DNA of 64,000 nt from Lineolata rhizophorae (taxonomy: Eukaryota > Ascomycota > Dothideomycetes > Lineolatales > Lineolataceae). How positions within the stretch are numbered: position 1 is the stretch's first letter; every line of letters starts with the position of its first letter. A program made the position numbers and the translations under genes. The stretch is taken from NCBI GenBank assembly GCA_010093515.1, contig MU001676.1, positions 1,092,415-1,156,414 of the forward strand, given 5' to 3'. The notes beneath the pieces were generated by a model that saw only the letters and a program-made list of their open reading frames with translations, did not search any database and was not told where the DNA came from. This document shows, in pieces, positions 1-64,000 of this stretch.

Positions 1-267
1 CGCCTCGGCGATGACGGAGCCGCCGCCGCCACCGCCGCCGCCGCCGGCGCGCATGCGGGCGAGCAGCGTGTCGACGTGCTCGGGCAGGCGGAGGAAGGCG
101 AAGCTGCCGGCACGCTGGACGAGGCGGGGCAGGGCGAGGGCGAGGTCTTTGGCGGAGGGGACGAGGGATGCCGACGTTGCGTTTGAGGGGAGACCGGCTG
201 CAGATGCGGACGCGGACGCGGCGGCAGCGGCGGCTGCTGCGGTGGCCACCGAAGAGGGATCGGCCAT
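1..267 (-). CDS. Unidentified protein, N-terminal fragment (runs off the window)
   Basis: The ATG at 265-267 lies in a good fungal context (CACAATGG), and 89 codons stay open to the edge of the window. The first 25 residues are almost all Ala/Ser. A Leu-rich segment follows (around residues 38-68, with 'LVQRAGSFAFLRLPEHVDTL'), then a run of eight or more Gly. The Ala/Ser and Gly runs come from GCC/GGC trinucleotide repeats. I do not recognise the family. The Leu/Phe segment could be an amphipathic helix or the start of a conserved domain lying outside the window. The next gene is divergent, about 940 bp away. Confidence 0.5.
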   Translation of the reverse strand, partial: MADPSSVATAAAAAAAASASASAAGLPSNATSASLVPSAKDLALALPRLVQRAGSFAFLRLPEHVDTLLARMRAGGGGGGGGGSVIAEA

Positions 268-965
268 TGTGGGGGTGGAAAGGGACGAAGTAGGTGGTGG
301 AATATCAGCGAGTTGGTGGTGCGGCGGCGGTGGCCGTGGCGGTCATGCTGCTAGACTTGGTAGCCACGGAGGAGCGGAGCGGGAAGTTGCGGGGGAAAGC
401 GGAAGAGTGAAGCACGCGATAAAGAAAGGAAGCGGCGTCAAACAGAAGGCGCAAGACGGCCTGATAGGTGAAGAAAGAGCTCGGGAGCAAGCCTATGCAA
501 GTTGGTCGCGGCCGCGCCGAGAGGTCTTTCCTGCCCGCGTCGTCGCCAGGGGCAAGAGGCGTACACAGAGCGGAACGGACAGTGGGCGGATCTGACGTGG
601 TTCCCAACCGGGCATCCGCGGGCACCAGCCACAAGATGTGCCACAATGTCCGCCGCAGCAGCACGTGCCAACGCGACTAGCCACCGCCACATCGCCACGC
701 ACCACCACCACCACTCTTCCACCCCGGCCTCATTCGCCAATTCAGCAGCCGCCCGTCCACGCCATCTCGCGCATCCCGGCTATCTGCATCTGCGCATTAT
801 TACCACGATAGTTAAGACCTTGTAGTACAAACAGCTTGCCATATTATAAATCATCTGCATTGCATCAGAGCCGACGCAGTAGAGTTGTCTACCAATCCGA
901 AGATGCCGCCAGCCGAGGCGATCGTGTCTGCAGCAGATAAGTGACAAATGGCACGCGTTGCGTTG

Positions 966-972
966 TGACTCA
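966..972. promoter_or_regulatory. TGACTCA (Gcn4/CPC1/AP-1-type site)
   Basis: An exact TGACTCA lies 96 bp upstream of the TATA box of the GFA-like gene. In fungi this heptamer is bound by CpcA/CPC1 (amino-acid starvation) and related bZIP proteins. A single site can occur by chance, so a functional role is inference from position only. Confidence 0.3.
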
Positions 973-1067
973 CCGGCCGGCTTGGCGCGCCCTTCTGGCG
1001 TCGTCCCGGCACATCGCGCACGTGAAGCCGCGTCGACGTGCCGTCCGGGGCGGGGACGCGTGCATGG

Positions 1068-1075
1068 TATAAATA
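1068..1075 (+). promoter_or_regulatory. TATA box of the GFA-like gene
   Basis: TATAAATA is a perfect consensus, 136 bp before the chosen ATG at 1204. A transcription start near 1100 would give a 5' UTR of about 100 nt. Confidence 0.6.
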
Positions 1076-1203
1076 GGTGGTGAAGAGAAAGACGGCATCA
1101 GTTGCTTTGTTGCTGCACAGCGTCCTCTATTGCTCAATTGTTAGGAGCGACGTCTGGCTCGTGTTGTCTAACTAATTCTAGAATCATTGGCCTCTCTCCT
1201 CCA

Positions 1204-1926
1204 ATGGAAAACCTTCAAATAGCAGACCTGAACGACAGGCCAATGGTATCCCACCTCGAGAAGCTCTCCGCCGGCTGCCTCTGCGGCGCCATCCGCTTCA
1301 CGATCAATTTCCCCCCTGAAGCGCCCTGGCCGCCTTCTTTCGTGCGTCTTTCTCCCAATCCTCCACTCTCTTCCCTTCCCCCCCTCCCTTCTCCTACGCC
1401 CCCTTCCACTCATCCTCCTAACCGCCTACCCACCTAACTGAAACGCCGCAAGCAGATCGGCACCTGCCAATGCACCCGCTGCCGCAAATTCACCGGCGCC
1501 CTCCTCCCACACCTCATCTCCATGCCGAGCACCTCGCTCACGCCGCCCCTAACCCCCACCTCCTTCCCCACCTACACCCTGTACCCCTCCTCTGCGACCG
1601 CCTTCCGCGGCTTCTGCCGCGTCTGCGGCGCCTCGCTGTCCTTCGTCTCGCGCGCCGGCGCCGACGACTCCGCCGTCTCGGATACTGTCGAGCTGCACGT
1701 GGGCTGCCTGGACGAGGACGACTTGGTCGGGCGCAAGGCGTGCGAGGAGCGCGACGGGGAGCATGGGATGCGCGCTGTGCGGGAGGGGGGAGAGGTGGGT
1801 AGGGACATCGGGCAGTGCGCGTCGCATATCTGGGTGGAGAATGCGGTTGAAGGGTACAGCGATGCCGGGTGTTTGAAGGGGAAGAAGTGGTGGAAGGACC
1901 AGAGCAAGGGCAAGCCTATGAGTTAA
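1204..1926 (+). CDS. GFA/CENP-V-like zinc-binding protein (glutathione-dependent formaldehyde-activating domain)
   Basis: Two exons, 1204-1341 and 1456-1926, joined across a phase-0 intron (GTGCGT...GCAG, 114 nt), encode 202 aa. The GFA fold shows as 'GCLCGAIRF' near residue 26, 'CQCTRCRKFTGA' at the start of exon 2, and 'FRGFCRVCGASL' near residue 95. These Cys residues bind zinc in the family. Members are annotated as S-(hydroxymethyl)glutathione synthases, but most fungal paralogues have no proven substrate, so a role in aldehyde handling is only an inference. The ATG at 1204 is the first in frame after the TATA box; a second Met lies 14 codons in. The gene is convergent with the Zn2Cys6 regulator downstream. 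Confidence 0.85.
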
Positions 1927-2463
1927 GTCGGAGAGAATAGGTGGGGAATGAGAGGGGCGTGGGTGTATAGTTGATTGAGAACAGCTTGAGAGGTGAGAAA
2001 AGCTTTTCGGGGCTGGCGAGACTTGCGTCTCACTACTTAGGTGGCTAGCTGGGTACGTGGTATATACATGGCCGTCAAGCTGCGCTCTTTAGTAGGACGA
2101 GAACAAAAGGCACTAAAATGAAATGAAATCAAGAGAAAAGACATACGTGCTCCCGTCATTGTAGACGTGCCACATAATTAGCGTCCCTTTGCGGAACGTT
2201 CCCACCAACCAGGACAACGCCAACCACCCAAAAAATATACAAACAGAACAAGACAATAGTACGAAATGAGTAGAGTATGGAGCTTTTAAAACATTCCACA
2301 CAACTCGCGGCTTCCAAGTCCAGCAACGTCCTCCCTACTGCTTGACCCAATAAACACCATTGCGTATCACGTGAAGTCATAGACCATACTAAAACCTACC
2401 ACCAGGAACCCCTTACCCTAAAGTCTTCCAATCCATCCAATCGTTTTCCAGTGCCAACCCCCT
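1927..2463. other. Convergent 3' intergenic region
   Basis: This lies between the stop codons of the GFA-like gene and the leftward transcription factor. It is AT-richer than its flanks and probably holds both 3' UTRs. No coding signal was seen. Confidence 0.6.
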
Positions 2464-4968
2464 TCAAAGCGCCGGCATATCCACAAAACTATTCCGATCC
2501 AACGGATCGATTCTGGCCTCCTCAATCATGCCCTGGAAGATACTCTCCGCCGCGACGCTATTCCAATACTGCAAGCTCATCGCCCTCTTACTCACAAACA
2601 TCTCGTGCGCGACGCCCTTGACCTGGCTGAGCGTGAGCTTGCCAATGGGCCAGAGGTCGCTGATAGTCTTGAGGGCGCCGACGTCGAGCCGGATGAGCTC
2701 CTTGATGGCGGCGTCATTGCCGTCGGCGACGAAGGACCAGTACGACAGGTGCGCGACGGCGGCCAGCACTACGACGCACGTGAAGAAGGGCGTGTGCTGC
2801 TTGATCGGGCACGGGTGCCGGATCAGCCGCGACACGTCCTCGGCCGCCTGCATCGCCTTGCTCGTGTGGAACTCCTTCGTGTCCGTGCTGAGCAGCGTTT
2901 GGCCGGGCACCACGCACGCCGTGATCTCCTCGACCTCGCCGGTGCCGAGATACGAGCGCGGGCGGTGCAGAAGGATGGTGGCGCTAGCGGGCGGGGGAAA
3001 AAGTTAGCACGTGCATCTTACTTTGCCTATCAGGAGATGGATTGCCCCGAGAGGAAGCGGGAAGCGGGGAAGGGGTCGTACGATGAGATGATCATGTGCG
3101 CTTGGAACAGAACCTCGTCGATGCGGCTTTGCGTGCGAACGATCTGCCGCTTGCCTTCCGGTAGGTGGAATGTCCAGTTTACGATGCGCGAGTCGGCCGT
3201 TTGAACAGCCTGAAAGTCGAACTGGCTGGTGCCCGCCACAACGAGTACCTGGCCAAGGATGCGCACCGCGTCGATCAGGTACGCGAACGACGAGTACACG
3301 GTATTGTTGTTGTCGAAGACGGCTTCGTCGTACGCCTCGAGAGTGGCGGGCTCGGGGATATTCTAAGAATTTGTCAGAGAAGAGGGCAAAAGATAGAAAT
3401 GAGATAGGAAGAACGCATATTTAGCAGGACTTACCCCGGACATGTAATCCGCCTCCTCGCACGGCAGAGGTACGTTGGCGGTCACGTTCTGCAACTGAAA
3501 CGTCTGTTTGCGATTAAACCCCGCAAAGAGCGCATCCACGATGTACAGCTGCCACCACGTCCTCCGCCAGCTCTCCTCAATAATCCTACTACCGCCACCA
3601 TGCATAACGGCATAGTTAGCTTGGTTCAAACCGATGTCTAGCGCCGTTGCAATGGCCTGGTGCAGGATACGTTCGGCGTGCACGTGATCGTCGTTGGCAT
3701 GCAAGCCGATGGCGAACAGCAGCGCGGCCTGGACGTAGAAGCCATCCTTGACGACATGTGGGTGCGAGAGCGCACGATCAAGCTCGAAACGCAGGGGCTC
3801 CGTCGGTCCGTTGGGGAAGTAGCGCGAGCCGATATACTCGATAGCGATGCGCAGGCAGGGTATGTGACGCGTGCGGCACACGTCCTTAAGCCGTGCCAGC
3901 GGCAGCACAAACGGGTGCGAAGGGTAGAAAAAGGCGAAGAAAGCTTCCTGGGTCGAGTTTGGCAGCTTCTCCTGCAGGTCTGCATGATTGGCCGGCAGCA
4001 CCAGCCCCGGAGGCGCGGGGGAGTTGCGCACCAGCTCGCAATGTGGCGATGTGACAGCCGGACCGCTGGCAACGCTGCCTTCGCTGAGTGGGTTTGAAAA
4101 TCCATCTGAAAGAGACGAGAGCGGGGATTGAAGCCCTTGAGGCGACCGGTTGCCGTTGACGTGGTCTACGGAGCAGTCGAGTGGGAACGTTAGTGGCCGA
4201 GCTCAGTCAGATTCTTGATGGACTCGCCCAAAGTGGGCCTGCGCAGACACGCTAACAACAGACGTACAGTTTGCGCTTGCGCCAGGTAACGAGGCAGTCG
4301 AACTAACAGGCGCACCCGCAGAAGCCGTTGTCGCAGCCGTTGTGTCGGCCGTTGATGCCATCACAGGCACTTGCTCGACGGGAAGCCGGACGGCCCCAAC
4401 GTTTACCCCGTCTACCGAAAGGCCTTAATTAGCACTTCTACATTCCAATGCCCAACTGCAAGCCAACCCATCCAACCCCAGACTTCTCGTCCCGTCTCAT
4501 CTTCCACTCCAACATGAACCTCACGTCTAATATAAATCAAAGAATCAAAACAAGGGAAAGTAAAAACGCACTTAGTGCATTCTCCACCGCCGCCTGGGCT
4601 GCGCGCGTCTCTCGCGCTTTGCTGCGCCCGGGTCCTTTCCACCCGCGCCGCGACTTGACGTAGCGGCAATCCTCGCCGTCCTCGCGACAGCGCGAGCAAG
4701 GGAGGCCACCATCGCACTTGAGGTGTCTGCTGCGGCAGACAACGCATGCTAGGGGCGCAGGGCGCGCAGGGCGGCCTGTCGCGCTGGTTGTGGTGGTGGC
4801 AGCGGCGCTGCTGCTGCGATGGCCGTGGCCGTGGCCGTGGCCGTTGGAGTGCCCGTTGACGGTTGCTGTGGCCGGTGATGTCGCGAGAGGGGAGCGTGCG
4901 GCTGTGGCTTCTGCCCCTGAGGGGGCCGGCGCGGCGGTGCCGGCGCTCGTCAACGTTGCCGGCTCCAT
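2464..4968 (-). CDS. Zn2Cys6 (GAL4-type) transcription factor with fungal-specific middle-homology domain
   Basis: Five exons read leftward: 4968-4572, 4411-4268, 4165-3435, 3362-3082 and 2983-2464, giving 690 aa. Every junction keeps the frame (introns 160, 102, 72 and 98 nt with GTGCGT, GTACGT, GTAAGT and GTACGA donors). The DNA-binding domain has Cys75, 78, 85, 91, 94 and 101 in the CX2CX6CX5CX2CX6C pattern, followed by a basic linker ('SRRGWKGPGRSK'). The middle is a typical Fungal_trans domain ('WRRTWWQLYIVDALFAGFNRK'-like region near residue 390). The N-terminus is Ala/Thr/Ser-rich with a (Gly-His)n run from a TGGCCG hexamer repeat. A nuclear, DNA-binding role is clear. The regulon is unknown, and no cluster of obvious target genes lies next to it. 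Confidence 0.87.
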
Positions 4969-7900
4969 CTTCGCATGCCTTGGGATGTCGCCGCGCGTGC
5001 GATTAAGCGAGCCGGGACAGGGTGAACCAGGCCGAGATATTGATTGAGCAACAAATGCGGGCGGATGATTCCGTTGGGAGGTTTCGAAAGGAGGGAGTAC
5101 GATGTAAGCGTGGGTACGAATACGTCAAGGTATGATAATCGCGCGGTCGGTATAGACGGGAGTATGCTGGATTCGCTATGCGGCAGGTACTGCAGTACGG
5201 TGGTCGCGAAGGATTGAAGGCGCACAGGCGCTCTGGTCTGGTCGGCGACGATGATGTATGGGGGCTCGACGGCGGGTGGCGGGAGGGCCCCGTGGGGTGC
5301 GCTCAACAAGGCTGCAGGTGATGGCCCGGCGGAGAGCGGACGATTGGAGGACAGGCCGTGCCGCCCGAGGGACCGAGCGAAGAGCCATCCGTGGGTCCGC
5401 GCTCGCGGAACCCCCCGGCCCGCGCGCAGCTGGGCCACGGACCGCGTCCGACCCGCCGCGCTGGCCTTGGCGCCTTTTTCCGCGTCCGTGTCCGATCGCT
5501 CGGGCGGCCCTCCGGCGTGTCGCTCTCTGTCACTGGTCAGGCGTCATCTGTTTTTCTTGATACCGTGCCCGCACGAACGCCTTGTCTTTGTCAGTTTGCG
5601 CTTCTGGCCGTGGCTAGTTCCTTGCGTACATCACGTTCCCCCCAAGGGGCGGTCCACTAGCCGCTGGCCGCCAAGGACGGCAACCATGTGACGTCGGCGC
5701 TCCCCTGAGGCTGCCAGACATCTCCTGATCGGGGGCTAACACCCCCGAGCGCTTTGTTTCCGTCCCTTAATCACGTCTTTGCAACCTCAATCTAGGTACC
5801 ACCTCCCAAAGGCCTCGGTAGAGCCTCGCTTGCCCTGTCCTGCAACTTTCTAGCCCTACCACCGAGTGGGTCTGCACCGCCATGATCACACCTAGGACCC
5901 GCCAAAGTCCCACAGCCGGTTTTCCAGCCAAGGCTATGAAGCTTTTGCCTTAATTCCAGCCATTTCTTTGTATATGTCTCCTAGAGCCAATTCGTCTCGA
6001 TAGAAAGCTCTTCCTCTGGCTTACGACGACTCTCCAAGTCGCCTCTTTTCTTATCTTCGGGAAGCACTTACTCCGTGAAGCAAGTGGGTTCTTGCCCTGG
6101 TCCCCACGTGGCTCGCAAGTACGCGATCTCCAGGATCATTTTACTCAGAGATAAGCCGTATACTCAGATTCAACATCACCGCGAACTCGGTAAGTCGTCC
6201 TTACGACGCTTCCATTACGGCCTTTTCATTAAGGAGATCGCCTTCTGGCAATCACGTTTCTTCTGTCTTTGATGGATCCCAGATGTCGAAGTCACCATAA
6301 CCTATATGCAACGAATCGTAACGCAACATTCTTGGCAGCAGTCCTCTAGTAAGTAGAGATAAGTCTTTTACAAACGTGTCCAGGCAAGCCTCCTGGCTCG
6401 AACCTAGGGATGCGAATATTCTAAATCAGGAGCTCCGTACAATCTCAACGCTGTACATTTAGACCTATGCCCTCCAGCTGCTTTCCCGGGTCACACAACC
6501 ACGTGCCCGGTTCCAAGATCGAAATAGGCCTACCAGTCCAACGCACAAAAAGATGGCCGCAAATGGCCTCGCAAGCCCCAGTCACGCGGTTAGGAGATTA
6601 GCCGCCTTGTGGCCCGCTTTTGAGGTACGCGAGAGTCTGCCGCCGACAACCAGGCTCTGACACAAGAGCCTGGCGTAGAGGTTTCTGGAAAACATCTACC
6701 TGGAGCAAGCGAATGCTAGAGTCAATGCTATCGACAATTATAATTTCGAGTTGCTGCAATAAGGCTCTCCTTGTTGATCGTGTACGAGCCACATTGTGAC
6801 ACCTCGGGGAGCGAAGAGCGGCCGACGGACCGATGTTCCAGGGGTCCACTCCATTCGCGTTACCTTTTCAACGGAATGGGTGACTCCGTACTGCCCTAGG
6901 AGCGCCAAAGGTCGTCAGAAGCAGAGCTCTGCTTCGGATGCCGGAGGCTGCAGTGTTGAGCATGCCCAGAGACTTAGGCAAGCGGAAAATTCTGTTTTGT
7001 TGTGTCGAGTGCTTGGGCAGGATCCACCCATGCTCAAGCCTGAGGCTACGGAGCTTAATGTAAACAAGCTCAATCTCTTCTTATTTTAGAAACAGGAAAC
7101 CACAACACAGGCATCTCCCGGCCCTCTGAGATGGTTGTGCAGTAATCAATTGCTTTTGCCCCACCAATTGCTGCAACTCTCAGCACAAGGCGAGTCGTAT
7201 AGTGTGTGTATATTGGTTTTAGGTGCCTACCTACAACGTAACTCCCCGGCGAGGTTTTCTGAGCTAGGGCAAGCGAAAATCTGACATGAGTGTCTAGCCA
7301 CCAAGGATATCGCCTCATGACATGCTCGGTGATGAGCATGCGCCTAGTCATTAGGCCTCTACACGTCGGATTTGTGGTAGAAGTAGGTGTGTTAATAGAC
7401 GCCAACGTCAACGACGGGAGCCGAGCCAGTACACCACTTGTTTTTCAACTCATTATGACACCATACAGACTGGTGAACGGCTGCACTTGCGCTTACCATG
7501 CAAGCCGGCGAGCGCTGTTCGTCGGATTGGAGACGGCCGGACCCGAAAGGCTCAATTGCCAAGAGCCTTCATTACTGGAGTGCTCCCAAGACTCTCGCTT
7601 GGGAATTCCGACCACGGTAAATGGATTTTTGATTAGCGAAACAAGGCGGGACCCTGCTCGGAACATGGGCAAATCATAAAATCACCGGGGGAGTCTATTC
7701 AACGCACCGCTCGCCATCCGCATTCCCGAAGGTGGACTTTAATCTAAGCGAACGGTGATCATGATCCGCACTATCGCCATTTAGGGCCTACGATCTTCGC
7801 AAGGCATCGCTGACTCTGTTCGGATCGCCTACCGATCCTCACCCCAATGGCTGGACTTCCCGGCAAATTTTGAGGAATATTTCCGGTTATTTTCTGTCTG

Positions 7901-9667
7901 TTGTAGCCGACTAGGCCAGCACACAACCAGACATTCCCAACTTCCCATACTCGAGGAGACTTTCGCGTTTCGAGCGTCTGCTCACTAAGTTCACGAAACA
8001 AAACAGTCGCATGTCATATTCTGCGAGGGTCTCGAAGGCGCAAAGCAATTCTGACGACCAATTCCAAATATCCGGATATTAAATACCTACGTGACTTGCC
8101 GTCATACGTGGGCAGACGTTCCGTATTTCGAATTAATCGACAGGGCACACCAACGCGGCACGATCCTTGCGCTTATCGCCGCTGGCTGCTCGTTTAGAGG
8201 GCGCCGTTCTACCCCCGTCGGATCTTTCTAGGCGCGCCACTTGCTCGGCCCTGGGGGTGGTAGAGGAGCTCGGGGAAGAAGGGAGGGAAGGATGTCCTGG
8301 CCGTTCGGTAAATTCCAGGTGACCAGACCCACGCTGTTGGGTGATGCGCATGCAGGTACGACGGCGGGGCCGAAGGGAAGTGCATGTTCCCCACGTGCAG
8401 ATCGTGCGAAACGTCCTTGTCTGCTTCTCGAGCTCCCTCGCTCGCCAAAGGACCCGCAGCTTGGTCCTAGCTCTTTCTCGGTGCGCAGATCAGCTCCTGC
8501 TTGCTATGTGCATGCCTCGCTCTACACTTCCAGATTAGCTGACATGAAATAGCAATAAGGCGACGAAGCGCCCAGACCCATCCGGCCGGCCGGGTAAAAG
8601 ATCGTCACATGCATCTGTTGGGCCCGATCAAGGCCCCGAACGCGCCCATTTGCACGCAGCAGCGGGCGGGGTGCGTGCTGCAGTCTGTTGTTTCCTAACC
8701 GCACGAGAAGCATTGCCGAGCGGAGCTCTCCGATGGGCTACGGGCTTAGGCTAAAAGTATCTGGTCTGTGGCAAGGAAGCACGTTTTCCTCATATGATTA
8801 TCCAGGCTCCGGAGAGAATAGAACTATTCGGTTCCCGGGTGACAACAATATCATCACTTGAGGCTCGTCTTCACTTTGCTCTGCTCTCCACTCGAGAACC
8901 CAGTTTAATTTAGACCATTGGCACAACTGTCAAAGAAACCAGTTGAGTGGGCCGAATTGCGCAATAAACGCAACCGAAGTTAATATACGGCGGGCAAGTT
9001 GATGGAGCCTAAAAAAAGAAGCCCATGCTCGAAGCTCCCACAGGGCGCATCTACCCGCCGCAGCTCGAATTAAGCGCAGAAACACTCACGAATGTTTTTT
9101 CGGTTGAGAGAAGGGTAAGAGCATCGGTTGCAGTTAGGTAATGCGTGAACGGCGAGTGAGGCAAGCAAGTAATGGTGTGAGAGAAGAGCCGAAAGCAAGT
9201 CCCGGCGAGAAGTGCTCTGCATATACGGTGAGCAGCAACAAGCAGCCCGCTCGGAGTCCGAAGAGAACTAGTCAGAAGGCTCGGTCTCGTCACTCGACGA
9301 GGCTGCAAGCGTCCTAACGCGGCCGTTATTTAATGAATACGAGCGACCACGCCCACCAAAACGGCTATGCGCAAGCAGCGGAAGAACTCGAGCCGCCCGA
9401 CTTGGTTTGGCCTATTGGGTCGGCCGCTTGCCATATTTGGCAGCACTGGCCGCCGCTCTGCTCGAGGTCTCCAAAATAAAGAGGAGCGAGTTCCCGCCCG
9501 TCTAAAACTCGTCCTGTCCTTGTGGAACTTAGGCCTTTAATTTTCCAATCCTTTCGCCAGTTCTTTGAGGGTGTCGAGTTAAGTTTTGTGTTCTTTAGGA
9601 GTCTGTCATCCTTTACCAGACTACACTTACTGGAGTCCTAACCACACACATACGTACACACGCCACA
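4969..9667. other. 4.7-kb intergenic region without a recognisable gene
   Basis: It contains the upstream region of the leftward transcription factor (GC-rich to about 5.7 kb), then moderate-GC sequence with only short, overlapping open frames on both strands. None has family motifs or plausible spliced continuation. A 14-bp perfect palindrome (AATATCCGGATATT) lies at 8067-8080. The last kilobase should be the promoter of the GH45 gene. Decayed repeat sequence is possible but I could not identify any. Confidence 0.5.
8749..8755 (+). promoter_or_regulatory. GGCTAAA, XlnR/Xyr1-type site upstream of the GH45 gene
   Basis: An exact GGCTAAA lies about 910 bp before the GH45 start codon. This is the core bound by XlnR/Xyr1, the fungal activator of cellulase and xylanase genes. 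It is a single, rather distant copy, so functional relevance is speculative. Confidence 0.25.
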
Positions 9668-11492
9668 ATGGGGAAGGGGAAGCTGATGCTCCTTCTCTTC
9701 GCTGGGGGCATTTCCCTGTCGAGCGCCGATGTCTTGGAGAGCGGTACCGGATACTCGAGCCGGTACTGGGACTGCTGCAAGCCAAACTGCGCGGCCCAGG
9801 ACGTGGCCGCCGTGAGCCGCCCGCCCATGATCTGCGACAGCAATGACACCCCTTTCTTCGACTTTAGTGCCGCGTCGGGCTGCAGTGGCGGTAACGCCTT
9901 CATGTGCTCTGACTACACACCCATCGGTGTTACCAGTGATCTGTCGTTTGGCTTCGCATCGGTGAGCATCGCGGACAGGGATGCCAGCAGTGTGTGCTGC
10001 GGCTGCTTCCGGTGAGTGATTCTTTGACTTGTTTTCAGCGGTTCACTTCTCTGGAATGCATTGCTTCACTCAGTTTTCACTTAATCGCTACTATTCTTTA
10101 CTTCATTCACGCAACTTAAGCAATTGGGTTGATCTGCTAACTCCACTTCAGTGTCACTTTCACTTCTGGTCCTGTCACGGACAAGAGCATGATCGTCCAG
10201 GCCCTCGACTCGGCTCAGAACTTCGGCGACAACCAGTTCAATCTGCTAATCCAGGGCGGCGGCGTGGGAACTTCCAACGGGTGCGAGACCCAGTGGGACG
10301 CTCCCGAGAGCGGTTGGGGCGCGCAGTTCGGCGGCGTGTCGCACCGCGACGACTGCGAGATGCTCCCCGAGGCCCTACGCGGCGGCTGCTACTGGCGCTT
10401 CGACTGGTTCCGCAATGCCGACAACCCAGAGGTGTCTTGGAGCCGCATCCAGTGCCCCACTGAGTTGACGGACTTGTCCGGGTGCCGCCGCGACGATGAC
10501 CCTGTTCCCGGCACTCCAGTCCAGAGTACGACTACGACCACGACGACGCCTACGCCCACGCCTACTTCCACCGTCGTGCCGCATTACGGCCAGTGCGGCG
10601 GCAGGACGTACAGCGGGCCAACTGAGTGCGCCGAGGGCACTTGTACTTTCGTCACTGATTGTGAGTGTCTTAACTGATTCGAAGAGTTTCTAGGAGCGGA
10701 GACTCGGAGACCTAGAGGTATGTTTGCTAAGTGATTCGTTCGTATAGCCTTTTACCAATGCCTCATGCCGGGCGAGGAACCGGTTACCGCAACTACGACG
10801 ACGACCGCCGCAGCGCCGAGTGGTACAATCGTCGAATTGTGGGAGCAGTGCGGTGGCCGCGGGTGGGAAGGTCCCACGCAGTGCGAGGAGGGTACTTGTG
10901 TGGAAGTGGACGAATGTGAGTCACCTCCTCTAAATTAAAACTGGTCGACGCAATCTCCAAAACATACTGACTCGCTTTCCCTCTCGCGTCAAGGGTACCA
11001 CCAATGCCAATTACCCGCGGGCGACGGTAACCAAAATTCCCAACCCCCTGAGCAGCAACCTACCGAAAGCAGCGGAGACTGGTCTCCCCCGTGGGCCTCG
11101 GGCCGCCCCTGGGGGAGGGGATGGAGGAACGGTGGTGATAGGAGCTCTTGGACTGACTGGAATGGAGATAATCCACCACCCGAGCAGGCGCCTGAACCGG
11201 AGACGCCGGAGACTCCGGAGTCCCCCGAAACGCCTTCGCAACCAGAAGAGCCCGCCGCGCCCCAGGCCACCGTCGCGCAGCAATACGAGCAGTGCGGTGG
11301 CATGCTGTGGGAAGGGCCTACGAGGTGCGTCGAAGGCACCACGTGCACAGAGGTCGACGAGTGTAAGTCATCAATCCTTCCTTTGTTCCCCACGTCCCCT
11401 CCTATTCTAGACGCGTGATGTAACTCTTATTGAAAACGATGCTGGACTGACGGTGCGTGTTTGGTCTAGTCTACTCCCAATGTCTACGATAA
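9668..11492 (+). CDS. Secreted GH45-family protein with three CBM1 modules; two conserved acidic residues replaced by Asn
   Basis: Five exons, 9668-10011, 10152-10660, 10748-10915, 10994-11362 and 11470-11492, encode 470 aa. A signal peptide (about residues 1-20) precedes a GH45 domain (about 27-231) with the signature 'SSRYWDCCKPNC' and the conserved 'GGCYWRFDWFRNADNP'. Asp35 matches the catalytic base (Asp10 in the Humicola enzyme). The general-acid position (Asp121) is Asn145 (AAT) and the nearby Asp114 position is Asn138, so hydrolysis may be lost or weak. Three fungal CBM1 modules follow, near 258-290, 314-347 and 436-470, each with four Cys and aromatic face residues. The linkers are Thr/Pro-rich, Thr/Ala-rich, and long Trp- then Pro/Glu-rich. 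Introns 2-4 fall in phase 1 at the same place in each CBM1. It acts outside the cell on cellulose; whether it still cuts is open. Confidence 0.88.
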
Positions 11493-12121
11493 TCGCCCAG
11501 GTTGTCAGCGGGTTGTTCCTCGAGTTTCAGCGGGAGGGTTTTCTTCAGGATTTGATGAGTATTTTGTTCCAACATTCTATTTCTTAGACGATGGTTTTGC
11601 AGAGAACGAGAAACTGAGGTCGATGGGATGACTGGAACACTTCTACGTTTGTAATTTTCAAAAAATGGGTTGGATTTGGGTTTTGAGTGGTAGAGATTCA
11701 CTAGTAATAAACCACGAAGTCACGGACGCTACGCGGATTAATTCGCCAATTATTTGAAGGCGACTGGCCCGTACGCAAGGCTTGACTTGCTCTCTTTACG
11801 CATCACATTGTAATTAATGTAGTAATGCGGGATAATGTCGGTCACCCAAAATCAGCTCGATAGCATGTCACGTGAGAGAGGCTCCTGGCGGCTACCCCTA
11901 CTAACTGAGTTCGGAAGAAGTATTAGAACGCGTTGCGCGACGCGTCGGCTAATTCTCGGCCCGCACGACGCGTTCCCCCAAATCGCGCGTCCCGCCTACC
12001 CACCGCCAACTCCTGAGCACCGGCTTCCCACACACTGCACCTATTCCACCAGCCGTCCCATTCCTTCACCAACCAAACCTTTCTCTTCATTTGGTCCATC
12101 CGGTCGCATTGGTCGCCCATC
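11493..12121. other. Intergenic region, MCM6 promoter
   Basis: The 3' flank of the GH45 gene is followed by the upstream region of MCM6. The distal part is AT-rich. The proximal 200 bp is GC-rich and holds three ACGCGT boxes. No gene was seen. Confidence 0.6.
11928..11973. promoter_or_regulatory. Cluster of three ACGCGT (MCB/MBF) boxes upstream of MCM6
   Basis: ACGCGT occurs at 11928-11933, 11940-11945 and 11968-11973, 149-194 bp before the MCM6 start codon. ACGCGT is the MluI cell-cycle box recognised by the MBF complex, which switches on DNA-replication genes at G1/S in yeasts. Roughly fifteen such hexamers are expected across this whole window by chance, so three in 46 bp next to a replication gene is unlikely to be random. 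Confidence 0.6.
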
Positions 12122-15228
<3,107 letters not shown>

Positions 15229-15535
15229 ACGCCGCGTTAATCACGAATGTAATGCAATGGGGTAATGAGGATGTACGCTACGCTGGGAAGGCTTCGGCTT
15301 ACGGCGGCTGGAATGGATGGCGTTCGAACTTGTTTAGATGTTGCGGCGCATGTTTGTTCTGGCATTGTCTTTCGAGAGCGCTTGAGTGCACTGGAAGTAC
15401 TCAGGTTCGTCAATTGCTTGTTATAATTCGCTAAAAGACTTCGTCATTCGACTATCGTACAGTCGGTCCCATCACCCACTACGTGCCTACTCTCAATTCT
15501 CACTATGTTTCGCTCACTCCGCCTGCATGTCTCCC
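15229..15535. other. Convergent 3' intergenic region
   Basis: This separates the ends of MCM6 and the leftward con-10-like gene. No coding or structural feature was seen. Confidence 0.5.
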
Positions 15536-15872
15536 TTACATCGTCCCGCTCACTCCGCCCTTATGTCCCGCCTCCCTCGCCTTCTCACTACCCAGTTCAA
15601 ACGAGCCAGACGAAGCTTGCCCGCCCGCAGACGCGATGTCCTTCTGTTGCACCAACCTGGGTTAGCACGCATGACTTTGACAACTTACACTCTTCTTCGC
15701 TCGAGTGAGTCAAGAAGGTCCTGTGCATCCCTGGAGAGTCGCGTACCTGCTTGTCGGGATCCATGGACGCGAAGCCACCCTGGTGGCTGCTCTGGCCACC
15801 CTTTTGGGCGATACTCTGCACCTCCTCCTTGGGGCGGTTGGCGAAGTTGCCCGGGTTGGGGTTGTCCGTCAT
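15536..15872 (-). CDS. Con-10-like conidiation/stress protein
   Basis: Two exons read leftward, 15872-15747 and 15643-15536, with a 103-nt phase-0 intron (GTACGC...ACAG), encode 77 aa. The protein opens with 'MTDNPNPGNFANRPKEEV' and carries the family's repeated Gly-rich blocks ('AQKGGQSSHQGGFASMDPDK', then 'SAGGQASSGSFELGSEKA' and 'AGHKGG'). This is the pattern of Neurospora con-10 and bacterial KGG-repeat stress proteins. Family members are small, hydrophilic, and induced during conidiation, light response or desiccation. Their biochemical function is not established. The CDS is too short to stand out without splicing, but the two exons join cleanly in the middle of a repeat. Confidence 0.88.
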
Positions 15873-18006
<2,134 letters not shown>

Positions 18007-18858
18007 GTTGGCTGGCTGGTAGGCGGTAAGGAGGTCGCGTGCTACGGATATGGCGTCGGAGTGCAGCACTAGTAATTGTCGGGCGTAAGAATGGAAAAGC
18101 CGCTCGAAATTACGAATTTATACGGCGAATAGGTGCCAAGGGGGGGGGGGGGGGGTGAGATTGTAGTCCAACACCAATTGAGCGCGCAAGGTGTCCAATT
18201 CATTCGACAGTGGAGGAGAGTCTAAGTGGCGATTCAACGAAAATGAAGCGGCTCGAGGTGGTGGGGCCGGCTGCCGGCGCCACTGGGACAGGGAGCTCTG
18301 GCAGTATTCGTAGACCGCCTTCGAGCGGCATTGCTCCCTCCACCAACCCAGTCACCTTTAGCTTGCACCACAACCTAAACTTGGAAATCGGTGCTCACGC
18401 CAGGGATTCTCGCGCTATCTCAGCGAGTACCTGGTGCGAGGAGGACGAGTCCGCACGGCTCGGAGGGGGGCGCCTCTGGTTGTTCGTGAATGGTTCGCCC
18501 CAGGGATTCATAGCAGCTGCTTTGTGAATAGGATTGCGCGCATCCAGCACACTCGAAAGCCAGACAGTCGCAGGTATAACGTCCGCAGCCCGAGTGGCTG
18601 GTATTACATCGCACTTCACACAATGTCATGCAAGCATATCGAAGCACGAGATAGCAAATACGAAAGTCAACTATCAATACCGGCAATAAAGACACCATGA
18701 ACACTAGCCCCCTCACCTGCCACCACATTACCACGGCGTTGTTATCGCCGTATATCGAAAGCAATGCAAAGAACACACAAAACCAAATCAATCAAAAAGA
18801 ATCGCACTATCCATACTTACTCTTCTCCTTCTCGCCTTTAATTCTCGCTTTCTAAGCT
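18007..18858. other. Intergenic region with a 16-nt G tract
   Basis: This is the upstream region of the isomerase gene followed by the 3' flank of the F-box gene. It includes an uninterrupted run of 16 G at 18140-18155, about 135 bp upstream of the isomerase ATG. An open frame on the plus strand (18210-18527) lacks an ATG and any motif. Confidence 0.55.
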
Positions 18859-21800
18859 CTAAAGCCCACCATCCGCCCTCGCTCTCCCTTTCCCCTTTCT
18901 CCCAGACAACCCCTTGCCCAGATCCAGCGCCGGAAATTCCTCCAGCGTCCCGTCCTTCACTCCCTCTCCACCCTCATCATGGCCACCGCCCTTCTTACTC
19001 TCCTCCTCCGCCAAGCTCAGCTGCAATGCAAACTCCAAATCGCGCATCTCGCTCTCCCGAGAGCTCTGCCCCACACCAGCATCGGAGCCAGCGGAGCCAG
19101 TCGAGCCAGTCGAACCAGCCTCTGCGCCGTACGACTGCTTGCGCGATGCCGACGAGCCGCGATGCTTCTTGGCCGAAGGCGGCGAACGCCGCGCTTTAGC
19201 GTAGCGGATCGGGACGTCGAAAGCGGCGGCAGCACCGGGCGGGGACGGCGTTCTCGCCTCGGCCGCGCTGTCGAGTCGCGGCGGGGATGACAGAGACGAG
19301 TCTCGCGGCTCCTCGGCCAAACTGCGCCGGATCGCCTCGGCGAGGTCGGCGTCCACGTCGCCGAGCTCCGCATGCTGCTCCGCCGGCACGCCTCCCGCTG
19401 AAGCGGAGGCGGAGGCGGAGGCGGAGGCGGAAGCCCCAGCCTCGGCGACCTCGACCGCCATGGCCATTTCAACGACCGCCGCATCCGCTCCCTCGCTCTT
19501 CCGCCTCCTCTCCTCGTCTACTCTCAAGCTCTCCTCCGACAGCATCGCCGCGTACGCCATCAGCTCCTCCTCGCTAGCGTCACTCCCAAGCAACTCGGTT
19601 CCAAACCTACCCACCAACCGCTCTCTCTCCTTCCTACGCACCTCTTTCTCGCGGGCGAGCTCCGCCCGCTCGTGCTCGATGTACTCCTTCAGATGCCCCG
19701 CGCGAGTTGTCGCCGAGAAGCGACCGCTCCCTTGTTGATCGCCCGCCGCGCTGCCCCGATGCTCGCCCCGGCGCAACCTGCGTTTGCTGCCCTTATACGC
19801 ATCCGCGGCCGAGCCGCTGTAAGCCCAGAAGCGCACGTGGGTGCCGAGCGTCACGGCACCGCGCAGCGCCGTCGGGTCAGGATCAAGTGCCACGGCACCC
19901 GCCGCGAAGAAGTTGATGCCGACGCCCTGCGCCGACGCCTGCGCCTGTACCAGGCGGCGCCGCGCCCGGCCCGAAAAGCGCGACGACACTGTGCGGATCG
20001 GTGAGCCCGACGACGCCAGCGGGTCCCAGATCTGCACCAGGCCATCAGTCCCGCCGTGCACGAGCTGCAACGCCGTGAGCGCCAAGCAAGATATCGAGGG
20101 CGAGTCCGTCACAATGTTTCTGACAGGATCGACGGCGTTGGCCAGTTCCGAGGAGCGCGACACGGGCGCGCGCACGTTCCACACGATGATGCTGCCGGAT
20201 TTCGTCCCAGCGGCTACGAACCGTGCACGCTGACCCGCGATGTCGGACGGGCTCGATGGCACGCTCCCGGTAGACATTGGCGACGAGTAGGGAGACGAGG
20301 CGTTCGAGCCGGACGAGAAACCTAACAGTGGATCCTCCGACATTGTTAACAGAGCGTAGGTGGACGAGTCGATGGCCGTAGCGGTGAACTCCGTCATCTT
20401 CTGGTTCGGCACAGAAAGCGCGGATGTTCGCCATTCTTCGATTAGATTTGGCCTCTCTGGCGAAGACTCGGCGCTATTTGTGCGCTGTAATCCGGCGCCG
20501 TCAACGCCTGTCTGTCTGTGGCTTGCACGTTCGAAGAGGGAGTCTGCCACAACATTAGACGACGGTGACGCGAAGAGTGACAATGGCTCCCGGTTCTCGT
20601 TTGCAGCCTTGACCCCGAGGCCCGCATCCGTTGGCGTTCCACTAGTATCCAACTTCTTGTCCGTAACCCTGCACCTCGTGTATCTCTTCACAGTAGCCGG
20701 CTTGAAGTCCTCGACGGCACCATTCTCCGGATCTCCCGCGCCTCCACAATCAAAAACGACGACGCTCTCGCCAGCGTAATTGCCATCGTCGCCCGCAAAA
20801 TCCACTTCAAGCCTCCTCTGCATGTCCCACCCATGACTTCGCTTGCGGAAATCCTTAGGCTTCAACACCAAAAACTTCTCGATCTCCCTCGTCTCAGCTG
20901 CGATCTGCGCCTGGCTCAGGCACATGCCATTCCACGACGAGCGCGGCGAGTAGCTGCCGTCGACGCCGGAGTCGCCGTAGGGGTCATCACGCGCCACGCG
21001 CCGGCTCGTCTCGACCAGCCCCCACGCGACGGACCGACCCGTCGCCCACGCGAGCTTCTCGGGCAAGTGCTCGTCCTGGCGCGCCGTCTGGTCGCCGCCA
21101 GCAGGCGCTGCAGCACGCTTCGGGAACTTGGTTAAGTAAAAGATCTCGCCAAGCGCATTGAGCGCCACGGCCCAGATGCGGTTCTGTGCCTGGCGCCGCA
21201 GCGAGTGCGACTCGTCCACGGCGAGGGCGACGATGGGAACGCCGGGGCTGAGCACCCAGCGCGCCGTAAGGCGGCCGCGCACGAGCCGCTGCTCGCGCAG
21301 GCCGTCGGCGCCCAGGCTGTACGCCGACACGACGCCGGACGATGAGCCGGCCAGGATCCCGACCAGGCCCTCGGACAGGCTCGGAATCGTCGGTGACTTC
21401 GCGATCCACGCGCTGCACGTCGCCTCGAGGCCACGCCGCGGCGTGCCGAGCTCCGGCGCAGCGAAGTCCGAGAACGTGGCCAAGGGGCGGCCGCGCATCT
21501 CGTCTGCGTGCCGGAAGTAGAGCATACCGCCGGGGTACCCTTCACCGTAGACCATGCCGAACTGCTGGCTCAAGTCCATGAGGTTGGGCACGCCAACACG
21601 CTCACCGGCGCCGAGCCCATACTGAGCTTCTCCTGGGAGCAGTTCCACGAATCGAGCAAACATCTGCGGATCGGAGAGGCCCCAGTTATCCACCTTAGCC
21701 GTGGTCGGGTCACTACTGCTTGCAACGCCGATGTGGTCGGACCCGTGCACTAGGCGCGGAATCCGCTTGTTCAGTCCAGACCCAAACGACGCATGCAAAT

Positions 21801-22691
21801 GAGTCAGGGCAACGTGCACCTGAGAATTATACATGACAACGGCAGAGCTGGTGTGCGCGGCGCCGCCGCGCTGCGGCGACGCCACCGATGTAAGTGCCGG
21901 TTTCCCTCGGGAAATGGATCGCAGGAGCTTCGTCCGTAGAATATATTCGCTGCGCCACGACGCCAGTGCTGTCAGCCGCGTAAACGTGCGCTTCTCCGAC
22001 CGGAAGTTGTCGTCTCCGCCTCGGTCATCCTTGCGGTCGAGCAGAGCAGGAGACAGGGACTCTGGGCCGGGGAAGAAACGCCCGAAGGCTTCTCTCCACG
22101 CGTGCGGAGTAGTCACTAGGGCGTGGAAGCGCCGCGATACTAGTGACAAGGACGAGAGGTCAAACGGCGACAGATGGGACAACGCGTGCGTGAGGATCTC
22201 TATAAGTTGCTGTTGTTAGGACAAGTCTCGATTGCGCCTTCACGTAAAAATGTTTGATACGCACCATTCGGCAACGCAGCGATGGGCGAGCTCTTATCCA
22301 TAGGATTACGCTTCCGGCTAGAGACCTGGAAAGCCGGTCCCCCAGGCGACCATGTCTTCTTCTGCGGCGTCAGCGCTCGCTCATACTCGGAGATACGGCG
22401 TCCAAGCGGTGTAGTCCCCTTCTGAGGCGTATTCAGGGACTTATCGACGCCGCCGTCTCCGCCGGTAGAAGCACTAGACGTTCGTTGCAGAAGCTCGGAG
22501 TCATCGCTGTCGCCATCGGCTGCCACACCGACGGCCGAGAGCGACTCAGATGGGCCACCGGAGAGACGGCGCCGGGCTGGACGCAGTTGGTGTTCTGCAC
22601 GAAGGCCATGTTGTGAGGGTGAGACTGCGGCGGGCTGGTGAGACTGTTCAGAGATAGCGGTTTGGAAGTCGGTCGTGGGCTCTGGGTGCAT
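18859..22691 (-). CDS. F-box protein with WD40-like region and C-terminal ubiquitin-interacting motifs
   Basis: Exons 22691-22265 and 22199-18859 join across a 65-nt phase-1 intron (GTGCGT...TATAG) and encode 1255 aa. The junction rebuilds the F-box 'LPNEILTHALSHLSPFDLSS' (residues 140-180). The centre has beta-propeller-like strands ('GTKSGSIIVWNV', 'HGGTDGLVQIWDP'). The C-terminal third has three UIM-like helices: 'SEEELMAYAAMLSEES' (about 1018), 'DADLAEAIRRSLAEEP' (about 1092) and 'MRDLEFALQLSLAEEES' (about 1194). An Ala-Ser dipeptide run from a GCGGAG repeat lies near 1066-1078. The F-box suggests an SCF ubiquitin-ligase subunit, and the UIMs suggest binding of ubiquitin chains; the substrate is unknown. 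The start is the least certain part, because another ATG in excellent context (22609) opens a different frame. Confidence 0.82.
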
Positions 22692-24093
22692 AAAAACACG
22701 CGTGTGAGGTAGGCGAAGAGCGTGTGACTGAAGCCAGAGACAAATTTCTGGTTCAGTCGGTCGATGACGAAGGTGATCTCAAAGCGGATGATGGCGTGGA
22801 TGAGCCAACAAACAGAAGGGTTAGAGTTGGAGGTTGTTAAGAAGAAACATCCGTTGCGGCCGTCGGATATTGAAGGGGGGGTCATTGCCCGCTAGGCTTC
22901 ATTGGGTTGTAAGCGTCAAAATATGTGATTATGTCAGCCATGGCTTTCCAAATTAGGCAATTTCTTTGTTTCGCGTCGATCATGGACCAAATCAAAGGTC
23001 TCACAACAATGCGACACAATCCTATGTCTTGAAGTTAGGAATGCTCTAGAGGCGTTCAGATGAACTGATACAATGGAGTGAGAAAAACAAATCAGTATTC
23101 GGGAAGCTTCTCATCCCGTACGACTAGAGTCTAGGCGAAACTTGTGTGGCTACCATCTAGCTAGCATTTCAAAGAATGCTGCTTTGCTATCATTATGTGG
23201 TGAACTCAGCCTCATGAGTCATAATTTCGTACCAGAGCTTCTTGTTTCATACGTTGTTTAACGCTCGCATCCCTAAGATATAAACCCGAGAAATAAACCC
23301 CGCAGCCCCAACGGACAAAAAAAAGGAACTGTGTATAAACCATTTTCATCCTTGGGTTACTCCTTACTTATGTATCATTTTCTACCTATCCTACATTGAC
23401 CGACTCCTTGGGAACAATATTTTGCGCCTAGCTCATCGCATACCGTCCCTTCGAAACTAGTAGGGGCCGGTCTACATTGGTTGAATCCATATCGGAATAT
23501 CCATCTCTTGATCAATTGCAAGGACAGGCCGCTTTGCGCCCCGGATATTGCCCTAATATCCGCCAGCATACACTTCTCCTATTGGGCAAGCTCTTTAACC
23601 TCCAAGTGCCTCAGGCGGGCGTAACAGATGGGAAAGGGAAAAGGATTAGGGAAGTGGTCGGTGCAGTCACTCAATGCCGCGCATGGCTACCTTACCTAAC
23701 AAGATCAGTTATGCCGAATATAATCCGGCGCTTCCATTCCGAAACACGTCGACCTCGAAAACATAATCAATATACCTGTTAAGACCACTATAATAGCCTC
23801 TTGCATTTATATATGGGAGCCTTTTGATCGCCATTGGTTATACTTTGGTGATGCTTCGTCCAGCATTTCGCAGTAATGTCGCAGCCGCGACAGCGGGCGC
23901 CCCTACCTTCAGAGCAGCTATTGGTGAGCAACAATTTCATTTTACACCTTCACACTTGAATTTTCACGCTGTGGGGCGCTCATACGTGCTCAGGACAGAA
24001 TATAATCCGAGCAAGGTGGATTAGGAACGACCGAATCCACATCTACCTATACTAGTGTACAGCGATGTGTATCGCCTGGATTGCCCTCTATCC
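22692..24093. other. Intergenic region, 1.4 kb
   Basis: The part next to 22.7 kb is the likely promoter and 5' UTR of the F-box gene. From about 22.9 kb the sequence becomes AT-rich with stop codons in all frames. No gene, tRNA or clear repeat was found. Confidence 0.5.
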
Positions 24094-24591
24094 CTACGAA
24101 GAGGCAGAACGCGTGTGAGTCTGGCATGGCGGCTGAGTTTGCTTCTCCGGCTGGGAGACTGAGCGGCGATGCATCTGTTGGTCGTGGCTAGACGATATGC
24201 CCTCCGTCACCAACTCCGCCGCCTGTTGAGAAGACGTAACTGCCTGGCTCTCCACCGAGCAGACATGGGAGGAAGGGCGCTCACTCTGCTTGCCATGCTC
24301 CGAAGACGACCGCTGGCGAGTCTCTTCGGTTTGTTGGGAGAGCCAGTATTGGGTGTAACTTTCCCTCTCCCAGGATGTACTCTGGTTCTGCTCGTGTTCC
24401 GAGGTTGCCTGCTGCTGTTCCTCCTCGTTCTGCTCAGACGACAGCCTTACTCGCCTCCTGTGCGGAAGAGTGTCGGCGCTACCCCGTCGCACGACGATGC
24501 GGCCATTCTTCATGGATACGGACATGTATGTCCGAGGGGGTTGACCATTGCCTTGGCGGTAGCAGGCATCTTCGTCAAGCGGAAGGGCCAT
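24094..24591 (-). CDS. Orphan Gln/Ser/Glu-rich protein
   Basis: A single open frame of 165 aa starts from the first in-frame ATG (24591). I recognise no family. The first 55 residues look ordered and basic ('TYMSVSMKNGRIVVRRG', 'LPHRRRVRLS'). The rest is low-complexity Gln/Ser/Glu/Thr-rich ('EQNEEEQQQATSEHEQNQ') and probably disordered. No signal peptide or membrane segment was seen. The frame stays open 46 codons upstream of the ATG, and a possible 3' splice site (TTTTGCTAG) lies just before the ATG, so a further 5' exon is possible. It sits at the edge of the AT-rich, gene-poor island, which fits a lineage-specific gene; it may also be non-coding. Confidence 0.4.
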   Translation of the reverse strand: MALPLDEDACYRQGNGQPPRTYMSVSMKNGRIVVRRGSADTLPHRRRVRLSSEQNEEEQQQATSEHEQNQSTSWERESYTQYWLSQQTEETRQRSSSEHGKQSERPSSHVCSVESQAVTSSQQAAELVTEGISSSHDQQMHRRSVSQPEKQTQPPCQTHTRSASS

Positions 24592-25717
24592 TTTTGCAAG
24601 TGCGGATAGTAGAACCCTAGCAAAACGGTTAGGAATTAAAGGTGGCTCTTCGCGTGGATAGAAGCTAGCAATGACAGTTTGAGAAGAGTTGACCTTACTT
24701 CGCAAGCAGAGTGGCAATGGAGCTACCACTTGAGAACAGATCCGTTTAAATATGATGGTTGAGGCCTATTTGTTGCTATATATTGCGTTTGGCCCTATGA
24801 ACATCGCCCAAGAACAATTATCTTTGTTTGACATTTAGGTGGGTGCGGATCGCGAAGTGTTTTGCTCCGTCAGTGTAGCCATATCACGAAACTGCGATGC
24901 ATGCAACACTAACATTTCGCGTACTATGAATTTGAAGGCGTTTAAGATACTGTACTGTACTTACTAGGCTTTTAGAAGGAGATAGAGACGGGGCCGGGTT
25001 GAGGTGTATGGGGTAGGGTGTTTGCTCGCGCGTACGCCGTGGTTTGTATGAAAACAAACGAACAAGCAAACAAATAAGGAATCTTCTGCAACAACGCAGT
25101 CCCGCAACCGCTCGCTAGGTACAGAGAGCACAATTTGCTCTAGACCCCACGATGTCTATGCTTGAAATATAGGTCTTCCGCGTAGACAGCCTGACAAGCT
25201 GAATGGTCGTGTCAGCTTCGGCGAACGGTAGGGCCCTAGTAACCTACCTTAAGCCTCCCGCAGATTTGAACTTGATCGCTTAAGCAAAACTTGGTATATC
25301 TTTTTGAGATAATATATTTCTCTTCTGGGCTTTTAGAGTAGTTGCTAGATATTTAAATCTTATACACGTCTCTCTACACCTCATGAAATAGATGCAATGT
25401 GTAATGAGTTGCATTGTTCACGCATTTGCTTGGACCGTTGACTTGTACGTTGTCGAACTTAGTTCTTGAAGCTCGAAGGATGGCGTTTATCTGATAGATG
25501 GTCTTGCCTGCGCCAGCTTTACAAGCCTTAGCACAATAGAAAATTGTAGCCAGTCTTGATCTCAGGAGCAGTTTTCTCTCCTGAATTGGATCTGCCGTTA
25601 TGTGGCCATGACTAGTACATACCCTACATCCCCGGCGGGTTCATAGGCAACGCAAAGAGCTGCATAGCCGCCTCGTCAAGTCATGGCCCACTCTGCCGTA
25701 TTTCTAACCTACAACGG

Positions 25718-25977
25718 TGTCACGGTCTGCCTTCTGGCGGGCGGAGTAAATGGTGGAGATGCGAATCTCACTAGACGGTTGATTTCAGATCAGAGTCCGG
25801 TCGATGGGCGACCGGGGCCGGATTAAAGGGTCAATCACGATGTGTACTGTGGGCAGAATATGGATGAGTATGAATGAATTGTCTATCTAAGTTTTGGATC
25901 GAGGTTGGATCTTTATAAGATCCAACCTCAATCACGTGAACCTTCCATTCATGGAAGGCGCCTTCCCAATCGTGTCA
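25718..25977. mobile_element. Probable solo LTR with 5-bp target-site duplication
   Basis: A 260-bp segment begins TGTCACGG and ends CGTGTCA (TG...CA termini, imperfect terminal inverted repeat). It is flanked on both sides by the same five bases, AACGG (25713-25717 and 25978-25982). TG/CA ends and a 5-bp duplication are hallmarks of LTR-retrotransposon integration. The TGTCAC start resembles fungal Ty3/Gypsy LTRs. There is no internal coding region, so this would be a solo LTR left by recombination. Two hairpins lie near its right end. Confidence 0.55.
25901..25958. repeat. Two consecutive hairpins inside the putative LTR
   Basis: Positions 25901-25913 and 25917-25929 are perfect 13-bp inverted repeats (GAGGTTGGATCTT / AAGATCCAACCTC) around a 3-nt loop. 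Twelve bases on, 25941-25948 and 25951-25958 form an 8-bp inverted repeat (CCTTCCAT / ATGGAAGG) around 2 nt. Confidence 0.8.
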
Positions 25978-27405
25978 AACGGAACCCTTGAAGCACTAGT
26001 ATAGTGGAGCAGAAGGCCCTGCTGTTCTTTTCTTTCAAAAAGTTTGACATGTGACTTCCACCAACTCCTTTGAATGTATTTAACTCTCCGCTTGGTTCAC
26101 TTTTCACTTTACACTTACACAACACACCAACACCACTACCCTATTCACAATCAAGTTGCCTTGCCACCAAAACAATTGACACACCCTCACTTTCACTCCT
26201 TCCTTTCAAATTTTAATTAGTAATTAGTTGCTGCTTCCCTAAACCGAGATACGATGCTGTGAGAACGTGGCGACGTAATTACTTGATGTTCTTTTGTGCT
26301 ATTTCCAGGTAAAGTGTTCTACCCTGCTACACTAGAGATGCCTTTTACAATTAAGAATTTCGCCCAGCACACTACATTATATACTACTGTCCTAGGGACC
26401 CTAAGAGCGTTCGTGTAGATCATATTTGACAAGATGTAGATAGAGGTGTAGATAAAAGCAATGTTGGAGAGTTAAGGCGTAACTATTAGATGTCAAGCAC
26501 TCTTGTACTGTAGACGTCCGACTGCTTCAAACGCAATTTATTGGGCGATTTTCTTTCAAGCCCCAGTCCTCTGCCGTTGTTCTCTTACACGAGTAGTTGG
26601 TCTGGGTGATTCTAGTTTGAAGGAATAGCCTATGTCATAGCCTGTTTTATAGCATGCACAGCTCGTTTTGACACAAGACTGAACGTTAAGATGCGCAGGG
26701 CGCGCTACATATCCAGTTGGCCAAGATATATTTTCAAAGTATTTGACAAAGCTAGACGTATCGTCTATATTCGCGTAATAGGCTTTCTTCCCAAGACTTT
26801 TATACGTACGTGTGCTAGTCGTTGAAAAAATCCGAATTCATGTAGGACCAAGCATATGGGAAAGCATGCGAGGCTCCGGAAATAATCCGGGCCCAGGAAG
26901 TTATAGGCCAATTAAAAGCTGCCACGATTTTCGCCTAGACTTTCACGTAGTTCACGTAGTACAGACCAAAGTGCTTCGGCCGACTATTGGCCGACCTAGG
27001 CGCTGTTGCCTGATACTGATATAGTCGTCAAATTTATAAGTGAGCATAACGCCTTTGGTCGATGGATCTTGTTCTACATCCTGCTGGTGCTGGAATACTA
27101 CCCTTTCTAGCTGATAATGTGCTATTTTACTGACACTGTATTCATCTTTTCCCGCTGCAAGAATGAAGACACACAGAGTAACAACAAGATTATACACCCT
27201 CTGTTCCAATCCCACTCCTCTAGGAACAGCTCGCCATTGCAAGGATGCTATTCCTGCTCCACGAAAAAGAATGCCGAATGTCCTGTATGCAACAACGAAC
27301 GCGCAGAACTTCAAGTGGTAGGTCTTCTCCTGCCGAAGCACATCTATATATTTCTGATGTATTTAGGTTTACGCCACTTGACCGTTCTGGCGGGTTGACG
27401 AAACG

Positions 27406-28292
27406 CTAGCTTCGTGTTTTTGAATGATGCCATGCTGCAAGAGCGAGAAGAGGGACGGCAATGAATGAGATAATAGAGAGCATACTGACGAAGCTGAATC
27501 CGTTGTGCGTCTTTGATTCCACTTGGAGAGACTTGACGTCAGCGACTACATCATCTACGGATGAATATGTACCATGCCAACACTTTTCAATGACTTTGGC
27601 AACTGGAAGGCCTTCGACGTCCGGGAAGCGTTGGTCTTTGTAGTTTTGTTCAACTACCTATCGGGTTTATCGTGATACGGCCGATTTGTTGTCCAGATTT
27701 CATAGATAGTCGATCCTAGTGCGAATATCTCGGAAGTAATCAAAGCGTCTGAAATGCCTTGGTCATTTTCCTCCCAGCGTTGAGAGCGCAATTCGTAGCC
27801 AGCCAGGGGTGGCTTCCCATCAACGGAGGAGCCAGCGAAGTCACATAATTTGATGTCGTCGCCATCTAGAAGGGCATTGTGACAGCCAATGTCTCCTTGG
27901 ATGACACCTTTCCGATGTACGTATGCGATACCTTCCGCAATTTGACGGGACCACTTCAATGCTTGTTCATAAGGAACCCGCCGGCCTTGCCCACGAAGCT
28001 CCATCAGTCGTTTGCGAACCGCATCGCCCAGTCTTTCCAGAATGATTCCGCGGCGGACAGGGCCGATGTACCGGCAGATTCGAGGGTGGCTACCCAATCG
28101 TTCGTAGACAGACCGTTCGATGAGGAGATCTTTGAAATGAAAATCTGTCGTCCAGTCGTTGTAGGATACGGGGGCGAATTTCACAGCCCTCTCTTCGTCC
28201 AGAGCAAAGACTGCGCCACTAGTGCCGATGCCAATCCGTCGGAGCCCAGAAGCCGACAGAACGGGTAGGCTAGGGTCATCTTGGATCACCAT
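27406..28292 (-). pseudogene. Protein kinase with a 1-nt frameshift and a C-terminal membrane anchor
   Basis: The ATG at 28290-28292 opens 212 codons of a compact Ser/Thr kinase domain: Gly loop 'GIGTSGAVFAL' (21-31), Lys38 ('RAVKF'), catalytic loop 'GDIGCHNAL' (Asp134, Asn139), and 'DFAGSS' in place of DFG (Asp151). The frame stops at 27654-27656 after 'PYHDKPDR'. One base out of phase, the normal end of the domain continues without a gap ('VVEQNYKDQRFPDVEGLPVA', then 'KCWHGTY') to a stop at 27406-27408. No splice pair of credible size bridges the shift. The out-of-phase tail ends in a hydrophobic stretch ('FVSMLSIISFIAVPLLALAA') and a basic end, as in tail-anchored proteins. It could be a recent pseudogene, a real truncation, or a sequencing error. 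It is divergent from the APH-like gene. Confidence 0.65.
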
Positions 28293-28698
28293 CTGGGCGA
28301 TATGGGAATCTGGCGACTTTTACGGAAACAAGGACGCCGACTGCGAAGTCAAACTTCCAAGACAAGAAGCAACACAGACTCTGCAGGTGAGAAGACTGTA
28401 TATTTTGCTTTTAGGGCGAATAGACGATTGAGAGTGGCAATACCCACGCGAAGCGTCGAAGAGAGTATTCAAGGGATTCTACTGTCTTAGCTTAGGTAAG
28501 GACGCTAAGTCGGTACGGGTCGGCCCGCGGCTGGTATGTACATAGGGCCCGCAGAGGTCATACTACGCCACAAGCGTGCCACTAGGATGTCATGCCGCGT
28601 GATCCGAGCCTGGGCCGTTACCTGATTACGCAAGCATAGCCAAGAAATGAGTCGGTCTAGCAGGCAATTAGCGACAACTCTGCCTCGGCTTCACACCT
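28293..28698. other. Divergent intergenic region between kinase and APH-like gene
   Basis: About 400 bp is shared by two divergently transcribed phosphotransferase-fold genes. No TATA box or other clear motif was found. Confidence 0.5.
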
Positions 28699-29768
28699 AT
28701 GTCCGGCCACAGCCAAACAAACAACGCTATCCCGGTGTATACTATTGATACATCAATCTCAGATTTCTTCACTTCTCATACCAAAGCAACTCAAGAAGAG
28801 TGTGACAAGCGAGCGGCATCTTTTCTTTCAGCCCCCGTTACGCCAGTTTCAATTCAAGGCGCCTTCAGCTACACAGTTGTTGGAGGATCTCCGGTTAGAC
28901 TTGTTCAATTCCGAACCTCAGAGTCAGACATTAACGTAGACTTCGTTCATCTTGCTCGCTCAATTCATGGTGGCGTTGTGGCTAGCACCGTTCATCATGG
29001 TTATATTGGACATTCTCAGCCTCTTTCTGTTTACGTCATTGAGAAGCTGCCAGGAATCACGTACATGGAATCGTGTCTTACGAATGGTGTAACCGCATCA
29101 CTTTCTCCAGAACAGTCTCAGCGACAAAAAAACACCGTTGTGGATTTTGCACGGTATTATGGATCCTTTATCACATCACACAACATACGCTAACTAACAT
29201 CCTTCCTAGTTTCTTTGCTGCCTCCTGGAAAGCCCTACAGCCGATGGACGCTCGTTCGGTTCAGGACACGTTCACGAGCAAGCTCCAGTTGCTGGCCCAA
29301 AACCTGCCTTCCCGCTTTTCTAGTTCGGTGTACGAGCTTAACAACAAGCTTACCCTGCTCTTCTCCGAAGGGTACCCCGCGGTCTTAACCCACGGCGACT
29401 TATGCGAAATGAACTTTCTTGTTGATTCAGAAACGGGTCACCTTACGGGTGTCATTGATTGGGCTGAAGCTGGAATCCTACCATTTGGATGTGCGTTATG
29501 GGGCTTGGAGAATATATTAGGATTCATGGACACACATGGGTGGCACTACTTTGATAGCTATCAGGTACTAGAGGATCTATTTTGGCAGACGTTTAAGGAC
29601 GTTGTTGGCGAGCCTTTAGACGAAAAGTGGAGAGCAATCAATGTTGCAAGAAGGATCGGTATCTTATTTCGGTACGGTTTTCGCTGGGATAAAGTTTCAC
29701 AGCAGAGGATCATAATCGAGGACGACCCGGGCATGAAGTACTTAGACGCCTTTATAATAGGACGTTAA
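28699..29768 (+). CDS. APH/choline-kinase-like phosphotransferase family protein
   Basis: Exons 28699-29153 and 29210-29768 join across a 56-nt phase-2 intron (GTATTA...CCTAG, with a CTAAC branch site) to encode 337 aa. The C-lobe has Brenner's motif 'LTHGDLCEMNFLV' (Asp215, Asn220) and 'GVIDWAEAG' (Asp235), the catalytic and metal-binding residues of the aminoglycoside-phosphotransferase fold. Fungi have large families of such proteins. Most have no known substrate, and the name does not imply drug resistance. The N-lobe is divergent ('VRLVQFRTSESDINVDFVHL', 'YVIEKLPGITYMES'). Both catalytic motifs are intact, unlike the neighbouring kinase. Confidence 0.85.
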
Positions 29769-32700
29769 AGGCAATTCCTGCCGCTGTACATAGGTGGAAT
29801 CAAGGCTCTTCACTCCCGAGCTCGGCTTGAGGACCACACCAAAAGGCACGCTTACCAGGCTGGCAGATGATGAATTTTGTGCCGTCGCCGCTCCCTCGAA
29901 GTAGCGAAACACAGCAGAAAATTCGAACGGTTCCTGCCTCGATATCCACGTGGATAAAAGTCTTCTAGCACTACGAGCGATCGAACACGATCGAATCCAG
30001 AACCTTCGAGCTGCAGGCCGTTCGCCCGCACGTTACCCACTTCGCTCGCCTTACGGCGGAAGTTCGCCACGCGACCCCGATGCCATACAACCTCAATACC
30101 TGTGCTGGAGAGATCAATTTATACCACCGTAATACTCATATTCTCCACCTGCTTGCGTAAAGCTGGCCAGCTCACTGGGCCGGGAGGAACAGCGTATACC
30201 CCCGCCTAGGAGCCGTTCCCTCTGCCGGATCGCATGAATGTCCTCGCTCAGCGAATGCTGGTTGCACCATCGATCCCTGCGGTGTTAGATCCTCCTCGCG
30301 ACAGTTGGTGGCCGTCACTCAGCTGGTATAGTCCAATCAGACTCCATTGCCCTCCACCCATGCGAGTCTGCATGAAGCTACACCGCATCATCCAACCTAC
30401 GAGGGTAAGATGCTGTCTGTAGTCATCGACACCGAGCACTGCGGGTCCTTTTGGTGACTCCCTGCATCATTTCGTCGCCACTTTAGGATCCTGCTGCCCG
30501 GGCTCGTCTGTATCGAATCTGTACCATGTGAGCTTCCCCCACTCATAGCGATCCAATCCGGACTCGAAGCCTTCACAAAGGCATGCTCGCATGAACCCGA
30601 GTCACAGAACCAGCGAGGATCACGTCGGTTTGTGACACGCCAGCCGACGGCTCAGCCTCTTGGCTTCGCGGCTGCCCAGTCATTCCTTCCGGTCTGCTCA
30701 TCCTTAGCTGAAGGCTGGGGCATACCTCGGTTTGGCGTGGCCCTGACGATGGAGGGTTGGCGGTATTAGGCCAATCCTCCATTAGATTGAGGCTGAGCTG
30801 GACCCGCTGCAGAATGCCTTCGCGTCGCATGATCTATTCGGTGAGGGCTTGGGGCATTTGATGATACTCCGCCTAACTGCGGCTTCACACGATCAGTCCC
30901 TAGATCTACCTGAGACCCTTTCCGTCCAATCGGTGATAGTGTCGCTCTTCCTAAAGTACCGGTATGAAACTTGAGGCGGCTTCCAAAGGCCCTACAATCA
31001 AGGCTGACCCAAGACCTGGTTCAAATGAGCACACTTGCCCCGAGCCCATCATGGCTACGTTCGTATGACTCTTCTGTGGCTAGTCAGCAGTGGATCCAGT
31101 CTCCTCATAGAATCCTGCCGGTTATTTAATATGATAATATGGTTGTTATTATCCAACCAAAGTGGATTTATCGGCGCTCCGAAGTAGTCCCAGTGGTTTG
31201 ATCCTTTAGTCTTTTACGGTAGTTAGGCTCGTATTATTCCTATTCTATCGGGTATCCATTAAGCTAGCCCCTTCCTTGGTCTTTTATCAAAGCCAAACTT
31301 AATAAAAGGCTCTTTGCGAGTGTATTGTGGCAGAGCTATATCCGATTGTTCCGAGGATTCGTGGTATTGGAAGCATTGCCGTACCCGTAGATGGTCTTAA
31401 AGAAACAGGATGGAAACATAGTGGCGCCTGTAGGCGATTTTATTTGAAAGCGTTAGTAAGGAAAATATTGTACGGCTTTTATTGTGATGGTGTTTGGTGA
31501 CGATACAACCTCTGGAGCTTTGGACGATGTTAGAACCCGTCAGCCACTAGTGGCTGAATAGATAGGCAGATGCCAGCCTTTGGCCGAGATATCGAAAGGC
31601 AAGTCTACCCGACTCTTTTAAGGTCGGGTAATAGACCCACGCCGGGAACTGGGCCTTCCGAGTCTGGGCGAGGGGCCAAAACCGGACCCTCCCTGTCGGA
31701 CAAAGGCCCGAAACTGGGCTCCGGTGAGCGGCGCGGGGCCAAGCTCAGGCTGCTTCAGCCTCAACTCAGGATCCGCTCACCCCAACACAGCCACAGCTCA
31801 GGCTGGAGCAGGAGCAGCTCAGTTCCCTGAAAGGGAAAGGAAAGTGCCTGCGTGCGGATTGGGGTGTGGTAGTTCCTGTTATGGAAGTGTACCCTGCCCC
31901 TGGTTATCGTAGATGGGAGATCATGATGATGCGGATTCCTTTTTAATCCATTGTATCACCTACCACTTGAGCAGGAATGTTCACTTCTAGGACATTTTGG
32001 GAGTAGAGAAAATACTCCGTAGAAGGTAATTAAACCGAAGGAAAACCAGGGAAACTCTTAGGGACTCTTCACTTGCAAACAGGTAATTGCCATAGCAAAA
32101 TCAGGCGTACCAATGGTCTGATCGTTCTAATACAGATTATCATACATATCGCGGGGGGTCCTCTTAGGGGAGGTTTTACTTTGTCTAAACCGAATCTCGA
32201 AGCCTAAACGCACCATCACGACCGTGACCCAGCGTACCGCCGAAACTTTCACCCTCCACCCTCCTGCCCACTCATATGTACCGTGGTCCACGCCTCATCA
32301 AGCCCCATCTTCCCCTCCATCCCATTTACCGACTCCCTCACCCCCTCACTCCCGCACTTCCCCGCCGCTAGCCTCCGACCCAAATCCTATCTCCCCTTGC
32401 CCATGAACCATGGAACCCAACCACGGCCCAACCACGGCTCGACCACGGCACGCCCCACGTAGCTGAGCCCGCCGCGGAACCTCGCGGAAGACTTCCCCCC
32501 TTCCTAGCGCGCAGGCCAGAACCGTAAGGCCGGGACGCCTCCATCGCGAACCGCGGGTCGCGCAAACGCTGTAAAAGGTCGGGAACCCAGGGCGCCGGCA
32601 CGCACGACGATCTAGACCGGGCGTGCGACGGAACAGTGACAGCCGCAGCTGACTAGAGGGGTGCGCGGCAGACCATGTGAAAGGGCGGATGGGGTCTGGA

Positions 32701-33578
32701 CGGACCTCCGCGATTCGCGGCAGCAGCAGCAGCAGTTATGGCAGGCAAGTTTGGCGAGCAGACATTAACGGAGCAAAAGAGGCCTAGGGCCTCTAGTTTT
32801 TGAGATTGGTTGAGGTAAAGGTCGAAGATGTGCGAGAGCACGGAGAAAGGCTATGTAATTACAGAAGTGACTGGGCCTCCTACTTGACGCGAGGGGGCAT
32901 GTAAATAGGTTGGGATGTGAAGAACTTTTGGGAAAACGCTTTTCAGTTAAGGGAACGCTGCCATGGGAGAGGGACCAGGGCATTGGCTCTGGGTCTAAGA
33001 TCCGGCGGAATGACAGATTCGCAACTCCAAGATCGAGCTTGCCCCAGTGGCATCCATATCCCGAAGTCAAATAGAAGCGGCAGCAAGAAAAGGTGCCTTC
33101 AACAAAGTTGAAAGAAAAATAGAAGAGAGAGAGAAAGATAATGCGCCCTAGTAAGGAAAAAGGTTCGGAACTCCAGAATGATGTATGCCGCCCTGAGGGA
33201 ATAAAGATATTGACCATGGACATATATGTAAAAAAATGTCACTTCAAAAATTTGTGAGGTGCGGAAAAAGGCACGCAACACACTCGAAAAAGGAAAAGAG
33301 AAGTCCTTCACGATAATGCAGTAGCATTTGATGCACCCTTCCCCTAGCGGCGTAAATAGAAAAAAGTCCCCATTTCAGAGAGGTCCGCAGTTCGCGTGAT
33401 GCCTTTCTCGATCTCGCTCGAGCTGCTTTGAAAAAACGCCAGGACAGATTCCTCCTATGAGAAAAAGAGCCAACGAAATGCCCGCTTGAACGCACCAAAA
33501 GGAAAATGCGACTAGAACCTCGAAAACTTTTACACACATTCGCAGCCCCCGCCCTCTTCCTCCCCCTCTCCGCTCCAG
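29769..33578. other. 3.8-kb gene-poor region, probably degenerate repeats
   Basis: Short open frames occur on both strands but none is convincing. Around 31.1-31.5 kb the sequence is AT-rich. From 31528 it begins TGTTAGAACCC, includes an 18-bp perfect palindrome (31540-31557), and is then Pro/Gly-like GC-rich to 31.9 kb. This looks like repeat sequence, but no matching right end or target duplication was found. One TACTCCGTA lies at 32023-32031. The part near 33.5 kb is the 3' flank of the next gene. Confidence 0.45.
31540..31557. repeat. 18-bp perfect palindrome
   Basis: TCAGCCACTAGTGGCTGA reads the same on both strands. It lies 12 bases after a TGTTAG sequence that could be a transposon end. 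Confidence 0.85.
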
Positions 33579-34883
33579 TCACCGCCTCGCCGCCATTCTC
33601 ATCCGCAGCGCCGGCGGAATCGACAACGGCAAATCGTCCTCCGCGTCAGAATCGTCGTCGTCGCCCACCTCGAGCGGCGCATTCACAATGTCCACGACGC
33701 CCTTGTCCTTGCCGACGCCGCCGGCGCCAACGCCCATGCCGCCGACCCCAACCGCTGGCTCCGGCCCAATCGATGCCGCGATGGTCGGCGTGCTCCCCGT
33801 TGACGAGCTCGTTGCTGTCTCCACGTTTACATTCCGCTCGCCATTACCACCGCCACCGCCACAACCACCACTACCATTACCACCCCCATTCACCGCTGCC
33901 TCGTCTCCAGCCCCGCCGTTGCTCCCCGGAGCCTTCGCCACCTTCGCCGCCTCCGCCGCACTAACCTCCCTCCTACTCAACGCCAACGCGTCCCCGAACT
34001 TCGCCGCCGCCTTGTCGATCTCATCCCGGCAGTCGCCGTCGCGCAGGAACTGGTGGGCTGCGCGCTCGCAGAAGCTCTGCGCCGACTCGAGGGCGGCGTC
34101 GGCGGCGTCGAATTTCTGGTCGAAGGTGGCCGCGGGGTCGGCGGCGGCGGCGCCGCCGTCGCGGCCGCGGGAGCCCGGGAGCGGGGACCTGCCGTTGGAG
34201 ACGCCCCGCACGTTGATGCCGCGCCCGGCCCGCGTGCTCGTGAACATCATGCGCGTGGGCCGGTAGTGCAGCTTCGCCATGATGTCGTCGATGTCGCCGT
34301 CGTCGTCGCCGTCGCCGTCGCTGTTGCTATCCTCCCCGTCGCTCGGCGGCGCCGCCTTGGTTAGCGCCTCGACGCGCGCCGCCATGCGGCCCTTGCGCAG
34401 CAGGTTGCGTCCCGTGCCGATGTTGCGCACCAGCGTCTCAAACGCCTTCTCGACCTCGCTGTCGTAGTAGACGATGATCATGCTGCGGGTGCGGTACTTG
34501 GAGGGCCCGGAGAGGCGGCCGGAGAGCACAGAGGGCGTCTTGCGTTTGCGGTTCGCGAAGTGGTGGTAGTGGCCATACGGGGGCGTGGCGCATTCGTCGG
34601 GCGGGCTCTGAGGGCGGTGGTTGCCGCGGTGCGAATTTTGCTGGGGGTCTTCGCCGTCGATGAGCGCCGGCGTCGCCGAAGGAGCGTCCGCGGCACCGCT
34701 CTCGTCCTGCGGCCGCAGCGACTCCATGCTGCCCGTCTTCTGCTTCTGCTTCTGCACCGGCGCCGGTATCAGCGCGATCTCCTTCTGCTTCTCCTCCATC
34801 TTGCGCCGCACGTCCTCCAGGCTGGCGAGCCATGCCGGGATGTTGTCGACGAGGTAGTTGAAGCAATTCGTGCCGTCAGACAT
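33579..34883 (-). CDS. Filamentous-fungal protein of unknown function
   Basis: A single exon of 434 aa starts from the ATG at 34881-34883. The N-terminus ('CFNYLVDNIPAWLASLEDVR', then a charged helix) and a core near 125-175 ('YRTRSMIIVYYDSEVEKAFE', 'NIGTGRNLLRKGRMAARVEA') look structured. A third block (about 250-305, 'FDQKFDAADAALESAQSFCE') is helical. Linkers are Ser/Asp-rich or Gly-rich. The C-terminus is acidic ('DDDDSDAEDDLPL') followed by a basic end. I recognise no named domain, signal peptide or membrane segment; a nuclear location is plausible from the charged tracts. The strong G/C third-position preference and long uninterrupted frame support a real gene. Confidence 0.75.
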   Translation of the reverse strand: MSDGTNCFNYLVDNIPAWLASLEDVRRKMEEKQKEIALIPAPVQKQKQKTGSMESLRPQDESGAADAPSATPALIDGEDPQQNSHRGNHRPQSPPDECATPPYGHYHHFANRKRKTPSVLSGRLSGPSKYRTRSMIIVYYDSEVEKAFETLVRNIGTGRNLLRKGRMAARVEALTKAAPPSDGEDSNSDGDGDDDGDIDDIMAKLHYRPTRMMFTSTRAGRGINVRGVSNGRSPLPGSRGRDGGAAAADPAATFDQKFDAADAALESAQSFCERAAHQFLRDGDCRDEIDKAAAKFGDALALSRREVSAAEAAKVAKAPGSNGGAGDEAAVNGGGNGSGGCGGGGGNGERNVNVETATSSSTGSTPTIAASIGPEPAVGVGGMGVGAGGVGKDKGVVDIVNAPLEVGDDDDSDAEDDLPLSIPPALRMRMAARR

Positions 34884-37800
34884 TGGCGGTGGCGGGTTGA
34901 GGGGCGGGATAGAGTGACAGTGGGCTGGCGTCCCTTACGGACGTGAGGAACGGGGAAGGGGTAGGAGCTTCGTCGGTTTGGTCTTGGTCGTGTTCGTCGT
35001 CGTCGTAGCGCGTCGTGCGTCGTGGCGGACTGCCACAAAGTAGTTCAAGTCATCCAGGCCTGTCTTCGGATGAGATGAAGGCGTCTCGGCGGTCGCGGTT
35101 GCGGCGCAGCTCCAAGGGCCACCGAATTGCGTAGATGGCCGGGTATGGCGTTTCTTCCGCGGATCTTGCGTGGGGTAAGCGTCGGACGTCGGGGCTTCGG
35201 TAAGTGGTTTGGATGCCCTGAATTAGAAGGTCGTAGCGGGAACGAAGCGGGAAATATAGGCCCGGGCCGCAATTGTTCCAAGAGGGTGTTGTTGCGGGGC
35301 GAGAAGCGGCTCGCGAGGCAAGATACGAAGGGGTGTCGGTAGCTGCGTGGGCGCACGCCCGCAGTGCGTGGCAGCGGCGAGGAAGGGACGAGTGGCAGGC
35401 GAGGCCGGGCGCGCGGGAAGTGGGATGGGCAGGCGCGGAGCGCGCGTTGGTCAGCAACGTCGGGAAGCAAGCGCTCCGGAGCTGCGGCCGTCCACCAAAG
35501 CGCAGAAGGCGGACGGGCGAAAGGCGATTGGATTGGGGAAGATACTACGAGGGCAAGACGAAGACAACAGGGCGGGGGGAGGGCAGGCTACAAAAGGCGG
35601 GCGTGAGGGAGGCGCGCGGAAAGCCCATGTTTGCTCGGGGGCCCGTTCAACAAAAATCCCTCGCTGGCAACCGGCGGGTGTTCGCGAGCTGGGGAGGTCG
35701 CTGCGCCTGCGGGAAGGGCCTGCGCGCGCGCCGAAGCGGGTGTGGACGGTGCGTGCGCACATACGTGCGCACATACGTGCGTCCGCGGTCCCGCTGGGCG
35801 CGGCGGCAATAAACAGGGCCCCCGACTCCGCCCGTCCCGCTGCCGCGCCTGCAACCCTGCCTGCGCCAAGGGCCCCGGACCCTGCCAGCCTCCCCTCTGC
35901 CCCCGGCCGTGCCGCGCCGCGTCGCCCGCCCACCCGCCCGCGGCCTCGCAGCCGACTGGCCGGGGACCGCCGCCGCGCCGCCGCCCAACGGCCGGCTAGC
36001 CGTGACATGACGGGCACCTCGCTGTCCAGCATGTACCCGTCAAGCACTCCGCCCCGTTTACCGTGTGTACCTAACCCTCTCGCTCCAAGAATAATGGTTT
36101 GCATGCACGCGGCCGGACATGGACACAAGAGGCTCAAGAAAGGCCCCGCGTTCTGTGCCGAGCATAAAGCCGAGAACAGGTTCCGTCGACCTATACCTGA
36201 TGCAATCGGGCCCATCTAGCATTTACATACTCCGGCACAATGGGGCGAACCCTCTTGCGCACGAAGCTCGCAGCTGGCTGCTTGCCTGCTTGCCAATGCC
36301 ATTGGATGATGCGCATCACAAGCCCTCCTCTTTTCTCTGCGCCGCATCCGGGACTCTGACCGCCCCTATCTACCGTGCCTTACCCAGCATGCGCGGTCCT
36401 GCTCCGCGCATGGCACCCACATAGATAACCATTCGCAACTTACGGCATGTAGCTCCTGAACACGTACGGAATACTGGGAACGTACGGCTAGCCATGCCGG
36501 GCAACGAAGCGAATCGAAAGTTCGAGTCCCAAAACGTCCTCGGCATCCACCCGCACCAAAACGCGCGCGTTTCGGGCAGCCCGCGCGCCTGTCCCGTTTC
36601 TCCGCCTGTCAGTCTTGTGCCACCCCCGGAAGCCATGTCTCGGTGCCATTCTGGCACAAAAACGGCGCTGCTAGCGCCTGGCGTCTACCACCGACTCTCC
36701 CTTCTACGGAGTACCTACGACCCGAGTACGTATGTAATACCTAGGTCGCAGTCGCTCCACCGCCGCCGCCGGAGTTTGCTTTGCTTCCCTGCTCTCGCGC
36801 GCACACGCACGCATAGAGGTCAAACGTATACCTAGCCGTGGTACGGAGTACCACTTACCGCAGGTACATATGTGCCGGTCCCAAAGTCTCGAGACCACAC
36901 CTGGAGTCCTCCCGTCCGGTAACCTACGGAGTGACCATGTCGTAATGCCCTCCCCCCCACGTAGAGAAAACACCGCGGCGCTGTTTCGCCGCAAACCCCT
37001 TCGAAACAACCAGCTCATCAAGCGCCAGGCCGCGGCACCACATCACGAGCCCACTATTAGGGCCGCGCGCAGCCAAAATCCGCGCGGCGACGGCAGCGCG
37101 GCGCCGCCGTGGCGTGAGGCGCTCGCGAGTCGCGCCTCGGTCGCCCGGCGGCGAAGGCGGAGGCGGAGACAGAGAGAAGAAGAGGCGGCAAAGCAGAGCA
37201 TGGACTCCACGGTCGGAAAGCGCTAACTGGCGAGAAGCTACAGATGTGTGGGTACGTATATGTGGGCATGGAATTGTGACGCGCGATTAAAATGTCTCGG
37301 TTCGCACCGTATGGTGGAGTGAGTTGCTGGCGCTGCCGAGTCTCACTTCCGCAACCGCCGGTAAAAAGGGCGGTCGCGCGCGACAACAGAGCGATGGGTG
37401 CGATGTGGAGCGCACCCACGGGACAACCAGTCCGCTGGAAAACGAGGAGACAAAGGAAAAATATATACGCATGTATGATGTATATAAAAAGGGGGGGGAA
37501 GAAAAGAAAATGAAGCCTGGAATGGGAACAGACTGCCAGCAAGCCCACCGCATGGCCAACGCAGCTCGCTGTGATAGGCCCGCACCGCATAATTGATCCC
37601 AAAGTTCCATGGAAACTGGTAGCAAGCAGTATACGGAACGCATTCCTTGCTTGGTCAATTCGCCTATATTACTTCCGCTTTCCCAGCCTCCTCTCCGTGC
37701 TTCCTCCAAATCGTCTCTCAGTTCGGAGCGGTGCGCGCTGTAGTTGATGGTGCAGTTCCTAAGCCTCCGGAGAACCTGCCCCTTAGCAATTACAGAGACC

Positions 37801-40800
37801 AATGTCGGTCATACATGTATCAGAACATCGCCGACCACTTGTTGGCTCTAATGCACTTGGGAACGGAGGGCCAACCGCGCTAGATCGCACATGGCCTGCC
37901 GTGCGCAAGCCTCGCCAGTCGTCGCCTCGTCTTGAAGCCACTATGCAAGCCCCGCTCGTCCCATCTAGATACATTATCATCACCGAAGATCTCAAGAATC
38001 TCGAGAATTTGTAATTCCTCCCGTCCCGTCAGCCTCACCGATCCTGTGTGCGATCCTCTTATCTTGTCAGCCATACGGCGATTGACTTGCCGCTAGAAGA
38101 AAGAGGCTCCCAGAAGGTTTATAGCAAATACGATAACAAAATGTGTACTTAACTACGTAAATAGGTAAACTTGGCCACCAAGTGACCATCCCAGTGGATC
38201 CCTAGCGCCGCCCGTGGCCCCCCCCCCCCTCCGCGCCTCCCTACGCATGTACATAGTAGGTACTCCCCAGAAATCGCCCGCAACCCCCCCAATCTGGCAC
38301 CAAACCCTATCTGGCAAATGCAGCCTCTCTCCCCTCTCCCACTCCCGCCGTGGCGTTCGCGGAAGCCACAGGAGAGCTAGGACCGTCTGTCCAGCCGCAG
38401 GTTCGCTGGCGCTGGCGCGTTCCCTCTTTCTCTCCGCTAGGTGCTAGCCTTGCCAGTCTTTCAGTCCGTCCTTACGGCGCCGGCGGAAATCTTCGACTGG
38501 CTGGACCAAGGTTGGTTCAATGGGACCGAAGAGAGAGAGGGGGGGGAGGGGCACCCTCGACCGAAGGCCCCTTCAATCGCGGCTGGCTGGCTGGCTACAC
38601 GGCTGGCCGAAGACCCAGTGAGTACGTACCCGGTACCCGCCTCGGTCCGCGCGCGAAGAGAGACGGAAACAACCGCGCGAGAAACGGGCGGCTGCGTGTT
38701 GTCCGACCCACGGCCTCAGGAGGGAGCCGCTTGGGCCCTACGGCATACATAGGACAGGCACATGAAGCCGGAGCCGAGGCTGGACACCGTTGTATGTAGG
38801 TACTGGGTACCTAGGTGCCCGCCTATGTACGTATGTAGTAGTGCTCTGTGCGGAGTACCATGGTACATACGGCGTGCCAGCGGCTAACGAGATGCCGAGC
38901 CGCGAGCGTGCGCCCCGTTGCCGAAAGGGCCGAGGGAGGGCGCTCCCGCTCGGTCGATGCGAGCCGCAACGAGATGGCGGACCGGGGCGGGTCGGGTCGG
39001 GGTCCGAGGATTCCTCGGCGATGACGGCGGTAGGGATTTTCTCAATTCCGCAGGTTCCTAAATTTCTGCGTATGTAGGAGGTTCTTTTCGGCTCTGTTCT
39101 ACTAGGGAGTGCCGTGTACAGTACGTCCCGTCGATGCGTCGATAGGACCATGCGGATGGATGCTTTTCGTCAGTGGATGCCGTTTCCTGCCCGCGCGCCC
39201 CGTCTCTGCGCCTTGCGGCGCACGATCGCCGAGCCTACAGTAACTGTCCCGGACAGCCAGCGCCAGCCTTGCAACTGCTACTACATACATGGGTACAGTC
39301 AGAGGCCTTCCCCTCAATCCGTCCATGCATGACACCTCGGCTTCGCGCGTCGGCGGCCGAGCCAGTCGTTACCAGCATACGAAACCCCGGGTAAGGCGGG
39401 GTGTTTGCCCTTCTCGTCGAGTGCGGAGCACCTTAGTTACCTGAGAATGTACCTAATTGCTCGGTATGATGGGCTGCGGCGATCGGACAGGCGTAGGTGT
39501 GCGATTTCGCACTGAGCTAGTCCCCGCGGCTTTGCCCGACTGGGATCTCGGCCGTTTCGTGCGGTGCGTTGTCTGTTTCCTGCATGTATCTCCAGTGCCT
39601 ACTGCTGGACCATCTTGCGGTGAGCCAAAGCTGGGGTGGGTGGGGGACTGGGCAGCGCGTCCAGCAGACCGAGCATCGGGACGCTGGATGCGAGTGGTTG
39701 CGCCAGCCGCCGTTCAAACGGGCGGATGCTGCTCCCCGTGCCGCCTATCTGTCGGACGCGGGGCTTTGCCCAGAAGTGCGCTGATGGCGTTTCCCACCCT
39801 CTCCATCACCGTCTGTAGGGAGTAGACAATGCCAATCAAGCACACGAAGCATTTGACAGTCTGTGACGAAACCACTATGTCTGAGACCGGGGCCTCCCTC
39901 ATGTGTGTTATTTCATTCTCGCTTCGCTTTTCCTCATGTGATGGGCCTGAGAAAGAAATTGTCAAAAATTCCAGCAGTTTGGGTCGAATCACAAAAGGGC
40001 AAAGACTTCCCACTAGGCCCAATCTTGGCCCCTTGGCTACCTGGCGAACCCCGTCGATAGGAATTGAGGAGGCTGCCTGCTGACCTGTTGTGGTCTCTCC
40101 AGTCTGTGCCCCCCAGGTCGTCCTAATACGTTCTGCACGATCGGTTACTGTCACTACTGCCACTTCTACCACTACTGCCATTGCTGCAGCTGCGGCCTTG
40201 CAATGTGCGTTGTGAAGCAGCGAAAACCAGGCCTGATGCCCGACGCCCGAACGCCTTGTCACCCATCCATCCATCCGCCATTTCTCTCGTCGCCAATCTC
40301 AATCTATTCGGCGCGACCGCTCGCTGATTGCGGCCGGTCCGGCCGGACCCGGCGGTCAGACCTGCATTTCGCTCGCTCGTTGCATACGCCTTGCTTGTGT
40401 GAGTCTGATCTGTCTGTCTCCATGTATGCGCGTTGCGGTGGGTCTTTTCTCTAGGCGGGTAGTCACGCGATTGACAGTATGTAGGCATTCCTGCCTTCCT
40501 GCGGCTGCAACGTCGAGGTGCGCAGGTGGAGAGCTAGCGGCCAACGAACGCGTGGATAGCCACATGGGATCGCCGTGTCCAACTACATAAGCTCCTTTCC
40601 TCCACGTACGCACGCCCATATGTATCTGTACACCAACCCTTGTCCAGATTGCTCGCCGAAGCCCAGAGCCGAGCCTGTCCTGTTGCACACAGCAACCTGC
40701 ACCTTCGTCCTCACAACCTGCAGTCAGCAACGGACCGTTCGCTTAGCGTGGGACCCCCTCCGTTCCGCTTCCTTGATCGATCCCGATTCACGATTAACGA

Positions 40801-41842
40801 GGCGCGAATGAAGGGCCCCCCATGATAAAAAACCCCCCAACAAGTACGGCGCTCTGCCAGGCCGCCGCATGTGATTATTTCTACGCCCACATCATACGTT
40901 GCGAGACCACCATCGACGCTTTGGGCTCGCGCGTCTGGCTAGTATGGTGTACTATGCATGATTCCTCTGCGGTGCCCTGTGTATGTATGCCATACCCTTA
41001 CTCGTTTTCCACGGACCTCATGAACAAAGTCCCTTTTTGTTAGCTTCACTTTTCTTTTGGCGATCTCATTCATCGCCGGATGCAGCGGCCGCAGTAGCGC
41101 CATCTGGCTCCTCAGAGACAAAAGTCAATGTGAAAGCATTGTAAGCCCCCGGGCGCTACTCCGCTCCCCTCCATAGTACGAGAAAGCGTGCCCCGCCGCA
41201 GGGCGATCAACAGTGACTCCGTCTCTGCCGCAACGGCGGAAATCATTCCGCTGGTCCGGCTGACCTGCCGCGAAGACCGAGTCCCGTTCGAATGACTCAT
41301 TCGTATGGACACATTTTGTACACGTACGCTCTCCGGGGTTTCTGAGTCCGGACTTCTGAGTTAGAGGTAACTATATGCAACACTGCAATGTACAACGTGC
41401 TCCATGCCGTCGAGCCGAGCCGAGTCGGCCGACGGACAGATGCACATGGTCCCCGCCGGCGAGCCCGTTGCTAGTACGCCGTAAGGCGATGCCACGTTTT
41501 TCCTGCGACCTGGATGATGCCATGCCGCATGATGCGGACGGAGTGCAGGCCAAAGAAAAATTGTAATATTAAGTGTCGCATTATACGGTCCTTTGGCGTC
41601 GGAAGAGCTGGTCATGAGGATACAGCCGAGAAGTACAAACAACTAGTTTTGAATTAAAATCTGCTTTTGCTAATGCACTTTGCCGTGGGTGAGATAAAAG
41701 GCGTACGCGCCTTTGCGTGCGCCTTAAAGCGTCCCACCATTTACATCGGGAGGGAAAAAAACTTCGGCTAGGGAAAGAAGCGTTGGAAGGCATAGGGCTA
41801 GCGTTCAATGTAGACCTCACCTACGGACCCCTCGTGTCCGAC
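34884..41842. other. 7-kb region without a convincing gene
   Basis: The first kilobase is probably the promoter and leader of the leftward unknown gene. Beyond that, open frames are short or appear on both strands at once in GC-rich DNA (for example 35.3-36.2 kb), with no motif and no spliceable continuation. It holds a 12-bp tandem repeat (CACATACGTGCG, 35758-35783), a C12 run at 38218-38229, and several copies or near-copies of TACGGAGTA amid GTAC/TACG-rich sequence. It could be a large regulatory region, host non-coding RNAs, or contain genes too fragmented to see by eye. Confidence 0.5.
36705..36850. repeat. Two TACGGAGTA motif copies
   Basis: TACGGAGTA occurs exactly at 36705-36713 and 36842-36850, with a near copy at 36925-36933 (last base G). 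The reverse complement is at 32023-32031. In this window it is confined to non-coding DNA. Confidence 0.6.
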
Positions 41843-43291
41843 CTAGGGCCACTCCTCCTCCATCTTCCAGCCACCCGTCTGGTCGCCGAGATAGGAGTAC
41901 AGATAGCGACGCGAGGTTTTCGGGTCGCTTAGGTCGAGCTGCTCGACCTCGTCCGGGATGATGACCACGACACGAAAGTGCTTCCGGGCGATCGCGTCGT
42001 CCACGTCGTCGACCGGCTCTCCGAGCTCGAGATGCTTGTCGTCGTAGGGCTCATTTACGGGGCGCCCTGGCGGAGGTGCCTTGAAGGAGCCTGTGTCCAC
42101 AAGTATTTTTGGGGTCAGTCAATATTTTCGCGATTCACACACGCTGACCCATTTAAGCTGGAAATGACTCTGTGCGAAGAACTCCGCTCTTGCACGGCGA
42201 GAGGAACGGTGACACCACAGGGCCTGACGCGCCCATCCGCAATCTCCACAATGCTACCGTCTAGAGTGCTGCTGCCGCCGGCACCTTTCTCGTATTGCCG
42301 AAGCGAGAATGAAGGACAGAGGGTGACAGGAAAAGGATATGCGCCGCGCGCACGACGGCAAAGCAGAGAGCTTCGCCGCAGCAACACGAAAGGGGAAGTG
42401 ACACGCCTGGGGCGCGCCCGTGACGGCGGGAGGCCGTCTTAGCGGTCGGCAGGACCACAGCGGCGGAACAGACAAAATATGCGCACTCGTACCGTCGCGA
42501 CCCAAGCAAGGCATAAGCGTGACGGCGGAGTAGCCAAACAAATAAAAGCTCAAGCGGAAGCAAAAAGCCCAAGCACATTGAGTGATAAGGCGAGAAGGAG
42601 AACTCGGATCACATCACCGACACGAAACACGAATCGAGACAGGACAAGACGGGACCGTACCTCTGATTGCTGGCGACATGTTGCCGAAGTGCCCGTCCAC
42701 CTCCCGCTGCCAACTCCATTCGCCCGCCCTCGCCTCATCTCCCACGACCCTCATCCTCCTCCCAACCACGCTCCTCACCATTTCCGCCCCCTCGCTCCGC
42801 GCCTCACCCTCAATATCCGGCCCCACCACGTATGCCCTCCCTCTGACCCTCCACTGCGTCGCTACGTCCGGCACCCACCAAACCGCCTCCACGGGACCCC
42901 CACCACCACTCCCCTCCATCTTCTTCCTCACCTCTTCCTCCGTCGCCGGCCCCTCACCCCCTCCCCCCGCCGTCCCAAACACCTGCCCCACCTTCTCCAT
43001 CCGCACGTCCGTCGTCAGCGTCGGGCACTCGCTCTCGTACACCCCGGGGTTCCGCGCGACGGCGTTCTTCTCGTTGGCCGGCAGCTCCGCCCACAGCCCG
43101 CGGTAGATGCATGTGCGGGCTCGCGGCCGGTAGCTGGCCGCTGTCGACGAGGGCGCCAACACCGAGGGCTGTGGCGGCACGCGCTCGAGCGTCGAGAGCA
43201 CGAATTCAGGCGACGGGAGCGACGTGATGTGCGAGAGGAAAAGGGCGCGCCAGGGCGCCGCCGCGGCGGAGGACGAGGCGGTCGTGGCCAT
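41843..43291 (-). CDS. FMN-binding pyridoxamine 5'-phosphate oxidase-like protein (Alr4036-type)
   Basis: Exons 43291-42661 and 42090-41843 join across an unusually long 570-nt intron (GTACGG...CACAG, phase 1) to encode 292 aa. The N-terminal half has the family's 'PWRALFLSHITSLPSPEF', 'RARTCIYRGLWAEL' and 'YESECPTLTTDVRMEKVGQV'. The junction rebuilds 'MSPAIRGSFKAPPPGRPV', conserved in this family, and the C-terminus has 'HFRVVVIIPDEVEQLDLSD'. The split-barrel fold binds FMN. Fungal members are poorly characterised, and a direct role in vitamin B6 synthesis is not assured. A Gly-rich insert ('GTAGGGGEGP') is specific to this copy. The ATG at 43291 is the first in frame. Confidence 0.85.
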
Positions 43292-43860
43292 GCTTGCGCT
43301 TGGTGGGTTGGAGGTGCGGGCGCGGGCGCGGGCGCTGGCGCCAAAAGCACGGGCGAGCTGGGCGAGGCGGCGGGGTGCTGTGAAGGGTGGTATATTGGCG
43401 GTTTGTTAGATGGAAAGTGCCCTTCTGTTCAGGAACACTTGGAGATGAGTAGGAATCGGGGAGGATTAAATAGGTACTCGAAGGTGTGGAATGGTGAGTA
43501 TCGTAGTTGAGTGAATTGGTTGACGTCGTGAGGGTGAAATGACGGCATAGACTGAGCTCAAATCGCAGAACTCTAGTGGGGCAAGCTGAGACTAGGGCGT
43601 ACCGTCGCCGCCCATTATGCAGAACCTCCGAGGTCGATGCCGCATTGGTTAATGCATGCACCGAACTTAGGAACAAGATTTTGCTCGTCGTGACAGCGCA
43701 TTCTTCACTGTGATCTATTTTGTTGTATAAACCCAATCCAGAAAAAACTAGAGTTACAGGTCGTTAATAACATATTGTTTGAATATCCCTCATTCCGTGC
43801 TGTGCCATCCATAGCAATCGTCTCCGAATCCTTCCTCGCTCTAGGGCATATAGCAGAACG
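43292..43860. other. Intergenic region between two leftward genes
   Basis: This is the promoter of the PPOX-like gene and the 3' flank of POL32, 569 bp. No distinct motif or ORF was recognised. Confidence 0.5.
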
Positions 43861-45474
43861 CTACTTCTTCGAGAAAAAGGACATGATGTTGCCCTGTCCT
43901 TTTGGGCCGCCTTTTCTACCCTTTGTCGTGCTTGGCGTTGCGACGATGGGAGCCCTTGGCTTCTTGGGCTCCGGTTCGTCCTCTGAGAATGACTCCCAGA
44001 CGGGCTCCTCCCGAGTGACTTGAACACAATCAGCATCCACAACAGAATTAATCGGGGTGCAACATACCCATGTAGCCTTCCTCATCTTTAATAGTCTTCC
44101 TCTTCATGACCTTCCGCTTGCCTCGCCGGCGGCCATTGGTCACACTAACACCGGCCTCCCGCTTCTCGGGCTCTTGCTTCTCAGGCGACTTCTCGAGCGC
44201 AGGAGCTTCCTGTTCTTCTTCTTGTTCTTCGACACCGGGAGACGGAGCGTCTTCCATGGGTTCATCTGCAGTTGTTAGCCGCGGCCGTCTAGGCCCAAAA
44301 AGCGGACTGGGCCAGGGGCCAAAGGCTTTACCTTCTTGGTCCATCATCTCTGCCAGCTGGGCCGCACGCTGATCTCTCTGCTTTCGAGCTTCATCGCTTG
44401 CCTGCTTCGATGCCATCGGGTCGAAATCCTCTTCCGGCTCGTCTTCAGAGACATCTTTCATCGGCTCTATGCAAGATCAGTGGCAAGATCGGAGAAAGAT
44501 TTGCATGCTCCATACCATCTTCAGGTTCTTTCGGCTCTTGAGGCTTGGGCGCAGATGCCTCGGTCTTAGTCTTGGTTTTAGCGTTTGCGAAGGACTTGAA
44601 TAGATCTGATTTCTCGCGCTTAGGCGCTGCCGGCTTCGCTGCCGAACGTTTGGTGCTTTCATCTTCCTTTTGCTTAGCCGGCTTAGATTCCGTCTCATCT
44701 TTAGCCTTGCTACTCTCCTCTTTAGACGCGGCGTCCTTAGCCGTCGTGCTTGGTTTGACGGCAGGTTTGGCAATAGGCTGCGCAGCAGCAGCATTGGGTG
44801 GTGGCGGCCCTCTCCTAGCTCTCCGCTTGACGTTGGGATTCTTAATTACACCGTACACGTGCAACGTCTGTAGCGGGTCCTCCGAGGCGTACGCCTTGTC
44901 GACATCCTCGTTGCACGTCGCCAGGACCTCGAAATCCTTGATCGGGCTCGGCGCTAGGCTGTAAATGTGTATCGAGCGAATCTCCTCGAACTGATTTTTT
45001 GCATCTTCGAGCCCCTCCTCCTTGGCTAGCATGACGGTCGTGGTTACGATTTGCTCCTCCACTTCCTCGGGTTCCGGCGCCGAGCTCGGGAAAGGACTGC
45101 TCTGCATGAAGCTGCCCGTTTCATTGCTGCTGCTGACGCCATTTACATGCGCCGTGGTGTCTGCTTTTGAGATTCCGGCGATGAGGTATGTTGCATGTAC
45201 GGAGCCGACTTTCTTTGCATTTTCGCGCTGGTGGAAATCGTATAGCATCCTGCAAGGACGGTGAGCACCGGTTATTGCATCGACACTCGAGATGCGTCAC
45301 TAACTGCTTTGCGAGATTGGCGTGAACTTTGAGCGCTCTACTAAGGGTTCGATAATTGACCTGACAACAAAGTTGAACAAGTTAGTCTGGGATGTTCTTG
45401 GGAGGATTGGTAGGTCGTACAATGCGATTCTCGTTCAAGACATTGGCTGCTAGGAAGTGTTTGTATTTGTCCAT
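43861..45474 (-). CDS. POL32: DNA polymerase delta subunit 3 (Cdc27/Pol32)
   Basis: Six exons read leftward: 45474-45421, 45360-45305, 45249-44516, 44466-44332, 44265-44068 and 44018-43861, giving 444 aa. All five introns are 49-66 nt and in frame. The N-terminal winged-helix starts 'MDKYKHFLAANVLNENRI' and continues 'VNYRTLSRALKVHANLAK' across intron 1. The middle is Lys/Glu/Pro-rich and probably disordered. The C-terminus 'QGNIMSFFSKK' is a PIP box that binds PCNA. This non-catalytic subunit tethers Pol delta to PCNA and supports lagging-strand and break-induced synthesis in the nucleus. The first two exons are only 18 codons each, easily missed in annotation. It is divergent from the tubulin cofactor D gene. 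Confidence 0.93.
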
Positions 45475-45786
45475 ATCGGGCAGCCGTGTTTCGCTTCAAT
45501 ACTATAGCCTTAAGCAAACGATCAGAGGCTATGTGCAGCGCGCCGGTATAGAGATCGTGTGGTGAGGTAAAGCGGTGCGCCACGAGAACGCGTCGTGCGC
45601 AGGCGCGGCAGGGCTCAGGGCACGTTCGCGTCGCCGCGGGGCACCCATCGCTGATTGGCCCGGCTGCCCTACAGGTGCTTGCGCCACTAGGATGCATGAG
45701 CATGGGTTGAGGCCAAGGCAGCAACAAAAACATAAACCGCTGCGTTCCCTCGTAGACCGGCGGCAGCAATTCTTGCGCACCCAAAA
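45475..45786. promoter_or_regulatory. Bidirectional promoter between POL32 and TBCD, with one ACGCGT
   Basis: 312 bp separates the two start codons. ACGCGT lies at 45588-45593, with a related TTCGCGTC a few tens of bases on. The MBF box suits POL32, but a single hexamer in 312 bp is not statistically striking. Confidence 0.4.
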
Positions 45787-48700
45787 ATGAATCCTACTAC
45801 TGAAGACGACGATCTGCTGCTGCAGCGCGCTTCTGCGAATCTCCTTGCAGAATTGCGCACTCGCATTGACAAAGTGCTGTGGAAAAAGGCCTCTGCATCA
45901 CGAGACGTCGCGCGCACGCCGCATCGTTACGTAAAAGAGCGCGACTTGTGGCGGACACTGGCTTTGGTACTCACTGCTTTGACCTCCGAATGACAAACTC
46001 GAAACCGGTACTAACTACAAGAAATAGCTCGACCCCTTCCAAGGGGATCCCCAACTCCTGGACACCCACCTCAAGTTCCTGCTGCCACCGCTTGTTGATG
46101 CGTACCTTCAGACTGCACTCTCAAAAGAACATATTGATTCAACCAAGCCATTCGTACCGCTTCCCAGGGCCGTTTGCTGCATACTGAACTCGTTCTGCAA
46201 AGTCCGTGGAGAGAAGATTATAATCGGCTTTCTTAACAATGAGCCGAGACACTTGGAACCTATCCTCTCTGCCTTCGAGAGAGGCACCGTCGAGAATCGT
46301 GACAGCACAAAGCGCACCAAAAACCCAGGTCTCGTATGGGAGGAGCGCTACATCCTTCTGCTATGGCTATCCCACCTCTTATTGGTTCCCTTCGACCTAG
46401 CTTCCATATCGGCTCCTGCGCAGCAATGTGCGAGTCTTCCCGAGGACTTGACAGGGCTTCCGAAAGACCTCCCCGGAATCCCCATACGCATTCTGCCAAT
46501 CGTCCTCCTGTCCCTTCGGTCTGCCACCAAAGAGCGCTTCGCTGCCGCCAAATTGTTGGTCAAACTATGCCTCCGGCCGGACATGCGAGCTGCGGGACTT
46601 CTCGACTGCCTTACCAATTGGGCGCTCGCTTCAGTCAAGGCCAGCGAGACTAAGTCGGTCCACATACACAAGAACATTGGACTCCTCTCCTTTCTCAGTG
46701 GTCTAGTGTCATCGGGCACTGTTGAAGAGATTGGCAAGTATCTCGCTCCCATATACCACACGTGCGCCGCACTTCCGGAAGAAGTCTCGTCGTCGGCAGT
46801 TGCAAGGAAACTTGTCATCAAGACATACCGCGAGATTGCCAACCACTCGTTGCAACCTAGAGTTGACTTCCCCGATCTTGAGGGTGTTATGGAAGAAATC
46901 ATCGAGTCGCTCTTGCAGTCTGTCGGCGATGGTGATACTCCGGTCCGCTATGCTGCTAGCAAGGCGCTAAGTGTCATCTCCTTGAAGCTACAGCAGGACA
47001 TGGCCGAAGAAGTGATCGAAGCTATCTTGGGGTATCTAAATGAGAATGTGCTATGGGAGGGCAACATAAGGGATCTCCGCGCCGTCGACCCACTCCAATG
47101 GCACGGCCTCATGTTGACTTTGGGCCATCTCCTCTACCGACGTGCTGTTCCCAACTCCCAACTCCCAGCTGTCCTGAATTCGCTCATCCTCGGCCTGAAT
47201 TTCGAGCAGCGCGGAACGACCGGAGGCTCAATCGGGACCAACGTCCGTGATGCAGCCTGCTTCGGCATCTGGTCATTGTCACGTCGATACACAACCAAGG
47301 AGTTAGACTCTGTCGACACAAGGGAGGTTCATTCTGTCAACGACGTTGGTGAGACACAATCGATTTTACGCGCTTTGGCCGTTGAGTTGCTCGTCGCCGC
47401 CTGCCTCGACCCGGTCGGAAACATCCGGCGAGGCTCGTCTGCAGCGCTGCAAGAGCTCGTGGGTCGTCATCCTGACGTCGTCGACCATGGGATATCTCTC
47501 GTGCAAGTAGTGGATTTCCATGCCGTCGGCCTGCGGGACCGGGCTCTCGGTGATGTTGCTCTCGCCAGTGGCCGACTTAGTCCCTTGTATCGACGGGCGC
47601 TATTTAGCGGGTTGATGGGCTGGAGAGGGATAGGTGCCCTTGATGCCGCGTCGCGAACGGTAGCAGCGAAGTCAATCGGCAAGCTCAGTATGTTCGACAA
47701 TTTTGAACATGTTGATACATGTTCAGGCGCGATACAAACCTCGTTGGCAGAGACTCCGAAAAGGGACGTGGAAAAGAGACATGGGATTGTTCTCGCACTC
47801 ACATACTTGGTCGAAGAGTGTGTAGAATCATCCATGACCGATAGTAAGGCTATCCGCGCTACTTGCTCTCTCACTCAATTGTGGCAGCTTTTTGATGGGC
47901 CGTTGGCACTCAAAGAGGAGAACTTCACCTCCGTCTCCCTTCGACCTGAAGTCACAGCTATTTCTATTCTCAGCTTGATATCGGCACTTGCGGAACTTTC
48001 CTTGTTTGTCATTCAGTCTAGTTCGAGTGCAGTTGCCCAATGGAACCCTCGAGTAATGCAGACACTGGACTACTGCCTTCGACGTACCGAGGACTCTGTG
48101 CATTCGGCGATCCCGTCCTGTGTTCAACGGCTGGGGCTTCTCTTGCCCAAGGAGGAACGACGGTCGATATCGAAGTCGTGGATGGATACTTTCACTTACG
48201 GATCAAAGATTAGTTCCCGCCCAAGCGGACATGCGATTGCGTTGGGAGCCATATACTGCACCATTGAAAACGCAGCACAGCGTGACCACACTGCAATTCT
48301 TGACGCGCTTGCATCGAGATGCTCTGACATTGTCGCTATCGAGGCCAGAGTCGTCGCCGTCAAGAGCATTCAGCTTACATTCCCGGCTATCAAGCTTGAT
48401 GAACCAAAGCTCATATCCAAGGTTGCAGAAGCTCTGGTCACTGGACTGAATGACTACACCATAAACCAACGAGGTGATGTCGGTTCGCTAGTTCGTCTCG
48501 AGGCGATCACAGGTGTTTCGAACGCCTGGAAGCAAGGACTCCTGTCCCACGGATTCGACTCCGCTGGCACTGAACAAGACATCTTTGCCGCCATGCTAAG
48601 ACTCTCGGTTGAGAAATTGGATAAGGTTCGAAACCAAGCAGGTCAATGCTTGGACGAGTTGGAGTCGACTAGGTACCTTCACTAATACCGTAAGAACTAT

Positions 48701-49607
48701 TGGAGTGGTCTATGAATCAGCTAATCCCCTTTCCTTTAGCGTAAACCCATCTACATTCTCCTCATTCGGCTATTTCCGTCATAGACTTTCCAGCGTGTTC
48801 GAGCCTCCGATCAAGCCTCGTTGGGCCCGCAGGGGTGTTCTTGCCGGCTATGTCACGGCCGCCGGAATGGGTTCTGAGTCAGTTTTACAAGCGTCACGGC
48901 TAGCACTTGTGGACCTTCTTGAGACCATGCCAGCAGAATATTCCCACCCAGACGACGGTAGCATTCTCGACGTCGCAAATATCCTAACCGAGCTCCTCAG
49001 GGACAATCTTGGCACCGACAGAGTCGTTCTGCCCTTACTAGAAGTCATAGCCTTTCTATTTGACGCAGGATTCTTGCAGAAGTTAGTGGGAACCGAGTTC
49101 AAGTAAGCTGCATACTCTTGTTTCCGGCTCGCCGTCCACAGCGGACCTGAAAGCTTGTCTACCGGCCCCCTGTTCTATTTACCTTCAAGAGTGGGTTTAT
49201 CCGGACGCAGTCCTAACCGCCCTATCATAATTAGATGGCGTATGCTTCTATCGCTCGTCCAAAAAGCCCACTACAAGACGAACAACATGCAGAAGCTCCA
49301 CATCTGCCTCGAGGTTTATCGCGGCTTAGCCGACGTCGGAGCTACACGTGTAGAGACACTCAAAAAGGTTATCAGTATGCTGCAGCATCCGTTCCCAAAG
49401 GTAAGACAAGTGAACGTTTGGTGGGCCTAGTCACGTACAACGTGTTTTGCTAATACGCCACTTTACCGCTACCAGATTCGCGTGGCTGCAGCAGAGACGC
49501 TGTTCCTAATCACTGGGGAGCAGAACCTGAAGAATAGGGATTGGGCATATAATCCGCGCAACTTTCGAGAGCATGTCGGCGAGCTGAAGCAGAAGTACTT
49601 GAATTGA
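45787..49607 (+). CDS. Tubulin-folding cofactor D (TBCD / Cin1 / Alp1)
   Basis: Five exons, 45787-45966, 46028-48672, 48740-49102, 49235-49400 and 49476-49607, give 1161 aa with introns of 61, 67, 132 and 75 nt. Cofactor D captures beta-tubulin and, with cofactors C and E, assembles or dissociates the alpha/beta dimer in the cytosol. The protein is a HEAT-repeat solenoid, seen as repeated amphipathic helices ('RDAACFGIWSLSRRY', 'AVELLVAACLDPVGNIRRGS', 'QELVGRHPDVV'). The C-terminal 'WRMLLSLVQKAHYKTNNMQK', 'YRGLADVGATRVETL' and 'MLQHPFPK' are diagnostic. Length matches the family. The two short last exons are supported by exact frame continuity and conserved sequence. Confidence 0.93.
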
Positions 49608-49862
49608 CTTCGCACGCGACTAGGCCCTAGCCTATACAAAGATATTGATTTGACAATGAAAGAATAAGTTTATTATATTCGGATTTCTAAAAGGGTATAG
49701 CTGAATAACGCAGAACAAAGTATCATCGCCTTGAAGATGTATTCTATTCTAAGGCTATGGACGAAGCAACGAGCGACCGAGAGAGCAAAGAGAGCTTCCA
49801 GACCGATAGAGAAAAAAAGTCATTTGCCACACAAACGAGCAAGGAGCCAGACTCGTGAAGAC

Positions 49863-51453
49863 TTAGGCCGTAGCCACGGCCTCGGCATTCTTGCCCTCCA
49901 TGGAACGGAGGCTCTGCTCGCGCGGGCTGCTCATGGACACGATGGGATTCTCCTCGAACATGGTCCAATCGCCGATCTGCTCGTCAAAGAACTGGTCGAC
50001 GTCGAGGCCGATCATCTCGGCCTCCTCGGAGACGCGTAGGTTCATGCCGGGAATGTACTTGAGGATGAGGAGGATGATGCAAGAGACGACGAAGGAGTAG
50101 GAGGAGATGGCGGTGATGTCGGCGAGTTGGCGGCCGACTTGGACGCCGACGCCGTCGAGCGCGCCCTCAGCGATGGTGCCGCCGTCGAGCGCCGAGACCC
50201 ACGTCTGTGCGAAGATGCCCGTCAGGAAGGAGCCCACCATGCCGCCGATGCCGTGCAGCTTGAAGACGTCCATGCCCTCGTCGATGTGCAGCCACTGGTT
50301 GATGTTTTGGCATAGGCACACCACGATGGCCGTGATGAAGCCGATGGCGGCCGCTAGCCACAGCGACACGTAGCCGGCGGCGGGCGTAATGCCGACAAGA
50401 CCGGCAATGGCACCTTCGCACGCGCCTACCACGGAGAACTTCTGGCCGTGCTTGAAGTAGTCGACGAGGACCCAACCGAGGACGCCCATGCTGGCGGCCG
50501 TGTTGGTGTTGAAGGCGGCCCACATAGCGCGCATGCTTCCGTTAAGCGCAGAACCACCCTAGATCGCAGGAAAAAGCAATTGTTAGCCGCAGGCGGGTAG
50601 AAAGCAAGGACTTGCCGCAACGAACGGGGAGAAGATCTACTCACGTTGAAGCCGAACCAGCCGAACCAGATGAGCACGGTGCCCAGGAACACCAGCGTCG
50701 TGTTGTGCGGCTTGCCGTGCGTTCTCTCGCCCTTGTGCTTGCGCTTGCCCAGGACGAGGGCGTAGGCGAGGGCACCGCAACCCGAGGCGATGTGGACGGG
50801 CCCACCGCCGGCGAAGTCGAGCGACGGCAGGTTGAAGAGCCAGCCATTGCCGTTCCAGGTCCAGCAGGCGATGGGGCAGTAGACGATGGTGGCCCAGATG
50901 AAGGCGAAGATGAGCGAGGGCACGATGCGTCCGCGCTCGAAGGAGCCGCCGATCAGAATCTGCACAGTGCAGGCGCAGAAGAGCAGCTGGTACAAGCAGA
51001 AGACGATCTCAGGTACGTAGGAGGAGCCCGGCGAGGGGGCCACGCCGACATCCTTCAGACCGAAGTTGGCGAGGTCGCCAATGAAGGCGTTCGCGGTGCG
51101 GCTGTACGCAAGGCTATAGCCCCAGAACATCCACTGGAAGGTCGTGCTAACATGCTGTTAGTTTAACCGTAGCACTCATTTTGCCGAGTTCAAACGGTGA
51201 CCTACACAGACGCGACCATCAGGGATTGGAAGAGAAGGGCCAGAGATGATTTGCGGCGAGCGAGGCCACCGTAGAGCAGGCCGAGACCAGGGATGATCAG
51301 CCAGACGATGAAGCCGCAGAAGATGATGTAAGTGTAGTGGAAGCCCAGACCGGCCTGGTACTGGGCGTTGACGTCCATTTCGAGAGAGTCGCCGCCATTG
51401 GGCATGCTCTCGTCGAACTCGGGCGGAGCAGGGAGATCCGGATATCCTTCCAT
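49863..51453 (-). CDS. Ammonium transporter, Mep/Amt family (twin-His, Mep2-like)
   Basis: Exons 51453-51206, 51146-50645 and 50558-49863 give 481 aa (introns 59 and 86 nt). Eleven hydrophobic segments and the family signatures ('YIIFCGFIVWLIIPGLGLLY', 'DFAGGGPVHIASGCGALAYA', 'LIWFGWFGFNGGSALNGS', 'MDVFKLHGIGGMVGSFLTG') are clear. It moves ammonium across the plasma membrane. Both pore histidines are present, His201 and His352. Mep1/Mep3-type proteins replace the first with Glu, so this is the Mep2-like, high-affinity type that in yeasts can also act as a sensor. The cytosolic tail ('LRVSEEAEMIGLDVDQFFDE') is conserved. Nitrogen repression through AreA/NIT2 is expected from the family. It is convergent with TBCD, 255 bp between stops. 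Confidence 0.94.
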
Positions 51454-54400
51454 CTTGACAGGAGATTTGACTCAAAACTAACTGACGAAGGACTGTTAAG
51501 GAGTGAAAGTGAAGTGACCGATATAAGAGAAGGAGAAGAGCAAAGGTCCACGAATTATAGGGAGAGGGTCAATACTCCCTGCGGAAACTGGAGCTGGCTT
51601 GGCGGCCTGCGAACAACAGCTCCCTTAAAACACGCAATCCTTGGGGCCGAATCTTGTCGACTTGAAGACGATCATGTTCCGGGCGGCTCGTGCGATTTAT
51701 GTATCCGGGCGTCCTCTGAACCGCTACCCCCCGGCCGGCACGCCGAACGACGGTGCCGCCCTCATGGCGTCGCTAGGAAGCTCGGCGGCTTCAGTCCGGC
51801 TGGCACTGGCAAAATCTCAACATCGAAGAATCAGTCGACGCCGGCGCGCCTCTTTCCCACGCCGAGAACGGGCACCCTGAACGCTTTGGAACTGATAAGA
51901 AACGCGCCAAGAAGGGCTCGCCTTGGTGGAGCGCCGCTGAGCGGGAGGGCTAAGACTTGCGGAAGCGACTTGGCGCGGCAAAGCACGCGGGATGGCGGCC
52001 GCCCGTTGCGCAGGGTCGCGCGCCTTGGCGGCGAGGGGAGAACAGCGCCGCAGCGTTAGGCGGGCCCTCACTGGCTGCCGCCCGCCCACTGGCCGCCGCC
52101 TTGGGACATTTCCCCCAAATAAGCCGCATCTTGCGGCGTCGTCCCTTTCCCCGTCTCCCTCCCCTCGTCGCGATCTCTGCCGTGCGGCTAGCCCCATCTG
52201 CTCGAGTCTTGCCGGTCGGTTGGGGTGCCGGTTGGGGGCGCGCAGGGTGGATTGCATCTTCCATCCGGATTCCGACAAATTTCCACGGCCGTCTTCCCCC
52301 TCACAGAATGCTCGATTAGGCAACTGCTCGACGAGAGAGAAGAGAGGGCTACGGCCAGGCCATGCGCACTGGGCGGGGTTGCGGCGCGGCCTGCGGCGTG
52401 GGCTCTGTCGCGACACTATTCCGAGACGCACCGCGTTCCTTCTCCCTGCCCCACCCGGCCACCGTACCCCGGGCTCACTATGTGACGACTGGACGGACCA
52501 CCTCGACCGGTGCGCGCCTAGTTGAGCGCCGCCGGCGCAAGGGCGCCGCACGGTGCGGTTGGGCGTCCGGCTGTCGCAGATGGAGCACGAGCAGTTGTGC
52601 ACGCCTGGTGCTGGTCACGGCGGGCGGCGGCGGCGGCGGCGGCAGCGATGCTGGTGGTTGTGGCCGTAGGGCTGTCTGCAGGATCGCATATCCCAATGGC
52701 GAAGGGTCCCAAGTTGACCGGGGGCATGGGTTTTCAGGTAAGGATCAACGGCCATCTTTCAGACGCATCCTGGTCGAATCCGAGGCATCTGTACCACGTA
52801 GAGCCTTGCCCAAGGCATGAGCGTATGAAACTCTTATTTTGGAGGGATTCTCTTTGGCTTTTGCCGAACAGCGCGCTCCTCAACGCGAAATGAGATGCTG
52901 CAAAATAGTGCACCATGCAGTCCGCCCAGCAGCCAAGTCCTCTTCTCCCAGTACGCACCTAGATCCCGCTCGCCAGCCTCGACTAGGCCCACGAACTGCA
53001 TCTCGCCCTTCTAGAACTAGCTCTCACGCCGCCCAGATAGGCACAGATGCAAACGCCCCCTCTCGTTTCCCGCGGATTACAGACTGTACCTTCCCCCCAT
53101 CGCGCCCCCGCGTTTCTCACCTCGGCGTTGTGGTGGTGGTGTTCCGACCGCGCCCGTGTTAGGCGGCTGCGGCTTGGCCGAGGCTCGCGAGGCGCGCCAC
53201 ATGGCTTGCGCACGGATGGGCCACCCGCGTCCGCGACCAGCTCGCGAGCGAACGGGCTCGAGCCCGTCATCGCTTACCGGCCGAAACGCGCCGGTCGTCG
53301 AATGGCCGCCGGGCTCGGCGTGGGATTCTCAAGTCTTTCGGGATGACTCGCCGTAGGCACCGCCCGCCCGCTCCCGTCCGCTTGCTCTCATTCGCTTGCG
53401 CGCCGCGAGCGGAGGTACATTGGTACTAGAATACGGGCACCAGGCGCGCCGTTCCATTCGCTCGCGAATCTCGCCCGCGCGGCGGCGCCCCGTTGATATG
53501 TACCTACGCACTGCGCGTACCGACGGCCTCGCAGCCCGCCCACAGCAACACGACCTTGGCCCTCCCGTCCCGCGAGCCGGGCCCTTTTCCCGCGCCGCCG
53601 GCGGAGTCTGGGCGGGCGCTATTAGGTTTTTCGGTCTTGTAAACGGAGGAGCGTGCGCAGGGCGCGGCGCACGACTGATTGGTCGGCAAGCCCACGGCAA
53701 GGCTCGAAGGGGTTTGGCGGCGCCGGTCCCAAGGTCGCTGGGTTGCCGTTTCGGTGGGTGGGCCAGGGGTTGGATGCCCGCTTCTTACACATGGAATTGC
53801 CGTTATAGCACTATCTTGCGTCGTGTGTAGATAGGCCGCCGGCTGTGAAGCGTGGATGCTTTGCGAGATGCAGGTATGGCTCGCGCAAGCGGTTTCGTTT
53901 GCGGCGGGTGTGCGCCGTCGGTTTCTCCCGCGGAGGGTTGGGTGTCGTATGTAGGTGCACTGTCTCGTTGGGACTGGACAAAATATGTAAGAATAGATTT
54001 GCCGTAACGGTGGAACAGTCCTAATTCCTGCGAGGGCCGGAGGCCCGAGAGAACAAGTGGAGATGATCAAACACAACTGAGACAAATGATGAGAGGTTAT
54101 TCGCGCGAGTGCTTCTGAAATAGGATCGAGTCTCATCGCAATCCCGCGAAAGCTTCAACAAATGAGAAGGCAAATCGTCTCTACTTGAGATTTACAAAAT
54201 CCTGGTTAAACTCTAATCAGCGTCTCCATCTTCCAAAATCGACTGCTATGTAGCGACGAATGCCACCATTTCCTCGAGTTACATGTCCATAAAGAATAAA
54301 ACCCAATTGAAAGCATGCCTTAGCATCGAGAGAAAAACAGCGCGCCGCCTAACTAATTAGCGCAAATGCTGTCCGAATTCAAGCATAGCTGCGTCACTCT

Positions 54401-55020
54401 AAACGCCTACATGCACAGATATATTTAAGGTCCACCGGTATCTTGCCAAACTACCGCCGAATAGCCTGTTGTGCCTGGCTGGTGTACATGAAAGCGTGCT
54501 TGGAATTGGGTGGATTTGTTAGCTTTCTTAGCGATCCTAATGCCAATTGATCCTGGTTTGTGGACGCTAATCTGGATTGAAGCAGTTAGGCTGTGGTGGG
54601 TACGTGTATAAACCATTGGGATGTGCTATAGTATGCCTGTCATACACCCAAACATTAATGCGAAGTTTTTAGGTCATATAAAACTTGAGGCACCGTAGTC
54701 GTCCCAAAGTTCCATTGCTGCTGCCATAATTGTCGATTTTGGATCCGTAGGGGCGAGCAAGGTTGTGGCTGGGCCGTTCCCGGGATGCGCGCCAATCAGA
54801 GCAGTCTCACCCAAGGCGGTCAAGAAGCGACTCCCAAAATTTAGGTATACCGACAAAATTCTGCCATGCCCGAACCTTCACGTTTCAAGCTCGCAGACGC
54901 GCCTCCAACCACATTGAAATCCAAGGGAGGAAGACAAAAACGTGTTGAGAGCTTCGAGCTCTCAGCAGATTCCTCATACTCCTTCTCTATCCGCGTCAAC
55001 TTGTCGCATTCTGAGTCACG
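51454..55020. other. 3.6-kb divergent intergenic region (ammonium transporter / URB1)
   Basis: This is the upstream region of both flanking genes. It is GC-rich from 51.9 to 53.8 kb with open frames on both strands that show no motif, then AT-rich to 54.9 kb. A TGATAAG site lies at 51893-51899. I see no gene. The frame at 54674-54856 (minus) has protein-like composition but no ATG. Confidence 0.5.
51893..51899 (+). promoter_or_regulatory. TGATAAG, GATA-factor (AreA/NIT2-type) site
   Basis: This matches HGATAR, the binding sequence of the fungal nitrogen regulator AreA/NIT2, 440 bp upstream of the ammonium-transporter start codon. The motif is short and common, so position next to a nitrogen gene is the only support. 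Confidence 0.3.
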
Positions 55021-55054
55021 ATGCCTCCAAAGCGCGCTTGCGACGCTCCTCTAG
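54866..55054 (+). other. Upstream ORF overlapping the URB1 start codon
   Basis: An ATG-initiated frame of 62 codons begins 155 bp before the URB1 ATG and ends 34 bases inside it in another frame. If it lies in the transcript, ribosomes starting there would miss the URB1 start. It may be outside the mRNA. Confidence 0.3.
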
Positions 55055-58000
55055 ATCGCCCTGACAAGCGCCCGCGATTGGAGGCGGAGACGATCACGTC
55101 TAGCTCTCAGCTGAAGCTCATCTTGAACTTCGACGAAACCGCTCTCGAGCGCCTGAGAAACGGCCTTCACAGCTTCAAGGTCTTCTTAGATTCGATTCTC
55201 TACTCGAGCCAAGACAACGCCATCTTGAAGGAGTACCTAGAGAAAGAGAAGCCGACTGCGACCGCGGAATCAGACGATGCATACCTCGCCGACCTGATCT
55301 TGACCTTGAAATATGCCTCCGAGAAGAGCGTCGGTTACCTGTTCTCGTCCGTTGTGGCGGACCTTGCTCTCTTACTCAGGGCAATCGGGGCCAATTTCGA
55401 CCTCCTCCAATACGGCCGCCTACTTTGCGCAACGATACTTAGTCCGGAAAATGTCAAATTGATTGGACGCGGCCTTGCCAACCAGAGAGTTGATCCCCGA
55501 ATCATCTCGCCGTGTCTTCGGCTTCTTACGGAAATCGTGTCCTTCGACGGCGGCGCGTTCGCAGAGCAAGTGTACAGGCGCAAGGAAGATACCTATAATT
55601 TTCAGGTCTTATCTCGCAATCTGAAGCAAGGCCATTTTCCCACGGGACCCCTAGATGAGGCTAGGCAGGGTCCTACCATCCGTAGCAATGCGGTGCGCTA
55701 CTTGCTCGCTAGTCTCAAGTTCCAAGGCTCCAGCCAGAGAATCGAGATCTTGAAGCAAGGAAAGGTCTTGGGGGTGCTTTTCGGCATGCTCCCCAGCGAC
55801 CCCCCAGAACTCGCCCACGAGATCATCTCCGAGCTGGATAAAATTGTCGCGAATAATCCCAAAGTTCCACAATCAATGAAGGAATTCGTGTTTTTCGAGA
55901 AGAACCTCCAACACATTCTAGAGCTCGGCCGAAAACCAAGGACCAGACCACCTCGGGACAAGGAGCTTCGAAAGCTCGCTATGGATGTTGTTTTTGAGCA
56001 TTGCACCACTGAAGGACTCAGTCTTCTCAAATCACCCTCGTCCTGGTATCCGCCTAACTATGAGGATCGCGTTATGAACCCTTTCTTTGGCCCAGATAAC
56101 GCAGTCATCAACCTCGGCTTGGACAATATTCCAGGTATTTCCTACGACGGAAAGATTCCAGTACGCAACTCCACTCTTGCTTCTTTCATAAGACACCTTC
56201 GGCCGAACGGACGAGAGAACAACCAACAGCTGCTGCTCGCAATCTTCAAAAACTGCCCAGAACTTGTGGCGCATTATTTTCTTGAGTGCAACGAATTCGA
56301 ATACGCGCCTAGACATAGCATGGTTTACGCTTCATACGCAACCTTTATCACCTCTATCGTGGAATTGCCTATGCCTCCCCACTTTGGTAAGGAGTCTGAT
56401 TATTCCGCTGTGCCTCCCCCGGCGGAGATCGTCATCGAGAACATCATCCCGCGGTCTCTGAAGAAAGACGTCTTTACCAGATGCTTGAATCTCCCTGAAG
56501 AAAAATACAATGATTTCGCGATTCAAGTCTTGAAGGCAGTCTTGACGAAATCCCGAGATATTTTCCTCATTTTCGACAAGGTAGGGCCGTCGCGTCCGGA
56601 TCCAAGCCTTTGGAGGCAGGCCAGTCAGAGGCTCATGTCGAAGGTCACTCAGCGCATCCCTCATCTGAAGGATGTCATAACCTACTTTCGTCGGCTGGAT
56701 CGGGAGAAGGACGTGAAGAGAGTGGACGCAGAAGCCGTCTTGTCATTATACTACGAAGCGGTGCCTGATCTCGCGTTCTCTGTCAAATTCGATATTTCAA
56801 GGCCAATGACGGAAGCGTTAACCAATGTCGAGGTGTTCTTCCCTCACAAAATCGACAACTATTATCGGAAGGAACTCTGCATTCAAGAACTGCACAACCT
56901 TGTCAATATTGCGTTGCGTGACCCAGATATAGATTGGTGGCGTTGTCAAAGTAAGTTCGCATGGTAGCTCCTATTCAGATACGGTGCTAACATTGAAGCA
57001 GAGGGAATGAAGCTTTCACCGTTTGTATCGCTGCTGCGCGCTGTGGTTTTCTCGTACACTGACGAGAAGGCGGTTGGCATCGGAAATCTTCTTGGCCCTA
57101 TCGTCGAGGAGATCCCAATCGTACAACTTGATACGGCCCCGCACTCGTCTATAGACGCTCTCGTCCGGTCTCTTAAACCATTAGACACTTGGTCGCCTTC
57201 AGAGGCTGTGTTTCGTTTCTTGAGTACTTGCTGCATGCGATGTGCGACGCAGCCGGTCAAGTATCAGGATCTAGCGCAGAGAACCATGAAGGAGCTGTAC
57301 GAATATTCGTACATGGAGAAGGAAGGTGGCCCTGGAAGCATGCTCCTGATGACAATTCATGAACAGTGGATGTACATTCTCAACAAGGCCATTCCGCCCA
57401 CGAAGAAGGAGGATTTTAAGGTGCCAGAGCCTATCCCTCACCGCCGCGAGGGACGACGGGACCACGTTGGCGTCTTGGCCGAAGTCCGAGCCATCAATTG
57501 GAATGAAGATGCCCGATATGAGCGAGAGAAAGAGAAAACAATCCGGAACGCGAAGGAAGCCCTCAAAGGAATGCAGGAGGATTTCGGCATAGCTAGTGCA
57601 GACGACTTACGACACATCACGAAATGGGTTGGCCGTTTTCTCCGACTCGCCAAACTCGCAGGCGAGGATGAAAGCTTCGTCGAATACATATTCACCAAGC
57701 TGCGTAGTTGGTGCAGGGCGCATCAGGCTATTATCCCAGGTCTCGAGAAAGCGATCTTACCCACCTTTTTCGACAAAAATCTCGACTTCGACTCAGAGGA
57801 GTTAATTACAGATTCACCCCAGAAATCAAAATCGCGGAGTCCCCCAGCGAAATCTTCCACGCCCCCTGGCGCGAAGTTAGACGAGTTCATGAGCAAGCCA
57901 ATTCCGACGGAGAGCGATGACCACTCTGGCCTCCTCCGGTGGGCCAGGAAAGACCTCGTGGATGCTATCGAGGACGGTGCTGTTGGCGAGCTCGTTGTGT

Positions 58001-58761
58001 GCTCATGCTCGGCGCATCTCGCGATTAGGAAAGAGGCCATGACGCAAACCAAGCAGCTAATCGAAAGGGGCGACAAGATCGGCAGTGAAAAATACCCTGA
58101 ATGGGAGATGATAAGCTTGATCCTCCGCGTGGTGCTAGAAAAGGTGCGCGAGCTCGGAGACGGCACGCCGCTGTCGTACTTCGACGGCGCCTTCGTTGAG
58201 CGTGCTTTGCGGATTCTCGCCGACCCGAACCACTACCTTTACCGCAAAATGTGCGCCTTCATCATGCGGGGCCCGACCTGGAAGACAGACCGCCTGGCGG
58301 GCTACTGGACGAACCGCGTCCTGAGCGACTTGCCGGATCCGCCGGCAGACAACCCTGACGGGTGGCGCCGCGGCTTCGAGTGGCTGCTAGATTGGTTCGT
58401 CGATGGCCTGCGCGGCGGCGACAACCCTTCGGCCGTCCTACCCTGGTGGGTCATTGAAAAGATACTGGTGATGAATGACTTCATCTCGGTGACGGAGCGC
58501 CTACGCTACAAGATCCTACAGCTGCTGTTCCGCGTTGCGGCCGTGGGAGACGGCGCCGAGTACCTGATCAAGCGGCTGGGCATCCTAGCCTGGTTGAAGA
58601 TCAGGGCTCAGGTCGAGAGCGTGGCGATGTACAGGCAGTTGGGCAGGCTGGCGAAGCTGTTGACCGTCAAGGCGCAAGGAGGGTCCGTGGAGGAGTGGGC
58701 GCCGGGCTATCTGGAGGGACAGGCATGGAGGATGGGGATGAAAGTGCTGCCTGAACTTTGA
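55021..58761 (+). CDS. URB1: Ribosome biogenesis protein Urb1/Npa1
   Basis: Exons 55021-56950 and 57002-58761 join across a 51-nt intron (GTAAGT...GCAG, phase 1) to encode 1229 aa. Urb1 is a nucleolar scaffold in early pre-60S particles, needed for 25S rRNA maturation. The N-terminal Npa1 domain shows as 'LRNGLHSFKVFLDSILYSSQ' onward, with 'SWYPPNYEDRVMNPFFGPDN' and 'NTLASFIRHLRP'-like segments. The C-terminal domain has 'WWVIEKILVMNDFISVTERL' and ends 'KVLPEL'. Most of the chain is helical-repeat-like. A Ser/Pro/Lys-rich linker lies near residue 925 ('SPQKSKSRSPPAKSSTPPGA'). It is shorter than the yeast protein but ordinary for filamentous fungi. The N-terminus 'MPPKRACDAPLDRPDKRPR' is basic, as expected for nucleolar import. 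Confidence 0.88.
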
Positions 58762-58877
58762 GGGGACAACTTGGCGTTGATGAGGGAGGGTTCGAGGGAC
58801 GGGCCTTGAGGTAGTTCGGTCAACTACTGTAAGAGGTCTGAGCAAGCCATGGAATCCTAGTTATGCACGGATGGAGT

Positions 58878-59291
58878 TCACATTGGATTCGCGCCCGCCA
58901 AGGGAATTGTACGAGATACCCATTTATAGCACTTATGAGACCGAAATGTCTGTTTGAGCACGCTTTCAGTGCTTACGTAGGCGGACGCGTGCGTGAAGCT
59001 TACCTGTAGTGGCTGTTCCGCGAATGTCAGGCTACCGCTCCGGCTTGGCGCGACTCCTCGACGAGCCGGGGTAACTGCCGCCCGCCACCGCCCGCAGCCA
59101 AGGCCGGCATCCCCAGCCGGACTCCGCCTGCGCTTCGCCCGTCGCTCGACGTCCACGGATGCGCGCAACGACTTCATAGCGAGACGTTCCTCTTGCTCTA
59201 CGCGACGATTTATTTTCTCTCCCTTCAGTTTAGCAACGCTTTCCGCCCACTTTCCAACTGCCTGAGCCCGCTTAATCTCTCGTGCGTTCAT
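58878..59291 (-). CDS. Small basic protein of unknown function
   Basis: An ATG at 59291 opens 137 codons to a stop at 58878. The N-terminal 50 residues form a highly charged helix ('REIKRAQAVGKWAESVAKLK', 'VEQEERLAMKSLRASVDVER') followed by a basic patch ('RRAKRRRS'). I recognise no family. A possible intron (GTAAGC...AACAG, 58951-59004) is exactly 54 nt, so both retained and spliced forms keep the frame (137 or 119 aa). The gene is convergent with URB1 (116 bp between stops) and divergent from the 4E-T-like gene. The helix composition argues for a real protein; the lack of a known relative keeps confidence moderate. Confidence 0.45.
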   Translation of the reverse strand: MNAREIKRAQAVGKWAESVAKLKGEKINRRVEQEERLAMKSLRASVDVERRAKRRRSPAGDAGLGCGRWRAAVTPARRGVAPSRSGSLTFAEQPLQVSFTHASAYVSTESVLKQTFRSHKCYKWVSRTIPLAGANPM

Positions 59292-59853
59292 TCTCCTGCC
59301 ATCGCGGCGTGTCTTGTGTCAACGTACGTACTCTGCACGTTCTCATCCATGATTGTGTCGCAGCGGTGCGCCGGTCCATGATGTGTCACTCTGGAGACGC
59401 TGTTTGCCAAACACGCGTTCGACGGGCTGCTAGGGGTTGGCTGTTACCTATCCAGCCTTCTAGTTTGTGTTTGTTCGTGCTGTGTTTCTCTTTTCGTTAA
59501 CTTAAAGGCTCGGATCAGACGCCCCGACATACGTTGTCCAGCATTTGGATAGCCACAGGCCCTCGCTCGCTCACCGGTTCTCCTTATTTTTCGCTCGCGA
59601 TTCAAGTCTCGCCCCAATTGAACTAGACGAACGGAGGCTCGGGGGAAAGAGGCGCCGCCGCCGTGCGCGCTTCTTGCAGCGAGGAGCTCGCGCTCGCGCT
59701 GCGCTTCGGAGGCGGGTCGTAAAGATTCACCGCGCGCCTTCGAAGCTTGCCACCTGCTTCTGCCTGCATTACCGACTTCAGTCTTCCATACCTCCCTTCT
59801 CTCTTCCTCACATCCGATACACGCATTCTTCATACACCACCTGAACCGTGAAC
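59292..59853. other. Promoter region of the 4E-T-like gene
   Basis: 562 bp lies between divergent start codons. The last 100 bp is pyrimidine-rich (CTTCCATACCTCCC...), typical of fungal leaders. No other feature was seen. Confidence 0.5.
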
Positions 59854-62800
59854 ATGGCGAAGGAGGCGCGGTATACCGTCGAGGAGCTCTGCATCATTCG
59901 TGCTTCACCCCTCGTGCACAAGCCTGATGGCCTCCCGTCGATAGAGCAATGGATGGAGTAAGTCCACGCCGTCGCGAATTTGGATGTCGCTTCTTTCGTG
60001 CAGAGTCTCTTCAGTTAACCTAGAAAACTTTAGGCCGGCCGCAGATCAGCGTCGATTACGGATGCAAGGAAACAAGGGCGATGAAGTGCTCGGTGGGTTC
60101 GACAGCATCCAGCAGCGGCCAAATCCATTTCAGACTCGTCATATGTCTCGTGGGTCAAGTTCCAGTAAGTATCGCATGAACATCCTCTTGTATGTGGTTC
60201 TAAGATAAGCCATAGTGCCCGAGGACATTGTACTTGGCCCTCCAAAGCTAAGTTTCGCATCCACGCGCCACAACAAAAACACGGACCACGTCGACAAGGG
60301 CCCGCTCTCTGCTCACGATGACGAAGGCGTCCTGTCTTCTGATCGGGCGAACTTTCGCGAGAAATTTTTCAAAGAACGCGAGAACGAGCGTAACAAAGAG
60401 CGGAATGGTTATGCCAACGGCCGCCGTGGGGGCGGCCGCGAGGAGACGGACGGATGGACGAACGTGCGATCGAGGCGGAACCTAAATCATGATGACGTTG
60501 ACCGACCGTCTCGATTTGGCGAACGAGATCGATTTCATCGCGACCAAGACGGTGACGGCGGTGGAACCGATCCGCCGCCTAGACAGCGTGGTGCAGGCCG
60601 GACCAGGTTTGAACAGCCGTGGATTCGTGGTGGCGACGACCCGTCTAGTTTGAAAGAAGGTGACGGCAACAGAATGACTAGCAGATCGAGCTGGAGAGAT
60701 AGGGAACAACGCCGCGACGATCGTGATAGGGAATGGACTCGTGGAGGGGCGCGTGTGGAGGAGGAACCGGAGTGGATGGACGCGCCGGTGGGAAAGGAAG
60801 ATAAGAAGGAGCCAGTGGCTCGTACGGCTGAAGATTTCCAGCGCTGGAAGGAGAGGATGAAGGCTGGAAACAACGCCAATAACGCAACAGGAGCGAAAGA
60901 AGCTCTTCAGCCCGCGCCGAAAGAGCAAGGCAAGCCGCCTACCCCACTAGAGAACGATTTGACCAAGATGTTCGGCACTTGGGGCGAGCCTAGAGCTCCG
61001 GAAACGAGTCCCGCTGACGCGGTGCCGCCCGCTTCGAAGACGACCGGAGTGTCCAAACCGAAGGGCTCACGGTTTGCATCGTTATTCACTCCTCATGAAG
61101 AGGTGCCGCGTGCGCTTCCGAAAGAGGCTGCTCCACCTTCTGTGCCACCTCCACAACCCCAGCTACCACCCCAGTCACAGCCCCAGCCGCAACTCCAGCC
61201 GCAACCCTCGCTACCAATTGGCGAGAGCAGCGATGCGGACAAGGAGGGCTTCAAGCGAATTCTCGAGATGCTAGGTACGTCAAGTCTTGGCTCCTCGCAG
61301 AACAATACGCCAGCACCGCAAGGCCAGAAGCAACCCCAGCCCCCGCCCTTGAACTTCTTCGACCAGGGGAGTGATGTGCACTCTCCAGAGCTGGGTGGAC
61401 TTGAACATGCGCAGCGAACTCGTCCGCATACAGAAGGTAGGAATTCGCTTCACGACGGTCCGATATCACCTAGGCAGCCTGAAGACGGAAATGGTTTGCA
61501 AGCCATCCTAGGTAACCTGATTTCAAACGGATCGGATCGATTTCAGTCCTCTTCGCGTGGAGCTCCAGATGCGGGGCGTGCTCGTGAGTCAGGACCAGAC
61601 GAGCCAACTCGATCACAGCGTCAGAGCCAAATTCACGATGGCCCGCTGCCTGGACCGCAGCAGAATGCGTTCGGAGGTGTGGGATTGCAAAACCTTAGTC
61701 GTGATAGAGAGTTCTTGTTGAACCTGATGCACGCACGTTCTACTCCCCCTCAACAGGCTAGTGGCAACCTGCCGCCGTCAAATCAACAGCAGCAGCAGAT
61801 TCCATCGGAATTCGAGTTTCAGCCTTGGCTCGAAGGTAGGGGTCCCAAGGCTTCACTATCGCAGCCACAGCCTTCGAGAGCGAAAGTACCTCCTCCAGGC
61901 TTCTTCGATCAGTTTGCCTCCCCAGAGAATGGTGGTCCTAGCATGCCACCTCCGCAAGCACGCCGCGGCGAAATGGACTTTCCCGATAATGGTATGCGCA
62001 AAACAAGCGGCGGTCCCCAACAACCTCAACCGCAGCGCCCGCCTCCTGGCTTTTTCGATGACGCTGCTGCGATGCAAGCGATGCTCAACCGCCGCAGCAC
62101 GGGCGACACGCCCGCTTCTCTTCGTCAACTCGGCAACATCTCCATTCCCCAGCAGCAGTCCCACCAACAACCGCAACTACCCACCTCAGGCGGAGCTTCT
62201 GGCGGTCCTGGTCCTGACGCCGCTTTTTGGTTGAAAGCTGGTGGCGGTATACCCGGTGGCCCCCCTCTACCACCGGGCCACGATGGAGGTGGTCGTAGTG
62301 TCGGTCCTCCGCCTGGTTTCCCGCCTGGTCCTCTGGGTCCTCCAGGCCCACAGAGCGCGGGCGGTCTCATGCGCGCTGGTGGAGGCGGCCCGCCCCCAGG
62401 CTTCGGCGGCCCCGGCGGTCCTGGCGGCCCTCCGGGAGCTCCCCACAACCTTGCCCACTTTAACTCGCTTTCAATGGGGAACACGCCGCTCGGCATGCCT
62501 CCACCGCCTCCCGGCCCGCCTGGGCGAGGCGGCCCTGGTGGGCCCGGTCCGCCGGTGCCTCCTGGGTTGTTCGCGGGCCAGATGGGCCCCCCTGGCCCGC
62601 CGGGTCCGCCGCCGGGCCCGCACGGTCCCCCGCAAGGCTATTATCCACCGGGTCCTGGAGGACCTCCGCCTGGGTTCCCGCCTGATGGACCAGGCATGAT
62701 GATGGGAATGGGAGGGCCGGGTGGTCCGATACCACAGGGTGGGCCTGGACCTGGGCCTGGGCCTGGGCCTGGACCTGGAGGGCAGGGAGTTGCGCCGCCG

Positions 62801-62860
62801 GGTATGCGTAGGAGCCCGTTCGACATGTTTGCGGGGAGGGGCATGGGCTTTCAGATGTGA
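59854..62860 (+). CDS. eIF4E-transporter (4E-T) family protein, Pro/Gly-rich
   Basis: Exons 59854-59957, 60034-60164 and 60216-62860 give 959 aa (introns 76 and 51 nt). Residues 7-13 'YTVEELC' fit the eIF4E-binding motif YX4L plus a hydrophobic residue (here Cys), followed by 'SPLVHKPDGLPSIEQWM', as in 4E-T proteins. Further on, 'WTNVRSRRN', an Arg/Asp/Gly-rich tract, and 'EPEWMDAPVGKEDKKEPVAR' also match that family. Three PPxxFFD copies occur ('PPLNFFDQ', 'PPPGFFDQ', 'PPPGFFDD'). The last 250 residues are Pro/Gly-rich, ending in a Gly-Pro repeat. 4E-T proteins bind cap-binding eIF4E, repress translation and support P-body assembly in the cytoplasm; that role is inferred from the family. The two small first exons matter, because they contain the eIF4E motif. 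Confidence 0.78.
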
Positions 62861-64000
62861 GGAGCACACGAGAAAGTAGAGGAATAGTAGTGCCTTGGAG
62901 GTGAATGATGCACGACACAAGCATAGGGTGAGGAAACTGCGAGGATATTCTATGGTGGGACTATTGTGGAAGTTGAGTCTGAGAGAAACTGTACATTACT
63001 TCGTGGGAAAGCTTGCTGCGTTGTACGTGTGGAGATCCTATTCTGACTGGGTGGGACGCATAATTTGGTTGTCCCGACCAGCTTAATGCTAGATCCACAC
63101 TTGTTACTGTTTATTTTCTTCTCCATTTCATTATTCTTGCGTCTTGCTCCCCAGTTTTAACAACGCGCGGCGAAAGGCATGCGCCGCTCGTGATGGGGGT
63201 TTTATCACCAATCACTCCGTAAGGCCGGGTTCACTCTGATGTGGTTTCGGGCTGGTCTTTGATTTGCTCTTTTAGGCTCTGCTCTGCTGTATGGTTGCAC
63301 TGGGCCAGTTATTTTGTTTTCTCTGCGTGCGTCCATCCATCACTTCGGTTTTTTATGTTGTCTTCTTGCTCTTTTCCATTCTTATCCCCGTCCTCATGCG
63401 TCAAAGTCGGTCTGTTTATTTGCTTAATTGCCTGCTTTGCGAATCCCTGCCTCATGATACGTAGCGACGAGCACCTCTTCTATTATTCTCATTCTATCAA
63501 GTCCGCGGCAGTTGGTCCTCGGCAAGCGAGACCTAAATTTCTAGATCAGGACTCATATTCGTTTTCAGTCAGTCAGTTTCGGTTTGGTCAGTGGGTGGAT
63601 AGGTAGACTGACCGGTCCACCTCGCTTTCGGGGCGGGCATTCGAAATTGAAAAATCTTTTCTTATCCTAACGAACTGAGTATTCTTCTTAATGGTGTTCC
63701 CTTGCCCCGCTCCGCTGGGCTGGGCTGAGCCGGGCCTGGTCGAGCTAGGCGCGGCGAAGAGGCCTTTGTTGTTGTTTGCACGCTTGCCTTGCCTTGCCTT
63801 TTGGCTCGGTTCTTTTATTTGGCTGTTTTTTGGTTGAGCGTTGATGGCGCACACATGGCTAACCGTTCCTATCAGGGTATGACCCGCCCTCAGGGTATGA
63901 CCCACTCAACACCATCATCCTATCCCAATTCATCATAGAACCATCAATTCTCACTCAATTTGAATGGTCTCCGGATCATTTTGAAGCTGATCATCTGGAG
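62861..64000. other. 3' flank of the 4E-T-like gene and intergenic sequence to the window edge
   Basis: Presumably 3' UTR to about 63.1 kb, then T-rich sequence without a coding signal. A 14-bp direct repeat, TCAGGGTATGACCC, occurs at 63872-63885 and 63890-63903. No gene was recognised. Confidence 0.5.

What the first reader, a model, noticed from the sequence alone, without database searches (positions are those of the whole stretch)
9668..10660. GH45 domain in which the general-acid Asp and a second conserved Asp are both Asn
The GH45 fold is well conserved ('SSRYWDCCKPNC', 'RFDWFRNADNP', all expected Cys) and the catalytic base is kept (Asp35). The segment that reads SNHFDLNIPGGG in Humicola Cel45A reads 'DNQFNLLIQGGG' here: the general acid (Asp121) is Asn145, and Asp114 is Asn138. 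The codons are clear (AAC, AAT). Changes at Asp121 abolish activity in characterised enzymes. With three binding modules attached, this suggests a cellulose-binding or loosening protein, or a changed mechanism, rather than an ordinary endoglucanase.
Basis: partly seen in the sequence, partly recalled or inferred. Interest (0 to 1): 0.78.

Follow-up and report, generated by a model that had tools for sequence, protein, structure and literature searches.

The report
Cellulose-binding cellulase lacking its acid
A fungal gene encodes a secreted cellulase-like protein with three cellulose-gripping modules, but the residue that should cut the sugar chain has been replaced, so it most likely binds or loosens cellulose instead of digesting it.

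Summary
The window encodes a spliced 470-residue, apparently secreted protein (five exons, 9668-11492): a GH45 subfamily-A domain plus three CBM1 modules. All 14 GH45 cysteines and the catalytic base (Asp35 = HiCel45A Asp10) are kept. The general acid is Asn145 (AAT) and the lid "assisting" Asp114 is Asn138 (AAC). None of 171 distinct bacterial GH45 rows has Asn at the acid position (164 Asp, 4 Glu, 2 Ala, 1 Ser). Five further positions conserved in at least 90% of rows also changed. The same genome has a canonical GH45 with every catalytic residue and a second acid-less GH45 (Asp to Thr) with a GPI-like tail. This gene holds 3 of the 5 CBM1 modules detected in the genome. Best reading: a retained GH45 pseudoenzyme that binds cellulose without hydrolysing it. 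It is not expansin-like in chemistry: expansins keep the acid and lack the base. Asp141 probably replaces the lid Asp114; that it is a new proton donor is possible but unproven. Beetle GH45 pseudoenzymes are published; no fungal one showed up in my eight literature searches. New variant of a known kind.

The parts
9668..11492 (+). whole coding span: five exons 9668-10011, 10152-10660, 10748-10915, 10994-11362, 11470-11492; 470 aa
   Evidence: introns of 140, 87, 78 and 107 bases at 40-48% GC against 63% in the CDS
9668..9727 (+). signal-peptide-like N terminus (residues 1-20)
   Evidence: reading of the translation; no predictor was used
9749..10488 (+). GH45 domain, residues 28-227 (interrupted by intron 10012-10151)
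   Evidence: Pfam PF02015, 1.7e-58; PDB 5glx 5.7e-69
9770..9772 (+). Asp35 (GAC), equivalent of catalytic base Asp10
10219..10221 (+). Asn138 (AAC) at the lid 'assisting' Asp114 position
10228..10230 (+). Asp141 (GAC) at position 117, candidate relocated lid acid
10240..10242 (+). Asn145 (AAT) at the general-acid Asp121 position
10582..10764 (+). CBM1 module 1 (split by intron 10661-10747); weakest of the three
   Evidence: 35.6 bits against 42.6 and 43.3 for the others
10840..11010 (+). CBM1 module 2 (split by intron 10916-10993)
11011..11283 (+). 91-residue linker before module 3: W/G/R-rich, then P/E-rich, unlike the T/P-rich linker before module 1
   Evidence: reading of the translation
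11284..11486 (+). CBM1 module 3 (split by intron 11363-11469)

Best explanation
A secreted GH45 subfamily-A pseudo-cellulase. Shown: the gene is intact, the Cys framework is kept, the proton donor is an amide, several other conserved positions are altered, and three CBM1 modules are attached. Inferred: without a donor at the Asp121 position the domain cannot protonate the glycosidic oxygen, so it does not hydrolyse cellulose at a useful rate. The CBM1 modules hold it on cellulose, where the GH45 cleft serves as a further glucan-binding surface. The likely job is non-hydrolytic: coating or loosening fibres so that the fungus's GH6, GH7, AA9 and canonical GH45 enzymes gain access.
For: Acid is Asn; 0 of 171 bacterial rows has Asn there. 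Of 41 positions conserved in at least 90% of rows the window protein departs at 6 (W18A, A74S, N110D, G112A, D121N, P125Q), the canonical paralogue C21 at 0, 5glx at 1, 5h4u at 1. All 14 Cys kept. No stop or frameshift in 470 codons; GC3 0.74, no RIP-like dinucleotide signal. C21 keeps Asp10, Asp114 and Asp121, and its intron has the same position and phase as intron 1 here. 3 of the 5 CBM1 modules detected in the genome are in this gene. From papers (passages): the equivalent acid changed to Ala abolished activity of PcCel45A; beetle DVI4, acid to Val and Asp114 also changed, showed no activity.
Against: No assay, expression data or orthologue from another fungus could be obtained. Base Asp35 and the RYWDCCK strip are fully kept, which a purely binding role does not require (the strip also holds two Cys). 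Y147F, also present here, raised activity in CTendo45 (Y173F there), so not every change points to inactivity. Asp141 could supply a carboxylate. CBM1 module 1 has Ser at one of the usual binding-face aromatic positions (reading; face positions recalled). In PpCel45A one CBM1 gave more binding to crystalline cellulose than five, so more modules need not bind more tightly. Some bacterial rows that keep an acid depart at as many or more of the 41 positions (5-12), so the count of departures alone proves nothing. The window row has a long branch (0.77-1.06 against 0.18-0.27 for C21), so relaxed constraint cannot be excluded.
Confidence: 0.62

Rival explanations
1. Changed mechanism: Asp141 (position 117, on the lid loop) acts as proton donor with Asp35 as base, giving a slow or differently specific hydrolase.
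For: Position 117 is Asp in 3 of 5 acid-less rows (window, C41, Myxococcus qinghaiensis L013) against 2 of 173 others, or Asp/Glu in 3 of 5 against 8 of 173. In 22 fungal and Myxococcales rows loss of Asp114 goes with an acidic 117 in 5 of 6, against 1 of 16 that keep Asp114.
Against: The pairing is with loss of Asp114, not clearly with loss of the acid: within the 22 rows an acidic 117 is found in 3 of 5 acid-less against 3 of 17 others, p = 0.10. L014 has Asp117 and keeps the acid, so Asp117 more likely stands in for lid Asp114. Tree-aware independent pairs are too few to test either link. The other 156 rows show no such pairing (0 of 23 against 5 of 133). The two Ala variants have Ser and Gln at 117. 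C41 has a lid insertion, so its alignment there is uncertain.
Confidence: 0.1
2. Decoy: an inactive paralogue that soaks up host-made inhibitors or CBM1-binding proteins, sparing the active enzymes, like PsXLP1 of Phytophthora sojae.
For: Inactive GH12 PsXLP1 binds the inhibitor GmGIP1 more tightly than its active relative (review passages); a rice secreted protein binds CBM1 of various fungal enzymes (abstract and outline); three CBM1 on an inactive core would suit this.
Against: The host fungus is unnamed, nothing here shows that it meets a living plant, and no inhibitor of GH45 was identified.
Confidence: 0.12
3. A decaying cellulase gene caught before it gained stop codons.
For: Long branch; the same genome holds an apparent GH45 remnant on contig C23; CBM1 module 1 scores lower than the others and has Ser at one binding-face position.
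Against: 470 intact codons and four GT-AG introns, 14 of 14 GH45 Cys, all three CBM1 over the Pfam cut-off.
Confidence: 0.1
4. Sequencing error, or Asn restored to Asp after translation (deamidation or removal of an N-glycan).
For: Each change is a single G-to-A difference from an Asp codon.
Against: Two errors 21 bases apart together with five other altered conserved positions is unlikely. Neither Asn is in a sequon; the only one in the protein is at residue 59. Neither Asn precedes Gly, the fast deamidation context (recalled). Reads were not available.
Confidence: 0.03

Closest known systems
GH45 subfamily A endoglucanases (HiCel45A; 5glx, 6mvi, 1l8f and others)
   Same: 51% identity to the 5glx row, 48% to 6mvi and 1l8f, 43% to 5h4u; all Cys; base Asp; RYWDCCK strip
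   Different: general acid Asp121 to Asn, Asp114 to Asn, A74S, G112A, P125Q, W18A; three CBM1
Beetle GH45 pseudo-enzymes (DVI4, LDE9 and others; PMC6509783, passages)
   Same: inactive members of otherwise active GH45 sets, some with a changed acid, base or Asp114
   Different: animal genes; DVI4 has Val at the acid, LDE9 Asn at the base; no CBM1 arrays mentioned in the passages seen
PpCel45A of Pichia pastoris (PMC3247070, passages)
   Same: GH45 with several CBM1 modules (five)
   Different: active enzyme; CBM1 modules lie N-terminal; no introns
Expansins, loosenins, subfamily C GH45 (PMC9888185, PMC5829257, PMC10909974, passages)
   Same: GH45-like fold; expansins and loosenins act on cell walls without hydrolysis
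   Different: they keep the acid and lack the base; here the base is kept and the acid lost. No DPBB_1 match in this genome at E 0.001 (exon by exon)
PsXLP1 decoy (GH12; review passages)
   Same: secreted inactive paralogue of a working glucanase
   Different: another family, an oomycete, inactivated by a C-terminal deletion
Acid-less Myxococcales GH45 found here (L013 Ser, L095 Ala, L108 Ala)
   Same: acid lost, base kept
   Different: bacterial; short branches; open frames of 256, 256 and 289 aa leave no room for a three-module tail

Membership tests
GH45 subfamily A (sequence family) | match to the GH45 family model and to subfamily-A structures | tested here: met
   PF02015 198.5 bits against cut-off 27; ten GH45 chain sequences matched (that they are subfamily A is partly recalled)
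GH45 subfamily A (sequence family) | conserved cysteines | tested here: met
   14 of 14 positions of the 1l8f row
Active GH45 subfamily A endoglucanase | catalytic base Asp10 | tested here: met
   Asp35
Active GH45 subfamily A endoglucanase | proton donor Asp (or Glu) at 121 | tested here: not met
   Asn145
Active GH45 subfamily A endoglucanase | assisting Asp114 on the lid | tested here: not met
   Asn138; Asp141 three residues on. Not universal: absent in 28 of 171 bacterial rows
Active GH45 subfamily A endoglucanase | endoglucanase activity | not testable with these tools
   no assay
Expansin / loosenin | acid kept and GH45 base absent | tested here: not met
   reverse pattern: base kept, acid lost
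Expansin / swollenin | second (CBM63, D2) domain | tested here: not met
   only GH45 and CBM_1 matched in Pfam at E 0.001
CBM1 cellulose-binding module | match to the family model | tested here: met
   three stretches, each over the cut-off
CBM1 cellulose-binding module | three aromatic residues on the flat binding face (positions recalled) | tested here: inconclusive
   reading: modules 2 and 3 have aromatics at all three places; module 1 has Tyr, then Ser-Phe-Tyr where the aromatic pair usually starts one residue earlier
GH45 pseudoenzyme | intact Cys framework, catalytic residue lost, paralogue with all catalytic residues in the genome | tested here: met
   (inactivity of this protein and activity of C21 are inferred)

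The most novel reading that the evidence does not exclude
Acid-less, base-kept GH45 proteins form a recurrent class, a mirror image of expansins: fold, disulphides and base are held while the proton donor is shed, by at least four changes on the tree built here (window/C41 counted once, and three Myxococcales). This fungus carries two of them, one tethered to cellulose by three CBM1 and one apparently GPI-anchored, and they loosen or bind cellulose without cutting. In the window protein the lid carboxylate has moved to Asp141, which may even serve as a new donor.
Probability: 0.2. Interest if true: 0.7.

Novelty: new variant of a known kind. Interest (0 to 1): 0.42.

Why it matters
How GH45-fold proteins can act on cellulose without hydrolysis is an open question that has been asked through expansins, which lack the base. 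A natural protein that loses the acid instead, carries three CBM1 and shares a genome with a paralogue that keeps every catalytic residue gives a clean pair for testing what the fold does when it cannot cut. It also warns annotation pipelines: this gene, and 3 of the 15 Myxococcales rows examined, would be counted as cellulases by family match alone.

Tried and rejected
Subfamily-C-like Asn mechanism (Newton's cradle): position 114 is Asn, as is Asn92 of PcCel45A (that the two positions correspond is my reading of the passages), but that mechanism needs the acid that this protein lacks. Rejected.

Link between Asp117 and loss of the acid: nominally strong over all rows (Asp: p = 1e-4; Asp or Glu: p = 0.0017), but it mostly follows loss of Asp114, gives p = 0.10 in the fungal-Myxococcales rows, and cannot be tested with so few independent pairs. 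Kept only as a rival.

RIP as origin of the Asp-to-Asn changes: indices near the window average, and the base before each changed G is G or C, not the T that RIP favours on that strand (recalled). Rejected.

Sister relation of the window gene and C41: one tree joins them weakly (76/46), another leaves them unresolved with a warning of long branches meeting. Without C41 the window row goes to C21 (89/86), and intron 1 is shared with C21 and not with C41. Two separate acid losses in this genome are therefore likelier, though the count of four changes treats them as one.

IMG/VR: 72 pattern matches, no relative. No relative from another fungus could be reached with the collections at hand, so orthologues sharing both Asn could not be sought. 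Structure prediction was not used: the stated rule asks for proteins that the DNA gives letter for letter, the spliced protein is not contiguous, and the tool's description promises no coordinates. The organism was not identified; 'fungus' rests on introns, CBM1, GH6/GH7/AA9 and a Fungal_trans domain.

Literature: open-access full text only. The listings of the eight searches (listings capped) and the papers opened showed no fungal GH45 described as lacking the acid; that is no proof of absence. Passages only: PMC6509783, PMC5829257, PMC3247070, PMC13084967, PMC9888185, PMC5811441, PMC10909974, PMC8960721. Abstract and outline: PMC9521807, PMC6549527. PMC7135978 was not held.

Full report
What is there. 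The window lies in a 31-Mb, 48-contig genome that is fungal by its content. At 9668-11492 a five-exon gene encodes 470 residues: a signal-peptide-like start, a GH45 domain (28-227), a T/P-rich linker, and three CBM1 modules. Each CBM1 is cut by an intron at the same place and in the same phase (codon split after its first base: T/CC, T/GG, T/TC), which suggests that the modules were multiplied as exon units. Of ten neighbouring open frames scanned, eight matched a family, among them MCM, Cdc27, tubulin cofactor D, Npa1 and Eap1: ordinary core genome.

The claimed residues. PDB search matched ten GH45 chain sequences; in the five alignments printed the acid motif aligns without a gap. Asp10 is Asp35. 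Asp114 is Asn138 (AAC). The general acid Asp121 is Asn145 (AAT).

How unusual it is. One scan of prokaryote contigs gave 80 loci (the best 80 of 157 relatives). It used a pattern that contains the base motif, so base conservation in those rows is biased; the acid region was not part of the pattern. Family searches over genomes gave 75 more loci (17, 13, 15 and 30) and two fetches of chosen Fibrobacterota places gave 40, 195 in all. One search listed more matches than I fetched and its list was itself cut. 193 of 195 loci gave a GH45 domain; 8 domains under 140 residues and 33 duplicates were dropped; 171 distinct rows stayed. At the acid position: 164 Asp, 4 Glu, 2 Ala, 1 Ser, 0 Asn. At 114: 143 Asp, 24 Gly, and one each of Asn, Ala, Pro, Ser. 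At the base: 167 Asp, 1 Glu, 3 gaps.

Which positions changed. At 41 positions conserved in at least 90% of rows the window protein departs at six: W18A, A74S, N110D, G112A, D121N, P125Q; C41 departs at seven; the canonical paralogue C21 at none. The count at 110 is generous, since three of the four GH45 structure rows aligned have Ser there. Ala74, Asp114 and Asp121 are named as important for activity in PMC6509783; 110, 112 and 125 lie close to the acid in sequence. None of the 14 Cys changed. Departures are not special to acid-less rows: some Myxococcales rows that keep an acid depart at 5-12 positions, the median bacterial row at 1. What counts is the acid itself. Y147F, another change here, raised activity when made in CTendo45.

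Paralogues. C21: complete, Asp10, Asp114 and Asp121 kept, ends after the GH45 domain, with an intron at the same position and phase as intron 1 here. C41: 274 residues, HFD to KFT (acid is Thr), A74G, a two-residue lid insertion, and a hydrophobic C terminus after a Ser/Thr-rich stretch that looks like a GPI signal (read by eye). C23: two matched pieces, about 104 model positions, the first of which keeps the acid; no match to the first part of the domain. So of three apparently intact GH45 genes in this genome two lack the acid. With C41 left out the window row joins C21 at 89/86; together, window and C41 join weakly, and long branches were warned of.

The cellulolytic setting. Exon-level matches suggest two GH7 and two GH6 genes (four matches each), AA9 at 11 places (22 matches), and no DPBB_1 expansin domain; grouping of matches into genes is mine. 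Five CBM1 modules were found in the whole genome and three are in this gene (lower bound). One of the other two lies about 530 bases downstream of AA9 matches on C11, in what reads as the same gene; the other is at the start of an SGNH-like protein on C13 (read by eye).

The binding modules. All three pass the Pfam cut-off, module 1 with the lowest score (35.6 bits against 42.6 and 43.3). By reading, modules 2 and 3 have aromatics at the three usual binding-face places (recalled); module 1 has Ser at the second and aromatics at the next two residues.

The lid. In 22 fungal and Myxococcales rows, loss of Asp114 coincides with an acidic residue at 117 in 5 of 6 rows, against 1 of 16 that keep Asp114 (p = 0.0013, rows not independent; tree-aware pairs too few to test). 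The other 156 rows show nothing of the kind (0 of 23 against 5 of 133). The modest reading is that Asp141 replaces the lid Asp114 in the window protein, leaving the acid position itself without a carboxylate.

Mechanism. Shown: gene structure, residues, conservation, paralogues. From papers: the acid is essential in PcCel45A (Asp114 there, to Ala); a beetle GH45 with acid to Val and a changed Asp114 was inactive, and its authors speak of pseudo-enzymes; inactive secreted hydrolases can matter, as decoys (PsXLP1) or within a digestive pathway (GH28 in beetles, abstract). Inferred: no useful hydrolysis, attachment to cellulose, a non-hydrolytic role. I put 0.62 on this, 0.1 on a changed mechanism through Asp141, 0.12 on a decoy role, 0.1 on decay and 0.03 on artefact or post-translational repair.

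Relation to the known. By sequence it is a GH45 subfamily-A member; as an active endoglucanase it fails a defining feature. It is not an expansin or loosenin: those keep the acid and lack the base. Multi-CBM1 GH45 is known and active in Pichia pastoris. GH45 pseudo-enzymes are known in beetles. The combination here, acid to Asn with three CBM1 in a fungus, did not turn up in the searches made. Hence: new variant of a known kind.

Noticed in passing
own genome contig C41, about 9251 down to 8310 (locus L009, minus strand): second acid-less GH45 (HFD to KFT) with a lid insertion and a GPI-signal-like C terminus; base and all 14 Cys kept
   Followed up: partly
own genome contig C23:538883-539195 (locus L010, about 1884-2196): apparent GH45 remnant in two matched pieces, one with a stop; no match to the first part of the domain
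   Followed up: no
   Followed up: partly
L017, L099, L101, L103: Myxococcales GH45 clade with acid Asp to Glu, Tyr8 to Ala or Asn and Ala74 to Arg together: possible specificity shift
   Followed up: no
window 10661-10747, 10916-10993, 11363-11469: all three CBM1 modules are split by an intron at the same codon and phase, suggesting duplication of exon units
   Followed up: partly
window 11011-11283: odd linker: W/G/R-rich stretch followed by P/E-rich stretch
   Followed up: no
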